Source: Maribacter sp. (GTDB lineage: Bacteria > Bacteroidota > Bacteroidia > Flavobacteriales > Flavobacteriaceae). From it: a stretch of DNA of 64,000 nucleotides. Below are positions 1 to 64,000 of this stretch, one piece after another. Positions within the stretch are counted from its first letter, which is position 1. Each line of letters opens with the position of its first letter. Below the pieces are notes generated by a model. The model was not told the DNA's origin, did not search any database, and worked only from the letters and a program-made list of their open reading frames with translations. The translations under genes and the position numbers were made by a program. Location of the stretch: NCBI GenBank assembly GCA_011050675.1, contig DRFI01000020.1, forward strand, positions 248,001 to 312,000, read 5' to 3'.

Positions 1-277
1 TTGATTAGGATGATAATGTAGAAATCAATATTCCTTATTATGGATATTTAGGTTATCTTTTTTTCTGACAAATTTAAATTGGAAATTGGTTACAGAACCA
101 ATCCCTCTATAAATTTATTGGCAGGCGGCCACCTTTTCAAATATATTAGGATAATATATAGTTACAATTTAGCCATGAACGATTCCCCTTAAGAAATACA
201 CATGGCATTATTGCAACTTATCGATTTAGTGAAGGTTTTAACAGTAATTAAAACCTTATACAAGTTATTGGAAAATA

Positions 278-1120
278 CTATTTAATCATCTTAAGGTTTA
301 TAACCTCTTGATCTGTTAAATACCTCCAGTGTCCTCTTGGTAAATCTTTTTTAGTAAGACCACCATAAACAACTCTATCAAGCCTTTGAACCTTATAACC
401 TAAGGTTTCAAACAAACGCTCTACAATTTTATTTCTAGAACTAAATATTTCTATACCCACTTCTCGTTTAGGAGCATCGGCAATAAAACTAACATCCTGT
501 ACTCTTACTACTTTTTCGTCAACTATGACTCCTTCTTGAATTTTCTTTAAATCGGCACTTCTTAATTCTTGCTCCAATACCAAATGATAAATCTTACGCA
601 TACCATTTATAGGACTCTTTAGAACCTTTGTCATGCTACCATCATTGGTAAATAAAAGTAGACCTGTATGTTCTTTCTCCAATTTATCTACCGGCAGCAA
701 TTTAGATTTAGAAGCACTAGATATCAATCCAGAAACGTGTCTTTTCCCTTTTTCATCACGTATAGTTGTAACAAAATCTTTTGGCTTGTTAAGCAAAACG
801 TATTCTTTCTTAACAGGATTTAATAATTGACCGTCGAATTTTACCTCATCGCTCAACTTAACCTTATATCCCATTTCTGTGATAGGCTTCCCATTAACAG
901 TTACATTACCAGCAGAAATATAAATATCCGCATCTCTTCTAGAGCATACTCCAGAATTAGCTACATATTTATTAAGTCTAATTGAATTTGGATCCATTGG
1001 CTTACTCGGCGTCACATTCTTCTTAATGGGCGCATTACCTCGAGCATAGCTCTTCTTTTTGAAATTACCTCCTTGTCTGCCTGAAGCATTCTTTCCCCTA
1101 TTAGAATCATCCCTACTCAT
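278..1120 (-). CDS. RsuA/RluB-family 23S/16S rRNA pseudouridine synthase paralogue with altered catalytic motif
   Basis: By family this is an rRNA pseudouridine synthase that isomerises a uridine in rRNA. A basic Gly/Lys/Arg-rich N-terminus precedes an S4 RNA-binding domain (RLNKYVANSGVCSRRDAD, about residues 48-65 from the chosen start). The synthase domain follows, with KIYHLVLE, a GLLLFTNDG segment and the C-terminal LPRGHWRYLT motif. The family's catalytic GRLD motif reads DKLE here (residues 145-148), so the catalytic Asp is Glu and the preceding Gly-Arg is Asp-Lys. A usually Arg-rich late segment reads RNKIVERLFE. The fold is clear but activity is doubtful; it may be a diverged paralogue or RNA-binding remnant. 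I chose ATG at 1120 because a farther in-frame start at 1141 lies inside a strong -7 box. The gene follows the UbiA gene with a 75 nt gap and appears to have its own promoter. Confidence 0.85.
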   Translation of the reverse strand: MSRDDSNRGKNASGRQGGNFKKKSYARGNAPIKKNVTPSKPMDPNSIRLNKYVANSGVCSRRDADIYISAGNVTVNGKPITEMGYKVKLSDEVKFDGQLLNPVKKEYVLLNKPKDFVTTIRDEKGKRHVSGLISSASKSKLLPVDKLEKEHTGLLLFTNDGSMTKVLKSPINGMRKIYHLVLEQELRSADLKKIQEGVIVDEKVVRVQDVSFIADAPKREVGIEIFSSRNKIVERLFETLGYKVQRLDRVVYGGLTKKDLPRGHWRYLTDQEVINLKMIK

Positions 1121-1138
1121 AACTGTACTAATTTTGTA

Positions 1139-1168
1139 CAAAGGTAGGAAATTGCATTGCCGTTCAAA
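1139..1168 (-). promoter_or_regulatory. Bacteroidota-type promoter for the pseudouridine synthase gene
   Basis: On the minus strand TTTG (1168-1165), an 18 nt spacer and TACCTTTG (1146-1139) match the Bacteroidota sigma factor consensus TTTG/TAnnTTTG. The -7 box ends 18 nt before the ATG at 1120, so the leader would be only about 10-14 nt. This is the best two-part promoter match found in the window. Confidence 0.65.
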
Positions 1169-1195
1169 TAGTTATATGTAACATATTACGAACAA

Positions 1196-2101
1196 CTATA
1201 GTATTCTGTTTAAAACAAGGTGTACATCTATTAAAAGAATGCTGAAGACACCCATTACAATAATAAGTTTAAGAATATTATGCAGCCAAACATAGTCTTT
1301 TCGTGCTTGAGCTTTAAAAAGTAGAAAAATAAACAACATCATTAGTAAGACACAAAGCACAAAATAGAAGTTCATAAACCCCACATCAAACTTAAAAATT
1401 AGAAGTAACGATGGAATAAGGGTCAATAACATTAAAAAAATAATTAGCAATTTAGATATTCGTGCTCCGTATATAATGGGGATAGTTTTATAATTCTGAG
1501 CTAAATCTCCAGAAATATTCTCCAAATCTTTAATCATTTCCCGTGCAAGAATCAATAAAAAGAGAAATATAGCATGTACAAATATGACTGGCTGCAAATT
1601 CTTGTAATACACAAACACTACAAAGAAGGGCGTAATTGCCAAGGTGGCTGAAATGAAATTCCCTAGAAACGGAATTCTTTTCAACTTATGTGAATAAATC
1701 CAAATACCGAAAATATAAGATGAGAAAAAGAAAACGGCCCTAAAAGAAACATAGCTAGCTGCTATAACCGCCATGAAATTCAACACAAAATACGTTGTTA
1801 ACTTAAATCGTTGGCTCACCAAACGATCCAACATACTTTTACGTGGTTTATTAATAAGGTCTTTTTCTGCGTCGTAGAAATTATTTATAATATAACCTCC
1901 TGCAATTACCATGGCAGATGCCAATACAATTACAAAAAGATTAATATCGAACACCACTTTACGCACTGGCAATTCTGGGGCCAAAATATAAATGGATGCC
2001 AAATATTGAGCTAAAGCTATAACAAGAATGTTATACCCTCTAACTACTGAAAACAGACTCAGTACTTTTAAAAGTAAGAGCTTATTTTTTCTATTAAACA
2101 T
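1196..2101 (-). CDS. UbiA-family prenyltransferase (geranylgeranylglycerol-phosphate geranylgeranyltransferase-like)
   Basis: This is an integral-membrane UbiA-superfamily enzyme that transfers a polyprenyl chain from its diphosphate to an acceptor. Two Asp-rich Mg-diphosphate motifs are visible: NNFYDAEKD (residues 73-81, NxxxDxxxD) and KDLENISGD (191-199). About eight hydrophobic segments surround them. The length of 301 aa is usual. Bacteroidota members are often named digeranylgeranylglyceryl-phosphate synthase-like, but the acceptor cannot be read from sequence. Mevalonate kinase lies 12 nt upstream and diphosphomevalonate decarboxylase beyond it, so the gene sits with isopentenyl-diphosphate supply. 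Quinone or other lipid prenylation remains an alternative. Confidence 0.85.
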   Translation of the reverse strand: MFNRKNKLLLLKVLSLFSVVRGYNILVIALAQYLASIYILAPELPVRKVVFDINLFVIVLASAMVIAGGYIINNFYDAEKDLINKPRKSMLDRLVSQRFKLTTYFVLNFMAVIAASYVSFRAVFFFSSYIFGIWIYSHKLKRIPFLGNFISATLAITPFFVVFVYYKNLQPVIFVHAIFLFLLILAREMIKDLENISGDLAQNYKTIPIIYGARISKLLIIFLMLLTLIPSLLLIFKFDVGFMNFYFVLCVLLMMLFIFLLFKAQARKDYVWLHNILKLIIVMGVFSILLIDVHLVLNRIL

Positions 2102-2113
2102 TTTGGAAATTAC

Positions 2114-3052
2114 CTAAAAATTATAAACTACTTCCAGTTTATAGTCTTTTAATGCAGTTTTGGCTTTTTCTAAATCTTCTGTAAAACCTAGAATATAACC
2201 ACCGCCACCTGAGCCACATAGTTTTAAATAGTAATCATTAGTCTCTATCCCATTTTTCCAAAGGTCATGAAACTTTGCTGGTATCATAGGTTTAAAATTA
2301 TCTAAAACAACATGTGACAATTGTTTTAAATTACCGAACAATGATTGAATATTGCCGTTTACAAAATCTTCTACACAAGCATCTGTATGCTTTATAAACT
2401 GATTTTTTAGCATTTTTCTAAACCCATCGTTTTTCATTTGTTCCATGAAAATCTGAACCATTGGTGCTGTTTCACCAATAATGCCACTATCTAATAAAAA
2501 TACTGCTCCTTTACCTTCTGCATTCTGAGAAGGGATGCTGGTAGACTCAATATTATCTTTAGAATTTATTAAAATAGGAAGACTTAAATAACTGTTTAAT
2601 GGATCAAGACCAGAAGATTTACCATGAAAGAACGACTCCATTTTACCGAATATCGTTTTAAGCTTTAATAATTTTTCTCTGGTTAAATTCTCTAAAACCG
2701 TTATTTTATTTTGAGCATATTTATCATAAATAGCTGCTACAAGAGCACCACTACTACCTACTCCATACCCCTGTGGTATAGAACTTTCAAAGTACATACC
2801 CTCAGCAATATCCGTATTTAAAAGATCTAAATCAAAAGAAACCAAATTTGGCTCCTCTATTGTAAGGTTCTTTAAATAATGAGCAAATGATTCTAAACTT
2901 TTGTTAGATTTTGTTGCCTCTTTAGATACACTGGCATCAGATTTCAAAGCACCTTTATAAAAGTTATAAGGTATTGATAACCCTTTGGAATCTTTAATGA
3001 TACCATACTCCCCGAAGAGAAGAATTTTTGAATAAAAAAGAGGTCCTTTCAT
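2114..3052 (-). CDS. Mevalonate kinase-like GHMP kinase
   Basis: This GHMP-family kinase very likely phosphorylates mevalonate in the mevalonate route to isopentenyl diphosphate. The N-terminal strand KILLFGEYG (9-17) is the KxxLxGEH-like substrate motif. IPQGYGVGSSGA (92-103) is the ATP phosphate-binding loop. CGSGGGGYILGF (279-290) is the third GHMP motif. The length of 312 aa fits bacterial mevalonate kinases. It is 12 nt from the UbiA gene and 148 nt downstream of diphosphomevalonate decarboxylase. No perfect TAnnTTTG box was seen in that gap, so it is probably co-transcribed. Phosphomevalonate kinase is a less likely alternative. Confidence 0.85.
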   Translation of the reverse strand: MKGPLFYSKILLFGEYGIIKDSKGLSIPYNFYKGALKSDASVSKEATKSNKSLESFAHYLKNLTIEEPNLVSFDLDLLNTDIAEGMYFESSIPQGYGVGSSGALVAAIYDKYAQNKITVLENLTREKLLKLKTIFGKMESFFHGKSSGLDPLNSYLSLPILINSKDNIESTSIPSQNAEGKGAVFLLDSGIIGETAPMVQIFMEQMKNDGFRKMLKNQFIKHTDACVEDFVNGNIQSLFGNLKQLSHVVLDNFKPMIPAKFHDLWKNGIETNDYYLKLCGSGGGGYILGFTEDLEKAKTALKDYKLEVVYNF

Positions 3053-3200
3053 TTTTAAAAACTAAGCAAATATTAAAACTTATGTATAAATATAATCAAA
3101 GATTCATATAAAGTTGAACGTTTTTCCGCAAATGGTTAAACAAAATAGATGAATCATTCATTTACCAACGTTTTTTATAAAAAAATAGTACATCAAACAA

Positions 3201-4283
3201 CTACAACTTCTTAGCTCCCAGACCAATTCGATCACAAATATACTGTCCATTTTGGCAAAAAGGAACTAACTTCTCTTTAATAAATGGAAAAACGATATCT
3301 TTTTCATTTTCCGGATATAGCACATGTACATTGGCACCTGCATCTAAAGTGAAACAAACGTGAGTATTAGATTCCTCTCTAAATCTCCAAATTTCATTTA
3401 TAATAGAGAGCGTATTCGGCTTCATTAATATGAAATAAGGATTACTAGTCATCATCATGGCATGTAGTGTTAGCGCTTCGCTCTCAACTATACTTATAAA
3501 ATCAACTAAATTTCCGTCTGCCAAAACCTTACCAAGCTTTTCTAAATTTGAATGCGCCTGATCAAACCTTTGAGTCGCAAATGGATGTCCATGCATAAGT
3601 TCATGACCTACCGTGCTACTCACTTGCTTCTCTCCTTTGTCAACTAATAAAATGGTATCATGAAAATTTTTGAATACTTCATGCACACTGTATGGGTACT
3701 TGATTCCGAATAAGTTTGAGCTCCCATTAATTGAAGCTGTTTCTCCCCATTGTACCAAAGGCCCTTCAATACTACGGCATGCACTACCAGAACCTAAACG
3801 AGATAAGAATGATACTTTTCTATTGAAATCATCTTCAGTAATATTATCCAAGAATGCTTTTTCCATTTCCATAAAGCACAATGCCAAAGCAGACATACCG
3901 CTCGCAGACGATGCTATACCACTACTATGTGGAAAAGAATTTGATGTATTTATTACAAAGTGATAGTCTTTCAAAAATGGCAGATACGCTACTATTCTTT
4001 TTAAGAACGTATTTATTTTTGGTTTGAATTCTTCTTTAGCCTCTCCTTCAAAAAACAGGTCAAACGAAAATTCATCTCTATTCTGTACCTTCTTTTTATA
4101 GTGTACATTAGTTTTTGTTACACATGCAGCCAACGTAAAACTAATAGATGGATTTGCAGGAATTTGATTCTCTCTTTTCCCCCAATACTTTACCAAAGCA
4201 ATATTACTAGGAGAAGAATAGGTTACAGTACCTTCTTCTTTCAATGTGGTATATGGAGCTGGAATAAAATCTTTTTCTGACAT
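3201..4283 (-). CDS. mvaD: Diphosphomevalonate decarboxylase
   Basis: The enzyme carries out the ATP-dependent decarboxylation of diphosphomevalonate to isopentenyl diphosphate. From the chosen start (360 aa), SNIALVKYWGKR (26-37) is the family signature. SSGIASSASGM (120-130) is the phosphate-binding loop. CFTLDAGANVH (310-320) carries the presumed catalytic Asp (D314). The open frame extends to 4325, but a -7 box at 4301-4308 lies inside that extension, so ATG at 4283 is preferred. This is the first gene of the minus-strand mevalonate/UbiA set. HMG-CoA synthase and reductase are not in the window. Confidence 0.92.
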   Translation of the reverse strand: MSEKDFIPAPYTTLKEEGTVTYSSPSNIALVKYWGKRENQIPANPSISFTLAACVTKTNVHYKKKVQNRDEFSFDLFFEGEAKEEFKPKINTFLKRIVAYLPFLKDYHFVINTSNSFPHSSGIASSASGMSALALCFMEMEKAFLDNITEDDFNRKVSFLSRLGSGSACRSIEGPLVQWGETASINGSSNLFGIKYPYSVHEVFKNFHDTILLVDKGEKQVSSTVGHELMHGHPFATQRFDQAHSNLEKLGKVLADGNLVDFISIVESEALTLHAMMMTSNPYFILMKPNTLSIINEIWRFREESNTHVCFTLDAGANVHVLYPENEKDIVFPFIKEKLVPFCQNGQYICDRIGLGAKKL

Positions 4284-4300
4284 TGAATATTCAATTTGTG

Positions 4301-4308
4301 CAAATATA
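4301..4308 (-). promoter_or_regulatory. -7 box upstream of the diphosphomevalonate decarboxylase gene
   Basis: TATATTTG on the minus strand matches TAnnTTTG and ends 17 nt before the ATG at 4283. The nearest TTG upstream is only 14 nt away, shorter than the usual spacing, so the -33 element is weak or absent. Confidence 0.5.
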
Positions 4309-4364
4309 GTTTTTAGGGCTATCAATTGAAATAAATCCTTATTTTAGAGGTAAACACCAACCTA

Positions 4365-4838
4365 TTGAAAAGAAAACTTGCTTACGTTTTTATTGGTATT
4401 CTTATATGTTCTACCATTGGGTTTCTTAGCAGCGTGGTTACGCAAAGCTCTGTAAATGATTGGTATATGACATTGAACAAACCAAGCTTTAGCCCGCCAA
4501 ATTGGATTTTTGCTCCTGTTTGGAGTACATTATATATTATGATGGGAATTTCTGCAGGTTGGGTTTGGGCAAAAGGATTTCATCATAAGTATGTAAAAAC
4601 CGGACTCTACCATTTTGGTTTTCAACTTCTTTTAAATGGTTTATGGAGCATTGTTTTTTTTGGACTAAAGCAACCTCTTTTAGCGCTCTTAATAATAACT
4701 ACATTATTAATTGTTCTTGGGTTAACCATTAAATGGTTTAACATAGTCAGTAAATTTGCAGCTGCTCTGTTATTACCTTATTTTTTATGGTTATGTTTCG
4801 CTACAGCTTTGAACTATAAAATTTGGGAATTAAACTAA
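4365..4838 (+). CDS. TspO/MBR-family tryptophan-rich sensory protein
   Basis: This is a small five-helix membrane protein of the TspO/MBR family (157 aa), which binds tetrapyrroles and related ligands and in bacteria modulates stress or light responses. Characteristic segments are WYMTLNKPSFSPPNWIFAPV (32-51), the following WSTLYIMMG, and the C-terminal ALNYKIWELN. The only start that keeps the first helix is TTG at 4365; the next ATG would remove TM1. An AGAGG at 4346-4350 is 14 nt upstream, farther than a normal ribosome-binding site. It diverges from the mevalonate operon with an 81 nt gap from the mvaD start. Its 3' end overlaps the convergent DUF1697 gene by 4 nt. Confidence 0.9.
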   Translation: MKRKLAYVFIGILICSTIGFLSSVVTQSSVNDWYMTLNKPSFSPPNWIFAPVWSTLYIMMGISAGWVWAKGFHHKYVKTGLYHFGFQLLLNGLWSIVFFGLKQPLLALLIITTLLIVLGLTIKWFNIVSKFAAALLLPYFLWLCFATALNYKIWELN

Positions 4839-5371
4839 CTCAGTTCTATTAATTTGATCATCGTTCTATAATTTCTGGTAGTTGCCAAAACCTTCAGCTT
4901 TCGCTCAATAAGATTATTATTCAATTTTGCCTTACCGTAACCAGATTTACATTTAAGATAAATACAAGTATCAACGATTACAAACTCTTCATTATCAAAA
5001 GATTCTGATTTAAAATTCTCTAGTGCATCTATATTTGGATTATTCTTGAACAGAACAAAATAGATTTGCTTGCTCAAGATTTCAACATCTGTAATGAACG
5101 GATTATGGTTTAGAATTTCTTGTAATCCAGAAACGGTCTTTACAATCACAGGCACATTAAAACCAAAGTCATTTAAAATGGCTTTTGAAAGAAGTTCTTC
5201 TAATTCTACAGTGCTACCTACAGTACTATTAAAAACAATATTTCCACTTTGAATGTATGTCATAACTTGTTGTAGATTTAAGTTTTCACATAACTTTCTA
5301 AGTTCGGACATTAAAACCTTATGCTTACCACTAACATTTATTCCTCTTAAAAATGCTACGTAAGTTGTCAT
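4835..5371 (-). CDS. DUF1697 family protein
   Basis: The N-terminus TTYVAFLRGINVSGKHKVLM and the following SGNIVFNS are typical of DUF1697, a small cytoplasmic family (about 178 aa here) of unknown biochemical function. ATG at 5371 is preferred over one at 5386 because it sits one base after the upstream stop (TAATATG arrangement), which suggests translational coupling to the flavoprotein gene. It is the last gene of the long minus-strand run that begins with lacI. The 3' end overlaps tspO convergently. Confidence 0.85.
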   Translation of the reverse strand: MTTYVAFLRGINVSGKHKVLMSELRKLCENLNLQQVMTYIQSGNIVFNSTVGSTVELEELLSKAILNDFGFNVPVIVKTVSGLQEILNHNPFITDVEILSKQIYFVLFKNNPNIDALENFKSESFDNEEFVIVDTCIYLKCKSGYGKAKLNNNLIERKLKVLATTRNYRTMIKLIELS

Positions 5372-5372
5372 A

Positions 5373-6653
5373 TTAATCCCGATCATTATTTAAATCTTCC
5401 ACCACTCCTTTAGCGGAAATATAACCCCCTGTCCAAGCATTTTGAAAATTGAATCCGCCTGTTATCGCATCAACATTAATAATTTCACCTGCAAAATAAA
5501 GGCTTGGTGCAATTTTACTTTCATAAGTCTTAAAATTAATTTCTTTTAGATCTACACCTCCTGCTGTTACAAATTCTTCTTTAAAAGTACTTTTCCCATT
5601 TACTTGAAAAATACCGGCAGTCAATTGCTCGGCTAGTGTTTGCAGTTGTTGTTTGCTAACTTCTGGCCAAGTAGTTGTATCATCTATAGCCGATGCCTTT
5701 ACCAAATTAACCCATAATCGTTTTGGGATATCTAAAACTTTAGATCTTAAGACGGTCTTCTTTTCTACCTGCTTAACTTTTAAAAGCAATTCTAATAATC
5801 CGTTTTTATGATATTCTGGGACCCAGTTCACTTGAATTTTAAATTGGTAATTATATGCCTCTAAAATTCTAGCACCCCATGCCGAAAGCTTTAAAATAGC
5901 CGGACCGCTCATACCCCAATGGGTAATCAACAAAGGACCTTCTGAGGTTAAATCCGAAATACCTGATTTGGGTAGTTTTATTTTTTTACCAAAGTTCTTT
6001 TTAGTAACAACGTGAACTTCTGCCTGAGTAGCAACGCCAGGAATAGTCGAAATCCGCTCATCTTTAATATTAAAAGTAAATAATGATGGTACTGGTGGTA
6101 CAATACTATGACCTAGAGCCTCAATATAGCCCCACATCTTAGGGTTGCTCCCCGTTGCCAGAATAAGCTTCTTAGAGACCATAAAACTATCACCTACGGC
6201 AACCTTCCATTTCTTTTCTCCTGCCTGTTCAATTTGTTCAATACCGGTTACAGAGCAATGTGTTTTTACATGAATACCTAATCTGTCTGCTTCTGAAACA
6301 AAACAATCGATAATAGTCTGTGAGGAATCACTAACAGGAAACATTCTACCATCATCTTCAATTTTTAAGGCAACACCACGTTCCTCAAAAAAACCAACAG
6401 TATCTCCACTGGCATAGGTATGAAAAGGACCTAAAAGTTCCTTTTCTCCTCTTGGATAGTTTTTACTTAAATCAGCCGGATTAAATTCTGCATGGGTAAC
6501 ATTACACCGCCCACCACCGGAGACCTTTACTTTAGTAAGCACCTCTTTACCGCGCTCCAAAATTGCAATCTTGGTATTAGGTCTATTCTCTGCAACATGT
6601 ATTGCAGCATAAAAACCTGCTGCACCACCGCCAATTATTAAAACGTCGTACAT
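5373..6653 (-). CDS. BaiN/HI0933-type NAD(P)/FAD-dependent oxidoreductase
   Basis: This is a 426-residue flavoprotein of the HI0933/BaiN family. An N-terminal Rossmann FAD site is visible (VLIIGGGAAGFYAAIH, 4-19). The GGGRCNVTHAE segment near residues 47-57 and the C-terminal TAGGVDLKEIN and ITGGFNFQNAWTGG motifs are family hallmarks. The substrate is unknown; homologues are simply annotated as NAD(P)/FAD-dependent oxidoreductases. Its ATG overlaps the GDPD stop by one base (TAATG), so the two are translationally coupled. Nothing links it functionally to the maltose genes upstream. Confidence 0.88.
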   Translation of the reverse strand: MYDVLIIGGGAAGFYAAIHVAENRPNTKIAILERGKEVLTKVKVSGGGRCNVTHAEFNPADLSKNYPRGEKELLGPFHTYASGDTVGFFEERGVALKIEDDGRMFPVSDSSQTIIDCFVSEADRLGIHVKTHCSVTGIEQIEQAGEKKWKVAVGDSFMVSKKLILATGSNPKMWGYIEALGHSIVPPVPSLFTFNIKDERISTIPGVATQAEVHVVTKKNFGKKIKLPKSGISDLTSEGPLLITHWGMSGPAILKLSAWGARILEAYNYQFKIQVNWVPEYHKNGLLELLLKVKQVEKKTVLRSKVLDIPKRLWVNLVKASAIDDTTTWPEVSKQQLQTLAEQLTAGIFQVNGKSTFKEEFVTAGGVDLKEINFKTYESKIAPSLYFAGEIINVDAITGGFNFQNAWTGGYISAKGVVEDLNNDRD

Positions 6654-7396
6654 TATTTTACGCGTTCAGGAAAGTTGGTGATAATACCGTCTACTCCTAT
6701 ACGTTTCATAGCATCAATATCTGATGGTTCATTCACTGTCCATGTATATATTTTAAAACCGGCATCACGAATTTCATTTGCTATGTCTAAATCTAAAGTT
6801 TTAAAACTTGGATTTATCGCAACAGCGTTTAATTCCTTAGCAACAGGAATAGCATCTAAAGGCTTCTCTCCTGCCAAAACGGCAATAGCTACATTAGGAT
6901 TATGTTTACGCATTTCTCTTAGCTCATCCCAATTAAAACTTGAGATTATAAAATTCTCTGGAGACCAATTCTTTTTTTCTATATAATAATTCATTATAAA
7001 ATTAACCTTATCTGCAGTACCAGCACCTTTCAACTCAATGTTCAAAGCAACCTTGTTATCAATAAGGTTTAATACATCTTGCAGCATTGGTATCTTATGA
7101 CCGCCTTCAACAATTACTTTATTCAAGTCAATAATATAGTAATCTTCAATATTGCCAGGAGCATTAGTTAACCGATCTAAAGTTTTATCATGAAAAACTA
7201 CAATTTCTCCACTTTTAACTTTAAAAACATCTATTTCTATCATATCTACACCCAAATCTATTGCTTTTTGCATAGATGCTAAGGTATTTTCAGTTTCGTG
7301 CCCCATGGCTCCTCTATGACCAATAACTAAAGGTTCTTTCATATTACAGGATGCTAAAGTGATACATATTAAGACTAGGTTTATTCTTTTGAGCAT
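6653..7396 (-). CDS. Glycerophosphodiester phosphodiesterase lipoprotein
   Basis: The enzyme hydrolyses glycerophosphodiesters to glycerol-3-phosphate and an alcohol. The type II signal has lipobox LASC with C17, so the enzyme is probably exported and membrane anchored. GDPD catalytic elements are present: GHRG (26-29), ETENT (34-38), EIDV (54-57) and HD (69-70). The length of 247 aa is normal. It starts 3 nt after the amylase gene's stop and overlaps the following flavoprotein gene by one base, so it is in the same transcription unit as the maltose genes. A role with those genes is not evident. Confidence 0.9.
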   Translation of the reverse strand: MLKRINLVLICITLASCNMKEPLVIGHRGAMGHETENTLASMQKAIDLGVDMIEIDVFKVKSGEIVVFHDKTLDRLTNAPGNIEDYYIIDLNKVIVEGGHKIPMLQDVLNLIDNKVALNIELKGAGTADKVNFIMNYYIEKKNWSPENFIISSFNWDELREMRKHNPNVAIAVLAGEKPLDAIPVAKELNAVAINPSFKTLDLDIANEIRDAGFKIYTWTVNEPSDIDAMKRIGVDGIITNFPERVK

Positions 7397-7399
7397 GTT

Positions 7400-9175
7400 T
7401 TAAAGTTTTAATTCAAAAATAAAAGATTCTAAAGGACTTAGACTGATTGCAACATGACCTTCTCCATTTTCTATTCGCAATGAATTAGAATGACCATAAA
7501 GCGCATCGCGCAAAGCATAAGTACCTTCCTTTAATTTCCAGTTATTCATTAAATCTACAGGTAATTTTAAATCAAATGAAAAATGGTCGTTGACATCAAA
7601 ATTGGAAATAATAATTAATTTTTGATTATCTGACCAACGAACATAAGACAAAACCCTGTGATTGTAATTTTCGGTGATTTCTTTATTATAAAAATGAATT
7701 TCCCTATAAGCTCCCATTAAAGCTTCACTACTAATGGTGAAATTTAATAATCTCTTGTAAAAATCTCGAAGTTCAGTTTCTTGAGGAGTTGATTGTCCCC
7801 CATCATATTTTTTATTATTAACCCATCTTTGATGATGGGGAACACCTATATAATCGAATATAGACGTTCTTGACGGACTCCCAAAACCTGCATTTTCTGC
7901 AGCTGGCTCGCCTACCTCTTGACCAAAATAAATCATAGTTGGCGAAGTACTTATTGTTGCCGAAACCACCATTGCAGGTCTACCTATTTCTGCATTCCCC
8001 ACAAATTCTGGGCTAGCAATACGTTGTTCATCATGATTCTCTAAAAAATGAAGCATGTTATGCTCAATGTCTTTTAATCCATTCTGTACAACTGGCAAAT
8101 GATCAGACCAACCATAACCTTTCATAATATGTTTTAAGCCATCATAAAAATCGACCTTATCATATAGATAATCCATTTTCCCTTTATGGATATAAGTTCT
8201 ATACAAATCTGGATTATACACTTCTGCCATAATAAATGCTTCAGGATTTTTCATTTTAATAGAAGAATTCATAAAGCTCCAAAATTCTACAGGAACCATT
8301 TCGGCCATATCATATCTAAAGCCATCTACCCCCATTTCTAACCAATACAGGGCTATATCTCTGAACTTACGCCAAGAGCTAGGAACTACTCTTTTCTTCC
8401 AGTAATTAAAATGCTCAGTATAATCTTTCTCCCCAAAATCATTAGGCAGCATATCAAAATCTAAACCACCATCTGGTCTTACTCCATAATTTATACGAAC
8501 GGTCTCATACCAATCGTTCATATCTGGTTGTGGACTTCTAGACCCATTACCTGTCCATTTAGCCGGAATCTCAACTAGTTTTGCATCTGCAAAATTTGGC
8601 ATATCCCCACCTAATGGTGTATACCCATCTCGCCACGCCGGATGTTGAAATTCTGTATTTGGAATGTAATAAAAATTATTATCTTTTTGATATTCTACCG
8701 ATGTATCATCTCCAAATCCAAAATCGGAAACACCCTTTGGATTCGTCTTTCCTTCATATTTTCTAGCAACATGATTAGGCACAATATCAATGATAACTTT
8801 TAGACCTGCCTTGTGAGTCCGATTTATTAATAATTTGAACTCGTTTAACCTTTTTGATGGATCTTTTGCCAAATCGGGGTTAACATTATAATAATCTTTA
8901 ACAGCATATGGTGAACCCGCCCGACCTTTAACTACCGTAGGATCATCGTTTGATATACCATATTCTGTATAATCATTAATGACCGCATGATGCGGTATCC
9001 CCGTGTACCAAATATGGGTAACACCTAAGTCTCTAATTTCTGAAAGTGCCTTCTTTGAGAAATCTGCAAACTTACCTACTCCATTTTCTTCAATGGTGCC
9101 CCAAGGTTTGTTTTTGGTATTTGTATTTCCAAAAAGTCTAGTAAACACATGATAAATAACAATTTTACTATTCAT
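7400..9175 (-). CDS. GH13 alpha-amylase family enzyme (cytoplasmic)
   Basis: A GH13 alpha-glucan hydrolase of 591 aa. Conserved regions can be placed: DIVPNH (130-135), GFRYDMAE with nucleophile D289, MAEVY with acid/base E318, and FLENHDEQ with transition-state stabiliser D382. There is no signal peptide (it begins MNSKIVIYHVFTR), so it probably acts in the cytoplasm on imported oligosaccharides. It lies between GH65 (40 nt upstream) and GDPD (3 nt downstream). The context suggests trimming of maltodextrins for the phosphorylase. Exact specificity (alpha-amylase, oligo-1,6-glucosidase or neopullulanase) cannot be told. Confidence 0.9.
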   Translation of the reverse strand: MNSKIVIYHVFTRLFGNTNTKNKPWGTIEENGVGKFADFSKKALSEIRDLGVTHIWYTGIPHHAVINDYTEYGISNDDPTVVKGRAGSPYAVKDYYNVNPDLAKDPSKRLNEFKLLINRTHKAGLKVIIDIVPNHVARKYEGKTNPKGVSDFGFGDDTSVEYQKDNNFYYIPNTEFQHPAWRDGYTPLGGDMPNFADAKLVEIPAKWTGNGSRSPQPDMNDWYETVRINYGVRPDGGLDFDMLPNDFGEKDYTEHFNYWKKRVVPSSWRKFRDIALYWLEMGVDGFRYDMAEMVPVEFWSFMNSSIKMKNPEAFIMAEVYNPDLYRTYIHKGKMDYLYDKVDFYDGLKHIMKGYGWSDHLPVVQNGLKDIEHNMLHFLENHDEQRIASPEFVGNAEIGRPAMVVSATISTSPTMIYFGQEVGEPAAENAGFGSPSRTSIFDYIGVPHHQRWVNNKKYDGGQSTPQETELRDFYKRLLNFTISSEALMGAYREIHFYNKEITENYNHRVLSYVRWSDNQKLIIISNFDVNDHFSFDLKLPVDLMNNWKLKEGTYALRDALYGHSNSLRIENGEGHVAISLSPLESFIFELKL

Positions 9176-9215
9176 GGGGCAATTTCAATTTTAATGATTT
9201 AAAACACTGAACAAA

Positions 9216-11519
9216 TTATACCGTAATCAACTCATCTGGATACAATGATACTTTCTTTCCATTTACCCGAATAGATACTTCTTCAGTACCAATTAGCTGA
9301 AAAGTAGTATTCTCTGCCGTTACTTTTACTTTAATAATTCTATTTCTAAAATTGACTTTAAAAGAGTACGTCTTCCATTGATTTGGAATTTGAGGCTTAA
9401 AGGATAGTTTATCGTTTACAATACGCATACCTCCAAATCCTTCAACAATACTCATCCAAGTACCAGCCATAGAAGTAATATGCAGACCTTCTTCTACCTC
9501 TTTATTATAGTCATCCAAATCTAATCTAGAAGTTCTTAAGTAGAAATTATATGCCTGTTCCATTCTACCTAATTTTGCAGCCTGTATACTATGTACACAT
9601 GGCGACAACGAAGACTCATGAACTGTAAATGGTTCATAAAAATCGAAATGCCTTTCAAGATCTTCTGTTGAGAAATCTTCCTCAAAAAAGTAAAACCCTT
9701 GTAAAACATCTGCTTGCTTAATGTAAGGAGATCTTAAAATTCTATCCCAACTCCATTTTTGATTTATAGGCCTATCTGATTTTGGCAATTCACTAACCTT
9801 CACCAAATCTTTATCTAAAAAACCATCTTGTTGTAAAAACACGCCATGCTCCTTAGAATATGGCAAGTACATTTTAGTTGCTACTTTTTTCCATTTACCA
9901 CATTCTCTATCGGTAAGTTTTGTTTTACCAACAATTCTATGATAATCATCTGGATAGCCATTTTTAACTTTTTCTAATTGCGTAAGTGTATAGTTGATAC
10001 ACCATTTTGCCAAGTAATTAGTATACCAGTTATTATTGACATTGTTTTCATATTCGTTTGGTCCGGTTACCCCAAGCATCACGTATTTATTCTTGGCCTT
10101 TGATAAGTTTACACGTTGATGCCAAAATCTAGAAATACCAATTAAAACTTCTAATCCCATTTCTGGTATATAGCTATAATCTCCGGTGTACCTAAAATAA
10201 TTATGGATAGCAAAAGCTATAGCCCCGTTTCTATGAATTTCCTCAAAAGTAATTTCCCATTCGTTATGGCATTCTTCACCATTCATGGTCACCATTGGGT
10301 ACAATGCAGCACCATTAGAAAAGCCTAACTTTTTAGCATTCTCAATTGCTTTCTCTAAATGATTATAACGATATTTTAGTAGTTTTCTAGCAACCTTATC
10401 ATCTTTCGTTGCCATATAAAAAGGAATACAATAAGCTTCGGTATCCCAATAAGTACTACCTCCATACTTCTCACCTGTAAATCCTTTCGGGCCAATATTT
10501 AGTCTAGAATCCGTCCCTAAGTAGGTCTGATTTAATTGAAATATATTAAAACGTATTCCTTGTTGTGCTTTAATATCTCCCTTAATAACAATATCGCTCA
10601 TCTCCCAAATAGCTGCCCACGCAGCTATTTGCTTTTTTAATAAGTCTTTAAACCCTAGTTCACTTACTTCACTCAATCTAATATTGGCAACCTTCACCAA
10701 GTCATCGTTAGGATGATTTCTTGCAACCGTATACCCACCAAATTTTGTTAATGTAATAGATTCGTCGGCTTTTACATTTTGCTCAAACTTAAGCGAAACA
10801 ATAGTATCTGTCTTTTCAGCCGAGACACCTGAAACTTCTTTGCCTTCGTATGATACTAAAGCCTGCATGAATGTACAGGTCTTAAATTCTGTTTTCATGG
10901 TATGCGCCTCAATAAAGGCACGATTATTCTCTGAGCTTACGTTTGTTGTATTCCAGAATTTATCATCCCAGTTACTATCTTCATTTGTAATACCACTATC
11001 TAAATAAGGCTCAAAAATTATTGCAGCATCTGTATTTAATACCTTAATTGTATATGATATTGCACCAACCTCATCTATATCTAAACTTAAGAATCGTTTG
11101 ACAACCACCTCAATTTCAATGTTATTAGAAGTCACCGCATGAAAGCTACGTGTATAAACACCCTCTTTCATATTTAGTTCCCTTCTAAAACCAGAAACTT
11201 TTTTACTTTTCGCCAAATCAAATTCTACACCATCCACAAACACTTTAATGCCAATCCAATTAGGAGCATTCAAAACCTTTGCAAAATATTCTGGATATCC
11301 ATTTTTCCACCACCCTACTCGGGTTTTGTCTGGATAATAAACCCCGGCAATATAACTACCTTGAAAAGTTTTACCCGTATATGTTTCCTCAAAATTGGCA
11401 CGTTGCCCCATGGCACCATTACCGATGCTAAAAATACTTTCAGATGATTTAACATTATCACTGTCAAAACCTTCCTCAATAATGCACCACTTATCTGGTT
11501 TTATATAATCTTGATTCAT
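9216..11519 (-). CDS. GH65 glycoside phosphorylase, probably maltose phosphorylase
   Basis: A family GH65 (alpha/alpha)6-barrel enzyme of 767 aa that phosphorolyses alpha-glucosides. The acidic catalytic residue is E489 in VTGPNEYENN. An HGVFLQQDGF-type segment and the C-terminal beta-sandwich are present. Together with the adjacent beta-phosphoglucomutase gene the likely reaction is maltose plus phosphate to glucose plus beta-glucose-1-phosphate. Trehalose or kojibiose phosphorylase are family alternatives. There is no signal peptide. The gene is 52 nt downstream of pgmB, with a possible internal promoter in that gap. Confidence 0.92.
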   Translation of the reverse strand: MNQDYIKPDKWCIIEEGFDSDNVKSSESIFSIGNGAMGQRANFEETYTGKTFQGSYIAGVYYPDKTRVGWWKNGYPEYFAKVLNAPNWIGIKVFVDGVEFDLAKSKKVSGFRRELNMKEGVYTRSFHAVTSNNIEIEVVVKRFLSLDIDEVGAISYTIKVLNTDAAIIFEPYLDSGITNEDSNWDDKFWNTTNVSSENNRAFIEAHTMKTEFKTCTFMQALVSYEGKEVSGVSAEKTDTIVSLKFEQNVKADESITLTKFGGYTVARNHPNDDLVKVANIRLSEVSELGFKDLLKKQIAAWAAIWEMSDIVIKGDIKAQQGIRFNIFQLNQTYLGTDSRLNIGPKGFTGEKYGGSTYWDTEAYCIPFYMATKDDKVARKLLKYRYNHLEKAIENAKKLGFSNGAALYPMVTMNGEECHNEWEITFEEIHRNGAIAFAIHNYFRYTGDYSYIPEMGLEVLIGISRFWHQRVNLSKAKNKYVMLGVTGPNEYENNVNNNWYTNYLAKWCINYTLTQLEKVKNGYPDDYHRIVGKTKLTDRECGKWKKVATKMYLPYSKEHGVFLQQDGFLDKDLVKVSELPKSDRPINQKWSWDRILRSPYIKQADVLQGFYFFEEDFSTEDLERHFDFYEPFTVHESSLSPCVHSIQAAKLGRMEQAYNFYLRTSRLDLDDYNKEVEEGLHITSMAGTWMSIVEGFGGMRIVNDKLSFKPQIPNQWKTYSFKVNFRNRIIKVKVTAENTTFQLIGTEEVSIRVNGKKVSLYPDELITV

Positions 11520-11541
11520 TAAATTAAAATTGAGTTTAAAT

Positions 11542-11549
11542 CAAAAATA
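11542..11549 (-). promoter_or_regulatory. Candidate internal -7 box before the GH65 gene
   Basis: TATTTTTG on the minus strand matches TAnnTTTG and ends 22 nt before the ATG at 11519. No -33 TTG is seen at the right spacing, so this may be a weak internal promoter or chance in AT-rich DNA. Confidence 0.35.
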
Positions 11550-11571
11550 GAGCAACTATGGATAGGTACCC

Positions 11572-12243
11572 TTATTTATTTTCATGATTTTTATTAAGTA
11601 GTAATTCTAAAAAATCATCACTTATTTCAGTGAAATCTTTAAAATTATAATTCGCTTCGTTGAGTATTGTATCATCTCCAATACCTATACTAACCATATT
11701 CGCTGCATTCGCCGCTTGAATACCCGCAACCGCATCCTCGAAAACTACACATGAATTTGCTGCAATACCTAAATTACTAGCTGCAATTAAGAATACCTCC
11801 GGATCTGGTTTTGCTTTAGTTACACTATTACCATCTACAATACTATCAAAATAAGGCAGTAAATTAACCTTCTCTAATATTGGCTTGGCATTTTTACTCG
11901 CCGACCCCAATGCAATAGGTACATTCTTTTTCTTTAAATATTCTAACACCCTAGGCACGTCTGGCAGTATTTCACTTGCATCCATTTTCTCTATGTAGGC
12001 AAGGTAATCTACATTCTTCTCTACCATCCAAGTATCAAATTGTTTTTGTGTTGCCGTAATCCCTCCAATATCCAAAAGGATTTCTAAACATCGCTTTCTA
12101 CTAACTCCTTTAAACAATTCGTTTTGCTCCTTCGTAAATTCAAAACCTAATTCTTTAGCCAGCTTATGCCAAGCTAAATAATGATATTTGGCCGTATCAA
12201 CTATAACACCATCCAAGTCAAAAATAAATCCTACTTTTTCCAT
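11572..12243 (-). CDS. pgmB: Beta-phosphoglucomutase
   Basis: This HAD-superfamily enzyme converts beta-glucose-1-phosphate to glucose-6-phosphate. FDLDGVIVDT gives nucleophile D9 and acid/base D11. ALGSASKNAK (motif II/III region) and FEDAVAGIQAA (motif IV) are present. The length of 223 aa matches PgmB. ATG at 12243 is preferred over an in-frame GTG two codons upstream. Its partner is the adjacent GH65 phosphorylase; it also follows lacI by 12 nt, consistent with a maltose-utilisation operon. Confidence 0.93.
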   Translation of the reverse strand: MEKVGFIFDLDGVIVDTAKYHYLAWHKLAKELGFEFTKEQNELFKGVSRKRCLEILLDIGGITATQKQFDTWMVEKNVDYLAYIEKMDASEILPDVPRVLEYLKKKNVPIALGSASKNAKPILEKVNLLPYFDSIVDGNSVTKAKPDPEVFLIAASNLGIAANSCVVFEDAVAGIQAANAANMVSIGIGDDTILNEANYNFKDFTEISDDFLELLLNKNHENK

Positions 12244-12255
12244 TTTCACAAAATA

Positions 12256-13278
12256 TTAATTGATTGAGGAACCTCTTTTAATTAATGTAGCATCTATTAT
12301 TTCCGTTTTAAACGGCTCCTCAATTACTTCTACCGACTCCATTCTATTAATTAGAAGTTTTGCCGCTAACTCTCCCATTTTTTCTCCATGTTGCGCAATT
12401 GTACTTAGTTTAGGTGAAGAGTACCTAGACAAGATGCCATCTGTAAAGCCTATTATTGAAATATCATTGGGCACATTAAACCCTAAATATTGTACAACAC
12501 TCATACACTGTATGGCAAAAATCTCATTTACACATAATACGGCATCAATTTTATTTTCTTGGAAAAATTTAGTCATAAGACCTGTATTATCTATTTCATG
12601 AGGCAATGTCAAAATTAAATTCTGATCAATCTCAATATCATTCGACCTTAAGGCTTCAGTATATCCATTTCTTCTACTTTCACTTACATTAAAGTAATTC
12701 TCTGTAGTTATTAATGCTATTTTACTGCAACCAGTATTAACAAAATGATTAACTGCCTCATAGGCTATTTCTGCATCGTTCAATATCACCTTATCACATT
12801 CTATTTCATTTGTGACACGATCAAAAAGTACTATTGGTATTCCTTGATCCAACAACTCTTTTAAATGGGTAAAGTCATTTCTTCTTTGTGTTTCCGCACT
12901 TAATGAAAGTATAAAACCGTCTATACTCCCATTTGCGAGCATTTCCATGTTAATAACCTCCTTATCAAAAGATTCATCGGATATACAAACAATTACATTA
13001 TACCCCATTTGATTGGCATACTTTTCTATACCCCTAAAAACGGTTGTAAAAAAATGATGCACTATATCAGGTATAACAACACCTATATTCTTCGTTTTCT
13101 TATTTTTAAGACTTAGCGCTATATTATTTGGACGGTAGTTATAGAATTTGGCAAAAGCCTTTATTCTATCTTTTGTATCCTTACTAATCTCCTTGCTATT
13201 CTTTAAAGCTTTTGAGACGGTTGAAATAGAAACATCGAGTTCCCTAGCAATATCTTTTAAAGTGATTTTTGGTTTCAA
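12256..13278 (-). CDS. LacI-family transcriptional regulator of the maltose/alpha-glucan locus
   Basis: A LacI-family repressor of 340 aa. The N-terminal helix-turn-helix and hinge are clear (ITLKDIARELDVSISTVSKA, residues 5-24, then NYRPNNIALSLK). A periplasmic-binding-protein-like sensor follows (NIGVVIPDI onward). It is the first gene of the minus-strand maltose run and diverges from susC. A palindrome with a central CG in the intergenic region (13492-13507) is the likely operator. The inducer is probably maltose or a derivative (inferred from neighbours). Confidence 0.93.
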   Translation of the reverse strand: MKPKITLKDIARELDVSISTVSKALKNSKEISKDTKDRIKAFAKFYNYRPNNIALSLKNKKTKNIGVVIPDIVHHFFTTVFRGIEKYANQMGYNVIVCISDESFDKEVINMEMLANGSIDGFILSLSAETQRRNDFTHLKELLDQGIPIVLFDRVTNEIECDKVILNDAEIAYEAVNHFVNTGCSKIALITTENYFNVSESRRNGYTEALRSNDIEIDQNLILTLPHEIDNTGLMTKFFQENKIDAVLCVNEIFAIQCMSVVQYLGFNVPNDISIIGFTDGILSRYSSPKLSTIAQHGEKMGELAAKLLINRMESVEVIEEPFKTEIIDATLIKRGSSIN

Positions 13279-13381
13279 AAAAAGGATTTTAAAATTTTAA
13301 GATAAGAACTTAAATTCTTCTAAAAGTTAAAGTCAAGTATTAGCTTCTATTTGGTAAATATATACAAAAAAGGATTTTACC

Positions 13382-13389
13382 TATCTTTG
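13382..13389 (+). promoter_or_regulatory. Candidate -7 box for susC
   Basis: TATCTTTG matches TAnnTTTG exactly. The nearest clear TTG (13351) is 28 nt upstream, longer than the usual spacer. Use of this promoter would give a leader of about 205 nt that includes the operator. The near-match TAACTTTA at 13515-13522 is a competing candidate, with the operator where its -33 element would be. Confidence 0.35.
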
Positions 13390-13491
13390 AGAAAATATCA
13401 AATATTCTCATTTAAGCTCATGTATTAATAGGAATATAATAAATATAGCTATTCCTCATAATTATACTCGTAAAAAATAAAAGTTATTAAC

Positions 13492-13507
13492 ACGAAACCG
13501 TTTTCGT
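13492..13507. promoter_or_regulatory. LacI-family operator candidate
   Basis: ACGAAACCGTTTTCGT is a 16 bp palindrome with 14 of 16 positions symmetrical and a central CG, the usual layout of LacI/PurR-family operators. It lies 94 bp before susC and 214 bp before lacI, so one bound repressor could control both directions. It is assigned to the adjacent lacI by proximity. Confidence 0.65.
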
Positions 13508-13600
13508 AACATTTTAACTTTACCGTTACTCTCATCAACAAGCCTTTTTACATATTTTTAACAATTGAAATTAAATTAACTCAACTTAAATTAACAATTT

Positions 13601-16600
13601 ATGAAGATTACATTCCTAAAAAGTCTGTTGGTTCTTGGTGCATTTATGTGCTTCGGATTTATACAGGCACAAGAAGTATCTGGAACTGTTTCAGATTCAA
13701 GTGGACCTTTACCAGGAGCTAGTGTTCTTGAAAAAGGAACAACGAATGGTACGCAAACAGATTTTGACGGTAATTACACATTGACCGCAGAAGAAGGTTC
13801 TGTACTTATTGTAAGTTATATTGGCTACAAAACTCAAGAGGTAGCAGTAAACGGTAGAACTTCAATAAACTTCACTTTAGATGAAGATGCAGAAGCATTA
13901 GAAGAAGTTGTAATTATCGGTTACGGTACAACAACTGTTAAAGATGCAACTGGCTCTGTAACGGCTGTAACGGCTGAAGACTTCAACGGCGGAAATATTT
14001 CTTCGCCAGAACAATTAATACAAGGTAAGACTGCCGGTGTTAACATACAGGAAACTAGTGGTGAGCCTGGAGCAGGTATCCAAATCAATATTAGAGGTTC
14101 AAATTCTGTTCGTGCAAACAACAACCCGTTGTTCGTAGTAGATGGTGTAGCACTAGGTAGTGGAGATACATCACCACAAGGTGAAACTGGTTTTGGACAA
14201 AGTGCGGTTAAAAACCCATTAAACTTCATTAACCCTAGTGACATTGAAAGCATTAGTATTTTGAAAGATGCATCTGCAACCGCTATTTACGGTTCTCGTG
14301 GAGCAAATGGTGTTGTTATTATTACAACTAAAAGTGGAAAAGGAAGTGGCCAAGGAGTATTTGACTTCTCTAGTTCTTTAAGTATTGCTACTGCTGCAAA
14401 CACTTTTGACCTTTTAGATTCTTCTGAATTTTTATCTGGCGTTTCTTCTGTAGGTGGTGATGCTAATGCTGTAAATTTTGGAGCTAATACAGATTGGCAA
14501 CAAGTTGTATTAAGATCAACTGCTTCTCAAAACCAAAACCTATCTTATTCTCAAAATTATGGTAGTGGTAATGTAAGAGCTACTTTTGGTTACGGTAAGC
14601 AATTTGGTATTGTAGAAAATTCTGACTTAGAAAGAATTACCGGTAGAATAAATCTAAACCAAAGATTTCTAGATGACAAGTTAGTTCTTGGTCTTCAAAT
14701 GTCGGTTGCTAGAATTAACGATTCGCAAGCTCCTATTAGTGCCCAAGCAGGTGCTTCAGGTGATGTTTTAGGTGGTGCTTACGCTGCAAACCCAACATGG
14801 CCAGCTAGCTCAAACTTCAATGCAGGTGGACTTAACGTGAATCCTCAAAATGCACTTGATAACACACAGAATCTTACCAATACAAATAGATACTTATTAA
14901 ACGGTTCTATTCAATATAACTTTACCTCAGAAATTTCAGCTAAATTAAATGCAGGATTAGATAAGGCTAAAGCTTCTAATACTTCTGTTGTTTCTAAAGA
15001 CATAAATAACATTGCCGGTGTTACCGATATAGGACGTGGTAACTACGGTGTTTTAGAAAGAAATAATAAAACCTTTGAAGCTACAGTTAACTATAATACA
15101 GAATTTGAAAATTCAAGCCTTGAGGCATTGGTAGGTTTTGGTTACCAAGACTTTCAAACTTTCGGATTCAATGCTGCAGGTAGAGGTTACTCTACGGGCG
15201 ACCTTAATGAAATGGGAGCTAATTTAAGAAGTGCTGTAGGTGATTTACAAAATGCGGTAGCAGGTTCTTACCAACAAGCATATTACGCCGTCAATACTAA
15301 CGGAGTATTAATAAACAGATTACTACCAACAGTTGTACCGCAAGAAGAATTAGGAAGAACACTTAATAGCGCTGTTACATCTGTTTATACAGATTCTTTT
15401 GACAATACAGATGAATTACAGTCTTTTTTCACTAGAATTAACTATACCCTAAACGACAAGTATTTATTTACAGGTACAATGAGAGCTGATGGCTCATCAC
15501 GATTTGGTCCTGAAAATCAATATGGTTACTTCCCTTCTGGAGCATTTGCTTGGAAAATGAATGAAGAAGAATTTGTTGGTGAAAAAGTATCTACCTTGAA
15601 ATTACGTTTAAGCACAGGTATCACTGGTAACCAAGATGGCTTAGGTTATGGGAATTTTGTCGCAAGACAGCGTTTTTCTGGTTTAACTGTTCAACAAAAC
15701 CTTGACATTAATGCTAATGGAACGGAAATAGTTGCAACTGATAGACCTGAATTGAAATGGGAATCATCTTTCAACCTAAATGCAGGTCTTGATTTCGGAT
15801 TTAACAACGATCGTTTAAGCGGTAGTTTTGATATTTATAGAACCAAAACAACTGATATTCTTTTGCAAACACCATCTGCAGCTCCTGCTGTTGATCCTTT
15901 CCAATTTCAGAACGTAGACGCTAGCATTATTAACCAAGGGGTTGAATTTGCAGTGTCTTATGATTTTATAAGAACAGATGATGCTACTTTCTCTGCCGAT
16001 TTTAACATCGCATATAATGACAATGAGGTTCAAGATTATACAGGTAACATTGATACGGGTGCAGTTAACGGTCCTGGTTTAACAGGTGCATTCGCGCAAC
16101 GTTTTGCTTCTGGTCAATCTTTATATTCATATTACCTACCTATTTTTGAAGGTTTTGACAGTAGCGGAAACCCTACTTACCAAGATGTTGATGGAAACGG
16201 AGTAGGCGATCCTTTTGCAGATAAAACCTTTGTTGGCGAAGATGCTTTGCCAGATATCACTTCTGGTTTAAGTTTAAATTTGAAAGTTAAAGATTTTGAT
16301 GCATCTGTATTCTTTCAAGGTCAGTTTGGTTTCTCTGTATATAACAACACTGAAAACGCATATTTCACTGCCGGTGCACTTTCTAACTCTAGAAATGTAA
16401 CCCAAAGTGTAGTAGGTAATGGCGAAAATCCTGGAGCTTCTGCTGATGCTTCTACACGCTTTTTAGAAAAAGGAGATTTCGTTCGTTTCCAAAACGCAAG
16501 TATTGGTTATAACGTACCATTATCTGGTGAAGGCGCATTAAATTCTTTGCGTTTTTCTTTAACTGGTCAAAATCTTTTCTTGATTACGGATTACAGCGGT

Positions 16601-16723
16601 TTAGATCCAGAGGTTACTGCTAATACTGGTGATTTAGGTTCTGGTGTACCTTCTAGAGGTATTGATTATGGTTCTTACCCAAGACCAAGGACATTCACTT
16701 TTGGTGTTAACGCATCATTTTAA
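13601..16723 (+). CDS. susC: SusC/RagA-family TonB-dependent outer-membrane transporter
   Basis: An outer-membrane TonB-dependent transporter of 1040 aa. The N-terminal signal peptide ends near GFIQAQ (about 23). A carboxypeptidase-regulatory-like domain (GTVSDSSGPLPGASVLEKG, about 28-105) precedes the plug (GYGTTTVKDATGSVTAVTAE, about 108-127), with the SusC-typical DASATAIYGSRGANGVVIIT (223-242). A 22-strand barrel ends FGVNASF. Paired with SusD 19 nt downstream, it imports oligosaccharides, here probably malto-oligosaccharides judging by the divergent lacI/pgmB/GH65/GH13 genes. Confidence 0.95.
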   Translation: MKITFLKSLLVLGAFMCFGFIQAQEVSGTVSDSSGPLPGASVLEKGTTNGTQTDFDGNYTLTAEEGSVLIVSYIGYKTQEVAVNGRTSINFTLDEDAEALEEVVIIGYGTTTVKDATGSVTAVTAEDFNGGNISSPEQLIQGKTAGVNIQETSGEPGAGIQINIRGSNSVRANNNPLFVVDGVALGSGDTSPQGETGFGQSAVKNPLNFINPSDIESISILKDASATAIYGSRGANGVVIITTKSGKGSGQGVFDFSSSLSIATAANTFDLLDSSEFLSGVSSVGGDANAVNFGANTDWQQVVLRSTASQNQNLSYSQNYGSGNVRATFGYGKQFGIVENSDLERITGRINLNQRFLDDKLVLGLQMSVARINDSQAPISAQAGASGDVLGGAYAANPTWPASSNFNAGGLNVNPQNALDNTQNLTNTNRYLLNGSIQYNFTSEISAKLNAGLDKAKASNTSVVSKDINNIAGVTDIGRGNYGVLERNNKTFEATVNYNTEFENSSLEALVGFGYQDFQTFGFNAAGRGYSTGDLNEMGANLRSAVGDLQNAVAGSYQQAYYAVNTNGVLINRLLPTVVPQEELGRTLNSAVTSVYTDSFDNTDELQSFFTRINYTLNDKYLFTGTMRADGSSRFGPENQYGYFPSGAFAWKMNEEEFVGEKVSTLKLRLSTGITGNQDGLGYGNFVARQRFSGLTVQQNLDINANGTEIVATDRPELKWESSFNLNAGLDFGFNNDRLSGSFDIYRTKTTDILLQTPSAAPAVDPFQFQNVDASIINQGVEFAVSYDFIRTDDATFSADFNIAYNDNEVQDYTGNIDTGAVNGPGLTGAFAQRFASGQSLYSYYLPIFEGFDSSGNPTYQDVDGNGVGDPFADKTFVGEDALPDITSGLSLNLKVKDFDASVFFQGQFGFSVYNNTENAYFTAGALSNSRNVTQSVVGNGENPGASADASTRFLEKGDFVRFQNASIGYNVPLSGEGALNSLRFSLTGQNLFLITDYSGLDPEVTANTGDLGSGVPSRGIDYGSYPRPRTFTFGVNASF

Positions 16724-16742
16724 TTAAAAAAAATTGTATATC

Positions 16743-18353
16743 ATGAAAAATAATTTCAAAATCTTAACACTTTCTATTCTATCGCTGGTAGGGATTACTT
16801 CCTGTACTGACCTAGAAATAGAAGAAACAGATTCGATCATTTCTGAAGGATTTCAAGGCTTAGCCGATCCATCATCTACTATTACGAATCTATACGGTAC
16901 TTTAGCCGGACAATACGCTGGACAAGAAGATTATTTCGCACTTCAAGAAGTAACCACAGATGAGCATTTGATTCCTACTCGTGGAGGAGATTGGGGTGAT
17001 AACGGACTATGGAGAGTTATGCATACCCACGATTGGGATGGTCAGCATACTTTTATAGTAAACCTTTTCCAAAATTGGAACGGAAATCAATTACAAGCAT
17101 CGCAAGTTTTAGATTCTAGAAGTAACCCATCTGCAACCAATATTGGGGATGCTAGCTTTATTAGAGCTTATAGTATGTGGGTAATTTTAGACAACTATGG
17201 TCAAGTACCTTACAGAGATACTTCATTACCGTCATCTTCAGTTCCTGAAGTATTAACAGGGCAAGCTGCGGTAGATTTCATTATTGCAGATCTAGAAACT
17301 GCAATTGCAAATGCACCAACGACAGCTGCTGCTAGTGGAGAAGCTAACTTAAGAACCAATAAAGCTGCCGCTAGGTATTTAAAAGCTAAAGTTCTTTTGA
17401 ATAAGCATATTTATGTAGGCGGTTCACCTGACTCAGGCGATATGGCTGAGGTTGTTTCTTTAGTTGATGCTATTACTGCAGATGGTTATTCTTTACAAGA
17501 AGGTTATTTCGACCTGTTCTTGCCTGACGCAGATACAGAAACTATATGGGCTTTAGAAGCTAACACTATCAATAAAATAGTAATGGGACTTCACTACAAC
17601 AGCACTAGTATTCAAGGTGGTGGCTGGAATGGATTTAGTACACTAGCTGAGTTTTATGACCTATTTGAAGGTGATTCAGAATCTAATGAATTAGATGGTT
17701 CTCAAAATCCTGCTGATGGTCAAGAAGAACGTAGAGGTGGTGTACCAACAATTGGTACAGATTTCGCTGGTCAACCATATGCCGCAGACAATAGTGGTTA
17801 TGTAAACGGCTCAAATGTTGGTTATGGTTTTCTTGTAAATCAACAATATGCTTTAGATGGCACAGCTTTAAAAGATAGACAAGGTGCCCCTTTAACTTTC
17901 AAAAGAGATTTTAAAGACGGTGACGGTAACATAAACTTCATCAATAATGATGAAACAACTGGTATACGTATTCAAAAATATGCTGCAAGAAATGGTGATG
18001 CTTCTCTTAGCCACCAGATTGTATTTAGATATGCAGATGCTCACTTAATGAAAGCTGAAGCAATGTTTAGAAGCGGTGGTGACCCAACAGCTATGATTAA
18101 TGATTTAAGAACAATACGTAACACTCAAGAGTTGTTAGGAACTGTTTCTGAACAAGATATTTTAGATGAAAGAGGTAGAGAATTGTATCAAGAAGCTTGG
18201 AGACGTAATGATTTAATTCGTTTCGGTCAATTTGGTAGAGATTGGTTGTTTAAAGCACCAGGTACTATCAATAACGATGATTACAATGTTTTCCCTATTC
18301 CACCAGCACAATTACTTGCAAATCCTAACTTGGTTCAGAACCCAGGATACTAA
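16743..18353 (+). CDS. susD: SusD/RagB-family nutrient-binding outer-membrane lipoprotein
   Basis: A surface lipoprotein of 536 aa that caps the SusC channel and binds substrate. ATG at 16743 gives a clean type II signal (LSLVGITSC). TPR-like helices fill the body (FIRAYSMWVILDNYGQVPY, KAAARYLKAKVLLNKHIY). The C-terminal SusD segments ILDERGRELYQEAWRRNDLI and the ending FPIPPAQLLANPNLVQN are diagnostic. A farther TTG start at 16734 adds only three residues. An intrinsic terminator follows at 18385. No SusE/SusF-like or secreted SusG-like amylase gene accompanies the pair here. Confidence 0.95.
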   Translation: MKNNFKILTLSILSLVGITSCTDLEIEETDSIISEGFQGLADPSSTITNLYGTLAGQYAGQEDYFALQEVTTDEHLIPTRGGDWGDNGLWRVMHTHDWDGQHTFIVNLFQNWNGNQLQASQVLDSRSNPSATNIGDASFIRAYSMWVILDNYGQVPYRDTSLPSSSVPEVLTGQAAVDFIIADLETAIANAPTTAAASGEANLRTNKAAARYLKAKVLLNKHIYVGGSPDSGDMAEVVSLVDAITADGYSLQEGYFDLFLPDADTETIWALEANTINKIVMGLHYNSTSIQGGGWNGFSTLAEFYDLFEGDSESNELDGSQNPADGQEERRGGVPTIGTDFAGQPYAADNSGYVNGSNVGYGFLVNQQYALDGTALKDRQGAPLTFKRDFKDGDGNINFINNDETTGIRIQKYAARNGDASLSHQIVFRYADAHLMKAEAMFRSGGDPTAMINDLRTIRNTQELLGTVSEQDILDERGRELYQEAWRRNDLIRFGQFGRDWLFKAPGTINNDDYNVFPIPPAQLLANPNLVQNPGY

Positions 18354-18384
18354 GGATATATAATTTTAAGTTTAAGTTGAAAAG

Positions 18385-18412
18385 GCCTCCAATTTATTTT
18401 GGAGGCTTTTTT
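18385..18412 (+). terminator. Intrinsic terminator after susD
   Basis: Arms GCCTCCAA (18385-18392) and TTGGAGGC (18399-18406) form an 8 bp perfect stem with a 6 nt loop, followed by a T run. It lies 32 nt after the susD stop. Confidence 0.85.
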
Positions 18413-18690
18413 ATTGGGTTATATTTTCTTAAAGTCTAACACATAATATCATTAGATTCCCAATAGAAGCCCGAATCGGACGTACCCTATTTAGTATTAC
18501 AACACTTTATTGGTCCAAGAGGTTAAAAATCAAGACACCATTAGATTATAATACAACTAATAATAAATTTCAGGTAGTCTTAATCGTTATTCTAGGAGCA
18601 TGAACAAGCAAACTTCTAATTACCAACCAAAGGTTAATCATAGCTTTGGTTTATTATTGAAATGCAAATCAACACAACGGTAACCCATAA
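18413..18690. other. Intergenic stretch without a recognised gene
   Basis: The region lies between the susD terminator and the bidirectional terminator. It holds an 8 bp inverted repeat (AACCAAAG at 18625-18632, CTTTGGTT at 18644-18651) inside a 27-codon open frame from 18600. I see no ribosome-binding context, known family or conserved RNA. Nothing further is supported. Confidence 0.4.
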
Positions 18691-18734
18691 AAAAAAGAAA
18701 GCCCCATCACTTAAAGTGATGGGGCTTTCTTTTT
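18691..18734. terminator. Bidirectional terminator downstream of the Na+/solute symporter
   Basis: The arms AAGAAAGCCCCATCACTT and AAGTGATGGGGCTTTCTT pair almost fully around an AT centre. An A run is on the left and a T run on the right, so it can terminate from either side. It lies 19 nt past the symporter stop at 18753. Confidence 0.88.
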
Positions 18735-18752
18735 TAAATAATGTCTTATACC

Positions 18753-20405
18753 CTACTTAGCAAAATACACATATATACTAATAACAATAACACAAATTAA
18801 TATACCTGCCTGATTCACATATTTGTATGGAGTTATAGAAACTTGATCTGTATACTCTAGAACAAAAGGTTCTTTTCGTGGTCTAATTGCTCCAATAATT
18901 AACATGATTACAATATTGGTTACAAATAGTATAGCCATAATATGCAAGAAATGAGGATACGCATCTGCCTCAATTAATTTAAGCTGAGCAGCATCAGTTA
19001 TACCTTTAGCATTTGCATCTGCCAATGCTTCATCAACAAATTTATTCTTTAACCAGAACTGACTTATTATATATAATGCAGACCCTGAAATAATACCCAC
19101 TTTAGCCGCTATTGCCGGTACTCTCTTTGTCAAGTATCCCACTACGATTATAGTAAAAATAGGAATACTATATATTCCATTAATCTCTTGTAAATAATTG
19201 AACAGACTACCTGCATTTGCAATAAGTGGTGCTATGAACATAGCTGCCAAGGCTAAACAGATTCCAAATATCTTTCCATACTTTACTACAGTAGTTTCTG
19301 GTGCATCAGGATTAATATGTTGCTTATAGATATCAATACCAAACAACGTTACCGAACTATTTAGAACACTATTAAAAGAACTTAAGATTGCACCGAACAA
19401 TACAGCTGCAAAAAAGCCAACTAATGGTTTAGGCAATACCGCACGAACCAACTCTGGGTAAGCTAAATCGCTAGAGTCAAGACTACCGTCAAAATAATGG
19501 TAGGCTATCATACCTGGCAATACCAATATTAACGGACCTAATATTTTCAAAAATGAAGCTAACAACAATCCTTTTTGACCTTCTGCCAAGTTCTTTGCTC
19601 CTAACGCTCTTTGAATAATCTGCTGGTTTGTCCCCCAATAAAATAATTGCACCAACATCATACCTGTAAAAATGGTAGCAAAAGGCACTTCTTGACCTGC
19701 ATTACCAGTAGAATCAAATCGTTCTGGATTAGCACTTACTAATATATCTAACCCTCCAAATACACTACCATCACCAATTGCCATTAAGCCAAAAACAGGT
19801 ATTAGTAATCCACCAATCAACAAACCAACTGCATTAATTGAATCTGAAACCGCAACAGCTTTCAATCCTCCAAAAACAGCATATACCGAACCAATTAACC
19901 CAATTCCCCAAATACAAATAACGAGAGCTGTGCTGTCTGTAACCCCTAATAATGTAGGCACATCGAACATACCACTTATAGCAACCGAACCAGAATACAA
20001 TATAACAGGAAGCAATACCACCACATAACCTGTAAGAAATAAACCTGAGGTTATTGTTTTTGTAGTTACATCAAACCGTTTGGCTAAAAATTGCGGCACC
20101 GTGGTTAATCCGCCTTTTAAATATCTAGGTAACAGAAAAATAGCCGCCACAACAATGGCAATGGCCGCCAACGTTTCCCATGCCATTACAGATAAACCAT
20201 CTGTATATGCACTACCATTTAAACCTACAATTTGCTCTGTAGATAAGTTGGTAAGTAATAGCGATCCTGCTATTACCCCGGCCGTCAAGCTTCGCCCTCC
20301 TAAAAAATAACCATCAGAAGTTTGTTCATCGGTCGTTCTGGTCGCGAAGTATGAAATTACAGCCACTAAAATAGTAAAGCCTAAAAAAGATAAAATCCCT
20401 ATCAT
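18753..20405 (-). CDS. SSS-family Na+/sugar (SGLT-like) symporter
   Basis: A sodium:solute symporter (SLC5 type) of 550 aa with about 14 hydrophobic segments. It opens with helix GILSFLGFTILVAVISYFAT followed by the DGYFLGGRSL motif. LFYWGTNQQIIQRALGAKN (about 256-274) is the sugar-transporter type signature seen in SGLT relatives. Placed next to the SusC/D-maltose genes, it probably moves glucose or another sugar across the inner membrane. It is transcribed toward susD and ends at a strong hairpin. The upstream region has no perfect -7 box. Confidence 0.85.
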   Translation of the reverse strand: MIGILSFLGFTILVAVISYFATRTTDEQTSDGYFLGGRSLTAGVIAGSLLLTNLSTEQIVGLNGSAYTDGLSVMAWETLAAIAIVVAAIFLLPRYLKGGLTTVPQFLAKRFDVTTKTITSGLFLTGYVVVLLPVILYSGSVAISGMFDVPTLLGVTDSTALVICIWGIGLIGSVYAVFGGLKAVAVSDSINAVGLLIGGLLIPVFGLMAIGDGSVFGGLDILVSANPERFDSTGNAGQEVPFATIFTGMMLVQLFYWGTNQQIIQRALGAKNLAEGQKGLLLASFLKILGPLILVLPGMIAYHYFDGSLDSSDLAYPELVRAVLPKPLVGFFAAVLFGAILSSFNSVLNSSVTLFGIDIYKQHINPDAPETTVVKYGKIFGICLALAAMFIAPLIANAGSLFNYLQEINGIYSIPIFTIIVVGYLTKRVPAIAAKVGIISGSALYIISQFWLKNKFVDEALADANAKGITDAAQLKLIEADAYPHFLHIMAILFVTNIVIMLIIGAIRPRKEPFVLEYTDQVSITPYKYVNQAGILICVIVISIYVYFAK

Positions 20406-20768
20406 TTGTTAAGTTGTTGTTAGTTAGTCAAGGTTAAATATATTGGATTATTTCCATTACATCTAAAAACAGGCTGTAAAATCTCATTATTCATATTATA
20501 CAACTATTACTATAACGTTTTCTTTAAATTTTAACGTGTAATTTCATTAAATAACCCTAGCAAACAGTAGGTATTTGGCTATCTTGCAATTTCATTTTTA
20601 AAGAACTATTTAGCTGACTATCAACTCAATCTTAATAGTTTACAAAAATCTGGAAGGAATACGAAATAGCGTATTACAGATACTTTAAATTAAGAGGTAG
20701 ACTTATAACTAAATCGTTATAAGTTTTCAATTAATGATTTAATATTCCTCATTATAAAAGAATATATA
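20406..20768. promoter_or_regulatory. Divergent intergenic region between the symporter and the FG-GAP operon
   Basis: A 363 bp AT-rich region that must contain both start sites. I see only near-matches to the -7 consensus (TAACCTTG, minus strand, 20429-20436; TAAGTTTT, plus strand, 20720-20727). A segment at 20509-20524 matches 12 of 16 positions of the lacI-susC palindrome but is itself poorly symmetrical. No gene was recognised. Confidence 0.4.
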
Positions 20769-23700
20769 ATGCCATCTCTAATTAACTCAAGAATGAACTC
20801 CAATATACTTAAGCTGAGCTGCCTTGGCTTATTTTTCTCACTTTTATACTCCTGCGGTACTGAAGAAGCCACAAAAACTCCATCAGAAAATTTACAACCT
20901 ACATTATTTACCCTATTACCTTCTGAAGAGACTGGTATTTCGTTTGTAAACAAAGTTCAAAACTCAAAAGAGTTTAACATATTTAAATACCGTAATTTTT
21001 ATAATGGCGGAGGTGTTGCCATTGGTGATATTAACAATGACGGCTTATCAGATGTTTTTCTTACCGGAAACATGGAACCCAACAAGCTTTTTCTAAATAA
21101 AGGAGACTTAAAATTTGATGACATTTCTGAAAGTGCTGGTATAGCCGGTGACAAACCTTGGTCAACAGGTGTTGTAATGGCAGATATTAATAATGATGGA
21201 TTTCTTGACATCTATGTTAGTAATGCCGGTAATATGGAAGGCAACAATCATGATAATGATCTATATATAAATAATGGCGATGGCACTTTTACCGAAAAAG
21301 CGCATGAGTACAATCTTGCAGAGACAGGGTTTTCTACACATGCTTCTTTCTTTGACTATGATAAAGATGGCGATTTAGACGCCTATATTCTAAACAACAG
21401 TAACATCCCAGTAAGTAGCCTTGGCTATGCTGAACAAAGAGAAGTGAGAGCACAAGATTGGGAAGGCGTACCAAAAATTTTTAGAGGTGTAGGCGATATG
21501 CTTTTACGAAACGACAACGGTAAATTTGTTGATGTTAGCGAAAAAGCAGGTATTTACGGTAGTCTAATTGGGTTTGGTCTTGGTGTTATGGTTATTGATA
21601 TAAATAATGATCTGTACCCAGATATTTATGTATCTAATGATTTTTACGAAAGAGATTATTTATACATCAATAACCAAGACGGTACTTTTAGAGAAGAGGT
21701 TCAAAAATGGACCAACCACTTAAGTTTATCGGCAATGGGAGTTGATATGGCCGATATTAACAATGACGGACTTACAGATATTTTTATTACAGATATGTTA
21801 CCTGAGCCTGACCAGCGCGTAAAATCTGTCATGGAATTCGAGGGATATAATATCTTTAAATTAAAGCAAAGTAAAGATTTTCATCAGCAGTACATTCAAA
21901 ATACATTGCAGCTAAATAACGGTAATGGTTCTTTTTCTGAAATTGCATATTATAGTGGCGTAGAAGCTACAGATTGGAGTTGGTCTGGACTTTTATTTGA
22001 TATGGATAATGATGGTTTAAAAGATATTTACATCACAAATGGTATCAATCACGATTTAACCGATTTGGATTTCGTCGATTTCTTTGCGAATGAAATCATT
22101 CAAAAAATGGCTTTAACCGGTAAAAAAGAATCTATAGATTCTATAATCAACAAAATGCCAGTTACACCATTACCCAATTACGCATACCGCAACAATGGCG
22201 ATATAACATTTAGTAATTATAACAAGCAATGGGGCTTTGAAATACCTAGTCGTTCGAATGGTTCTGCATATGGTGATTTAGATAACGATGGTGATTTAGA
22301 TTTGGTGGTCAACAACGTAAACATGGAAACCTTTGTTTACCGCAATAATTCTGAATCTCAGTCCGATAATAATTACATAAAATTAAAATTCCAAGGTTCT
22401 GACGGAAACAAATTTGGTATAGGTACAGTTGCCCGTCTTTATTATCCTGATAATATTATCGACCAGACATTAATGCCTTCTAGAGGTTTTCAATCTTCGG
22501 TCGATTACCCTATGACGATAGGTTTAGGCGCAACAAAAGCTCTAGACTCTATTCGAATTATATGGCCGAACGATGCTACGGTTAAATTAACGAATGTTAA
22601 AGTAAACCAGACCATTACTTTTATTCAAGAGGAAGCAAATGAAGTTTTTAAAATTAAGGAGGAATTTACCCCTACCCTTTTAAAATCTATAGAAAATAAT
22701 ACCTTCTTAACCCATAAAGAAAATAGCTATATGGATTTTGATAATGAGGGGTTAATCTCTAAATCATTAGCGGAAGAAGGTCCTGGACTGGCAGTTGGCG
22801 ATGTTAATGGTGATGGTAATGACGATATTTTTATAGGTGGCGCAAAAGGACAATCTGGAGCTTTGTATTTACACAATGGAAATGGTTCTCTTTCAAAACC
22901 AATTGTAAAGTATTTTGAATCTGAAGCTTTAATGGAAGATACCACAGCTTCATTCTTTGATTCTGATAATGATGGCGACCTAGATCTTATGATTGGATCA
23001 GGTGGTAATGAACTAGGTATGCAAGGCACCTACGGAATTCGTTTGTACCTCAATGACGGCAATGGCAATTTCTCTTTAAGCACTAATAAGTTACCAAGCA
23101 TTAATAAAAATGTAGCCGTAATTGCTCCTTCAGATTTTGATGAAGATGGAGATATAGATGTTTTCGTAGGCTCTAGAAGTGTTGTTGGCACCTATGGAAT
23201 AAACCCTGATCATTTGTTTCTGCTTAACAATGGTGATGGTACTTTTACCGATGTTACAGAACGTTCTGCATACGACATAAAAGATGCTGGTATGGTTACC
23301 GATGCACAATGGGTTGATATGGACGGTGACGGTAAAGATGATTTGGTAACAGTTTCTGACTGGGGCAGTCCTAAAATCTATAAAAACTCTGGCAGAAGAC
23401 TTAGCCATTTTAAAAGCTCACTCGACAGCCTTAACGGCTGGTGGGGTGCTATAGAGGGGAAAGATTTAGATAACGATGGTGATCAAGATTTAATCTTAGG
23501 TAACATGGGAAGCAATCTGCACTACAAACCTAAGGCTGGCCACCCAATGAAAATGTGGGTAAACGATTTTGACAATGATGGCACCATAGAACAAATTACT
23601 ACTCAAAACTATGACGGCGGGGATTACCCTCTTCATCAAAAAAAGGAATTGACAACCCAAATATTAGCTTTAAAGAAAAAGAACATAAAAGCTTCTGAAT

Positions 23701-24149
23701 ATGCAAAAAAATCTATCCAAGAGTTATTCCCAAAGAATATTCTTAATAACACAATCTTAAAACAGGTTAATATTTCAGAATCTATAATTGCCATAAATGA
23801 CGGCAATGGTAATTTTACCATAAAAATACTACCACCGCAAGTACAATTCTCTTGTATCTGTGGCATACAATGTCTTGACGTCAACAAGGACGGGAATTTG
23901 GATATTGTTATGGCAGGTAATAATTTTGAATTTAAACCTCAATACTCAAGACTTGATGCCAATTACGGAAACGTATTACTTGGCGACGGCAAATTAGGTT
24001 TTGAATGGCAAAATTATTCAGAAAGTGGTTTCTTTATCAGAAATGAGGTAAAGCAATTAGAAATAGTCAAGGACAAAAAAGGAAATCAATTCATCATTGC
24101 AGCTATCAACAACGACACTCCAAAATTGTATCGATTAAATGAAAAGTAA
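20769..24149 (+). CDS. Large FG-GAP/VCBS-repeat lipoprotein with ASPIC/UnbV domain (first of pair)
   Basis: An exported 1126 aa protein of unknown substrate. A type II signal ends LLYSCG. Many Ca-binding-like repeats DxNxDGxxD follow (DINNDGLSDVF, DINNDGFLDIYV, DYDKDGDLDAYI, DLDNDGDLDLVV). An ASPIC/UnbV domain lies at about residues 535-620 (NYIKLKF ... FGIGT ... RGFQSSVD ... IRIIWP). A second repeat series follows (DVNGDGNDDIFIG, DSDNDGDLDLMIG, DFDEDGDIDVFVG, DMDGDGKDDLVTV). The repeats suggest beta-propellers of the integrin-alpha type. A later ATG at 20793 also keeps the signal. It overlaps the next gene by 11 nt and so is translationally coupled to its paralogue. Confidence 0.9.
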   Translation: MPSLINSRMNSNILKLSCLGLFFSLLYSCGTEEATKTPSENLQPTLFTLLPSEETGISFVNKVQNSKEFNIFKYRNFYNGGGVAIGDINNDGLSDVFLTGNMEPNKLFLNKGDLKFDDISESAGIAGDKPWSTGVVMADINNDGFLDIYVSNAGNMEGNNHDNDLYINNGDGTFTEKAHEYNLAETGFSTHASFFDYDKDGDLDAYILNNSNIPVSSLGYAEQREVRAQDWEGVPKIFRGVGDMLLRNDNGKFVDVSEKAGIYGSLIGFGLGVMVIDINNDLYPDIYVSNDFYERDYLYINNQDGTFREEVQKWTNHLSLSAMGVDMADINNDGLTDIFITDMLPEPDQRVKSVMEFEGYNIFKLKQSKDFHQQYIQNTLQLNNGNGSFSEIAYYSGVEATDWSWSGLLFDMDNDGLKDIYITNGINHDLTDLDFVDFFANEIIQKMALTGKKESIDSIINKMPVTPLPNYAYRNNGDITFSNYNKQWGFEIPSRSNGSAYGDLDNDGDLDLVVNNVNMETFVYRNNSESQSDNNYIKLKFQGSDGNKFGIGTVARLYYPDNIIDQTLMPSRGFQSSVDYPMTIGLGATKALDSIRIIWPNDATVKLTNVKVNQTITFIQEEANEVFKIKEEFTPTLLKSIENNTFLTHKENSYMDFDNEGLISKSLAEEGPGLAVGDVNGDGNDDIFIGGAKGQSGALYLHNGNGSLSKPIVKYFESEALMEDTTASFFDSDNDGDLDLMIGSGGNELGMQGTYGIRLYLNDGNGNFSLSTNKLPSINKNVAVIAPSDFDEDGDIDVFVGSRSVVGTYGINPDHLFLLNNGDGTFTDVTERSAYDIKDAGMVTDAQWVDMDGDGKDDLVTVSDWGSPKIYKNSGRRLSHFKSSLDSLNGWWGAIEGKDLDNDGDQDLILGNMGSNLHYKPKAGHPMKMWVNDFDNDGTIEQITTQNYDGGDYPLHQKKELTTQILALKKKNIKASEYAKKSIQELFPKNILNNTILKQVNISESIIAINDGNGNFTIKILPPQVQFSCICGIQCLDVNKDGNLDIVMAGNNFEFKPQYSRLDANYGNVLLGDGKLGFEWQNYSESGFFIRNEVKQLEIVKDKKGNQFIIAAINNDTPKLYRLNEK

Positions 24150-27100
24150 CATACTATACATATGTTTATTGGTTTTTACCTTTAGTTGTAAGCAAAATTC
24201 TGGTGAGTTATTTGTAAAACACACTACAGAAGAAACAGGCATAGCTTTTGAAAATACGCTTACTGAAACTAAAGACCTTAGCATTTTAGATTACCTCTAT
24301 TTTTATAATGGCGGTGGTGTTGCCATTGGCGACATCAATAACGACAGTCTTCCAGATATCTATTTTTCGGGCAATCAAGTAAAAAACAAACTATACTTAA
24401 ACAAAGGCAATTTACAATTCGACGATATTACTGAAAAAGCAGGTGTTCAAGGTAATAGCTCTTGGAATACGGGTGCCATAATGGGCGATGTAAACGGAGA
24501 CGGACTATTAGATATTTATGTGTGCGCCGTAGTTGGATTAAACGGCTTTAATGGGCATAACGAACTATTTATTAATCAAGGTGATACTACCTTTAAAGAA
24601 AGTGCCGCAGCATACGGGCTCGATTTTGAGTCGTATAGTTCATCCGCAGCTTTTTTAGATTATGATCTCGATGGTGATTTAGATATTTACCTACTTAACC
24701 ACGCAGTACATACCCAAGATTCTTATGGCAATGCACAAATACGCTATAAAAGAGCATATGAAACAGGTGACAAGTTGTTACGTAATGATAATGGACAATT
24801 TGTTGATGTAAGTGAAGAAGCTGGTATTTATGGAGGTGTAAACGGTTATGGCTTGGGAATTGCCATATCTGATTTTAACCAAGACGGGTACCCAGATTTA
24901 TATATAGGAAACGATTTTCATGAAGATGATTATTACTATCTAAATAACGGAGACGGTACTTTTAAAGAATCCCTTAAAGAGGCTTTCGGGCACACAACAA
25001 GATTTTCAATGGGTAGCGATGTAGCAGATATTAATCACGATGGGTTACCTGATTTAATTTCTTTGGATATGTTGGGCAAAGACGAAATTGTCTTGAAATC
25101 ATCTGAAGGTGATGACGATATTCAAATTCAAAAAATGAAAACCGAGACTTTCGGTTATCATAATCAGTATACTAGAAATATGCTTTCTGTGAATCAACCA
25201 AATGGAAAATTCATAGAAACTGCACTACAAAGTGGTGTGGCTGCTACAGACTGGAGCTGGAGCGCTTTGTTCGGTGATTACAATCAAGATGGCGAACAAG
25301 ACTTATACATTAGTAATGGTATTCCAAAACGACCTAACGACCTTGATTACATCAACTACATTTCTAACGAAAATATTAGAACCAAAATTAATAGTACCAA
25401 TCTTGTTGATCAAAAGGCTCTTAAAATGATGCCCTCTGGCTTTATCGGAAATATGATATTTAAAGGAGCAAAAGATTTACAATTTATAGACGAATCTAAA
25501 TCTTGGATAGCTCAAGACACTATAATATCTGGCGCAACAGCGTATGGCGATTTGGACAATGATGGCGATCTAGATTTAGTGACCAATAATTTATTTAGTC
25601 CTGCTGGCATTCAAGAAAATACTACTAACAGCACGAACAATTGGCTAAAGATTAAATTAAACTATACCAAGAAAAATAAGCTCGGTATTGGAACAAAAAT
25701 ATTCTCGTATGCTAATGGTATTCAACAATTTAAAGAAATGTACACCGTTCGTGGATTCCAAGCATCTTCTGAACCCATAATACATTTTGGGTATGCCGAC
25801 CTAAAAAACGTTGATTCCCTCAAAATCATCTGGCCTGATAGAAGTTTTCAAATGATAAAAAACATAGCTGTTAATCAAACATTATCTATTAGTCCAAATA
25901 AAAATCAACCTTTTAACTATAAGTCTCTAAAAAAGAAACAGAATATATTGTTTACAAAAATAACGGACAACCTTGGTATTAACTATACCCATGTTGAGGA
26001 TACTTATAGCGATTATTTACGCCAGAAACTGATACCATTTCAAATGTCTGACAGAGGTCCGGCTGTAAGTGTGGGGGATTTAAATTTAGACGGCAGGGAA
26101 GACTTATTCTTTGGCGGCTCTAAGTACATTCCCTCTCAAATCTACGTTCAGGGAGATTCACTATTTCGATTACATTTTTATCCAGAAATTCAAAAAGACA
26201 GTATAAAGGAAGACATATCTTCATTAATTGCAGATTTTAATGGTGATGGCAAAAATGATTTAATCGTAGGAACTGGCGGTGCTGATTTTTTTAATGAAAT
26301 GAAACCATTAACAGATTCTTTCTACGTTGCAAATGATAGTACATTCAACAAATCAGCATTCCCAGAAATGTTCGAAAATGCGTCTGTACTTTTAAAATTA
26401 GATTATGACCATGATAATGATTTAGATGTGTTGATCTTCAATCAATCCATCAGCGCAGATTATGGAAATAGACCAAATAGCTATATTTTAAATAATAAAA
26501 ACGGCAATTTTAGCGTAGTCAGCAACCCCTTTGAAAATTTGGGCATGGTGACCGATGCAGTGGTGACCGATTTTAATAATGACGGCTGGGAAGACTTATT
26601 GGTTGTTGGCGAATGGATGTCTCCAAGATTTTTTCAAAACAATGAAGGTACATTTGAAGAAATACATCCATTAGAAAATGAAAATATTAATGGTTTATGG
26701 CAAGCTGTCACTAGCTATGATATTGATGGCGATGGTGATCAAGACTACCTTTTAGGTAACTGGGGATTGAATACAAAATTTACCGGATCTAAAGAGCACC
26801 CAATGAAAATGTATTATGGTGATCTTGACAAAAACGGAGCTACAGAAACCATTGTTAGTACATACAAGGATGGAAAAAACTATCCAATTGACGGACTAAA
26901 AGAACTATCTAGCCAACTTGTTTCGCTACGTAAAAAGTTTACGACCTACAGCTCATTTGCTGGCAAATCGGTGGAAGAAATTCTTGGAAAGGAAATGTTA
27001 CCAAATGCTGAAGTTTTAGAAATACATACTTTGAGCTCTGGTTACCTGCAAAATGATAACAGCAAATTCACCTTTATTCCATTTAATTACGAATTACAAC

Positions 27101-27390
27101 TGGCTCCTATCATGTCATTTTTAGAATTTGATTTTAACGGAGATAATAAAACCGAGGTTTTAGCTGCTGGTAATTATTTTGGCGTAAAACCATACCACGG
27201 TCGCTTTGATTCTTTTCCCGGAGCATTGATAAATAATGCTAACAATGTTACCTTAGCGAATGAAATTGGACTCGATTTAACAGGTAAATCGATTCGCAGC
27301 ATGAATATTATAAACTTGAACAACAACAAATACATTTTGCTCACCTTCAATAACGAGGCTGCAGAAGTATACCAAATACTCAAACCATAG
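24139..27390 (+). CDS. Large FG-GAP/VCBS-repeat lipoprotein with ASPIC/UnbV domain (second of pair)
   Basis: A 1083 aa paralogue of the preceding protein with the same order of parts. A type II signal ends VFTFSC. FG-GAP repeats (DINNDSLPDIYF, DVNGDGLLDIYV, DYDLDGDLDIYL, DYNQDGEQDLYI, DLDNDGDLDLVT) are followed by an ASPIC/UnbV domain at about 500-578 (NWLKIKL ... LGIGTKIF ... RGFQASSE ... LKIIWP) and a second repeat set. Its ATG lies inside the 3' end of the upstream gene, and it ends 4 nt before the haloperoxidase-like gene. The function is unknown; a surface ligand-binding or assembly role is inferred. Confidence 0.9.
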   Translation: MKSNILYICLLVFTFSCKQNSGELFVKHTTEETGIAFENTLTETKDLSILDYLYFYNGGGVAIGDINNDSLPDIYFSGNQVKNKLYLNKGNLQFDDITEKAGVQGNSSWNTGAIMGDVNGDGLLDIYVCAVVGLNGFNGHNELFINQGDTTFKESAAAYGLDFESYSSSAAFLDYDLDGDLDIYLLNHAVHTQDSYGNAQIRYKRAYETGDKLLRNDNGQFVDVSEEAGIYGGVNGYGLGIAISDFNQDGYPDLYIGNDFHEDDYYYLNNGDGTFKESLKEAFGHTTRFSMGSDVADINHDGLPDLISLDMLGKDEIVLKSSEGDDDIQIQKMKTETFGYHNQYTRNMLSVNQPNGKFIETALQSGVAATDWSWSALFGDYNQDGEQDLYISNGIPKRPNDLDYINYISNENIRTKINSTNLVDQKALKMMPSGFIGNMIFKGAKDLQFIDESKSWIAQDTIISGATAYGDLDNDGDLDLVTNNLFSPAGIQENTTNSTNNWLKIKLNYTKKNKLGIGTKIFSYANGIQQFKEMYTVRGFQASSEPIIHFGYADLKNVDSLKIIWPDRSFQMIKNIAVNQTLSISPNKNQPFNYKSLKKKQNILFTKITDNLGINYTHVEDTYSDYLRQKLIPFQMSDRGPAVSVGDLNLDGREDLFFGGSKYIPSQIYVQGDSLFRLHFYPEIQKDSIKEDISSLIADFNGDGKNDLIVGTGGADFFNEMKPLTDSFYVANDSTFNKSAFPEMFENASVLLKLDYDHDNDLDVLIFNQSISADYGNRPNSYILNNKNGNFSVVSNPFENLGMVTDAVVTDFNNDGWEDLLVVGEWMSPRFFQNNEGTFEEIHPLENENINGLWQAVTSYDIDGDGDQDYLLGNWGLNTKFTGSKEHPMKMYYGDLDKNGATETIVSTYKDGKNYPIDGLKELSSQLVSLRKKFTTYSSFAGKSVEEILGKEMLPNAEVLEIHTLSSGYLQNDNSKFTFIPFNYELQLAPIMSFLEFDFNGDNKTEVLAAGNYFGVKPYHGRFDSFPGALINNANNVTLANEIGLDLTGKSIRSMNIINLNNNKYILLTFNNEAAEVYQILKP

Positions 27391-27394
27391 TACA

Positions 27395-28726
27395 ATGAAA
27401 AGTTATATTATCATTCTATTAACAGGCATTTTATTATCAAATTGCACGCCGAAAAAAGAAGAACCTATTAAAATAACTCCAGAAGAGCTTCATAATTCTA
27501 TTGATAAGGTGATAGATATTATGATTCATGATATTTTTTCTCCTCCGGTAGCTAGTAGAATATTCGCTTACCCAAATATCGCAGCCTATGAAATAGTTGC
27601 GCAGGTAAATCCAAAATATAAATCTTTGGCGGGTCAAATTACAGACCTAAAGCCAATACCTGAAATGGATACTATATCAGGTATCAATCCACGATTATCG
27701 GCTTTGATAGCCCATATGAATATTAGTCGTCAATTAATTTTTTCGGAAGATAAATTCGATGTTTTACAAGACAGTTTATTCACGAAGTGGAAAGCAACAA
27801 ATGAAACTGAATTTGAAGCTTCTAAAGCTTACGGACTAAAAGTTGCAGACCACATTAAAGAATGGATGGGCAAAGATAATTACAGTCAAACCCGTACTAT
27901 GCCAAAATTTACGGTGAACACAGACGACCAAACGAGATGGCAACCTACACCACCAGCATACATGGATGGTATAGAGCCACATTGGAGTAAAATTAGACCA
28001 TTTATAATAGATTCAGCTTCACAATTTAAACCAATACCACCACCAGCGTTTTCTTTAGAAAAAGACTCTGATTTTTACAAAGAGTTAATTGAAGTTTACA
28101 ATATTAGTAATGAGATAACAAAAAATGGCGATGAATCTGAAGAAGTAGCTATTGCTAAATTCTGGGATTGTAACCCTTATGTATCTGTGACAAGAGGACA
28201 CCTAATGTTTGCTACTAAAAAAATAACACCAGGCGCACACTGGATCGGAATCACAAAAATAGCTAGCAAAAAAGTTAATAGTGATTTTGACGATACAGTT
28301 TATGCCTACACCAAAACCTCTATGGCTATCGCTGATGCTTTTATCAGTTGTTGGGATGAGAAGTATCGTAGTAATCTAATTAGGCCAGAAACATTGATTA
28401 ATCAGCATATAGACGAGAACTGGAAGCCTATTTTACAAACACCACCTTTTCCTGAATATACAAGTGGACACAGTGTAGTTTCAGGAGCTGCCGCAACGGC
28501 ATTAACGAGTATTTATGGTGATAATTTCAGTTTTGAAGATGATACCGAAACTCCTTACGGATTACCTATAAGAAAATTTAATTCGTTCAATGAAGCAGCA
28601 GACGAAGCGGCTATGAGCAGAATGTATGGCGGAATTCACTACAGAGCCGCTGTTGAAGTAGGAGTGGGTCAAGGAAGAAAAATTGGTGCTCTCTTGGATT
28701 CTAAAATTAAGATGAAGAATAATTAA
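27395..28726 (+). CDS. Vanadium-dependent haloperoxidase/PAP2-superfamily lipoprotein
   Basis: A 443 aa exported protein with lipobox LLSNC (C17). The three vanadate/phosphate-binding motifs of the vanadium haloperoxidase/PAP2 superfamily are intact: KxxxxxxRP at K323-P331, the SGH motif in YTSGHSVVSG with H359, and SRMYGGIH (408-415) with H415. The family includes haloperoxidases and acid phosphatases. Members of this Bacteroidota group are usually named vanadium-dependent haloperoxidase, but activity cannot be told from sequence. It is nearly contiguous with the FG-GAP genes upstream and the GyrI-like gene downstream (1 nt gap). Confidence 0.88.
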   Translation: MKSYIIILLTGILLSNCTPKKEEPIKITPEELHNSIDKVIDIMIHDIFSPPVASRIFAYPNIAAYEIVAQVNPKYKSLAGQITDLKPIPEMDTISGINPRLSALIAHMNISRQLIFSEDKFDVLQDSLFTKWKATNETEFEASKAYGLKVADHIKEWMGKDNYSQTRTMPKFTVNTDDQTRWQPTPPAYMDGIEPHWSKIRPFIIDSASQFKPIPPPAFSLEKDSDFYKELIEVYNISNEITKNGDESEEVAIAKFWDCNPYVSVTRGHLMFATKKITPGAHWIGITKIASKKVNSDFDDTVYAYTKTSMAIADAFISCWDEKYRSNLIRPETLINQHIDENWKPILQTPPFPEYTSGHSVVSGAAATALTSIYGDNFSFEDDTETPYGLPIRKFNSFNEAADEAAMSRMYGGIHYRAAVEVGVGQGRKIGALLDSKIKMKNN

Positions 28727-28727
28727 A

Positions 28728-29618
28728 ATGAAAAAAGGAATTACCATTTCAATTGCACTTATTTCTATTGCACTACTTTGGTATTTTTTCATAAAACCAC
28801 AAGACTATCAAATTAGAGTTGTAGCGAAAGCGAATACCGGCACGATTAACCAAGCCTTAAAATCTTGGAACAAAACTCTTAAAGAGGCTTCTATTCGTCA
28901 ACTGAACGACCTTAATCACTTAGAACAAATGATTGCTACTGGTGATTCTACGCATATTTATTTGTGGAACATAACGCCAATTACAGATTCTACATCGCAA
29001 TTAGTAATTGATGTAAAAGATGTAGAACACAGTTTAAAAAACAAATTAGCCGTTCCATTTTCTGACACTGATTTTGAAAAACAATCAAGAAAAACAATTA
29101 CAGATTTTATTGAAAGCTTAAATATCCATCGAAAAGAATTTAAAATCACCTTTATAGGTGAAGATGAACTGCCTTCTACATATTGCGCTTGTGTTGAGCA
29201 TAAAACCACACAAAGCAACAAGGCGTTTGGAATGATGGAAAGTTATCCTTTTCTAAACTCTGTTATTGCAGGGAACGGTATTCGAGTAAACGGAATTCCG
29301 TTTATTGAAACAACAGATTGGAACATGCAGAACGATAGTATTTCCTTCAACTTTTGTTATCCCATTATAAAAACAGATTCATTACCCATTATAAAAGATT
29401 TGGTCTACAAAGAATTCGTTGGTATGAAATCTTTAAAAGCTATTTATAATGGTAATTATATGACATCGGATAGAGCTTGGTATACTTTACTAGATTACGC
29501 AAAAGAGAAAAATATAAAAGTAGAGCGGAGACCTATTGAATTCTTTTTCAACAACCCCAACATGGGCGGAGATGCTTTACGTTGGAAAGCCGAAATATTC
29601 ATGCCAATTGCAGAATAA
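28728..29618 (+). CDS. Membrane-anchored protein with GyrI-like effector-binding domain
   Basis: A 296 aa protein with one N-terminal membrane segment (ITISIALISIALLWYFF, about 5-21). A middle segment of 25-150 is not recognised with certainty. A C-terminal GyrI-like domain (about 150-296) has the segments YNGNYMTSDRAWYTLLDYA and EFFFNNPNMGGDALRWKAEI. GyrI-like domains bind small molecules and occur in regulators, but no DNA-binding domain is present here. It may sense or bind a ligand outside the inner membrane. It is tightly placed between the haloperoxidase-like gene and the next lipoprotein gene. Confidence 0.7.
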   Translation: MKKGITISIALISIALLWYFFIKPQDYQIRVVAKANTGTINQALKSWNKTLKEASIRQLNDLNHLEQMIATGDSTHIYLWNITPITDSTSQLVIDVKDVEHSLKNKLAVPFSDTDFEKQSRKTITDFIESLNIHRKEFKITFIGEDELPSTYCACVEHKTTQSNKAFGMMESYPFLNSVIAGNGIRVNGIPFIETTDWNMQNDSISFNFCYPIIKTDSLPIIKDLVYKEFVGMKSLKAIYNGNYMTSDRAWYTLLDYAKEKNIKVERRPIEFFFNNPNMGGDALRWKAEIFMPIAE

Positions 29619-29619
29619 A

Positions 29620-30477
29620 ATGAACAAAATTGTCTTTACATCCATACTTCTAATTTCTACATTGATTTCCTGTACAAATTACGGGCAATTAAAAGTAATT
29701 ACTGATTTACCAGGCAGTTTAGATGAGAATTCAGGACTGGTAACCTACGGTGATTCTACGGTTTGGGTAGTTGAAGATGGTGGAAATAAAGATGAAATTT
29801 ATCAAGTATCATTAAAAGGTAAAATCATAAAAAGTTTAAAGGTGAAGAATGGAGGTAATCACGATTGGGAAGACCTAACCAAAGATATATCTGGCAACTT
29901 ATATATTGCAGATATTGGCAATAACGAAAACGATCGCAAAAACTTAATAATCTACAAATTACCAAACCCAACTATTGAACCCGGTGACAAAATAGATGCT
30001 GAAAAAATAGAACTTTATTACCCTGATCAAAAGGATTTTCCTCCAAAGAAAGATGCTCATTTTTATGATTCAGAAGCTATTTTTCATCATGGAGATAAAT
30101 TATATATTATTACAAAAAATAGATCCAAACCATTTACCGGTGAAGCTCATATATACACAGTCCCAGATACCAAAGGAAAATATGAAGCTAAACTGATTGG
30201 CTCATTCATCCCTTGTGTAGATTGGAAAACATGCCAAATAACATCAATAGATATATCGCCAAAGGGAGATAAAATAATAGCGCTTAGCTATGGTAAACTT
30301 TTTGTGTTTACAGACTTCTCTTGGGATAATTTCACTAAAGGAAACATGCAAGAAATTGACTTAGGCGCCAGAAGCCAACTAGAATCTGTTTGCTTTATAA
30401 ATGACAGCACCCTGCTTATTTCTGATGAACGCACTCATGTCACTGGCGGTAACCTTTATACCTACACCTTAAAATAA
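29620..30477 (+). CDS. Lipoprotein with predicted beta-propeller fold
   Basis: A 285 aa hypothetical lipoprotein. ATG at 29620 lies one base after the upstream stop and gives a clear type II signal (ISTLISC, C18); a longer frame from 29536 is inside the upstream gene. Repeated short strands such as DSTVWVVEDGGNKDEIYQVS, GNLYIADIGNNEND and DSTLLISDERT suggest a beta-propeller of the SdiA-regulated or phytase-like kind. No catalytic motif was recognised. It is the last gene of the FG-GAP/haloperoxidase run and ends 8 nt from the convergent phosphatase-barrel gene. Confidence 0.65.
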   Translation: MNKIVFTSILLISTLISCTNYGQLKVITDLPGSLDENSGLVTYGDSTVWVVEDGGNKDEIYQVSLKGKIIKSLKVKNGGNHDWEDLTKDISGNLYIADIGNNENDRKNLIIYKLPNPTIEPGDKIDAEKIELYYPDQKDFPPKKDAHFYDSEAIFHHGDKLYIITKNRSKPFTGEAHIYTVPDTKGKYEAKLIGSFIPCVDWKTCQITSIDISPKGDKIIALSYGKLFVFTDFSWDNFTKGNMQEIDLGARSQLESVCFINDSTLLISDERTHVTGGNLYTYTLK

Positions 30478-30485
30478 TTATATTT

Positions 30486-33400
30486 CTAGAAACCAAAACC
30501 TAGACCAAAAGTAAATCTTGGTCCGTCTTCACTGGCAAATATTGCCGTGTTAATGGAGATAATATCAGAAGCATTCAAAAAGAATCCTCCACCGTAAGAA
30601 GTATGCCAACGTCCAGAGCTCATTTCTGGATACCATACTTTACCATAATCAAATCCTCCAAAAAGACCCATTGCCATTGGTAATAATCTAGTGCGTTTCT
30701 TTTTTAAACTAAACCTAATATCTGTATTCTGGTAATATGATGTTTTCCCTGTAAATCGTTGATTTCTAAACCCACGAAGCCCATCTAAACCACCAATACT
30801 AGCGGCTTGATAAAATTCATAATCGTCGCCAATATTAAATTGTGCCTTCCATTTTGTAGCTAGTACTAATCGACCATTAGGAATTAGTTTATAATCAAAA
30901 CCTAGACTAGGTATTATATATCCAAAGTTACCGCTCTCTTTAGAAAGGTTCTCTTTAAACCCTACCTGCAGTGATGAAGACATCCCTAAAGTTGGGAAAG
31001 CTTCATTATCCTTATTCTCATAAGTATACGCAGCACTTACACCTACAAAATCGCTATTTGTTTCCTCTCCATTTTGCTGATAAAATGTATTTATAAATCT
31101 ATCATTGGTTTCCTCTACACTAATATTTTCATAAGAAACTCCAAGCTTTACTTTAGCTCCTAATTGCCCTCTCCAAACCAATGATGGAGAAAAATCTATT
31201 TGCCTAAGCTTAACCCTATTATAATCCAACTCTAAATCATTATCAAAATTTTCCGTATTGTTTCCAAAGCCGAAGAAGTTAACTGCAAAATTAGGACTTG
31301 TAAATCGTGCAGATAATTCAGCATTCCAATTCTCGAAAACATGTGCAAATTCGCCTTGATATTTAAAGTCAAAACCACTTGTTGCAAAATAATACGAAGC
31401 AGCAAAAGTGTGTTGTTGTGTAAAAGGGTTTTGCCTAAAGCCGTTATACGTATAGGTATTCATAAATCCTATTCTAACACCATCATCTGGATTAAACCCG
31501 ATAGTAGGAATTATTTGATTGTAACTATTTCTTAGTTTAAGCGGCTGGTAAGTGTTAAGCTCATAATCATCTGACAACTTTACTTTTGCCCCGCCCGTTT
31601 CTTCAAACGTATTTTTCTTACTCTTAAAATCATACAATGCTATATTTCTACCATCTTCTATTCTATAGATATCATTGTTATGCCCACCTATAATCCTAAC
31701 CTTGACCCCAGAAAAATTCGACGGATTTTTAACTTCAAAAATATCATCATCATCTAAACCAAAAACCCATAATTCTTTGGTGTCTTCTTTACTAAAGACT
31801 TTATAGTAAAATAATCTCTTCTTTTTATCGCCAATATTTCTGTAAACTTTTACTTCTGTTTCCGTATCGTTTAGTCTGTTTATTTCAAACCAATCATCTT
31901 TATCCGTACCGGCTACTACTGCATATTTATTTAAAATTTGATAATACTCATTAGCGGTTTCTTGTATATGACTTAAACGTGCCAATAGAATTTCTTTAAT
32001 CTCATCTACAGTTTCATCTCGCACTTCTTTTGGAAAAGATTTAAAAGCCTCATCAATATCACTTGGCTTTAAATTGTCCTGTAAGTACTTTGCTTGTGCC
32101 AACCATTGACTTTTTTCAGTTTCGCCCAATAAAGTGAGATCTAAAACATAAGTCATTGGCGATGAATTAAACCCTTTTACACTTCTAATTTCTTCGCTAA
32201 AACCTTCCATAAGTCTTAATCCTGGTATTATTCGCGTGGCTATATTCATTAGAGCACCATCTCCCATTTTAGAAAATACCTGGTCACGATCTCTTGGAAC
32301 GGGTCTATACATGGTTTTGTTTTTATCTTTAAATTCTGCCCAACGCCATTGATCAACATGCCTATCCCAATCACCAAGAATCATATCAAAAAGTCTTGCT
32401 CTTAAATAAAGATCTTTGTCTACTTCATATTGCTCATCGTCTCGCAAATCCTCAAGCATACTATCCGTACTCTTCAATTCATTTGAATATCCAAAACTTG
32501 CTAAATCGCCATGACCGTCGCCCGTATGCTCTTCAATCATATACAATTCATCTCCAAAAGTGTCATTAAACTCCTTTAAAGCAGGTTGTTTAGGCACATA
32601 ATATAGTACAGGGTTGGTATGGTAAATACTAACAGCATCAGATAATTTAGCAGTTGTAAACGGTCCATAAGGGTGAGAGCCTGTATAAAAATCCTGTAAC
32701 AACTCTTGTGTATAGGTCTCCTTTAAGTCATCAAGTACATATTGATCTTGAAAAGCCATGGATTGTAAATAAAGTTCAGCACTTTTTCTCAAAGCCCTCA
32801 TCACATATTCCCTTCCATCTTTTGCACGAAGTCTTAATGATTTAGATTGATGACCACCACCTTTTTTAACAGGTTCTAAGCCTCCCATTAATGAATCTAA
32901 GTTTACCGTAGGTACTTTTACCTCTGTGCCATAATACTTACGATAGCGCTCTCCCCAGACTCCTTTAAAAAATCCGCTTTTATCTATTTCCTTTTGAGAA
33001 TAAACCGATGCCTTTACACTATCAGGAAAAGTAGCTGTTAATTCACCTACATATTCTATTTGATTTGGTGGAAACACTTCATTGGTAAACAAAAATTCCT
33101 CACTTTTATCATCTCCAACTCCATAGAAACGCACCCTAGACGAACCATCTGTATATACTTCTAATGTAGCATACCCCATTTTACCCGTATTAAACTGAGA
33201 ACCGTTCAATAAACGTGTAAAACCTTTTTTTGATCCAGAACCGCTTACAATTTGTGGGGTGTTATTTTCAACCATGTATTGCAATGTATGCTCATGACCA
33301 GATGCAAAAACTACGCGATCAGAATATTGAGCCAGCGTAGTTACCCTATTCATTAATTCTCTATATCGCTTATTATTCACATCTTCTACAGATGCACCAG

Positions 33401-34196
33401 AAGTACTTCTTAGCACATTAATAAAAGTTCCTAAAACTGGCACAGGTGTAACCAATTCTTTAGGATAGAATTGTTTTCTTAACGAATACTGACCTCCGTG
33501 CTCACCATAACTATTTGTAGGGTGATGCATTGCAATTACAGTTGTACGATCACGATAGTCCTTTATAGCATCTTCGAGTTCCAAGAAAAACTTATCCCTA
33601 CTTTTAATCTCACACTTGTCATTAATATCTGGGCGTTTGTCCCAGTTGGTCAAATACCATTCTGAATCAATTGTAATAATAGCAACATCATCGCCTATTT
33701 CCACTACATCAATAGGGCATCCGTTTTCTGGCAAAAAAGGGTCCTTATGTTTTATAGCACTTTTGATGTAGTTTTCTTCACGTTCAAGTCCAATTAATCC
33801 TTCTGTATACCAATCATGATTACCAGGTATAAAAAGAGGTCTTCCCTTAAAATTATCTAACGTTTTTATTTGTGCATCTAAATGATTTTTTGCGGTTCTA
33901 TAGGCTACTGTAGAATCTTTTGGATCAGGTAATCCGGCAGGGTAAATATTATCCCCTAGAAAAATTGCAGTGCTATTCTTATCCGCATTATCCAATCTAT
34001 CCTTGAAAATTCTTAAAGCTGGGTTCATTCCTCCCATTGGTGAAAGACCTGCATCACCAATTAAATAAAATGTATGCGACACCTCTTTAGCATCATTTAC
34101 ATCAACGGCATATTTTTCATCAACATATTTAGTTTCATAGGTTGCACACCCTGTAATGAAAAGAAAAACCAATAGATAAGCGTAATATTTTTTCAT
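30486..34196 (-). CDS. Calcineurin-like phosphatase - CotH-like kinase region - beta-barrel fusion lipoprotein
   Basis: A 1236 aa exported protein; ATG at 34196 gives lipobox ITGC (C17). Residues about 40-310 form a calcineurin-like metallophosphatase with all motifs: GDAG (47-50), LGDN (80-83), GNHD (125-128), MHHP (223-226) and GHEH (300-303). A middle region (about 450-645) resembles CotH-type atypical kinases: a strand ending DGREYVMRALRK, YMIEEH (552-557), LGDWDRHVDQWRW (607-619) and PRDRDQVF (634-641). From about 885 to the end, repeated amphipathic strands and a terminal FGLGFGF indicate an Omp85/surface-antigen-like barrel. Phosphatase-barrel fusions occur in Bacteroidota; the kinase reading of the middle is my inference. 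The gene is convergent with the FG-GAP operon. Confidence 0.82.
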   Translation of the reverse strand: MKKYYAYLLVFLFITGCATYETKYVDEKYAVDVNDAKEVSHTFYLIGDAGLSPMGGMNPALRIFKDRLDNADKNSTAIFLGDNIYPAGLPDPKDSTVAYRTAKNHLDAQIKTLDNFKGRPLFIPGNHDWYTEGLIGLEREENYIKSAIKHKDPFLPENGCPIDVVEIGDDVAIITIDSEWYLTNWDKRPDINDKCEIKSRDKFFLELEDAIKDYRDRTTVIAMHHPTNSYGEHGGQYSLRKQFYPKELVTPVPVLGTFINVLRSTSGASVEDVNNKRYRELMNRVTTLAQYSDRVVFASGHEHTLQYMVENNTPQIVSGSGSKKGFTRLLNGSQFNTGKMGYATLEVYTDGSSRVRFYGVGDDKSEEFLFTNEVFPPNQIEYVGELTATFPDSVKASVYSQKEIDKSGFFKGVWGERYRKYYGTEVKVPTVNLDSLMGGLEPVKKGGGHQSKSLRLRAKDGREYVMRALRKSAELYLQSMAFQDQYVLDDLKETYTQELLQDFYTGSHPYGPFTTAKLSDAVSIYHTNPVLYYVPKQPALKEFNDTFGDELYMIEEHTGDGHGDLASFGYSNELKSTDSMLEDLRDDEQYEVDKDLYLRARLFDMILGDWDRHVDQWRWAEFKDKNKTMYRPVPRDRDQVFSKMGDGALMNIATRIIPGLRLMEGFSEEIRSVKGFNSSPMTYVLDLTLLGETEKSQWLAQAKYLQDNLKPSDIDEAFKSFPKEVRDETVDEIKEILLARLSHIQETANEYYQILNKYAVVAGTDKDDWFEINRLNDTETEVKVYRNIGDKKKRLFYYKVFSKEDTKELWVFGLDDDDIFEVKNPSNFSGVKVRIIGGHNNDIYRIEDGRNIALYDFKSKKNTFEETGGAKVKLSDDYELNTYQPLKLRNSYNQIIPTIGFNPDDGVRIGFMNTYTYNGFRQNPFTQQHTFAASYYFATSGFDFKYQGEFAHVFENWNAELSARFTSPNFAVNFFGFGNNTENFDNDLELDYNRVKLRQIDFSPSLVWRGQLGAKVKLGVSYENISVEETNDRFINTFYQQNGEETNSDFVGVSAAYTYENKDNEAFPTLGMSSSLQVGFKENLSKESGNFGYIIPSLGFDYKLIPNGRLVLATKWKAQFNIGDDYEFYQAASIGGLDGLRGFRNQRFTGKTSYYQNTDIRFSLKKKRTRLLPMAMGLFGGFDYGKVWYPEMSSGRWHTSYGGGFFLNASDIISINTAIFASEDGPRFTFGLGFGF

Positions 34197-34253
34197 AGCA
34201 CTATAACCCTCTTTAAATTTTCGTAATTTGGGAAATTCTAACAAAACTCTTCC

Positions 34254-35471
34254 ATGTCAAATATCTTAGAAAAGACACAACAATTTGCTGTAGACTTACT
34301 TACCAACCATTTGGATAAGAACTTCTTATACCACAATCTAAGACACACTCAACGAGTAGTCAAAAGTACTAAACAAATTTTGGATTCATGTTCTCTATCC
34401 AATGAAGATAAGGAGATATTGGAGCTTGTTGCCTGGCTACATGATACCGGCTATACAAAAGGCATTAAAGATCATGAAGAGCGTAGTTGTGATATAGCAG
34501 AAGAGTTTTTAGAAAAAGAAGGATATAATAAAGAGCGAATAGAAAAAGTTAAAACATGTATACTTGCCACCAAATGGAATGCAAAACCCACTAATTTGAT
34601 GGATGAGATTATACGCGATGCGGATTCTTCTCATTTTGCACAAAGCAGCTATTTAGAAACTTCAGATTTATTACGTGAGGAGCTAAAACTTCTTGGTATC
34701 AAAAAATATTCCTATAAAGAATGGTTAGATATCAATATTCAGGTTTTTAGAACCGACCACCAATATTACACAGATTACGCAAAGGAAAATTGGCTCGAGA
34801 AAAAAGATAAAAACTTAAGAAAACTTGTAAAGGATAAAAAGTCTGAAAAGAAACTTGCTAAGAAAGAGAAGTTAAAGGCTCAATTTAAAAGCGAGAGCCC
34901 TGATCGTGGTATACAGACGTTGTATCGTGTAACTCTAAAAAATCATATTACACTTAGTGATATTGCAGACACCAAAGCCAATATATTATTATCTGTAAAC
35001 GCTATTATTATATCATTAGCACTGTCTAATCTTATTCCAAAATTAGACAACCCGTCTAATGACTACCTTATTTACCCTACGGTAATATTTGTATTTTTTA
35101 GCGTAGTTTCTATGGTACTCGCTGTTTTAGCAACTAGACCAAATGTAACCAGTGGCGAATTCACTAAAGAGGATGTAAAGAACAAAAACGTAAATCTATT
35201 GTTCTTTGGTAATTTTCATAAAATGGCATTAAGCGATTATGAATGGGCTATACAAGAAATGCTTAAAGACAAAGATTATATATACACCTCATTAACGAAA
35301 GATCTTTATTTTCTTGGGATAGTTCTTAATAGAAAATACTCGTTACTTCGTTGGACTTATACCATATTTATGATTGGCATGATACTATCTGTTATAGCCT
35401 TTGCTGTTTCATTCAAATTCTTTGGACCTGATCGTAAAATAGAACTGTTAAGCCAAGTACTATTCCTTTAA
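34254..35471 (+). CDS. HD-domain protein fused to Pycsar-effector-like (PycTM/DUF5706) membrane domain
   Basis: A 405 aa protein. The N-terminal HD phosphohydrolase domain (about 1-180) shows H31 in YHNLRHTQRVV, H63-D64 in AWLHDTGYT and an acidic DADSSHF (122-128). A Lys-rich linker (about 180-212) leads to a PycTM-like domain: DIADTKANILLSVNAIIISL (236-255) with TM1, TM2 (272-294), a helical segment with NFHKMALSDYEWAI, and TM3 (366-388). PycTM proteins are effectors that respond to cCMP/cUMP in Pycsar phage defence. The HD part could hydrolyse a nucleotide. No cyclase gene lies nearby. The gene diverges from the phosphatase-barrel gene by 57 nt and overlaps the GAF gene end by 12 nt. Confidence 0.82.
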   Translation: MSNILEKTQQFAVDLLTNHLDKNFLYHNLRHTQRVVKSTKQILDSCSLSNEDKEILELVAWLHDTGYTKGIKDHEERSCDIAEEFLEKEGYNKERIEKVKTCILATKWNAKPTNLMDEIIRDADSSHFAQSSYLETSDLLREELKLLGIKKYSYKEWLDINIQVFRTDHQYYTDYAKENWLEKKDKNLRKLVKDKKSEKKLAKKEKLKAQFKSESPDRGIQTLYRVTLKNHITLSDIADTKANILLSVNAIIISLALSNLIPKLDNPSNDYLIYPTVIFVFFSVVSMVLAVLATRPNVTSGEFTKEDVKNKNVNLLFFGNFHKMALSDYEWAIQEMLKDKDYIYTSLTKDLYFLGIVLNRKYSLLRWTYTIFMIGMILSVIAFAVSFKFFGPDRKIELLSQVLFL

Positions 35472-37832
35472 AGCATCCATTAAATCTTGGTAAGTATATG
35501 TCTTTTCAGGTTCTTGCTCTCTTTTATAAAGTATTTCTGCTCGAATTGCTTTTAAACCAGACACACCCTGTAAGCCTTCTAATTCAACAATTTCAACCTT
35601 GTCGGTAAAACAGCCCTTAGATTTTAGAAACTTAATATATCTTAGGTATTCTAGCTCATCTTTTTTCTGAGAATATACAATTGAAAGCACCCCTTTTTCA
35701 GTTAAACGCTGATTAGTACCTTTTATGTAAGATTTATCTATTCTCTTTTTAATAACCTCGTAACGTGCATTATAGGTGCCATCAACATCAAACTGTTTTT
35801 CATCCATTCTAAAACGAATAGATAGAGATGTATTATACACCAATATTAAGGATGCCACATCTAATGGTACCGGTAATTTTGGTTTCAACGAATAATGAGC
35901 ATTCTCCATTTCGCACATTACTTGTAATTGCCACAACCTTAAATTATTAAGATACAAAGGGTTATACTCCTTATTTTCTGAGATTGAAGAACCAATATAC
36001 ATGTTGTGTTCTACACCATCTGTTTTATAACGCTCATAAAAATGCGGATACATAGCTTGTGCGCTTTCTTGTCTTTTATCAATAATTGCCGAAACTTTTT
36101 TATTGATCAAGGTTACACTTTCATCGTAATTCTTTCTATGATCATAATACGAACCTGTGCCCATATCAATTTTAGACTCATATTTTAAGATATGCTTCTC
36201 AATATCTTTGTCGAACTTTTTAAGATGCTCAAAAACCGGAGAAATCTCATCGTTTACAAAATCGAAAATTGCTTGTTCGCTATTGGTGTAAAGAGTCTCT
36301 TTAATACTTTCTAGGTGGTTATTGACTCTAAAAACCAACTCCTCATAGATAGGCAGTTCCCACTTTTTAAATGCAATATTCAGCACATTATCAATTTCAG
36401 ATAGCTGAATCATTAAATCTCGTTGTATGGCTAAATTTCTAGCTTGCGAAGAATCTTTGATATCTATTTGCCCAAATAATGGAAACACATCTTTGAAAAC
36501 GATTTCCTTGAACGAAGGAGATCTTCCTTCGGTTTCATCAAGAATGAATTTTTTAGCTTCCTCTTGAAATTTCCAATATACCGATGAGTGAACAGATGTA
36601 CACTCATTCTGTATAATAGCGTCTATCCTGTTGTTTTCTTCATTCTTAGTACGTACAACCGCCGAAACTATAAATGGCATTACATCATCAAGCTTTTGCG
36701 CATTTACACCGTTAAGAACTCCTTTCTTTTCAGAAACAATTTCTAATACTCCTAAAAGATTATTTTCGAAAGCTATTGGTGCAAAAATGGCACTTTGCAC
36801 TCCTTGCTCCTTTAAGCCCTTAAATGGTTGCATGTTGCCAGATTGTTCCACTTTAAGGTCTATATCTGCTATAGTATAATATGAATTATCACTAATTAAT
36901 TTATCATAAGAATCTTCACACAGCGCACTTTTGCAATTCATATGATGCTCTCCTCTTAAAAGAAAACTTTCGAAGCCCATACCAGCTACCTCCTCAAATT
37001 GATCTTTCTTACCATCAAAAGAGGCAAAACCAACTTTAATATTCGGTAACCTAAAAAATGACTTGAAGGTTTCTTGCAAATCATGCATAAATTTAGCAGG
37101 TTGCAAAGTATCCTTAGAAATCAATTTCGATTTAATATTTGAAATTGCCTGTTCCATGGTAACATCAAACAAATTGGCAATTACAAAACCTTTACTAATA
37201 AAACTTTCTGGTGGAATTTTTTCTATCCAAAGCGTGGCATCAGTAGGATTTGCTAAAAGTTCATCTACATCTTCTTGTGTAATCTCTTTTGCCTTATTGG
37301 TAGGTATAATATCAATAAAATCGGCATTATATAAAATACGGTAATGACGCATTACACCGGCTGCATCTGGAATATCATAAAAATAAGGACGACTAAAATC
37401 TAACTGGTAACCGTAGTAATAATTTAAGATAACCACACAGCTCATAATATAATCCATCTCGTCACCAAGATTCCGCAATTCTGGCTCGTAATTCTCACCC
37501 GCTTCGCTAATTATATTTTGAAACCGTTTAGAAGATTTAATAATGGTATTTTGAAAAGGAAGCGTTGCTACCTTTATCTCATTTCCACTTAATGCTTCTG
37601 TAAACGTATCTTGTAAAATACGCTCGATCAAATCTTTATTTTTCTCTAATAAACTGAAATCGGAAAAACCGTCACGCAACTCTGGAAAACCCTTTTCAAC
37701 CGCTAAAATCCGCTCTGCAGTAGCCGCTAAAAAAGGATTGTCACCTTTCAAATGTTCATCATACTTCTGTAGAAGTTTTTCAAAACTTATAAGGTGCTTA
37801 ACCGGCATTTTCATTCTATCGTGCTTTCCCAT
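35460..37832 (-). CDS. Large GAF-domain protein of unknown function
   Basis: A 790 aa cytoplasmic protein without signal or membrane segments. A GAF-like domain at about 240-400 is suggested by KVGFASFDG, IFAPIAFENNLLGVLEIVSEKKGVL and FIVSAVVRT. The N-terminal 230 residues and C-terminal 390 residues are rich in helices and not recognised; residues about 480-600 may be coiled coil. There is no histidine kinase, GGDEF or HTH domain, so it is not a standard signalling output protein. It converges on and overlaps the HD-PycTM gene by 12 nt and diverges from the LpxH-like gene. The start at 37832 is uncertain; another ATG lies six codons later. Confidence 0.7.
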   Translation of the reverse strand: MGKHDRMKMPVKHLISFEKLLQKYDEHLKGDNPFLAATAERILAVEKGFPELRDGFSDFSLLEKNKDLIERILQDTFTEALSGNEIKVATLPFQNTIIKSSKRFQNIISEAGENYEPELRNLGDEMDYIMSCVVILNYYYGYQLDFSRPYFYDIPDAAGVMRHYRILYNADFIDIIPTNKAKEITQEDVDELLANPTDATLWIEKIPPESFISKGFVIANLFDVTMEQAISNIKSKLISKDTLQPAKFMHDLQETFKSFFRLPNIKVGFASFDGKKDQFEEVAGMGFESFLLRGEHHMNCKSALCEDSYDKLISDNSYYTIADIDLKVEQSGNMQPFKGLKEQGVQSAIFAPIAFENNLLGVLEIVSEKKGVLNGVNAQKLDDVMPFIVSAVVRTKNEENNRIDAIIQNECTSVHSSVYWKFQEEAKKFILDETEGRSPSFKEIVFKDVFPLFGQIDIKDSSQARNLAIQRDLMIQLSEIDNVLNIAFKKWELPIYEELVFRVNNHLESIKETLYTNSEQAIFDFVNDEISPVFEHLKKFDKDIEKHILKYESKIDMGTGSYYDHRKNYDESVTLINKKVSAIIDKRQESAQAMYPHFYERYKTDGVEHNMYIGSSISENKEYNPLYLNNLRLWQLQVMCEMENAHYSLKPKLPVPLDVASLILVYNTSLSIRFRMDEKQFDVDGTYNARYEVIKKRIDKSYIKGTNQRLTEKGVLSIVYSQKKDELEYLRYIKFLKSKGCFTDKVEIVELEGLQGVSGLKAIRAEILYKREQEPEKTYTYQDLMDALKE

Positions 37833-37943
37833 GACTTGATTAGTCTACTATTAAGCCGTAAAGTTACAAAACATACCATGTTTTTTAGTGTACGAAGTCC
37901 CTATGGTTAACGGGATTTTCGGATATTTAACGAAAAATAGACC

Positions 37944-38843
37944 ATGTCATCGGATAGTAGACTTACAAGAGCTTATAAAAATGCTAAAGTTATTCCGTTT
38001 GACGACTCTTCTAAGTTTATACTTTTTAGCGATTGTCACAGGGGTGACAATAGTTTTTCCGATGAATTTGCCAACAATAGAAACATCTATTTTCACGCAC
38101 TTAAATTCTATTTTTCTGAAGGATTTGATTACTGTGAACTTGGCGATGGTGACGAACTTTGGGAAAACATTCATTTCGAATCCATTTTTGAAGCTCATAA
38201 AAATGTTTACAAACTATTAAAACAGTTTCATTTAGCACATAGACTGCACATGATCTGGGGAAATCACGATATGGTCTATAAAGATGAAGCTTATGTAAAA
38301 AAGCATTTATCTAGTTATTTTGAACCTATCGATGATAAGGATAAATCCCTTTTTGAAGGTATAAAGTATCATGAAGCCCTTATTTTAAAACATAAAAACA
38401 CAGACCAAGAAGTCTTTCTTACCCATGGTCACCAAGCAGATTGGTGGAATTATACGTTTTGGCGCTGGGGTAGATTTTTGGTTAGAGTATTATGGAAACC
38501 TTTACAGGTTTGGGGTATTGCAGATCCTACTTCTCCTGCCAAAAATTATACTGAACTTATAAAAGTAGAGCGACGTATAAAAAAGTGGATTTTAAAGAAT
38601 AATCTTAAAATAACTGTTGTCGGTCACACCCATCGACCTCGTTTTCCTGAGCCTGGCGATATTCCTCTTTTTAATGATGGTAGCTGTGTGCATCCTAGAA
38701 GTATTACCGGAATAGAAATTGAAAATGGCTGTATTTCTTTGATAAAATGGCAAATAAATACCACTGATGATGGTACACTACGCGTTGTCCGTATTTTATT
38801 GGAAGGCCCACAAAAATTGAACGATTATTTGAGTAAGGCATAA
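37944..38843 (+). CDS. LpxH-like calcineurin-type metallophosphoesterase
   Basis: A 299 aa cytoplasmic metallophosphoesterase. The motifs FSDCHRGD (D and H ligands), LGDGDELWE, WGNHDM, THGHQADWW and VVGHTHRPRF define the dinuclear metal site. UDP-2,3-diacylglucosamine hydrolases (LpxH) and related enzymes share this pattern, but the length and C-terminus differ from classic LpxH, so the substrate is left open. The gene diverges from the GAF gene with a 111 nt gap in which no exact -7 consensus was seen. Confidence 0.8.
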   Translation: MSSDSRLTRAYKNAKVIPFDDSSKFILFSDCHRGDNSFSDEFANNRNIYFHALKFYFSEGFDYCELGDGDELWENIHFESIFEAHKNVYKLLKQFHLAHRLHMIWGNHDMVYKDEAYVKKHLSSYFEPIDDKDKSLFEGIKYHEALILKHKNTDQEVFLTHGHQADWWNYTFWRWGRFLVRVLWKPLQVWGIADPTSPAKNYTELIKVERRIKKWILKNNLKITVVGHTHRPRFPEPGDIPLFNDGSCVHPRSITGIEIENGCISLIKWQINTTDDGTLRVVRILLEGPQKLNDYLSKA

Positions 38844-39112
38844 ACTTAAAACAATTGGTGATTTCATAGTCAAAACAGACACTATCCTTTCCTTAATTCG
38901 TATTTCACGTTCTAGTGGAATTCTTTGTTGTACAATCATATTATCGCTTTTACCTACCACTTTAAAGAACAAACCAAACAACTCAGAATATTGCGAATAT
39001 CATAGTTAAACAATCTAATATTTTAAGATTTAATCAATAAAATCACAAAATAATCGTGACTTCATTAATGTTTTGGTTTCTAAATAAACACAATCAATTA
39101 AACCTTATTGAA
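38844..39112. other. Intergenic region before the aquaporin pseudogene
   Basis: 269 bp with no supported gene, exact promoter box or hairpin. The short open frames here are out of context with either neighbour. Confidence 0.4.
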
Positions 39113-39702
39113 ATGAAAAAATTTATTGCAGAATTTATCGGTACGTTATGGCTTGTTTTAGGTGGTTGCGGAAGTGCCGTAATTGCCGCAGGATTTCCAG
39201 AACTAGGTATTGGCTTTGTTGGGGTCTCTTTGACGGCAAAGATGTATTCCCCTATATAGTTGCTCAGGTAATGGGCGGTATTGCAGGTGCAGCCATCCTT
39301 TTCCTTATTGCTTCTGGTAAGTCTGATTTTGTTTTAGACGGTTTTGCCTCCAATGGTTATGATGAGCATTCACCAGGCGGTTATGGAATGACTTCTGCCT
39401 TAATTATAGAAGTAGTAATAACCTTCATTTTCCTATTCGTAATATTAAGATCCACTTATACAAAAGCACCTAGAGGTTTTGCAGGTCTAGCAATTGGCCT
39501 TTGTCTTACCCTAATTCACTTAATTAGCATACCAGTAACCAATACATCTGTAAACCCTGCACGTAGTACTAGTCAGGCTCTTTTTGTTGGAGATTGGGCT
39601 TTAGACCAACTTTGGCTTTTCTGTTTAGCACCAATAGTTGGTGCAATTTTAGCAGGATTAATTTACAAAGCAATTTCACCAGAAATAACAGATAATTTAT
39701 AG
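39113..39702 (+). pseudogene. aqpZ: Aquaporin Z, inactivated by an internal deletion and frameshift
   Basis: The first part in frame from ATG 39113 reads [20 protein letters not shown] through GIGFVGVS, as in AqpZ, and then runs into a stop at 39257-39259. The rest continues in another frame from about 39230 ([20 protein letters not shown]) to 39702, including the second NPA motif (TSVNPARST). About 34 residues that normally join GVxLAFGL to GGRF, including helix 2 and the first NPA motif, are missing. The junction GTCTCTTTGACGG fits deletion at a CTTTG repeat (inferred). A terminator follows at 39716. A sequencing or assembly fault would also give this picture. Confidence 0.85.
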
Positions 39703-39715
39703 AATTTTTTATATC

Positions 39716-39757
39716 AAGCTCATCCTATTTAGATAAAATATGATGAGCTTTTTTTTT
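39716..39757 (+). terminator. Intrinsic terminator after the aquaporin pseudogene
   Basis: AAGCTCATC (39716-39724) pairs with GATGAGCTT (39742-39750), a 9 bp stem with a 17 nt loop, followed by a run of T. It lies 13 nt after the aqpZ stop. Confidence 0.8.
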
Positions 39758-39799
39758 ATGGTATATTTAGAGAATCAACTAAACTAACTCTATTTAAAT

Positions 39800-41116
39800 A
39801 TGCCTTTAATCATTGTAATCATAGGAATTCTTCTCCTATTTATTCTAATTGCAAAATTTAAACTTAATGCTTTCATCACCTTTATCATCGTATCATTATT
39901 CGTTGGTATTGCAGAAGGCATGGAACCCATTAGTGTCGTCGATTCCATACAGAAAGGAATAGGTAACATATTAGGGTTTCTAGTTATCATCTTAGGTCTT
40001 GGTGCCATGTTGGGTAAATTGGTTGCCGATAGTGGTGCCGCTCAACGAATTACTACACAATTAGTAGAAAAATTCGGTAAGAAAAATATTCAATGGGCGG
40101 TTGTTTTAACCGGTTTTATTGTGGGTATCCCAATGTTTTACTCCGTAGGGTTTGTAATTCTCGTTCCATTCGTTTTCACCATTGCAGCAGCTACCGGTCT
40201 ACCTCTTTTATATGTTGGTCTACCTATGTTAGCTTCTCTTTCGGTTACACATGGTTACTTGCCCCCACATCCTGCCCCTACTGCACTTGCTACAATGTTT
40301 AATGCAGATATCGGTAAAACATTGCTATACGGAATTATTGTAGCAATACCAGCAATTGTCGTTGCCGGACCGTTACTTTCGAGAACATTAAAAGGAATCA
40401 ATGCTACACCGCTAAAAGAATTTTTGAACCCGGTAATTCTAAAAGAGGAAGAAATGCCAAGTATGGCAAACAGTATTATCAGCGCACTTTTACCCGTAAT
40501 ACTTATTGCAGTTGCAGCTTTGGCTCAATTTACAATGCCAGAAGATTTTTTTCTTACCAAAATTTTAATTTTCATGGGTAACCCTGCAATAGCAATGTTA
40601 ATCGCTGTTTTGGTCGCCATTTATACTTTAGGATTAGGTCGTGGAAAAAGCATGAAAGAGGTAATGGATACTGTAGGTAGTGCCATAACAGGTATTACCA
40701 TGGTACTTTTAATTATTGCTGGATCAGGAGCTTTAAAACAAGTATTAATAGATAGTGGCGTTAGCACCTATATTGGTGGAATTTTAGAACAATCTTCTAT
40801 TTCCCCATTAATATTGGCTTGGTTAATTGCTACCGTTATTCGTGTATGTGTTGGTTCTGCTACCGTTGCCGGTTTAACAGCTGCAGGTATAGTACTACCG
40901 CTCGTTCAAGGTACTGGTGTTAGTCCAGAATTAATGGTTTTGGCTATTGGATCTGGTAGTTTAATGTTATCCCATGTAAACGATAGTGGCTTTTGGCTTT
41001 TCAAAGAATACTTTAATTTATCTGTAAACGATACTTTAAAAAGCTGGACGGTCATGGAAACTACCGTCGGTGTTATGGGGCTATTAGGGGTTCTAGTAAT
41101 TAATACGTTCATTTAA
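39800..41116 (+). CDS. GntP-family permease (gluconate or D-serine transporter type)
   Basis: A 438 aa inner-membrane transporter of the GntP family with about 12 hydrophobic segments. LGAMLGKLVADSGAAQRI, VGIPMFYSVGFVILVPF and YLPPHPAPTALA are typical family segments. The family covers gluconate, fructuronate and D-serine (DsdX) permeases. Because a RidA gene, a D-threonine aldolase/D-serine dehydratase-like gene and a dipeptidase gene follow with gaps of 11, 5 and 2 nt, a D-amino-acid substrate is the likely one. A near -7 box (TATATTTA) lies at 39762-39769, 30 nt before the start. Confidence 0.85.
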   Translation: MPLIIVIIGILLLFILIAKFKLNAFITFIIVSLFVGIAEGMEPISVVDSIQKGIGNILGFLVIILGLGAMLGKLVADSGAAQRITTQLVEKFGKKNIQWAVVLTGFIVGIPMFYSVGFVILVPFVFTIAAATGLPLLYVGLPMLASLSVTHGYLPPHPAPTALATMFNADIGKTLLYGIIVAIPAIVVAGPLLSRTLKGINATPLKEFLNPVILKEEEMPSMANSIISALLPVILIAVAALAQFTMPEDFFLTKILIFMGNPAIAMLIAVLVAIYTLGLGRGKSMKEVMDTVGSAITGITMVLLIIAGSGALKQVLIDSGVSTYIGGILEQSSISPLILAWLIATVIRVCVGSATVAGLTAAGIVLPLVQGTGVSPELMVLAIGSGSLMLSHVNDSGFWLFKEYFNLSVNDTLKSWTVMETTVGVMGLLGVLVINTFI

Positions 41117-41127
41117 ATTTAATAAAT

Positions 41128-41595
41128 ATGCAAAAGAAAGCTTCTGAAAGAATAAAGGAATTGGGTTTGGTGTTACCTCCCGCCCCACCTCCTGCTGGAT
41201 TATACAAACCTGTATTGGTCGTTGATCATTTTCTATATATCTCTGGTCAAGGACCCATGCAAAATGACGGCTCTTTAATTATTGGTAGAGCTGGACACGA
41301 CATGACTATGGAAGAAGCTAAAGTTGCCGCTAGACAAGTTGCCTTAACTATGCTTTCTACAATACAAACTCATTTTGGTGATATTGATAAAATTAAACGT
41401 ATCGTAAAGACTTTGGGAATGGTTAATTCCACTCCTGATTTTGGTCAACAACCTTTGGTTATCAATGGATTTAGCGAACTAATGGCAGATATTTTCGGTC
41501 CCGAAAATGGTGTTGGTGTTCGTAGTGCCGTTGGAATGATATTACCAGGCGGAATTCCTGTTGAAATTGAAGCTCATTTCGAACTACATCATTAA
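41128..41595 (+). CDS. RidA/YjgF-family protein
   Basis: A 155 aa trimeric-type Rid protein. YISGQGPMQNDG, the conserved Arg in VGVRSAVG and the ending VEIEAHFELHH mark the family. RidA deaminates reactive enamine/imine intermediates such as 2-aminoacrylate, which PLP-dependent serine/threonine dehydratases release. It sits 11 nt after the permease and 5 nt before such a PLP enzyme, so removal of its by-product is the likely role. This member is longer than typical 125-130 aa RidA and belongs to a paralogous Rid subgroup. Confidence 0.88.
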   Translation: MQKKASERIKELGLVLPPAPPPAGLYKPVLVVDHFLYISGQGPMQNDGSLIIGRAGHDMTMEEAKVAARQVALTMLSTIQTHFGDIDKIKRIVKTLGMVNSTPDFGQQPLVINGFSELMADIFGPENGVGVRSAVGMILPGGIPVEIEAHFELHH

Positions 41596-41600
41596 TACAT

Positions 41601-42713
41601 ATGCAAAAAGATAATTGGTATTCCTTGAACCAACCTGAAGAAGTGATATCTCCTTCGTTATTGGTATATCCAGATAGAATTCAACATAACATAGAGTTGA
41701 TGATTTCTATGATCGGTGATATAACTCGTTTGCGTCCACATATAAAAACATATAAAAATGTCAATATCATCAATATGCAGATGGCATGCGGAATTACAAA
41801 GTTCAAATGTGCTACCATCGCAGAAGCAGAATTATTAGGGGATTGTAATGCTCCTGATATTTTATTGGCGATGCAGCCGATTGGTCCTAATGCACAGAGA
41901 TTTGCTGAATTGATAAAAAAATACCCTAATTCAAAATTCTCAACTATTGTAGATAACACCAAAACACTTTCTATTCTCGGTAAACTGGCAAAGTCCAATG
42001 ATGTTAGAATTTCGCTTTGGGTAGATATTAATAATGGAATGAATCGCACCGGTATTATTCCAGATCAAGACGCAGCAGAATTGTATTCCCAATTGCATGA
42101 GAACTCAAATTTGATTGCCGAAGGCTTACATGTTTATGATGGTCATTTACGAAATTCTAACCCTGCTATACGAGAGAATGAATGTAACAGTGCATTTGAT
42201 GAAGTAATTGCTTTACAGAAAACTATAACAAACCAAAATATTCCCAGCCCAAAAATTGTTACGGGAGGATCACCAACATTTCCTTTTCATTGTAAAAGAT
42301 TAAATGTAGAAGCGAGTCCTGGCACTACATTGCTTTGGGATTCAGGTTACAGTAACATGTTTCAAGAAATGAATTTTCTACCGGCAGCTGTACTATTTAC
42401 ACGTATTCTTAGCAAACCTACAACTGGTATTCTTTGTTTCGATTTAGGTCATAAATCTATAGCCCCAGAAATGCCTTTTCCTAGAATTGAGTTTTTAGAC
42501 CTAAAGCATAGTAAACAAATTAGCCAATCTGAAGAGCATTTGGTGGTAGAATATGATGATTTAACCATCCCTGAAGTAGGTGATGTTCATTACGCCATAC
42601 CCAAACATATTTGCCCAACTGTGGTGAAATATGCCACCCTAACCGTTATTAAAAACAATGCAGTTATAGACCACTGGAAAGTAAGTGCAAGAACACAAAA
42701 ATCTACAATTTAA
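41601..42713 (+). CDS. D-threonine aldolase / D-serine dehydratase-like PLP enzyme (fold type III)
   Basis: A 370 aa alanine-racemase-fold PLP enzyme. The PLP lysine is K49 in RPHIKTYK. The C-terminal domain ends with the metal ligands H336 and C338 in IPKHICPTV, as in D-threonine aldolase and eukaryotic-type D-serine dehydratase (DSD1). Expected reactions are cleavage of D-threonine to glycine and acetaldehyde or dehydration of D-serine or 3-hydroxyaspartate. It lies between ridA and the M19 dipeptidase gene in a four-gene plus-strand run. Confidence 0.9.
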   Translation: MQKDNWYSLNQPEEVISPSLLVYPDRIQHNIELMISMIGDITRLRPHIKTYKNVNIINMQMACGITKFKCATIAEAELLGDCNAPDILLAMQPIGPNAQRFAELIKKYPNSKFSTIVDNTKTLSILGKLAKSNDVRISLWVDINNGMNRTGIIPDQDAAELYSQLHENSNLIAEGLHVYDGHLRNSNPAIRENECNSAFDEVIALQKTITNQNIPSPKIVTGGSPTFPFHCKRLNVEASPGTTLLWDSGYSNMFQEMNFLPAAVLFTRILSKPTTGILCFDLGHKSIAPEMPFPRIEFLDLKHSKQISQSEEHLVVEYDDLTIPEVGDVHYAIPKHICPTVVKYATLTVIKNNAVIDHWKVSARTQKSTI

Positions 42714-42715
42714 GC

Positions 42716-43783
42716 ATGTTGATATTCGACGCACATTTAGACCTTTCCATGAATGCGATGGATTGGAATCGTGACCTAACTTGGTCCATTGAAGAAATAA
42801 GAAAAAGCGAACAAGGATTGACCGATAAACCAGGTCGTGGCAACAATACGGTTTCATTGGATGCTATGAGAAAAGGAAATATTGGACTCTGTATGGCTAC
42901 CCAAATTGCAAGATATGTTCATAAAGATAATACCTTGCCGGGATGGAAATCACCTCAACAGGCATGGGCACATACCCAAGGGCAATTAGCCTGGTACAAA
43001 AGTATGGAAGAGGCCGGGGAAATGATTCAAATAACTAATAAGACCCAGCTTGATGCTCATTTAACCCTCTGGAAAACTGACGAAGAGAAAAAACCAATTG
43101 GATATTTACTTAGTCTTGAAGGTGCAGATTCTATAGTTGATATCTCTTACCTTCAAAAAGCCTACGACAAAGGTTTACGTGCCATTGGTCCGGCTCATTA
43201 CGGTCCTGGTACTTATGCTCATGGTACAAACTCTGTAGGCGGTATTGGAGCAAAAGGAAGAGATTTACTAAAAGAGATTCAAAGATTAGGTATCATCTTA
43301 GACGTCACTCATCTATGCGATTTAAGTTTTTGGGAAACTATGGTGAATTATGATGGTCCACTTTGGGCAAGTCATAATAATTGTAGAGTATTGGTAAATA
43401 ACCACCGTCAATTTACAGATGAACAATTAAAAGAAATAATATCACGAAAAGGTGTTATTGGTGTTGTTTTAGATGCTTGGATGATGACACCAACTTGGGA
43501 ACGTGGTGTTTCTACACCCGAATCTGCTAATGTAAGTTTAGAACAAATAATTGATAACATTGATCATATTTGTCAATTAGCCGGCAATACTAATCACGTT
43601 GGTATTGGTTCTGATTTGGATGGCGGATTTGGAAAAGAACAAGGTCCTGCAGATGTTGATACCATTGCAGACCTTCAGAAAATTGCTGGATTATTAGAAA
43701 AAAGAGGTTACTCTAACAAAGACATTGAAAAAATCATGAACGGTAATTTCATCACATTTTTAAAGAAAAACCTCCCAAACTAA
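42716..43783 (+). CDS. M19-family membrane (renal-type) dipeptidase
   Basis: A 355 aa zinc dipeptidase of family M19. Metal ligands are H7 and D9 (DAHLDL), E135 (SLEGAD), H199 (VTHLCD) and H220 (SHNNCR), with D300 in GIGSDLDGG. There is no signal peptide, so it acts in the cytoplasm. M19 enzymes cleave dipeptides and tolerate a C-terminal D-residue, so this one may supply D-amino acids to the PLP enzyme encoded 2 nt upstream. It is the last gene of the run. Confidence 0.92.
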   Translation: MLIFDAHLDLSMNAMDWNRDLTWSIEEIRKSEQGLTDKPGRGNNTVSLDAMRKGNIGLCMATQIARYVHKDNTLPGWKSPQQAWAHTQGQLAWYKSMEEAGEMIQITNKTQLDAHLTLWKTDEEKKPIGYLLSLEGADSIVDISYLQKAYDKGLRAIGPAHYGPGTYAHGTNSVGGIGAKGRDLLKEIQRLGIILDVTHLCDLSFWETMVNYDGPLWASHNNCRVLVNNHRQFTDEQLKEIISRKGVIGVVLDAWMMTPTWERGVSTPESANVSLEQIIDNIDHICQLAGNTNHVGIGSDLDGGFGKEQGPADVDTIADLQKIAGLLEKRGYSNKDIEKIMNGNFITFLKKNLPN

Positions 43784-43887
43784 TTATCATTTTATCGAAT
43801 AATAGCATTACCCGTAGTATTTTAACGAAGCCTTAAGTACGCATGGCAGGGTATTTGTTATCTTTATTTCATCATATATACTATTCG

Positions 43888-44541
43888 ATGAGAAAACTTT
43901 TTTTTCTTTTTATTGTTTTGTTCTCCTTTTCTATGGTAAAGCTTTCTGCACAAACAGATTTACCTACATCAAAGCCGCTTAAAATTGAGAGTGTAAATCC
44001 TATCGAACCAAAAGGTACTCCAAGTGCAGGGGCTGTTCTTAATATGCCGAATTTAATTAAAGAACAACCAAGTGTAAATATGAAAGACCCTAACCCTGTA
44101 AAAATGCTGCGCGATGAAGAATTAGTGCAAGCCGGTACAGGCATGAAAATAGACCCACGTATTGGACCTGGTGAACGATTAGGTGGATCAGGGCAATATT
44201 TTGCGGATCAATACTTAGGTGATGTAAAAAGTACAGGAAAATTTATAGGTATTGTTTGCAGAGACCATGAGTATGTAGATGGGGATCGAGTAAAAATTTA
44301 CATGAACGATCAGGTCGTAGAACACAACCTACTATTGACTGGTGCATTTAAAGGTATCAACGTAGACTTGCAAGACGGCTTTAACCGTCTAGACTTCGAA
44401 GCACTAAATCACGGATCTTCTGCGCCAAACACAGCGCAAGTAGATGTTTATAATGACAAAGGAGAATTAATTTATTCTAACAAATGGTTATTGTCCGCAG
44501 GTTCTAAAGCAACTTTAATCGTCACAAAAGAATCTATGTAG
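43888..44541 (+). CDS. Small secreted protein of unknown function
   Basis: A 217 aa exported protein. ATG at 43888 gives signal peptide RKLFFLFIVLFSFSMVKLSA; a longer frame from 43843 adds a hydrophobic lead that is less typical. The mature region has a low-complexity front (KIESVNPIEPKGTPSAG) and a C-terminal beta-rich part (YVDGDRVKIYMNDQVVE, GFNRLDFEALNHGSSAPN). I do not recognise the family. It follows the dipeptidase by about 100 nt, with a near -7 box (TATCTTTA) in the gap, and converges on the PH-domain gene 5 nt away. Confidence 0.7.
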   Translation: MRKLFFLFIVLFSFSMVKLSAQTDLPTSKPLKIESVNPIEPKGTPSAGAVLNMPNLIKEQPSVNMKDPNPVKMLRDEELVQAGTGMKIDPRIGPGERLGGSGQYFADQYLGDVKSTGKFIGIVCRDHEYVDGDRVKIYMNDQVVEHNLLLTGAFKGINVDLQDGFNRLDFEALNHGSSAPNTAQVDVYNDKGELIYSNKWLLSAGSKATLIVTKESM

Positions 44542-44546
44542 ATCTA

Positions 44547-44924
44547 CTACATTACTTTACTAGCTAAATACCTTTGTACTTCATAAACATCAATGCTCTT
44601 ATTAAATTTCTTACTTACGCTAGGCAAATTCTCGCTAGATATCCAAATCTTTAACTCCGCATCTAAATCAAAAGTACCCGATGTTTCTAAAGAGAATCTA
44701 GATATGTTCTTATAGGGCAGCGATTTATATTCTACTTTACTCCCTGTTATACCTTGAATATCTATTAATATCAACCGTTTATTAGTAAACATAAATACGT
44801 CTCTTAGAAGAGAAAAACCTAATTCTATTTGTTCTCCTTCAATTAGTAATCTGGCATATTTCTTTAATAATTGCTCTGCAGAGACTTCACTTGCATTCCC
44901 TAATATTTTATTCAATAAGCCCAT
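44547..44924 (-). CDS. Bacterial PH-domain protein
   Basis: A 125 aa protein made up almost entirely of a bacterial pleckstrin-homology domain (bPH_1 type), seen in FTNKRLILIDIQGITGSKVE, then YKNISRFSLETSGTFDLDAE. It has no signal. Such proteins oligomerise and their role is unknown. It is the third gene after the TPM and acylase genes (20 nt gap), so probably co-transcribed with them. Confidence 0.8.
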   Translation of the reverse strand: MGLLNKILGNASEVSAEQLLKKYARLLIEGEQIELGFSLLRDVFMFTNKRLILIDIQGITGSKVEYKSLPYKNISRFSLETSGTFDLDAELKIWISSENLPSVSKKFNKSIDVYEVQRYLASKVM

Positions 44925-44944
44925 AATTTCTTTACTTAATTAAA

Positions 44945-47122
44945 TTATCTATTACCAGGACTATATGTTTCCTCTGCTCTTTTCAAAACATCTTCACGAT
45001 AAAAAGGAACTTCTTTCCAATCGATATTTTTATACTTTTCGATTTGATCATCAAAATGTGGGGAAGTAGGATTTCCACTTTGCCCACCAGCTAATATACT
45101 TTTGGCTTTCACTTTTTCTCCAAATTCCACCACTGCCACAAAACTATTGCCTCGTGTACCATATATTTTCTTTGCATCTTCTGTGGTATAACGAGCTCCA
45201 TAGGCTGCTAATGCCCCCCATCTACCTGAAGCGAACCCAATAGGGATACTTGGCTTGGCATCATCAAAATGTTGTACAATATCTGCTGTTGTACGTTGAT
45301 ACCTATTCACCTCTCCCCATGGCATTTTCCAAGTTCCAAAATCTGCTGTCAGTTCATTTATTACTTCTTCAAAAACTTTTACGGCTTCTTCTGTATGTGT
45401 GCCAAAGTAAATCATGCGCTCCATGTCAGTTATATTTTCTGGATGCTTTGCTCGGTTACCCATAGCTGTACCATAGAAATGTGCCAGAGTCATTGCCACC
45501 TGATGTTCACCTGTTGTATAATCCCAATTTTCTAATACAGAAATTGGTTCGCGTAATTTCGGGTTCTTATCGTCATGAACATTATACGCTTTTACTAAAC
45601 CAGGTATCAACGCCTTAAATGCTGGTAAATAAGAATCATGAGCTAATTGAATTAGACTATCTATTGTATACCCCTTTCTATCTTTCAATAATTCAATAGC
45701 ATGTACACCTCTAAAATTTTCTTGATCTTTTGACATGTAATATGGGTAATCTTCCTTTCTCGGACTGAATTCTAAAGCGGAAGTATAAGGTGTGGAATTA
45801 CAGTTCTGTATCCATCCATTTTCAGGATTCAATACCAAAATATTCTCATCTACATTATGTAACCCTTGCCAATCGGTTTTAGGGTTGCTGCCATCTACCG
45901 GTTCAGCATAATTAAATTGCACGTCGCGCTTTGGCACAAAATTACCATGGAAGTAAGCTATATTTCCCTCTGCATCTGCATAGACGGTGTTGTTACTAGA
46001 ATTAGTACGAATATCCATCATATCGCGAAAGCCTTTGTAGCCATTTTGCTTTGTTCGAATAAATGATTGTTCTAGGGCTTTAACCGGTTCCCACATCATT
46101 GCAGAAGCTGTCCATTGACCATCGGCAATGTGGGTTATAGGACCATGATGTGTTCTGTACGCTGGATACTTTTTTTCTTTTAGTTCATTACCATCTTTGT
46201 ACTTCAAAACTATTTCAGATGATTTTACAGGGCGTAGCTCCTCTCCATATTGGTAGTATAGATTATCCTCATTCTTAACAATTGTTTCCTTAAACTCATC
46301 CATAACATCTGTGTAGGTCGACGTATGCATCCAACCAGTTTTTTCATTGAACCCTTGGTACACAAAAAACTGTCCCCAAGTAACCGCTCCGTAAGCATTC
46401 AACCCTTCTTCCGAAACTACATGAACTTCTCCCCTAAAATAAAATGACGTGTGCGGATTAATCAACAATAACGGATTACCTGATTGCGTTAATTTACCTG
46501 AAATAGCAATTCCATTAGAACCTTGTGGCTCTTCTACTTCCTTCTGTTTCTTTAATTGTAGCTCTTCCATTTCTGGTAATGCCATGTTGCTATCGTAAAA
46601 AGCAGCAATCTTCTTTGTTGAAATTCGCTCTATATCACCACCAATAGACCCTTCGCTAAAATACATTGGCATCCATGATTCAAAGTGCGTTAGCAATTTT
46701 GGTTTAACTTCTGGGTGCGTGTATAAATAGTAATTTATTCCGTCTGCAAAGGCATTGCATAATTCTTTTAGCCAAGCCGGACTCTTCTCATAATTTGCTT
46801 TTGCTTCTTCTTCACTCATGAACAGTTTTGCACGTAAATCGCTATACAGTGCTTCTTCTCCGTCAACTTCTGCCAACCTACCGGTTGCCCAAATATAATT
46901 TTGTTCCACGCGGTTAAAATCATCTTCGCATTGCGCATATAACAATCCAAAGACGGCATCGGCATCGGTTTTACCATAAATATGAGGTACACCAAAATCA
47001 TCCCTAATAATTTCAACATTAGCTGCCTGCGCTTCCCATTTTTCAACTTGTGGGTCTTTTGAGTTTTCAGCCTTACAGCTAATAACCAGTATAAAAGCGA
47101 ATACGTAAATAATCTTGTTCAT
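44945..47122 (-). CDS. Penicillin acylase-family (Ntn-hydrolase) lipoprotein
   Basis: A 725 aa S45-family precursor that self-cleaves to alpha and beta chains. The lipobox LVISC (C16) anchors it. The new N-terminal nucleophile is S202 in EEPQGSNGIAISG, the classic GSN processing site. The C-terminal RTTADIVQHFDD and FASGRWGALAAYG segments fit the family. Substrates in the family include penicillins, acyl-homoserine lactones and other amides; which applies here is unknown. It is preceded by the TPM gene (47 nt) and followed by the PH-domain gene. Confidence 0.9.
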   Translation of the reverse strand: MNKIIYVFAFILVISCKAENSKDPQVEKWEAQAANVEIIRDDFGVPHIYGKTDADAVFGLLYAQCEDDFNRVEQNYIWATGRLAEVDGEEALYSDLRAKLFMSEEEAKANYEKSPAWLKELCNAFADGINYYLYTHPEVKPKLLTHFESWMPMYFSEGSIGGDIERISTKKIAAFYDSNMALPEMEELQLKKQKEVEEPQGSNGIAISGKLTQSGNPLLLINPHTSFYFRGEVHVVSEEGLNAYGAVTWGQFFVYQGFNEKTGWMHTSTYTDVMDEFKETIVKNEDNLYYQYGEELRPVKSSEIVLKYKDGNELKEKKYPAYRTHHGPITHIADGQWTASAMMWEPVKALEQSFIRTKQNGYKGFRDMMDIRTNSSNNTVYADAEGNIAYFHGNFVPKRDVQFNYAEPVDGSNPKTDWQGLHNVDENILVLNPENGWIQNCNSTPYTSALEFSPRKEDYPYYMSKDQENFRGVHAIELLKDRKGYTIDSLIQLAHDSYLPAFKALIPGLVKAYNVHDDKNPKLREPISVLENWDYTTGEHQVAMTLAHFYGTAMGNRAKHPENITDMERMIYFGTHTEEAVKVFEEVINELTADFGTWKMPWGEVNRYQRTTADIVQHFDDAKPSIPIGFASGRWGALAAYGARYTTEDAKKIYGTRGNSFVAVVEFGEKVKAKSILAGGQSGNPTSPHFDDQIEKYKNIDWKEVPFYREDVLKRAEETYSPGNR

Positions 47123-47169
47123 AAATGTTCTATTGTTGATTTATTGAAGGTATATAAATGTAACTGATT

Positions 47170-48216
47170 TTACCAACTTCCACTAGAGCCTCCGCCACCA
47201 GAACTTCCGCCACCGCCAGAAAAAGAGCTTGAGCTACCACCAGAAGAACTGCTACCCGAACTAAATGAATGCGTTCCTGAAGAGGAAAAGGTTTTTCGAT
47301 AGTAGGTTTTATCATTCTTTACCCAAGAAATACTTAAATCTTCTTTACCAGAAATCTTAAGTTTTATAAATGCTATAATTGCGGCAATACCAAAAAAGGG
47401 AAGAAATAACCAAAGTATAAGACTGGGTTCATCAAAAATAAAAGCGGCAGCTTCGGTGTTAGTCGTGTAAATACTGTAGCCTATAATTATAGGAACAACC
47501 ATAAACACCAAACCGAATATACTTGAAAAGGATCCTGCTAAAAGCATAAAAACCCCAGGCAACACCCCTAATTTACCCATGAACACTCCTCTAAAAACTT
47601 CGATAATATTTACATAGCTTTTAAGGAAGAAAAAACCACCTACTCCTATGAATATCGAGAAGAAAATACCGAGAAATATATTCATATATAACATCTCATC
47701 AGAATCTTCGTCGGCAATCTCTTTTTTAAATTCCTCTAGCGCACTGGGGTCGTTTAAAAATTCTATTAGTTGATCAGCGGCTTGATCAATACCATCGTAG
47801 TATTCCGCTTCCTTAAAATTAGGAATCATGGTATTTCTGATAATTCTTGAAGCTACCGCATCGGTTATGTAAGGCTCCAATCCATAGCCTACTTCTATTC
47901 TAACCTCTCTGTCCAGTTCTGAAAATAAAATCAGCAAACCATTATCCTTACCTTCTTGACCAATTCCGTTTTTATTAAAAAGATCATTGGCATAAGTCTC
48001 AATAGTATTAAAACCTAATTCTTCTATTGTAACCACAACTATTTGATTTGTAGTCTTCTCTTCAAAATTTAATAAACGCGTATTTAAATCAAGAACTTGA
48101 TTTGGGCTAAATATGTTTGCGCTATCGGTTACATAATCTCGTAGCTCATAGTACTGTTCTTGAGCATTCGTATAAAACGAAATTAACAGCAGTAATAAAA
48201 AGGTTTTTTTAAGCAT
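47170..48216 (-). CDS. TPM-domain membrane protein (YgcG-like)
   Basis: A 348 aa protein with a signal peptide (KKTFLLLLLISFYTNA), then a TPM domain at about 27-160 (YVTDSANIFSPNQVLDLN, IVVVTIEELGF, GKDNGLLILFSELDREVRIE). Three or more transmembrane segments follow (about 175-300), then a very Ser/Gly-rich tail (about 308-348) with sparse Phe and Trp. TPM proteins in plants and bacteria act in photosystem or membrane-protein maintenance or as phosphatases; their role in Bacteroidota is unknown. The first gene of an operon with the acylase and PH genes. Confidence 0.85.
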   Translation of the reverse strand: MLKKTFLLLLLISFYTNAQEQYYELRDYVTDSANIFSPNQVLDLNTRLLNFEEKTTNQIVVVTIEELGFNTIETYANDLFNKNGIGQEGKDNGLLILFSELDREVRIEVGYGLEPYITDAVASRIIRNTMIPNFKEAEYYDGIDQAADQLIEFLNDPSALEEFKKEIADEDSDEMLYMNIFLGIFFSIFIGVGGFFFLKSYVNIIEVFRGVFMGKLGVLPGVFMLLAGSFSSIFGLVFMVVPIIIGYSIYTTNTEAAAFIFDEPSLILWLFLPFFGIAAIIAFIKLKISGKEDLSISWVKNDKTYYRKTFSSSGTHSFSSGSSSSGGSSSSFSGGGGSSGGGGSSGSW

Positions 48217-48236
48217 ACAATAGAAATCCTGGTACT

Positions 48237-48244
48237 CAAATATA
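48237..48244 (-). promoter_or_regulatory. -7 box upstream of the TPM-acylase-PH operon
   Basis: TATATTTG on the minus strand matches TAnnTTTG exactly and ends 20 nt before the ATG at 48216. No TTG at the proper spacing was found, so it lacks a clear -33 element. Confidence 0.45.
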
Positions 48245-48379
48245 AAAACCTTTATTGATATACTGCTTCTATATCAAAACCTATTCTAGATTCGGTCAAA
48301 TCTTTAGAATTGAAGTAACTTGCAAAAGTTTTGCCATACAAACTGCATTGGCTTGGCCAAACACCAAATAAAATTACCT

Positions 48380-50119
48380 ATGTCCGAAAAAAAAGTAACT
48401 ATTCTAACAGCATTTAAAACCATTATTTGGCCTCGAAGAAAATTGGTTTTTCTAGGCTTATTCCTTATTGTTATTAGTAAAGCTGCAAGTTTTGTTGCAC
48501 CAGTTTCTCTTCGTTATTTTTTAGATGATATTGTTCCCAATAAAGACTACGATTCATTAAAGCTTCTTGTAGCTGTCGTAATTTTCGCATTCTTGGTACA
48601 ATCAGTTATGTCATATCTACTGACTAAGGTTCTTAGTATACAAGCACAGTATATGATTTCTGAACTGCGGTCTCAAGTACAAAAACAAGTTCTTTCGCTT
48701 CCTATTCGTTTTTTTGACAACACTAAATCTGGCTCTCTAGTTTCTAGAATTATGAGTGATGTTGAGGGTGTAAGAAACTTAATAGGTACCGGACTTGTTC
48801 AACTTGTTGGCGGAACTATAACGGCTGTAGTGTCTCTAATTTTGTTATTGAGAATTAGCCCTACAATGACACTCTTAACCTTTGTCCCTCTTATTCTTTT
48901 TGCTGTAATAGCATTGAAGGCTTTTAAAATAATAAGACCTGTTTTTAGAGAACGTGGTAAAATAAATGCTGAAGTAAAAGGTAGACTTACAGAAACTCTT
49001 GGAGGCATTCGTGTAATCAAAGGGTTCAATGCCGAAGCACAGGAAAGTAAAGTTTTTGAAGAAGGGGTGGACAAATTATACCAGAATGTAAAAAAGAGTT
49101 TAACCGCTACGGCTATCATGACCAGTTCTTCAACCTTTCTTTTAGGATTGGCTACAACCGGAATTATGATGGGCTTTGGTGGATATAAAATGATGCAAGG
49201 CGAATTAACTACTGGTCAGTATTTTGAATTTACTTTTCTTCTTGCACTTATGGTAGCGCCTATTGTTCAAATGAGTAACATAGGCAGTCAATTAACGGAA
49301 GCGTTAGCAGGACTTGACCGTACCGAAGAATTAATGAACAAAGTATCTGAAGCCGATGAAAAAGACCGAACAATAACTCTTTCTAATATTAAGGGTGATA
49401 TGGTTTTTAAAGATGTATCCTTCGCCTATGAAGAAGATAAAGATGTTTTGCACAACATAAGCTTTGAAGCCAATTCTGGTGATGTTATTGCTCTTGTTGG
49501 TAGTTCTGGCTCGGGGAAATCTACTATTGCAGGTTTGGCAGCTAGTTTTTTAAATCCGGATTCTGGAGAAATTTCTATTGATGGCATCGACCTTTCTACT
49601 GTAGACCTAACCAGTTTTAGACAGTTTTTAGGTGTTGTTTTACAAGATGATTTCCTTTTTGAAGGTACCATTAGAGAGAACATCCTCTTCCCTAGACCAG
49701 ATGCTTCTGAAGAAGAATTACAAGCTGCAATTAAAGCTGCCTATGTTGATGAATTTACAGATAGGTTTGAAGAAGGACTTAATACTGTTATTGGAGAACG
49801 CGGCGTAAAATTATCTGGAGGTCAACGCCAGCGTATTGCCATAGCAAGAGCGGTATTGGCAAACCCTAGAATATTAATATTAGATGAAGCAACTTCTAAT
49901 TTAGATACCGAAAGTGAAGCATTGATTCAGAAAAGTTTGGCTGAATTGACTAAAGGAAGAACCACTTTTGTAATTGCCCACCGTTTAAGTACTATTAGAA
50001 AAGCTAATCAGATTTTAGTGATTGAAAACGGACGCATTGCCGAACAAGGAACTCACGAAGAACTAATTATTAAAGAAGGTAGATACCATAACTTATTTAC
50101 TTACCAAGCTAGGATATAG
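48380..50119 (+). CDS. ABC exporter, fused transmembrane and ATP-binding domains (MsbA/ABCB-type)
   Basis: A 579 aa half-transporter working as a homodimer or heterodimer. Six transmembrane helices occupy about 20-315. The ATP-binding domain (about 340-579) has Walker A GSSGSGKST, Q-loop VVLQDD, signature LSGGQRQR, Walker B ILILDEATS and H-loop IAHRLST. ATG at 48380 is preferred over a TTG-initiated extension at 48320. It diverges from the TPM operon. Export of lipid or hydrophobic compound is likely but the substrate is unknown; only one such gene is here, so a homodimer is favoured. Confidence 0.92.
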   Translation: MSEKKVTILTAFKTIIWPRRKLVFLGLFLIVISKAASFVAPVSLRYFLDDIVPNKDYDSLKLLVAVVIFAFLVQSVMSYLLTKVLSIQAQYMISELRSQVQKQVLSLPIRFFDNTKSGSLVSRIMSDVEGVRNLIGTGLVQLVGGTITAVVSLILLLRISPTMTLLTFVPLILFAVIALKAFKIIRPVFRERGKINAEVKGRLTETLGGIRVIKGFNAEAQESKVFEEGVDKLYQNVKKSLTATAIMTSSSTFLLGLATTGIMMGFGGYKMMQGELTTGQYFEFTFLLALMVAPIVQMSNIGSQLTEALAGLDRTEELMNKVSEADEKDRTITLSNIKGDMVFKDVSFAYEEDKDVLHNISFEANSGDVIALVGSSGSGKSTIAGLAASFLNPDSGEISIDGIDLSTVDLTSFRQFLGVVLQDDFLFEGTIRENILFPRPDASEEELQAAIKAAYVDEFTDRFEEGLNTVIGERGVKLSGGQRQRIAIARAVLANPRILILDEATSNLDTESEALIQKSLAELTKGRTTFVIAHRLSTIRKANQILVIENGRIAEQGTHEELIIKEGRYHNLFTYQARI

Positions 50120-50213
50120 GTTATCTATTAACAAATGAAAAATAATTGTCGAATGTTTTTTAGCGCTAATTCAAGAGATTGTTTCGTCGCTAAAAAGCTC
50201 CTCGTAATTAAGA

Positions 50214-50546
50214 TTATAGTTCCTCTGGTGCCAGTTCTACTTCTAGCCCGTCCATATCCTCAGTAATATGTAATTGACAGCCTAAACGTGAATTATCTTT
50301 TACATTGAAAGCTTCAGATAACATAGCTTCTTCATCATCACCCATTTCTGGAAGCTCGGTATCTGACAATACATAACATTGACATGAAGCACACATAGCC
50401 ATACCTCCACAAATACCAATTGTACCTTCTGGTGCTAATTCGTAAGAACGAACCACTTCCATAAGATTCATGTTCATATCGGTTGGAGCATCTATCTCGT
50501 GCAACACTCCTTCGCGGTCAGTTATTTTTATCTTGATATCAGTCAT
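50214..50546 (-). CDS. 2Fe-2S ferredoxin, adrenodoxin type
   Basis: A 110 aa electron-carrier protein. Cluster ligands are C46, C52, C55 and C90 with spacing C-x5-C-x2-C-x34-C, the adrenodoxin/Isc type pattern. An extra C57 lies beside the third ligand. It sits 69 nt after the ferredoxin-NADP reductase gene and near NifU-C and Mrp genes, which suggests a Fe-S or redox set. Its partner is probably that reductase. Confidence 0.9.
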   Translation of the reverse strand: MTDIKIKITDREGVLHEIDAPTDMNMNLMEVVRSYELAPEGTIGICGGMAMCASCQCYVLSDTELPEMGDDEEAMLSEAFNVKDNSRLGCQLHITEDMDGLEVELAPEEL

Positions 50547-50615
50547 TAAGTAACAATTTTATAGCCTAAAACGCATTTGTCGTTAGACCGCGCTCAGGAT
50601 GACATTTTATTATAG

Positions 50616-51674
50616 TTATTCTATTGCTTTCACCACGGCTTTTGGTGCTTCCTTTTTAGTACCGTCAAAACCGCTTACACCACCTACGGTTGTGTATTTC
50701 ATCACGTATTTTTTATCTGGATGAATTTTTTGAAAAGCACTTTGGCACATCAATGTTGCTTCGTGGAAGCCACAAAGAATCAACTTCAATTTACCAGGAT
50801 ATGTATTTACATCGCCAATGGCATAAATACCAGGAATGTTTGTTTGGTAGTCGAACGTATCTACTTTGATCGCATTCTTTTCAATTTCTAATCCCCAATC
50901 GCCAATCGGACCTAGTTTTGGAGAGAGTCCAAATAGGGGTATAAAATTATCCACCTCTAAAATTAGCTCTTCTTTAGCATCAGATATCTTTCTGATTAAA
51001 ACAGATTCTAATTGAGTATCTCCATTTAAAGCAATTATCTCTGCTGGTGTGATTAAGTTTAATCTTCCTTTATCCTTTAATTCTTGAACTTTTTCTACAG
51101 AATCCAAAGCACCTCTAAATTCATTTCTTCTATGCACCAAGGTAACTTGCGATGCTATGTCTGCCAAGAAAATACTCCAATCTAAAGCAGAATCACCACC
51201 ACCTGCAATAATCACTTTTTTATCGCGATACACTTCAGGATCTTTAATCATGTAGGCAACACCGTTATCTTCAAATTTAGATAAATTGTCCAGCAATGGT
51301 TTTCTAGGCTCAAAACTCCCCAACCCCCCCGCAATAGCAACTATTGGCGCATGATGTTCCGCTCCTTTATTGGTGGTTACTACAAATGTACCGTCTTCTA
51401 ATTTTTTGATTGTTTCAGCGCGTTCGCCTAAGGTAAATCCAGGTTGAAAAGATTTAATCTGTTCCATTAAATTATCTACCAAATCACCCGCCAATACCTC
51501 TGGAAAACCAGGTATATCATAAATTGGCTTTTTAGGATAGATTTCTGAACATTGCCCGCCTGCCTGTGGCAAAGCATCAATTAAATGGCATTTAAGTTTT
51601 AGGAGTCCGGCTTCAAAAACGGCAAAAAGACCCGTAGGTCCTGCGCCAATTATCAATATATCGGTCTTAATCAT
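50616..51674 (-). CDS. Type 2 ferredoxin-NADP+ reductase (thioredoxin reductase-like)
   Basis: A 352 aa FAD/NAD(P)H enzyme. The N-terminal FAD site is ILIIGAGPTGLFAVFEAG (5-22). An IPGF segment and the NADPH site (IIAGGGDSALDWSIFL) follow. GIYAIGDVNTYPG is the second FAD motif. It lacks the CxxC of true thioredoxin reductases, which matches the Bacteroidota/Firmicutes ferredoxin reductase class. It probably reduces the 2Fe-2S ferredoxin encoded 69 nt downstream. The nifU-like gene ends 72 nt upstream. Confidence 0.9.
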   Translation of the reverse strand: MIKTDILIIGAGPTGLFAVFEAGLLKLKCHLIDALPQAGGQCSEIYPKKPIYDIPGFPEVLAGDLVDNLMEQIKSFQPGFTLGERAETIKKLEDGTFVVTTNKGAEHHAPIVAIAGGLGSFEPRKPLLDNLSKFEDNGVAYMIKDPEVYRDKKVIIAGGGDSALDWSIFLADIASQVTLVHRRNEFRGALDSVEKVQELKDKGRLNLITPAEIIALNGDTQLESVLIRKISDAKEELILEVDNFIPLFGLSPKLGPIGDWGLEIEKNAIKVDTFDYQTNIPGIYAIGDVNTYPGKLKLILCGFHEATLMCQSAFQKIHPDKKYVMKYTTVGGVSGFDGTKKEAPKAVVKAIE

Positions 51675-51699
51675 TAAAGAAATTATTTATAATACTCTT

Positions 51700-51707
51700 C
51701 AAAATTA
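51700..51707 (-). promoter_or_regulatory. Candidate -7 box for the ferredoxin reductase gene
   Basis: TAATTTTG on the minus strand matches TAnnTTTG exactly, 25 nt before the ATG at 51674. No TTG in the correct position was found. Confidence 0.35.
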
Positions 51708-51746
51708 TCAATCTAAAGTTTTGTAAATCATGATAATTATCAGAAT

Positions 51747-51989
51747 CTAAGCTTCTATATTAATTACTTCTTGTATCTGAGGAGCATATTTTTTTATGGT
51801 CATTTCCACACCACTTTTCAGGGTCATTTGATTTACACTACAACCAACACACGCTCCTTCTAACCTAACTTTTACAGAAGATTCATTATCAATAGATATC
51901 AACGTAATATCACCACCATCACTTTGTAAAAAAGGTCTGATTTCATCTAATGCTTTTTCAACATTCAATTTTAATTCTGCTGATGTCAT
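51747..51989 (-). CDS. NifU C-terminal domain (Nfu-type Fe-S scaffold) protein
   Basis: An 80 aa protein composed only of the NifU C-terminal domain. The Fe-S binding pair is in GACVGCSVNQMT (CxxC). It carries or delivers Fe-S clusters in the cytoplasm. It begins 2 nt after the mrp stop, so the two are co-transcribed, in line with Mrp/NBP35 being another Fe-S carrier family. Confidence 0.92.
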   Translation of the reverse strand: MTSAELKLNVEKALDEIRPFLQSDGGDITLISIDNESSVKVRLEGACVGCSVNQMTLKSGVEMTIKKYAPQIQEVINIEA

Positions 51990-51991
51990 AT

Positions 51992-53134
51992 CTATTTTTT
52001 ATTAACTGGCGAGCAACCCGCCATTGTCGTAATCTTTATAGCCTCTGTAGGTGGCATTGTCTTATTTCTAGCAACAACCTCACTTACAACCTTTTTTGTC
52101 AATTCTTCAAATGCTTTCTCTACTGGAGTCCCTTCTTGCAAGGCTGCCGGTCTACCAGCATCGCCCGCTTCGCGAATACTTTGCACTAATGGCATTTCAC
52201 CAAGGAAAGGTACTTGTAAATCTTCTGCAAGATGCTTGGCTCCTTCTTTACCGAAAATATAATATTTATTCTCTGGTAACTCTGCAGGTGTAAAGTAGGC
52301 CATATTCTCTACAATTCCCAATACTGGTACGTTTATAGAGTCTTGCTGAAACATTGCCACCCCTTTTCTAGCATCTGCCAAGGCAACTTCTTGAGGTGTA
52401 CTAACTACAACCGCTCCCGTAATCGGTAAAGACTGCATGATACTTAAATGAATATCTCCAGTACCCGGTGGTAAATCAATTAGCATGAAATCCAAATCTC
52501 CCCAGTGTGCATCAAAAATCATTTGATTCAATGCCTTAGATGCCATTGGTCCTCTCCATATTACCGCTTGATCTCTTTGTGTAAAAAAGCCTATTGATAA
52601 TAATTTAACACCATAACTCTCCACTGGTTTCATTTTAGATTTTCCATCTATATTCACCGCAAGTGGTTTGTCATTTGCCACATCGAACATTATTGGCATT
52701 GACGGACCATAAATATCAGCATCTAAAAGACCTACTTTAAAGCCCATTTTAGCCAAAGTCACTGCTAGGTTAGCGGTAACTGTAGATTTACCTACCCCTC
52801 CTTTACCAGAAGCAACAGCAATAATATTGGTAATACCAGGAATTGGTTTTCCCTTTATTTCGTTAGCCTTTGGTTTTGCAGCTGGTGCATCAACCTTAAC
52901 GTTTATTTTAATTTTTGCTTTTTCGTAGACCTCTTTATGTATGATTTTTAAAATCTCAACCTCGGTCTTTTTACGTGCCTGTAAACTTGGATTTGTAATG
53001 GTAATATCTATCTCTACCTCATCACCAAAAATCTGAATATTGGTAACAGCTCCGCTTTCTACCATGTTCTGACCTTCCCCAGGAACCGTAATGTGTTCCA
53101 AAGCTTTTAAGATGTCCTTTTTATCTATGTTCAT
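51992..53134 (-). CDS. mrp: Mrp/ApbC/NBP35-family P-loop ATPase
   Basis: A 380 aa Fe-S carrier-type ATPase. An N-terminal MIP18/DUF59 domain (about 1-80) leads to the deviant Walker A GKGGVGKST (110-118), DADIYGPSMP (138-147), and IDLPPGTGD (219-227). The CxxC that bridges a cluster in characterised homologues is absent: the matching region is YFTPAELPENKYYIFG (280-295). The only cysteine in the protein is C374 in a GCSP tail. Other cluster ligands or a non-cluster role are possible. The neighbour nifU-like gene is 2 nt away. Confidence 0.9.
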   Translation of the reverse strand: MNIDKKDILKALEHITVPGEGQNMVESGAVTNIQIFGDEVEIDITITNPSLQARKKTEVEILKIIHKEVYEKAKIKINVKVDAPAAKPKANEIKGKPIPGITNIIAVASGKGGVGKSTVTANLAVTLAKMGFKVGLLDADIYGPSMPIMFDVANDKPLAVNIDGKSKMKPVESYGVKLLSIGFFTQRDQAVIWRGPMASKALNQMIFDAHWGDLDFMLIDLPPGTGDIHLSIMQSLPITGAVVVSTPQEVALADARKGVAMFQQDSINVPVLGIVENMAYFTPAELPENKYYIFGKEGAKHLAEDLQVPFLGEMPLVQSIREAGDAGRPAALQEGTPVEKAFEELTKKVVSEVVARNKTMPPTEAIKITTMAGCSPVNKK

Positions 53135-53156
53135 TATATAAATTCATTCTAAACAA

Positions 53157-53164
53157 CAAAGATA
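53157..53164 (-). promoter_or_regulatory. -7 box upstream of mrp
   Basis: TATCTTTG on the minus strand matches TAnnTTTG exactly and ends 22 nt before the ATG at 53134. A proper -33 TTG was not seen. Confidence 0.45.
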
Positions 53165-53327
53165 ATCCTTAGTTGTTAGATTAGGAAACTAGCGTATTGA
53201 AAATGAATATGCCATTATAAACAGAACCTCTTGTTATTATATGTTCATTTCTTGATTATTTATGATTTTGAGGTCAAAAGAAACTTCCTAAAAACCGTAA
53301 ATTAGAATCTTCTTTAAAATTTAACCA

Positions 53328-55001
53328 ATGTACCAGCCTGTAAAAAGAACTCCGCTACTTTTAACTTTCGCTTTTATTATTCTAATAGCTACTGCTTGCT
53401 CTAGCTCAAAAAATGAATTTTCTAAAAAAGATGTAAAGCGATCTCAAAAATTAGTAGGATTAGATTTTGATAAAAAATACATTGATACACTTTATCCGTA
53501 TTTAAAAAAAAATAAGGAAGGGTTCGATACTTTAAGGAAATACACTTTAGATAACGATGTAATACCTGCTGTTAGGTTTGACCCATTACCTTTAAACTTC
53601 ATCCCGAAAGTACAAGCCGGATTTCCTGAATGGGAGATTCCAAATGACGTACAATTACCTGCTAAAGAGGCAGACCTTGCATTTTACTCCTTACCTCAGC
53701 TCGCTTCACTTATCAAAAACAAAAAAATTAGCTCTTATAAACTAACGCAGTTTTTTATTGAACGATTAAAAAAATACAATCCTGTTTTGCAATGTACGAT
53801 TACCATTACTGAAGAAATGGCATTGGAACAAGCTAAAATATTAGATACCGAACTTGCTGCCGGAAACTATCGCGGAATTTTGCATGGCATACCTTATGGT
53901 GTAAAAGATTTAATAGCCGTAGAGGGGTATAAAACTACTTGGGGAGCAGAACCTTACAGAAATCAACAAATTGAAATGACAGCAACTGTGGTAGAAAAAC
54001 TACAGGCTGCCGGCGGAGTTTTAGTCGCTAAACTCGTTTCTGGATCTTTAGCTCGTGGTGATGTGTGGTTTGATGGAAAAACCAAAAACCCATGGGATAC
54101 CGAGCAAGGTGCTACAGGTTCTTCTGCCGGGTCTGGATCTGCAACTTCCGCAGGATTGGTTCCTTTTGCTTTGGGAACAGAAACACTAGGGTCGATTACG
54201 TCTCCTAGTAACCGAAACGGAATTACAGGGCTTCGACCAACATACGGTAGAGTTAGTAGACATGGTATAATGAGTTTAAGCTGGTCTATGGACAAAGTAG
54301 GCCCTATGGCAAGAAGTGCCGAAGACTGTGCTATAGTTTACAGTGTAATAGCCGGTAAAGACCCTAAGGATGGTATGACTACCGATTACCCTGACGGATT
54401 TGAACCCAAAAAAGATTATAAAACGCTTCGCGTTGCATATCTAAAAAAGGATATTGACAAAGACACCTCTCTTAGTAAAGACAACCTAGAAAAGGCATTG
54501 AAGACTTTTAAAGAAATGGGCCTCACGCTAGATGAAGTAGAATTACCAAAAGACCTTCCCTATAATAGTTTTGATGTGATATTACGAGCAGAGGCAGGAG
54601 CTTTTTTTGATGATTTGGTACGTTCTGAAAATGTCGATAAAATGGTGGAGCAAGATCAACGCTCGAGAGCAAATTCTTTACGACAGGCACGTTTTATTCC
54701 TGCAGTAGAATATCTGCAAGCTAACCGTCACCGCCAAGTGCTTATTGAAAAAATGCAGGTTATAATGAAAGATTATGATGTTCTAATCTCACCTACATTC
54801 GGTAACAAACAATTAATCATTACCAATCTTACCGGACACCCAGTTATTGCCATTCCCACAGGATTGGATAAAGAAAAACACCCTACCAGTATTACCTTAG
54901 TTGGTAATTTATATGACGAAGCTAGTATACTATTATTAGCCAAGGCTTTTCAAAATCAGACAGCGTTTGACGAAATGCATCCTAAAGGGTATACTGACTA
55001 A
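53328..55001 (+). CDS. Amidase-signature-family lipoprotein
   Basis: A 557 aa exported amidase (GatA/FAAH-like). A lipobox ATAC (C24) anchors it. The Lys-cisSer-Ser triad is K193 (GIPYGVKDL), S265 (GATGSSAGSG) and S289 (ETLGSITSPS). The family motif's following Arg (GGSIR) is Thr here, and the first Gly-Gly is Leu-Gly. A front segment of about 90 residues precedes the catalytic domain. The substrate is unknown. It is a lone plus-strand gene, divergent from mrp and convergent with the ABC ATPase gene. Confidence 0.88.
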   Translation: MYQPVKRTPLLLTFAFIILIATACSSSKNEFSKKDVKRSQKLVGLDFDKKYIDTLYPYLKKNKEGFDTLRKYTLDNDVIPAVRFDPLPLNFIPKVQAGFPEWEIPNDVQLPAKEADLAFYSLPQLASLIKNKKISSYKLTQFFIERLKKYNPVLQCTITITEEMALEQAKILDTELAAGNYRGILHGIPYGVKDLIAVEGYKTTWGAEPYRNQQIEMTATVVEKLQAAGGVLVAKLVSGSLARGDVWFDGKTKNPWDTEQGATGSSAGSGSATSAGLVPFALGTETLGSITSPSNRNGITGLRPTYGRVSRHGIMSLSWSMDKVGPMARSAEDCAIVYSVIAGKDPKDGMTTDYPDGFEPKKDYKTLRVAYLKKDIDKDTSLSKDNLEKALKTFKEMGLTLDEVELPKDLPYNSFDVILRAEAGAFFDDLVRSENVDKMVEQDQRSRANSLRQARFIPAVEYLQANRHRQVLIEKMQVIMKDYDVLISPTFGNKQLIITNLTGHPVIAIPTGLDKEKHPTSITLVGNLYDEASILLLAKAFQNQTAFDEMHPKGYTD

Positions 55002-55052
55002 GTTTCTCTTGAATATTTCTGTCAGTTAGATATAATTTAAACTTTTTTCAAA

Positions 55053-55718
55053 CTATATTTTTCTACCATCTAAAAGATTGATAATCCTTGAACCGTACTC
55101 GGCATTTTTCTCCGAATGCGTTACTTGAATAATCGTAACTCCGTCCTCTTCATTTAGCTTCTTAAAAAGTGCCATAATTTCTTCGCTCTGTTGCGAATTA
55201 AGATTTCCGGTTGGCTCATCTGCTAATATCAATTTTGGCTTACCGATTAAAGCACGGGCTACGCCCACTAATTGCTGCTGACCTCCACTTAATTGTGTTG
55301 GGAACAAATCTTTTTTACCGACAATATTAAATCTATCTAACATATCGGCTACCAAAGCCTTTCGTTCCGAACTCTTTATCTTTTTATACAACAAAGGCAT
55401 CTCTAAATTTTCCTCTACCGTAAGATCATCTAATAAGTGGTAAGATTGAAACACAAAGCCTATATACTCCTTGTACAAATTAGAGCGGTATTTCTCTTTC
55501 AGAGTATGAACAGATTCACTCAAGAAATCATATTCACCTTCATCAAAAGTATCTAACATCCCTATAACATTTAGCAATGTAGACTTCCCTGAACCAGACG
55601 GTCCCATAATGGAAATAAATTCTCCCTCTTCTACTTCTAGGTTAATATCTTTCAACAAGAATACTCGTTGTCCTCCTTGTTGTACCCACTTGAAAATATT
55701 CTTTAACTGCAATAACAT
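55053..55718 (-). CDS. MacB/LolD-type ABC transporter ATP-binding protein
   Basis: A 221 aa ATPase of the MacB/LolD family. Walker A GPSGSGKSTLLN, the Q-loop FVFQSYHLL, signature LSGGQQQ and Walker B LILADEPTGNLNS are present. The usual Arg after the signature (QQRVAIARAL) is Leu-Val-Gly here. It is the last gene after a run of three FtsX-like permease genes, 46 nt from the nearest, and probably energises them. It is the only ATPase in the visible part of the cluster. Confidence 0.93.
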   Translation of the reverse strand: MLLQLKNIFKWVQQGGQRVFLLKDINLEVEEGEFISIMGPSGSGKSTLLNVIGMLDTFDEGEYDFLSESVHTLKEKYRSNLYKEYIGFVFQSYHLLDDLTVEENLEMPLLYKKIKSSERKALVADMLDRFNIVGKKDLFPTQLSGGQQQLVGVARALIGKPKLILADEPTGNLNSQQSEEIMALFKKLNEEDGVTIIQVTHSEKNAEYGSRIINLLDGRKI

Positions 55719-55764
55719 AGCTTAAATTTTAGTTGTTCTAAATTTTATTGATTGAATTAGATAC

Positions 55765-58149
55765 TTATTCTGTTCGTAAACTTTTTACAGGGTTGGCCAT
55801 TGCTGATTTTATCGCCTGTATACCTAGGGTAAATGCCGTTATGAAGAAAGCAATACATCCTGCCAAGGCAAACATCCACCATTGAATGGAAACACTATAG
55901 GCAAAACTGCCCAGCCAAGCACTCATCATATACCATGCAATTGGAAAAGCAATTAAAGCTCCAATACCTACCAAGATTATATAATCCTTTGAAAGCAACA
56001 CGACTATTTTAAATATACCAGCACCTAAAACTTTACGTATACCAATCTCTTTGATTCGTCTTTTTGCCATAAATGAAATAAGACCGAACATACCTAAACA
56101 AGATATAAATATGGTTAACAATGCAACCACGTTTACTGTTTTTAACATACCATCAATTAGACGGTATTGCCCACTTACTTTATCACCTAGATCACTTTGA
56201 GCGTAATTTTTTCTGGTAGCTATTTTAGTAAAAGCAGCCGCTATTATGTTCTTAATTTCTTTTTCCTTTCCATCAACAACCCGAACCGTTAGATAACGAT
56301 GTTTGGCTAAATTCTCTTCGTCTCTATAATAATGCACCAAAGGTTCTACCGCATTTTGTAAATCTTGATAATGAAAATCTTTCATCACCCCAACGATAGG
56401 ATTACCAACAAAATCGCTGTTTTTGAATTTTAAGCGTTTCCCCTTTATTGATGTCCAACCAAAAGCTTCCATGGCACTTCGATTAATAATGACCGGCGTT
56501 TCCTCTCCATTATCAAAATCTCTATCAAAATCTCTGCCCTCTACCAGCGGAATCTGTAGTGTTTTAAGATAACCATCATCTGTATAGGACCTTCTAAAAC
56601 GTACATCTGCCTCTGTATTTGGATCGTAAAATGTAGTATAATTGAAATAATAATCTGACGGAACTGACTGACTCGTACTAACCTGCGTTACATACGGATT
56701 GGCTTCTAAATCATTTAATAGCACTTTAAAACTAGAGTTGGCGGCATCCATATTTTTATAATCAAGGTCTATGTTACCTACAATAACATGATCACGCTCA
56801 AATCCTAGATCTGCCTTTTTCATAAACCCAATCTGACTGTTTAAAATGATTGCAATACAGATAAAAAGTATGGCTATAGAAAATTGAAGGATGATAAATG
56901 AATTTCGTAAAATAAAACTCCCCTTGGCACTATCTATCTTTCCTTTGATACCTTGTGAAACAGGTAATGAAACAAACCTTAATGTAGGTAATATACCCAC
57001 CACCAATGTCACCAAAACACCTAAGGCAATCGCTCCTAAGATTACAGGATAATCATTTTTAAGGCTAAAATTAATCTCCCCAAAATCTGCTCCGAAAACA
57101 TCGTTCATTTTCGGCAATAAAAACCCGAAGAAAAGTGCACTAGAAATGATAATAGAAAACAACACCAAAATTCCGTTTTCAAGGCAAAACTGGGTAATTA
57201 CACCTTTATTATTACCTCCTAATATTTTGCGTACAGCAATGTCTTTTGTTCTACGAAACATAGTAGACGTATTTAAGTTGAGAAGATTTACCAACACCAA
57301 TAGAAGTACGAAAAAAGAGGTGGCAATATTACCTGCAATAATTATTTCAACTACAGGTATAGAATCCATTCGAACTTCTGAGTGTGGCATAACTTCCATT
57401 CTTGAAATTACAGTAGGATCCGCATAATTCTCCTGTACTAATTTGTCAACTTTCTTTTCAAATAGTGCTATATCAGTTTCTGGGTTCAACTTTAAGAATA
57501 TCGGAGAGAAACTATTGCTCCAATTAGTCTGTTGTTTAAAATTCGAATTGTCCTTCAAAAGTGTATTTGGCAATAAAACGCCTAATCGAAATGAAGAATA
57601 CGGACTTATAGGTTCCAATACCCCTGTAATGGTAAGGTTTAACGTGTCCGCCGCTTTTAAGCTTTTACCTACTGGGTTTTCTTCTCCGAAAAGCTGCTTA
57701 CTTACCTTGTCGGTCAAGACAATAGAATACTTTTCTTTAAAAGCAGTATTATGGTCCCCATATTTTAGAGGCAGTCTAAAAACCTTAAAGAATTCTGGAT
57801 CGGCATAAGCCGTTGTATTTTGAAATTCCTTATTCCCTGCTTCTAACCATACATCGCCCCAACCATGCAAGTGTGTACCTGCTTCAACTTCTGGTGATGT
57901 ACTCTTTATTTTATCCAACAAAGGGTATACTACTTCATTGTAATCATTACCATCATTCAAATGTGTTTTTAGGTAATAAATATGTTCTTGCTCTGGAATC
58001 ATAGAATCTGCTACATAATAGGCATACACAGAAAACATTAGCGTTAACACACTACCAATACCTATACTTAAGCCCAAAAGGTTAAGAAAAGAAAGCGTTC
58101 TGTTTTTCCACAGATTACGAAAAGATAATTTTAGATGGTTTAATAACAT
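55765..58149 (-). CDS. FtsX/MacB-like ABC permease (third complete)
   Basis: A 794 aa permease with duplicated halves. N-terminal TM1 (about 20-45) and a MacB-type periplasmic core precede three helices (about 270-400), then a second TM1-core-three-helix set. MacB helices end in the family tail NPVKSLRTE. MacB-like systems act as mechanotransmission transporters that couple periplasmic motion to ATP use. It is 46 nt before the ATPase gene and 10 nt after the previous permease gene. Confidence 0.9.
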   Translation of the reverse strand: MLLNHLKLSFRNLWKNRTLSFLNLLGLSIGIGSVLTLMFSVYAYYVADSMIPEQEHIYYLKTHLNDGNDYNEVVYPLLDKIKSTSPEVEAGTHLHGWGDVWLEAGNKEFQNTTAYADPEFFKVFRLPLKYGDHNTAFKEKYSIVLTDKVSKQLFGEENPVGKSLKAADTLNLTITGVLEPISPYSSFRLGVLLPNTLLKDNSNFKQQTNWSNSFSPIFLKLNPETDIALFEKKVDKLVQENYADPTVISRMEVMPHSEVRMDSIPVVEIIIAGNIATSFFVLLLVLVNLLNLNTSTMFRRTKDIAVRKILGGNNKGVITQFCLENGILVLFSIIISSALFFGFLLPKMNDVFGADFGEINFSLKNDYPVILGAIALGVLVTLVVGILPTLRFVSLPVSQGIKGKIDSAKGSFILRNSFIILQFSIAILFICIAIILNSQIGFMKKADLGFERDHVIVGNIDLDYKNMDAANSSFKVLLNDLEANPYVTQVSTSQSVPSDYYFNYTTFYDPNTEADVRFRRSYTDDGYLKTLQIPLVEGRDFDRDFDNGEETPVIINRSAMEAFGWTSIKGKRLKFKNSDFVGNPIVGVMKDFHYQDLQNAVEPLVHYYRDEENLAKHRYLTVRVVDGKEKEIKNIIAAAFTKIATRKNYAQSDLGDKVSGQYRLIDGMLKTVNVVALLTIFISCLGMFGLISFMAKRRIKEIGIRKVLGAGIFKIVVLLSKDYIILVGIGALIAFPIAWYMMSAWLGSFAYSVSIQWWMFALAGCIAFFITAFTLGIQAIKSAMANPVKSLRTE

Positions 58150-58159
58150 CGTTCGTTTT

Positions 58160-60577
58160 TTAGTCTGTTCGTAAACTTTTTACGGGATTCGCTGCTGCCG
58201 CTTTCATTGTTCTTGAACCAACAGTCACTAGTGCAATTAAGGTAGCTAATAGTCCTGCCCCTATAAAAAACCAGATACTTAATGGCACTCTAAATGCATA
58301 CTCTTCTAGCCATTTATCTAAAGCATACCATGCTATTGGTGTTCCTATTATAAATGCTATACCTACCAACTTTAAAAAGTCCTTAGTCAACAATATAGTA
58401 ATTGATGATGTGCTTGCGCCTATTACTTTACGAACACCTATTTCTTTAGTACGTTGCGCAACTACCAATAACGACATGGCAAAAAGACCTATACAACTAA
58501 GCACTATACCCAAAATGGAACCACTTGTAATAATAGTCGCCATCGTTTTTTCCCGTCTAAAAGTTCTGTCTATATTTTCATCTAAGAAAGAACCTAGAAA
58601 TTCAGCATTTGGCTCTACTTTTTGCCAAGCACTTTTTATAGCATCAAAAGATTTTGCCATGTCTATCGGAGCAACCTTTACATATGCATAATACAGTTCA
58701 TAATCTCTATCTAGAAAAAAGGTAAGCGGCTCTATACTTTTGCTTATGTCTTGATGGTTATAATCTTTTAACACCCCAATTACATTATAAGCCACAGAAT
58801 CTTCATCAAAATATACTCTAGTTGACAGTGGATTATTCTCTTCATTAAGCTCTCTAACCATTGCCTCGTTAATGACCATACTTAAACTATCTGCACTATA
58901 CTCTTTACTGAACATACGCCCTTCTAACAATTGTAAGTCTAACGTCTTTGCGTAATCATAATCTACTGTAAGTACATTGCTATGAACTATTCTACCCTTG
59001 TATTCAAACCCCAATATACTATTTGATAAACTTCCGTCTTTTCCACGTCCCAAATTGTTATCTGAACCACTAACCGCTAAAATATTTCCATTTCCTTGCA
59101 GCTCATTCCGTAATAATTCTATAACACGATAGCTGTCTTTCTTTCCATTTAATGGAATAGACACTACTTGTTCTTTATTGAACCCAAGGTTCTTATTTCG
59201 CATAAACTGAATTTGACCTTGAAAGACCAACGTACTGGTAATTAATACAATTGCTATTACAAATTGTACTACTATGAGTGCATTTCTAACTCCATTTTTT
59301 CCTAATTCCCATTTTCCTTTTAATGCATTTAAGGTATTTAACTTACTTAAAAGTAATGCCGGGTAACCACCCGTTATCAAAGTGACCAATAATATCCCTA
59401 TAATGAAACTACCAAGAATTATTGGTGTCAATAAATTTGCAAAAGTAGCATCGGTATTGAACAAGGTTTTATAAGGGTCTATTAATAGATTTGCCAGTAC
59501 TAGAGCTAGAGCAATTGCTATTAAAAATACCATTAAACTTTCTAACCAAAATTGACCGAACAGTTGTCCTTTTACCGCGCCTAGGGTTTTTCTCATTCCT
59601 ATTTCCTTTAAGCGTTTTTCGCCCAAGGCAATGTTCATATTCACAAAATTAGCACAGGCAATGAAAATGACCAGAAAGGCAATTCCTAAAATCATAAACG
59701 GGAAAGTCCTTTTTACATTTAATACACCAGAATTAAAATTCGCAAAGCGCTTATCAGTGTAAGGCAGTAAACCTAGCTGAGCATAATTACCATTAATATC
59801 TGGTTGCGCACCATCACGTTTCATATTTTGCATTTGCCCTTCATTATGCAATAAGGTAAATTCGACCGTACTCTTTTCGAATTGAGATTTAGTAACACCG
59901 TCTTCTAACTGCAAATAAACCGGGTGGTTACGAGCATCCCATACATCTATACTCTCTTTATATTCTGAGTGGCTATCAAAAGGGATTGCAATATCAAAAC
60001 TAACACTGCTGTTATCTGGTATACTTTTAAGAATTCCTGATACTGTAAATGGTTTTTCTTCTTTACCTATTAGCACTCGCACTATTTTACCAATTCCGTC
60101 CGTAGTGCCAAACAACTTTTTAGCTGCCTCTTCGGTAATTGCTACCGAGTTCTGATCTTGCATCGGTTTGTTGGAATCTCCCATAGCGGTTGGAAAACTA
60201 AAAATCGAAAAATAATCAGCATCAACAAATTCAGCATCCAAGTTAAAATCGTTATCTCCATAAGACACTAGTGCATTCTCACTTAATGCTCTTGCTATAT
60301 TTTTAACACCGGGTACTTCTTCCTTTAATGCAGGAGCGAAAGGCACCGGGTTTGTGGTAGATATATCTGAACCCTTAGGCGTTTGATTAGAATAGTATAC
60401 CTGAAAAATAGAGCCTTTATTTTCATGAAACTGATCATAAGATAATTCAAATAAAGCCGTCATAGTTAACAGTAACGCTATTGCGAATGCTAAGGTTAAG
60501 CCAACGATATTAGCCGCTGTGAAAACTTTATTCTTCAACAGGTTTCTCCAAGCGACTTTTATATAATTCTTAAACAT
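58160..60577 (-). CDS. FtsX/MacB-like ABC permease (second complete)
   Basis: An 805 aa paralogue with the same architecture as its neighbours: MacB core domains (about 50-275 and 460-670), FtsX blocks (about 290-400 and 690-800), and the terminal NPVKSLRTD. Its C-terminal block has IGVRKVIGASTSSITILLTK. It is separated by 29 nt from the upstream and 10 nt from the downstream permease genes. The substrate is unknown. The several paralogues may form mixed dimers. Confidence 0.9.
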   Translation of the reverse strand: MFKNYIKVAWRNLLKNKVFTAANIVGLTLAFAIALLLTMTALFELSYDQFHENKGSIFQVYYSNQTPKGSDISTTNPVPFAPALKEEVPGVKNIARALSENALVSYGDNDFNLDAEFVDADYFSIFSFPTAMGDSNKPMQDQNSVAITEEAAKKLFGTTDGIGKIVRVLIGKEEKPFTVSGILKSIPDNSSVSFDIAIPFDSHSEYKESIDVWDARNHPVYLQLEDGVTKSQFEKSTVEFTLLHNEGQMQNMKRDGAQPDINGNYAQLGLLPYTDKRFANFNSGVLNVKRTFPFMILGIAFLVIFIACANFVNMNIALGEKRLKEIGMRKTLGAVKGQLFGQFWLESLMVFLIAIALALVLANLLIDPYKTLFNTDATFANLLTPIILGSFIIGILLVTLITGGYPALLLSKLNTLNALKGKWELGKNGVRNALIVVQFVIAIVLITSTLVFQGQIQFMRNKNLGFNKEQVVSIPLNGKKDSYRVIELLRNELQGNGNILAVSGSDNNLGRGKDGSLSNSILGFEYKGRIVHSNVLTVDYDYAKTLDLQLLEGRMFSKEYSADSLSMVINEAMVRELNEENNPLSTRVYFDEDSVAYNVIGVLKDYNHQDISKSIEPLTFFLDRDYELYYAYVKVAPIDMAKSFDAIKSAWQKVEPNAEFLGSFLDENIDRTFRREKTMATIITSGSILGIVLSCIGLFAMSLLVVAQRTKEIGVRKVIGASTSSITILLTKDFLKLVGIAFIIGTPIAWYALDKWLEEYAFRVPLSIWFFIGAGLLATLIALVTVGSRTMKAAAANPVKSLRTD

Positions 60578-60606
60578 GAATATTTATTTTTTGATTGATT
60601 GATGAT

Positions 60607-62967
60607 TTATTCTGTACGTAAACTTTTAACAGGATTGGCTCTTGCTGCTTTTATAGCTTGAAAACTTACCGTCACCAATGCTATTAATAACGTAAGACCA
60701 CCGGCAATTGCAAATACCCATACTGAAATGGAGATTCTAAAATCGAATTCTTCTAACCAGTTGGACATATAGTACCAAGAAACAGGAATTGCAATTAGAA
60801 TAGAAATAGCAACAAGTTTTAGAAAATCTTTAGATAGAAGCGTAACTATAGTAGTTACCGAAGCACCCAATACTTTTCGAATACCAACCTCTTTAATTCT
60901 GTTTTCTGCCATGTAACTAGCTAAACCAAACAAGCCTAGACAAGAAATTAATATCGTTAACAATGTAAACAGTGTAGCAAGTTTACCTGTTCTTTGCTGA
61001 TCACTAAATTTTTCTGCATATTCTCCATCCACGAATTCAAAATCAAAAGGATACTCTGGATTGTATTTCTTATATATATTTTCGACGATAGCTAAATTTT
61101 CTGAAGTAGAATTTGCCTCGTTCAGTTTCATATGCATTACATTAAACCACCCTTTTGCCCCTTCAATTACTAATGGTTCTATTTTCTGAAATGGCGAATT
61201 AAACACAAAGTCTTTTACAACACCGACTACATTCCATTTTTTTCCGTTATCATTTATGACCTTACCAATGGGTTCCTTAAACCCCATAAGAGCAACCGAT
61301 GATTCGTTTAATAGCACAGCTGTTGAATCGGTCGGAAATTTCTGTAAATCAAAATCCCTGCCCTCTATAAGCTTTAAACCTAATGTGTTTACCACCGCTT
61401 CATCGGCAATCATACGCAATATGATTGTTTTATCTTCTAAATTTTTTCCTTCCCATTCTATACCCCACGTATTGCTCCAACTTTCTGTAATGGGCGAACT
61501 TGTTTTAGTAACGGAAGAAGCTGCGCCAGACTTGAGCAATTCTTTCTTGATCAACTCATAATTCTTATCAATATCACCTTCTAAAAAAGTGTAAATCAAA
61601 TTATCCTTTGAATAACCCAGTTGTCTATTTTGAACTTTATCTAATTGCTCGGTTATAATAAGTGTTGATGTAATTAATATAATTGCTACAGAAAATTGAA
61701 CCACCACTAAAACCTTTCTGGGTGTAATAAGAGTGTCCGCTTTATGAAACGTTCCTTTTAAAACTGCCGATGGTTTAAATGCTGATAAGTACAATGCCGG
61801 GTAGCTACCTGCCAATAGACCGGTAAATAAAACAATAGCTAATGCAGAAATCCAAAACCACTTACTGGTGAAATCTAATTCTAATTCATGACCCACCAAA
61901 TCATTAAACGCCGGTAGTAACAATAGCACGAGCAGTATTGAAAAGATTGCAGCAATGGCTGAAATAAGAATCGATTCTCCCAGAAATTGATAAATCAAAT
62001 GCTTTTTAGGTGCTCCCATTACTTTTCTAACACCTACTTCTTTTGCCCGTTTTTCACTTCTGGCCGTACTTAAGTTCATGAAATTAATACAGGCGATTAT
62101 TAGAATAATTGCTGCTATGATACCGAACATCTTTATTAAATCTATTCGTCCACCAATTTCCTTTCCATTTTCAAATTCATTATACAAATAGGTTCTAGAA
62201 TATGGATATAAAAGCGTAACCATATCAGAAGAATCTTCATCATAGTTTTCTCGTAAGGTTTTAATTTTAGTTGAAAAATCAGTAAAACTAACGTCCTTCT
62301 TAAGCATTACATAAGTAGCCACAGAATTATTACCCCAGTGGGTATCGTCCCAGCCTTTTTGAGTTAAATAAGCCCAAGGCACCAAAAACTCAAACGTAAA
62401 CTCTGTGTTGCTAGGTAAATCTTTTAAAACACCAGTAACCTTAAATGTATCGGCATTATCAATTACCACTATTTCTCCAATAGGGTCTTTATCGCCAAAC
62501 ATCTTTTTGGCGAAAGTCTCTGTAATTACAACCGAATTCACATCATTAAAAACACTGGAAATATCACCTTGCACTAAGGGGAAACTAAAAATGCTCAAGA
62601 AATCTGGATCTACAATTGTGCCTGTAGCTTTAATCCGTTTATCATCTACAGAAAATAAAAATGGGGTATCGTAGAAGTATCTGGATACGCGTTCTACTTC
62701 TGGGTAATCTTTCTTTATTGCAGGTGCCATCGCTTTAGGCGTGGAGTTCCATGTCCAAATTTCTCCCTCAACATCATATTGATTGTTAACTTCATAAATA
62801 CGCTCTTGGTTTTCATGAAATCGGTCGAATCCTAATTCAAAATTTATCCAAAGAACAATTAAAGTAAACACGGTAAGCCCAATGGAAAGACCTGCGATAT
62901 TTAAAATCGAAAAGCCTTTGTTCCGAATTAAATTCCTCCATGCTATTTTCAAATAGTTATTAAACAT
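60607..62967 (-). CDS. FtsX/MacB-like ABC permease (first complete of the operon)
   Basis: A 786 aa permease, the first gene of the three-permease-plus-ATPase run. IAWRNLIRNKGFSILNIAGL starts TM1. ARSEKRAKEVGVRKVMGAPK and NRIKEVGIRKVLGASVTTIV are the two FtsX coupling segments. It ends NPVKSLRTE. A 259 nt gap with one candidate -7 box separates it from the truncated permease at the window edge, so the operon may start here. Confidence 0.9.
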   Translation of the reverse strand: MFNNYLKIAWRNLIRNKGFSILNIAGLSIGLTVFTLIVLWINFELGFDRFHENQERIYEVNNQYDVEGEIWTWNSTPKAMAPAIKKDYPEVERVSRYFYDTPFLFSVDDKRIKATGTIVDPDFLSIFSFPLVQGDISSVFNDVNSVVITETFAKKMFGDKDPIGEIVVIDNADTFKVTGVLKDLPSNTEFTFEFLVPWAYLTQKGWDDTHWGNNSVATYVMLKKDVSFTDFSTKIKTLRENYDEDSSDMVTLLYPYSRTYLYNEFENGKEIGGRIDLIKMFGIIAAIILIIACINFMNLSTARSEKRAKEVGVRKVMGAPKKHLIYQFLGESILISAIAAIFSILLVLLLLPAFNDLVGHELELDFTSKWFWISALAIVLFTGLLAGSYPALYLSAFKPSAVLKGTFHKADTLITPRKVLVVVQFSVAIILITSTLIITEQLDKVQNRQLGYSKDNLIYTFLEGDIDKNYELIKKELLKSGAASSVTKTSSPITESWSNTWGIEWEGKNLEDKTIILRMIADEAVVNTLGLKLIEGRDFDLQKFPTDSTAVLLNESSVALMGFKEPIGKVINDNGKKWNVVGVVKDFVFNSPFQKIEPLVIEGAKGWFNVMHMKLNEANSTSENLAIVENIYKKYNPEYPFDFEFVDGEYAEKFSDQQRTGKLATLFTLLTILISCLGLFGLASYMAENRIKEVGIRKVLGASVTTIVTLLSKDFLKLVAISILIAIPVSWYYMSNWLEEFDFRISISVWVFAIAGGLTLLIALVTVSFQAIKAARANPVKSLRTE

Positions 62968-63226
62968 GATTGATCGTTTTTTGATTGATGCTTAGCCTTC
63001 ACTAAGTACAGATTGATGATTGATGACACCAAAAACAAATCTAATTCCATGCCATACTTATAATTATCTAACTACTAGTCTATTATGTATGTATCTTATT
63101 TTTTAGTGTAAAATATTTTTACAAAACATGTACAATATATTTACAAAGACTATGCTAAAATTAGATTGTTACACAATTTTATGATTAGGATTCAATCAAC
63201 ATTAGATGTATGAAAAACGATTTAAA
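62968..63226. promoter_or_regulatory. Region between permease genes with candidate operon promoter
   Basis: An AT-rich 259 bp gap. TAGATTTG on the minus strand (63036-63043) is an exact TAnnTTTG box, 68 nt before the ATG at 62967, without a clear -33 element. No gene or strong hairpin was seen. Confidence 0.35.
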
Positions 63227-64000
63227 TTAGTCTGACCGTAAACTTTTTACAGGGTTTACAATTGCCGCTTTTATACTTTGATAACTTACCGTTACAATAG
63301 CCACCATAATTGCTAAAACTGCTGCGAGGACAAAAACGCCAAATCCGATTTCTATTCGATAAGAGAAATCTTCTAACCACTTATTCATGGCAAACCAACC
63401 CAATGGCAAAGAAATCAGAATTGCTACACCCACTAATTTTAGAAAATCTACTGTAAGTCTATATGAAATCTGACTTACAGTAGCCCCTAACACTTTTCTA
63501 ACGCCAATTTCTTTTGTACGCTTTTCAGCATTAAAGGCAGCTAATCCAAATAACCCCAAACAAGCAATGAAAATGGATAGAATAGTAAAAATGAAAAATA
63601 TTTGACTCAGCTTTTGTTCCGAATTATAAGTGGAATAAAATGCCTCGTCCATAAATTGATAGTCAAATGGTTGACCAGGTGCCATTGTGTTCCAAATATT
63701 CTCAATCTCCGCAATTGACTTTGAATAGTCACCACCACTTAACCGTACCGCCATATTCTCAGCGTTATTTTCGACGTGTAATCCTAATGCACCAATATTC
63801 TCGCGAAGCGATTTAAAATGAAAATCTTTAACCACCCCAATTATAGTATAGTAGCTAGGGTTTTCCATATCTATTTCTTCGGAAATCCTCATTCCCAGAG
63901 CTTCTTGAGCTGTAACGTTCAAAATAGGCAAAGTGGCTTCATTTATTATAATTGCCGTAGAATCTGAAGCATATTGTTTGTTGAAATCACGCCCAGCTAC
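63227..64000 (-). CDS. FtsX/MacB-like ABC permease, 5' part cut by window end
   Basis: The frame runs open to the window end (258 codons visible). It continues upstream of a possible TTG start at 63931 with VAGRDFNKQYASDSTAIII, so the coding sequence extends beyond the window. It holds the second MacB core, FtsX segment KRTKEIGVRKVLGATVSQIS and ending NPVKSLRSD. This is a fourth paralogue of the downstream permeases. Whether it belongs to the same transcription unit is unclear because of the 259 nt gap. Confidence 0.88.
   Translation of the reverse strand, partial: VAGRDFNKQYASDSTAIIINEATLPILNVTAQEALGMRISEEIDMENPSYYTIIGVVKDFHFKSLRENIGALGLHVENNAENMAVRLSGGDYSKSIAEIENIWNTMAPGQPFDYQFMDEAFYSTYNSEQKLSQIFFIFTILSIFIACLGLFGLAAFNAEKRTKEIGVRKVLGATVSQISYRLTVDFLKLVGVAILISLPLGWFAMNKWLEDFSYRIEIGFGVFVLAAVLAIMVAIVTVSYQSIKAAIVNPVKSLRSD

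Follow-up and report, generated by a model that had tools for sequence, protein, structure and literature searches.

The 64,000-nucleotide window analyzed here, from contig DRFI01000020.1 of a Maribacter sp. genome, carries on its minus strand a gene (30486-34196) for a 1236 aa lipoprotein composed of a phosphatase, a kinase-like domain, a beta linker, and an Omp85-type barrel; coordinates of its parts are all given on that strand. The reading starts with the ATG at 34196, chosen over a TTG at 34244 because the lipobox comes after the ATG. Its sequence opens with a signal peptide (34146-34196) whose lipobox, ITGC, ends in Cys17, and by a simple rule devised for this analysis a lipoprotein-like N-terminus is present in 39 of 55 proteins with the same three parts (phosphatase, middle domain, and barrel), which we call tripartite. 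The initial annotation of this DNA had read the same 1236 aa frame, and that frame and all the motifs quoted for it are in the sequence. Divergent from the gene lies a plus-strand gene (34254-35471) for a 405 aa HD-domain and PycTM membrane protein, recognized by Pfam and by neighborhood counts.

The two outer modules are as the initial annotation had described them, an intact calcineurin-like phosphatase before the kinase-like region and an Omp85-like barrel after it. The metallophosphatase domain (residues 38-385; 33042-34085) is of the purple-acid or TRAP-like type: residues 42-240 match the calcineurin-like phosphoesterase family PF00149 at 28.6 bits (cut-off 21.5), the closest protein by sequence is human TRAP (2bq8, E 5.6e-4 over the whole sequence, no individual stretch being significant), and Foldseek matches the fold to GAP50 at 2.6e-9. 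Its motifs GDAG, GDNIY, GNHD, HH, and GHEH supply a complete set of metal ligands, D48, D82, N126, H127, H225, H301, and H303. The barrel (residues 892-1236; 30489-31523), which includes an LRGFR stretch, matches PF01103 Omp85 over residues 960-1194 at 24.8 bits (cut-off 24); a ShlB match within it falls under the Pfam cut-off, and it is the only part of the protein that NCBIfam matched, also under the cut-off. In an AlphaFold2 model covering residues 40-1236 (pLDDT 86.0, pTM 0.82), the all-beta linker is followed by a barrel of 16 long strands, which resembles BamA (3.5e-12) and TamA (1.7e-11) by Foldseek. The linker (residues 758-874; 31575-31925) is defined by the secondary structure of the models and is perhaps a small beta solenoid; acidic stretches, GLDDDD and GGHNND, lie among its short strands.

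Between these modules, the initial annotation had placed a kinase-like region at 32274-32846. Its motifs DGREYVMRALRK, YMIEEH, LGDWDRHVDQWRW, and PRDRDQVF do occur in that order within residues 451-641, and the region is kinase-like, but the domain is larger, spanning residues of about 405-757 (31926-32984) in the AlphaFold2 model, the Foldseek comparison with the PDB, and the family alignment. No Pfam or NCBIfam model matches this domain, and a PDB search with the whole protein as a single sequence found nothing. A model of residues 385-900 built from 80 aligned sequences (mean pLDDT 88.1, pTM 0.88) gave a protein-kinase-like fold with two lobes, not an unrelated one. Its best PDB matches are CtkA (3akk, 1.8e-5), HipA (4pu3, 2.0e-5), and CotH (5jd9, 1.6e-4), and the 10 matches at E<=0.001 are all kinases or kinase-fold proteins (CtkA, HipA, CotH, ADCK3/COQ8A, PI4KIIalpha, and Rio2). 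Among the 50 matches listed, 48 are kinases or kinase-fold proteins by title or by their known nature, and the other two are pre-40S particle chains; Fam20 proteins enter at rank 15 (best E 2.7e-3). The resemblance in the model is distant, the ten best matches having TM-scores of 0.17-0.30 by query length and 0.21-0.49 by target length, all below 0.5, with rmsd values of 8-17.

On sequence alone, the kinship is weak. Against CotH the family profile scores 36.4 (E 0.001), the best of 60 column shuffles being 20.6, and both Asp motifs fall in register. Against HipA the score is 24.9 (E 0.023), close both to the best shuffle (23.0) and to an unrelated control, alignment A1 against the phosphatase (24.3), so kinship with HipA is not established by sequence; against PDB sequences CtkA ranks first, at E 0.1. 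The GDWDRH stretch aligns with the catalytic loop in the CotH, HipA, and CtkA comparisons. PRDRD is the second Asp motif in the CotH alignment and lies one residue off in the ungapped CtkA alignment. It could be supposed that short motifs resemble kinases here by chance, as the missing Pfam and NCBIfam matches, the weak sequence-only scores, and the TM-scores below 0.5 would allow; a high-confidence model whose ten significant matches all have a kinase fold, together with a CotH profile alignment that keeps the motifs in register, makes this very improbable.

The initial annotation had called the domain CotH-type. That label is too narrow: the fold is kinase-like and CotH is the best match by profile, but Pfam does not recognize the domain as CotH, and CtkA and HipA lead the fold matches. 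Membership in known families was rejected in each case: CotH (PF08757) misses the 1236 aa protein and reaches E 0.014 at best among 44 family sequences; HipA_C (PF07804) misses it and is absent from the 25 of 35 families listed for the 44 sequences, any others being weaker than E 0.17; and Fam20C (PF06702) misses it and matches one of the 44, at E 0.05. A Fam20C search of the genomes gave no match, with the controls likewise silent. No single one of the 44 sequences has a significant match to a Pfam kinase family. Judged by the model and the profiles, the middle domain is kinase-like and forms a family of its own rather than CotH proper, a new family of known fold in an undescribed architecture.

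The residues expected of a kinase site are conserved. Across the 44-sequence alignment, which includes the 1236 aa protein, D604, R612, W617, and G647 are invariant, which sets the motifs apart from chance, and G446, G447, R467, K471, E555, R601, D609, W610, D611, Q616, W619, P634, and D638 occur in at least 90% of the sequences, a list from which H613 and D636 are absent. Several of these residues lie in a Gly-rich stretch, GGGHQS (residues 446-451; 32844-32861), and in a strand, YVMRALRK (464-471, with R467 and K471; 32784-32807), both defined by alignment and residue counts and the strand also by the model; in the catalytic-loop-like GDWDRHVDQW (608-617, with D611, R612, H613, and Q616; 32346-32375), in register with CotH, HipA, and CtkA; and in a DFG-equivalent, PRDRDQVF (634-641, with D636 and D638; 32274-32297), in register with CotH. 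Residues were counted on 92 proteins selected without reference to any motif. A separate set of 80 loci, the top 80 among 594 confirmed relatives, was drawn with a DWDR-containing pattern; it was left out of these counts and enters the alignments for both AlphaFold2 models and the survey of HD/PycTM direction and distance. D611, R612, and D636 are all intact in 78 of the 92 (53 of 55 tripartite, 16 of 26 kinase and barrel, and 9 of 11 lone proteins), so the conservation of acidic residues among homologues that the initial annotation proposed to check is borne out. The losses accordingly fall on 10 of 26, two of 11, and two of 55 proteins in the kinase and barrel, lone, and tripartite builds. 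In two lone proteins (L220:10469-12148 and L222:7436-8623), Ser replaces Asp611 in the loop DWSRR.

The phosphatase site varies as well. All seven ligand positions are complete in the 1236 aa protein and in 46 of the 55 tripartite rows. The remaining nine comprise one truncated reading (L259) and eight of 54 complete relatives in which two to seven positions have changed. Two of these eight, L251 and L252, are also the tripartite exceptions at the kinase site, where the loop reads DFGKHEDNW; the other six (L002, L003, L004, L034, L257, and L258) combine an altered phosphatase site with a kept kinase site, and among these six constraint is stronger on the kinase site than on the phosphatase site. 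L002, L003, and L004 are paralogues encoded in the same Maribacter sp. genome, so that among its four tripartite proteins both sites are complete in the 1236 aa protein only, where, from the sequence, both look complete. That the kinase site stays intact on account of the fused phosphatase was considered and rejected, given the nine of 11 lone proteins with intact sites and the six proteins with altered phosphatase sites.

These patterns bear on whether the domain is catalytic. From its fold and site conservation we regard it as a likely catalytic domain, a reading weakened by the odd Arg467 and Gln616, by the altered members, and by a presumed lack of periplasmic ATP. Kinases usually hold metal through an Asn in the catalytic loop and bind nucleotide through a Lys in strand beta-3, and free ATP is presumably scarce in the periplasm. 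Here, the beta-3 Lys position is apparently occupied by Arg467, with Lys471 four residues further on and both conserved. Residue 616 is Gln in 84 of 92 proteins and Asn in L251, L252, and one lone protein, as would be expected if Gln616 is a metal ligand. The same oddities and the same presumed scarcity of ATP would suit a pseudokinase, a kinase-fold sensor or scaffold that would bind a nucleotide or some phosphorylated ligand and regulate either the phosphatase or the barrel, as would the altered sites in 10 of 26 kinase and barrel proteins. One of these altered copies (L208, 7476-10112) stands in tandem with an intact one (10126-12687), an arrangement that recalls pseudokinase-kinase pairs such as Fam20A-Fam20C. 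We nevertheless consider this reading unlikely: almost every tripartite or lone protein retains D611, R612, D636, D638, and K471, and the six relatives with altered phosphatase sites preserve a kinase site that would be needless in a mere regulator of the phosphatase.

The kinase-like domain is a widespread family in Bacteroidota that recurs in other gene arrangements. Of 198 genomes sampled across the phylum, 71 contain a match to the middle region, and five matches in plasmid records all come from Bacteroidota. Among the 92 proteins, profiles made in this analysis assign 55 to phosphatase, middle, and barrel, 26 to middle and barrel, and 11 to the middle domain alone. On a tree of the 92 domains, in which several branches are long and their placement unsure, the three build labels need at least eight changes and the tripartite build does not come out as a single group in any of 200 bootstrap trees, from which we conclude that architectures changed repeatedly. 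Natural gene splits occur as well. In two genomes of one genus (G055, locus L221; G250, locus L280), the kinase-like domain, phosphatase, and barrel are encoded by three adjacent co-directional genes with 6-17 bases from stop to next start, and the first two genes each carry a lipobox. In G211 (L283), a phosphatase gene directly precedes a kinase and barrel gene, with 32 bases between them, and at the lone-kinase locus L222 a phosphatase gene lies about 6 kb away. With the same profile, no phosphatase gene was found in the stretches around 25 kinase and barrel genes of L197-L219 or around the further ones examined, which speaks against such pairing as a general feature.

The lipid anchor and the barrel together place the kinase-like domain outside the cytosol. 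The barrel might export both the phosphatase and the kinase-like domain to the cell surface, as in the patatin Omp85 protein PlpD, a reading that is compatible with either a kinase or a pseudokinase. The lack of POTRA domains is consistent with this, and the analogy to PlpD has been drawn for the 'Metallo' Omp85 subfamily (PMC4104836). A lipid at the N-terminus followed by an Omp85 barrel at the C-terminus would instead favor the periplasmic side, and in the split operons the kinase-like protein and the phosphatase each have a lipobox of their own, which makes surface export rather doubtful.

Kinase-domain genes are linked to genes of the HD/PycTM type. The membrane half of the divergent neighbor matches PF18967 at 5.2e-38 and the PADLOC PycTM profile at 3e-20. 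Searching the same 198 genomes, and counting matches to E 9.1e-23, we found such a gene within 12 kb of 53 of the 92 kinase-domain genes and within 5 kb of 42, where about 0.7 would be expected under uniform placement in 4 Mb genomes. By build, the 12 kb counts are 44 of 55 tripartite, eight of 26 kinase and barrel, and one of 11 lone genes. The Maribacter genome has an HD/PycTM gene within 12 kb of four of its five kinase-domain genes, three of them directly adjacent. Direction and distance to the kinase-domain gene vary, and the association may be partly old shared gene order. Another HD and PycTM gene near a kinase-domain gene is L227:7381-8598. In an alignment of 65 full-length HD/PycTM rows, 50 of them taken from the loci drawn with the DWDR pattern, the HD residues H27, H31, H63, D64, D122, and D124 are conserved in no fewer than 64.

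A number of other neighbors are worth recording. Beside the HD/PycTM gene, 35460-37832 encodes a 790 aa protein that matched nothing in Pfam, NCBIfam, or PADLOC within the limits applied and whose relatives lie near the same genes in related genomes. CotH-type genes lie about 1-2 kb from kinase and barrel genes at L202:12090-13205 and L204:6502-7629 (by profile, and by Pfam for L202), and the Maribacter genome has a separate Pfam-positive CotH gene besides the kinase-like gene. On three Hymenobacter plasmids (L294, L295, and L296), the kinase-domain gene adjoins an RND efflux operon. No antitoxin family, such as the HipB partner of HipA, appears among that part of the neighbors of kinase-domain genes that Pfam names.

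We slightly favor the explanation that the domain is a phosphotransferase working outside the cytosol and paired with a phosphatase; its activity, residue roles, periplasmic side, and reversibility are what we infer from the comparisons above. The kinase-like domain and the purple-acid-type phosphatase would be tethered at the outer membrane by the N-terminal lipid and the C-terminal BamA/TamA-like barrel, and the former would transfer phosphate, or else a nucleotide, onto a substrate in the envelope. In its favor count the kinase-fold matches, the CotH profile alignment, the kept site residues, the adjacent genes of G055, G250, and G211, and the six relatives whose kinase site persists beside an altered phosphatase site. 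D611 may serve as the catalytic base, D636 and Q616 may hold metal, and K471 or R467 may hold the nucleotide. In the 1236 aa protein, the fused phosphatase would reverse the reaction or reset the enzyme, and in paralogues with an altered phosphatase site the kinase would act unopposed. The initial annotation had suggested that opposing kinase and phosphatase activities reside in one protein, and the sequence of the 1236 aa protein would accommodate this.

Overlapping with this explanation is the notion that the kinase fold here serves a different reaction or a different target, for example the transfer of AMP, as by the kinase-fold protein SelO, or the phosphorylation not of a protein but of a lipid, isoprenoid, or glycan. 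The fold matches include PI4KIIalpha and ADCK3/COQ8A, and some copies have genes for lipid or isoprenoid phosphatases nearby, namely a PAP2 or undecaprenyl-diphosphate phosphatase on the three Hymenobacter plasmids and an APP1-type phosphatidate phosphatase gene (L220:4684-5808) near three lone kinase-domain genes. These cases are few and not independent, two of the plasmids (L295 and L296) sharing an identical protein accession, and the site has nothing that separates protein from lipid kinases. This alternative is possible, on the less probable side.

The phosphotransferase explanation, if correct, would have several consequences. With an extracytosolic kinase family present in 71 of the 198 genomes sampled, one would have to ask what donates the phosphate and whether the envelope has a phosphoproteome, and the 'Metallo' Omp85 proteins would need to be described anew. 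Far more speculatively, and as a whole rather doubtful, the new extracytosolic kinase family, the phosphatase, and the Omp85-type barrel, whether fused or in an operon, could constitute an envelope phospho-signaling module across the phylum Bacteroidota that is coupled to the inner-membrane HD/PycTM protein. Such a module would tie phosphorylation at the outer membrane to a nucleotide-sensing system of the inner one. The split operons and the paralogues with altered phosphatase sites offer ready-made tests of what each part does.

Our findings fit alongside several known systems. The PF00149 domain, Omp85 barrel, and lack of POTRA domains in the 1236 aa protein are the features of the 'Metallo' subfamily, in which Heinz and Lithgow listed POTRA-less Omp85 proteins with PF00149 in 2014 and termed the PF00149 domain a metalloprotease (PMC4104836). 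The main text of that article contains no word starting with kinase or phosphatase, and on that basis the domain between PF00149 and the barrel appears undescribed there. The initial annotation knew of no description of the triple combination, and among the papers listed in a search of the literature that excludes most subscription journals, likewise none describes a kinase domain in phosphatase-Omp85 proteins. The phosphatase shares its motifs with purple acid phosphatase/TRAP (ACP5) and differs in its fusion to two further domains and in the altered sites of eight of 54 relatives.

Fam20C also works outside the cytosol and is among the fold matches from rank 15 on, and the near absence of a Pfam match sets our family apart from it. 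HipA and CtkA (PF07804) give the best fold matches, with an aligned D-x-H loop and, by eye, a G-x-Q stretch in the N-lobe; unlike them, the kinase-like protein bears a signal peptide, is fused to a phosphatase and a barrel, and has Gln for Asn in the loop. The predicted atypical kinases of the Lani_1194 family, found partly in Flavobacteriales, likewise have Arg for the usual Lys, yet 94% of them carry a methyltransferase domain, and by this fusion, as they are described, they look different from our family (PMC9758233). The HD/PycTM neighbor shares its membrane half with the Pycsar effector PycTM and differs by its fused HD domain; a standard Pycsar system was rejected for it, since PADLOC matched none of ten neighboring genes and did not match the 790 aa protein, so that no pyrimidine cyclase was seen among them. 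CotH (PF08757) remains the best match by profile, with both Asp motifs in register. In Bacillus subtilis CotH, Asp228 and Asp251 are required for activity (PMC7821199), and their spacing of 23 compares with one of 25 between the corresponding Asp residues of the kinase-like domain.
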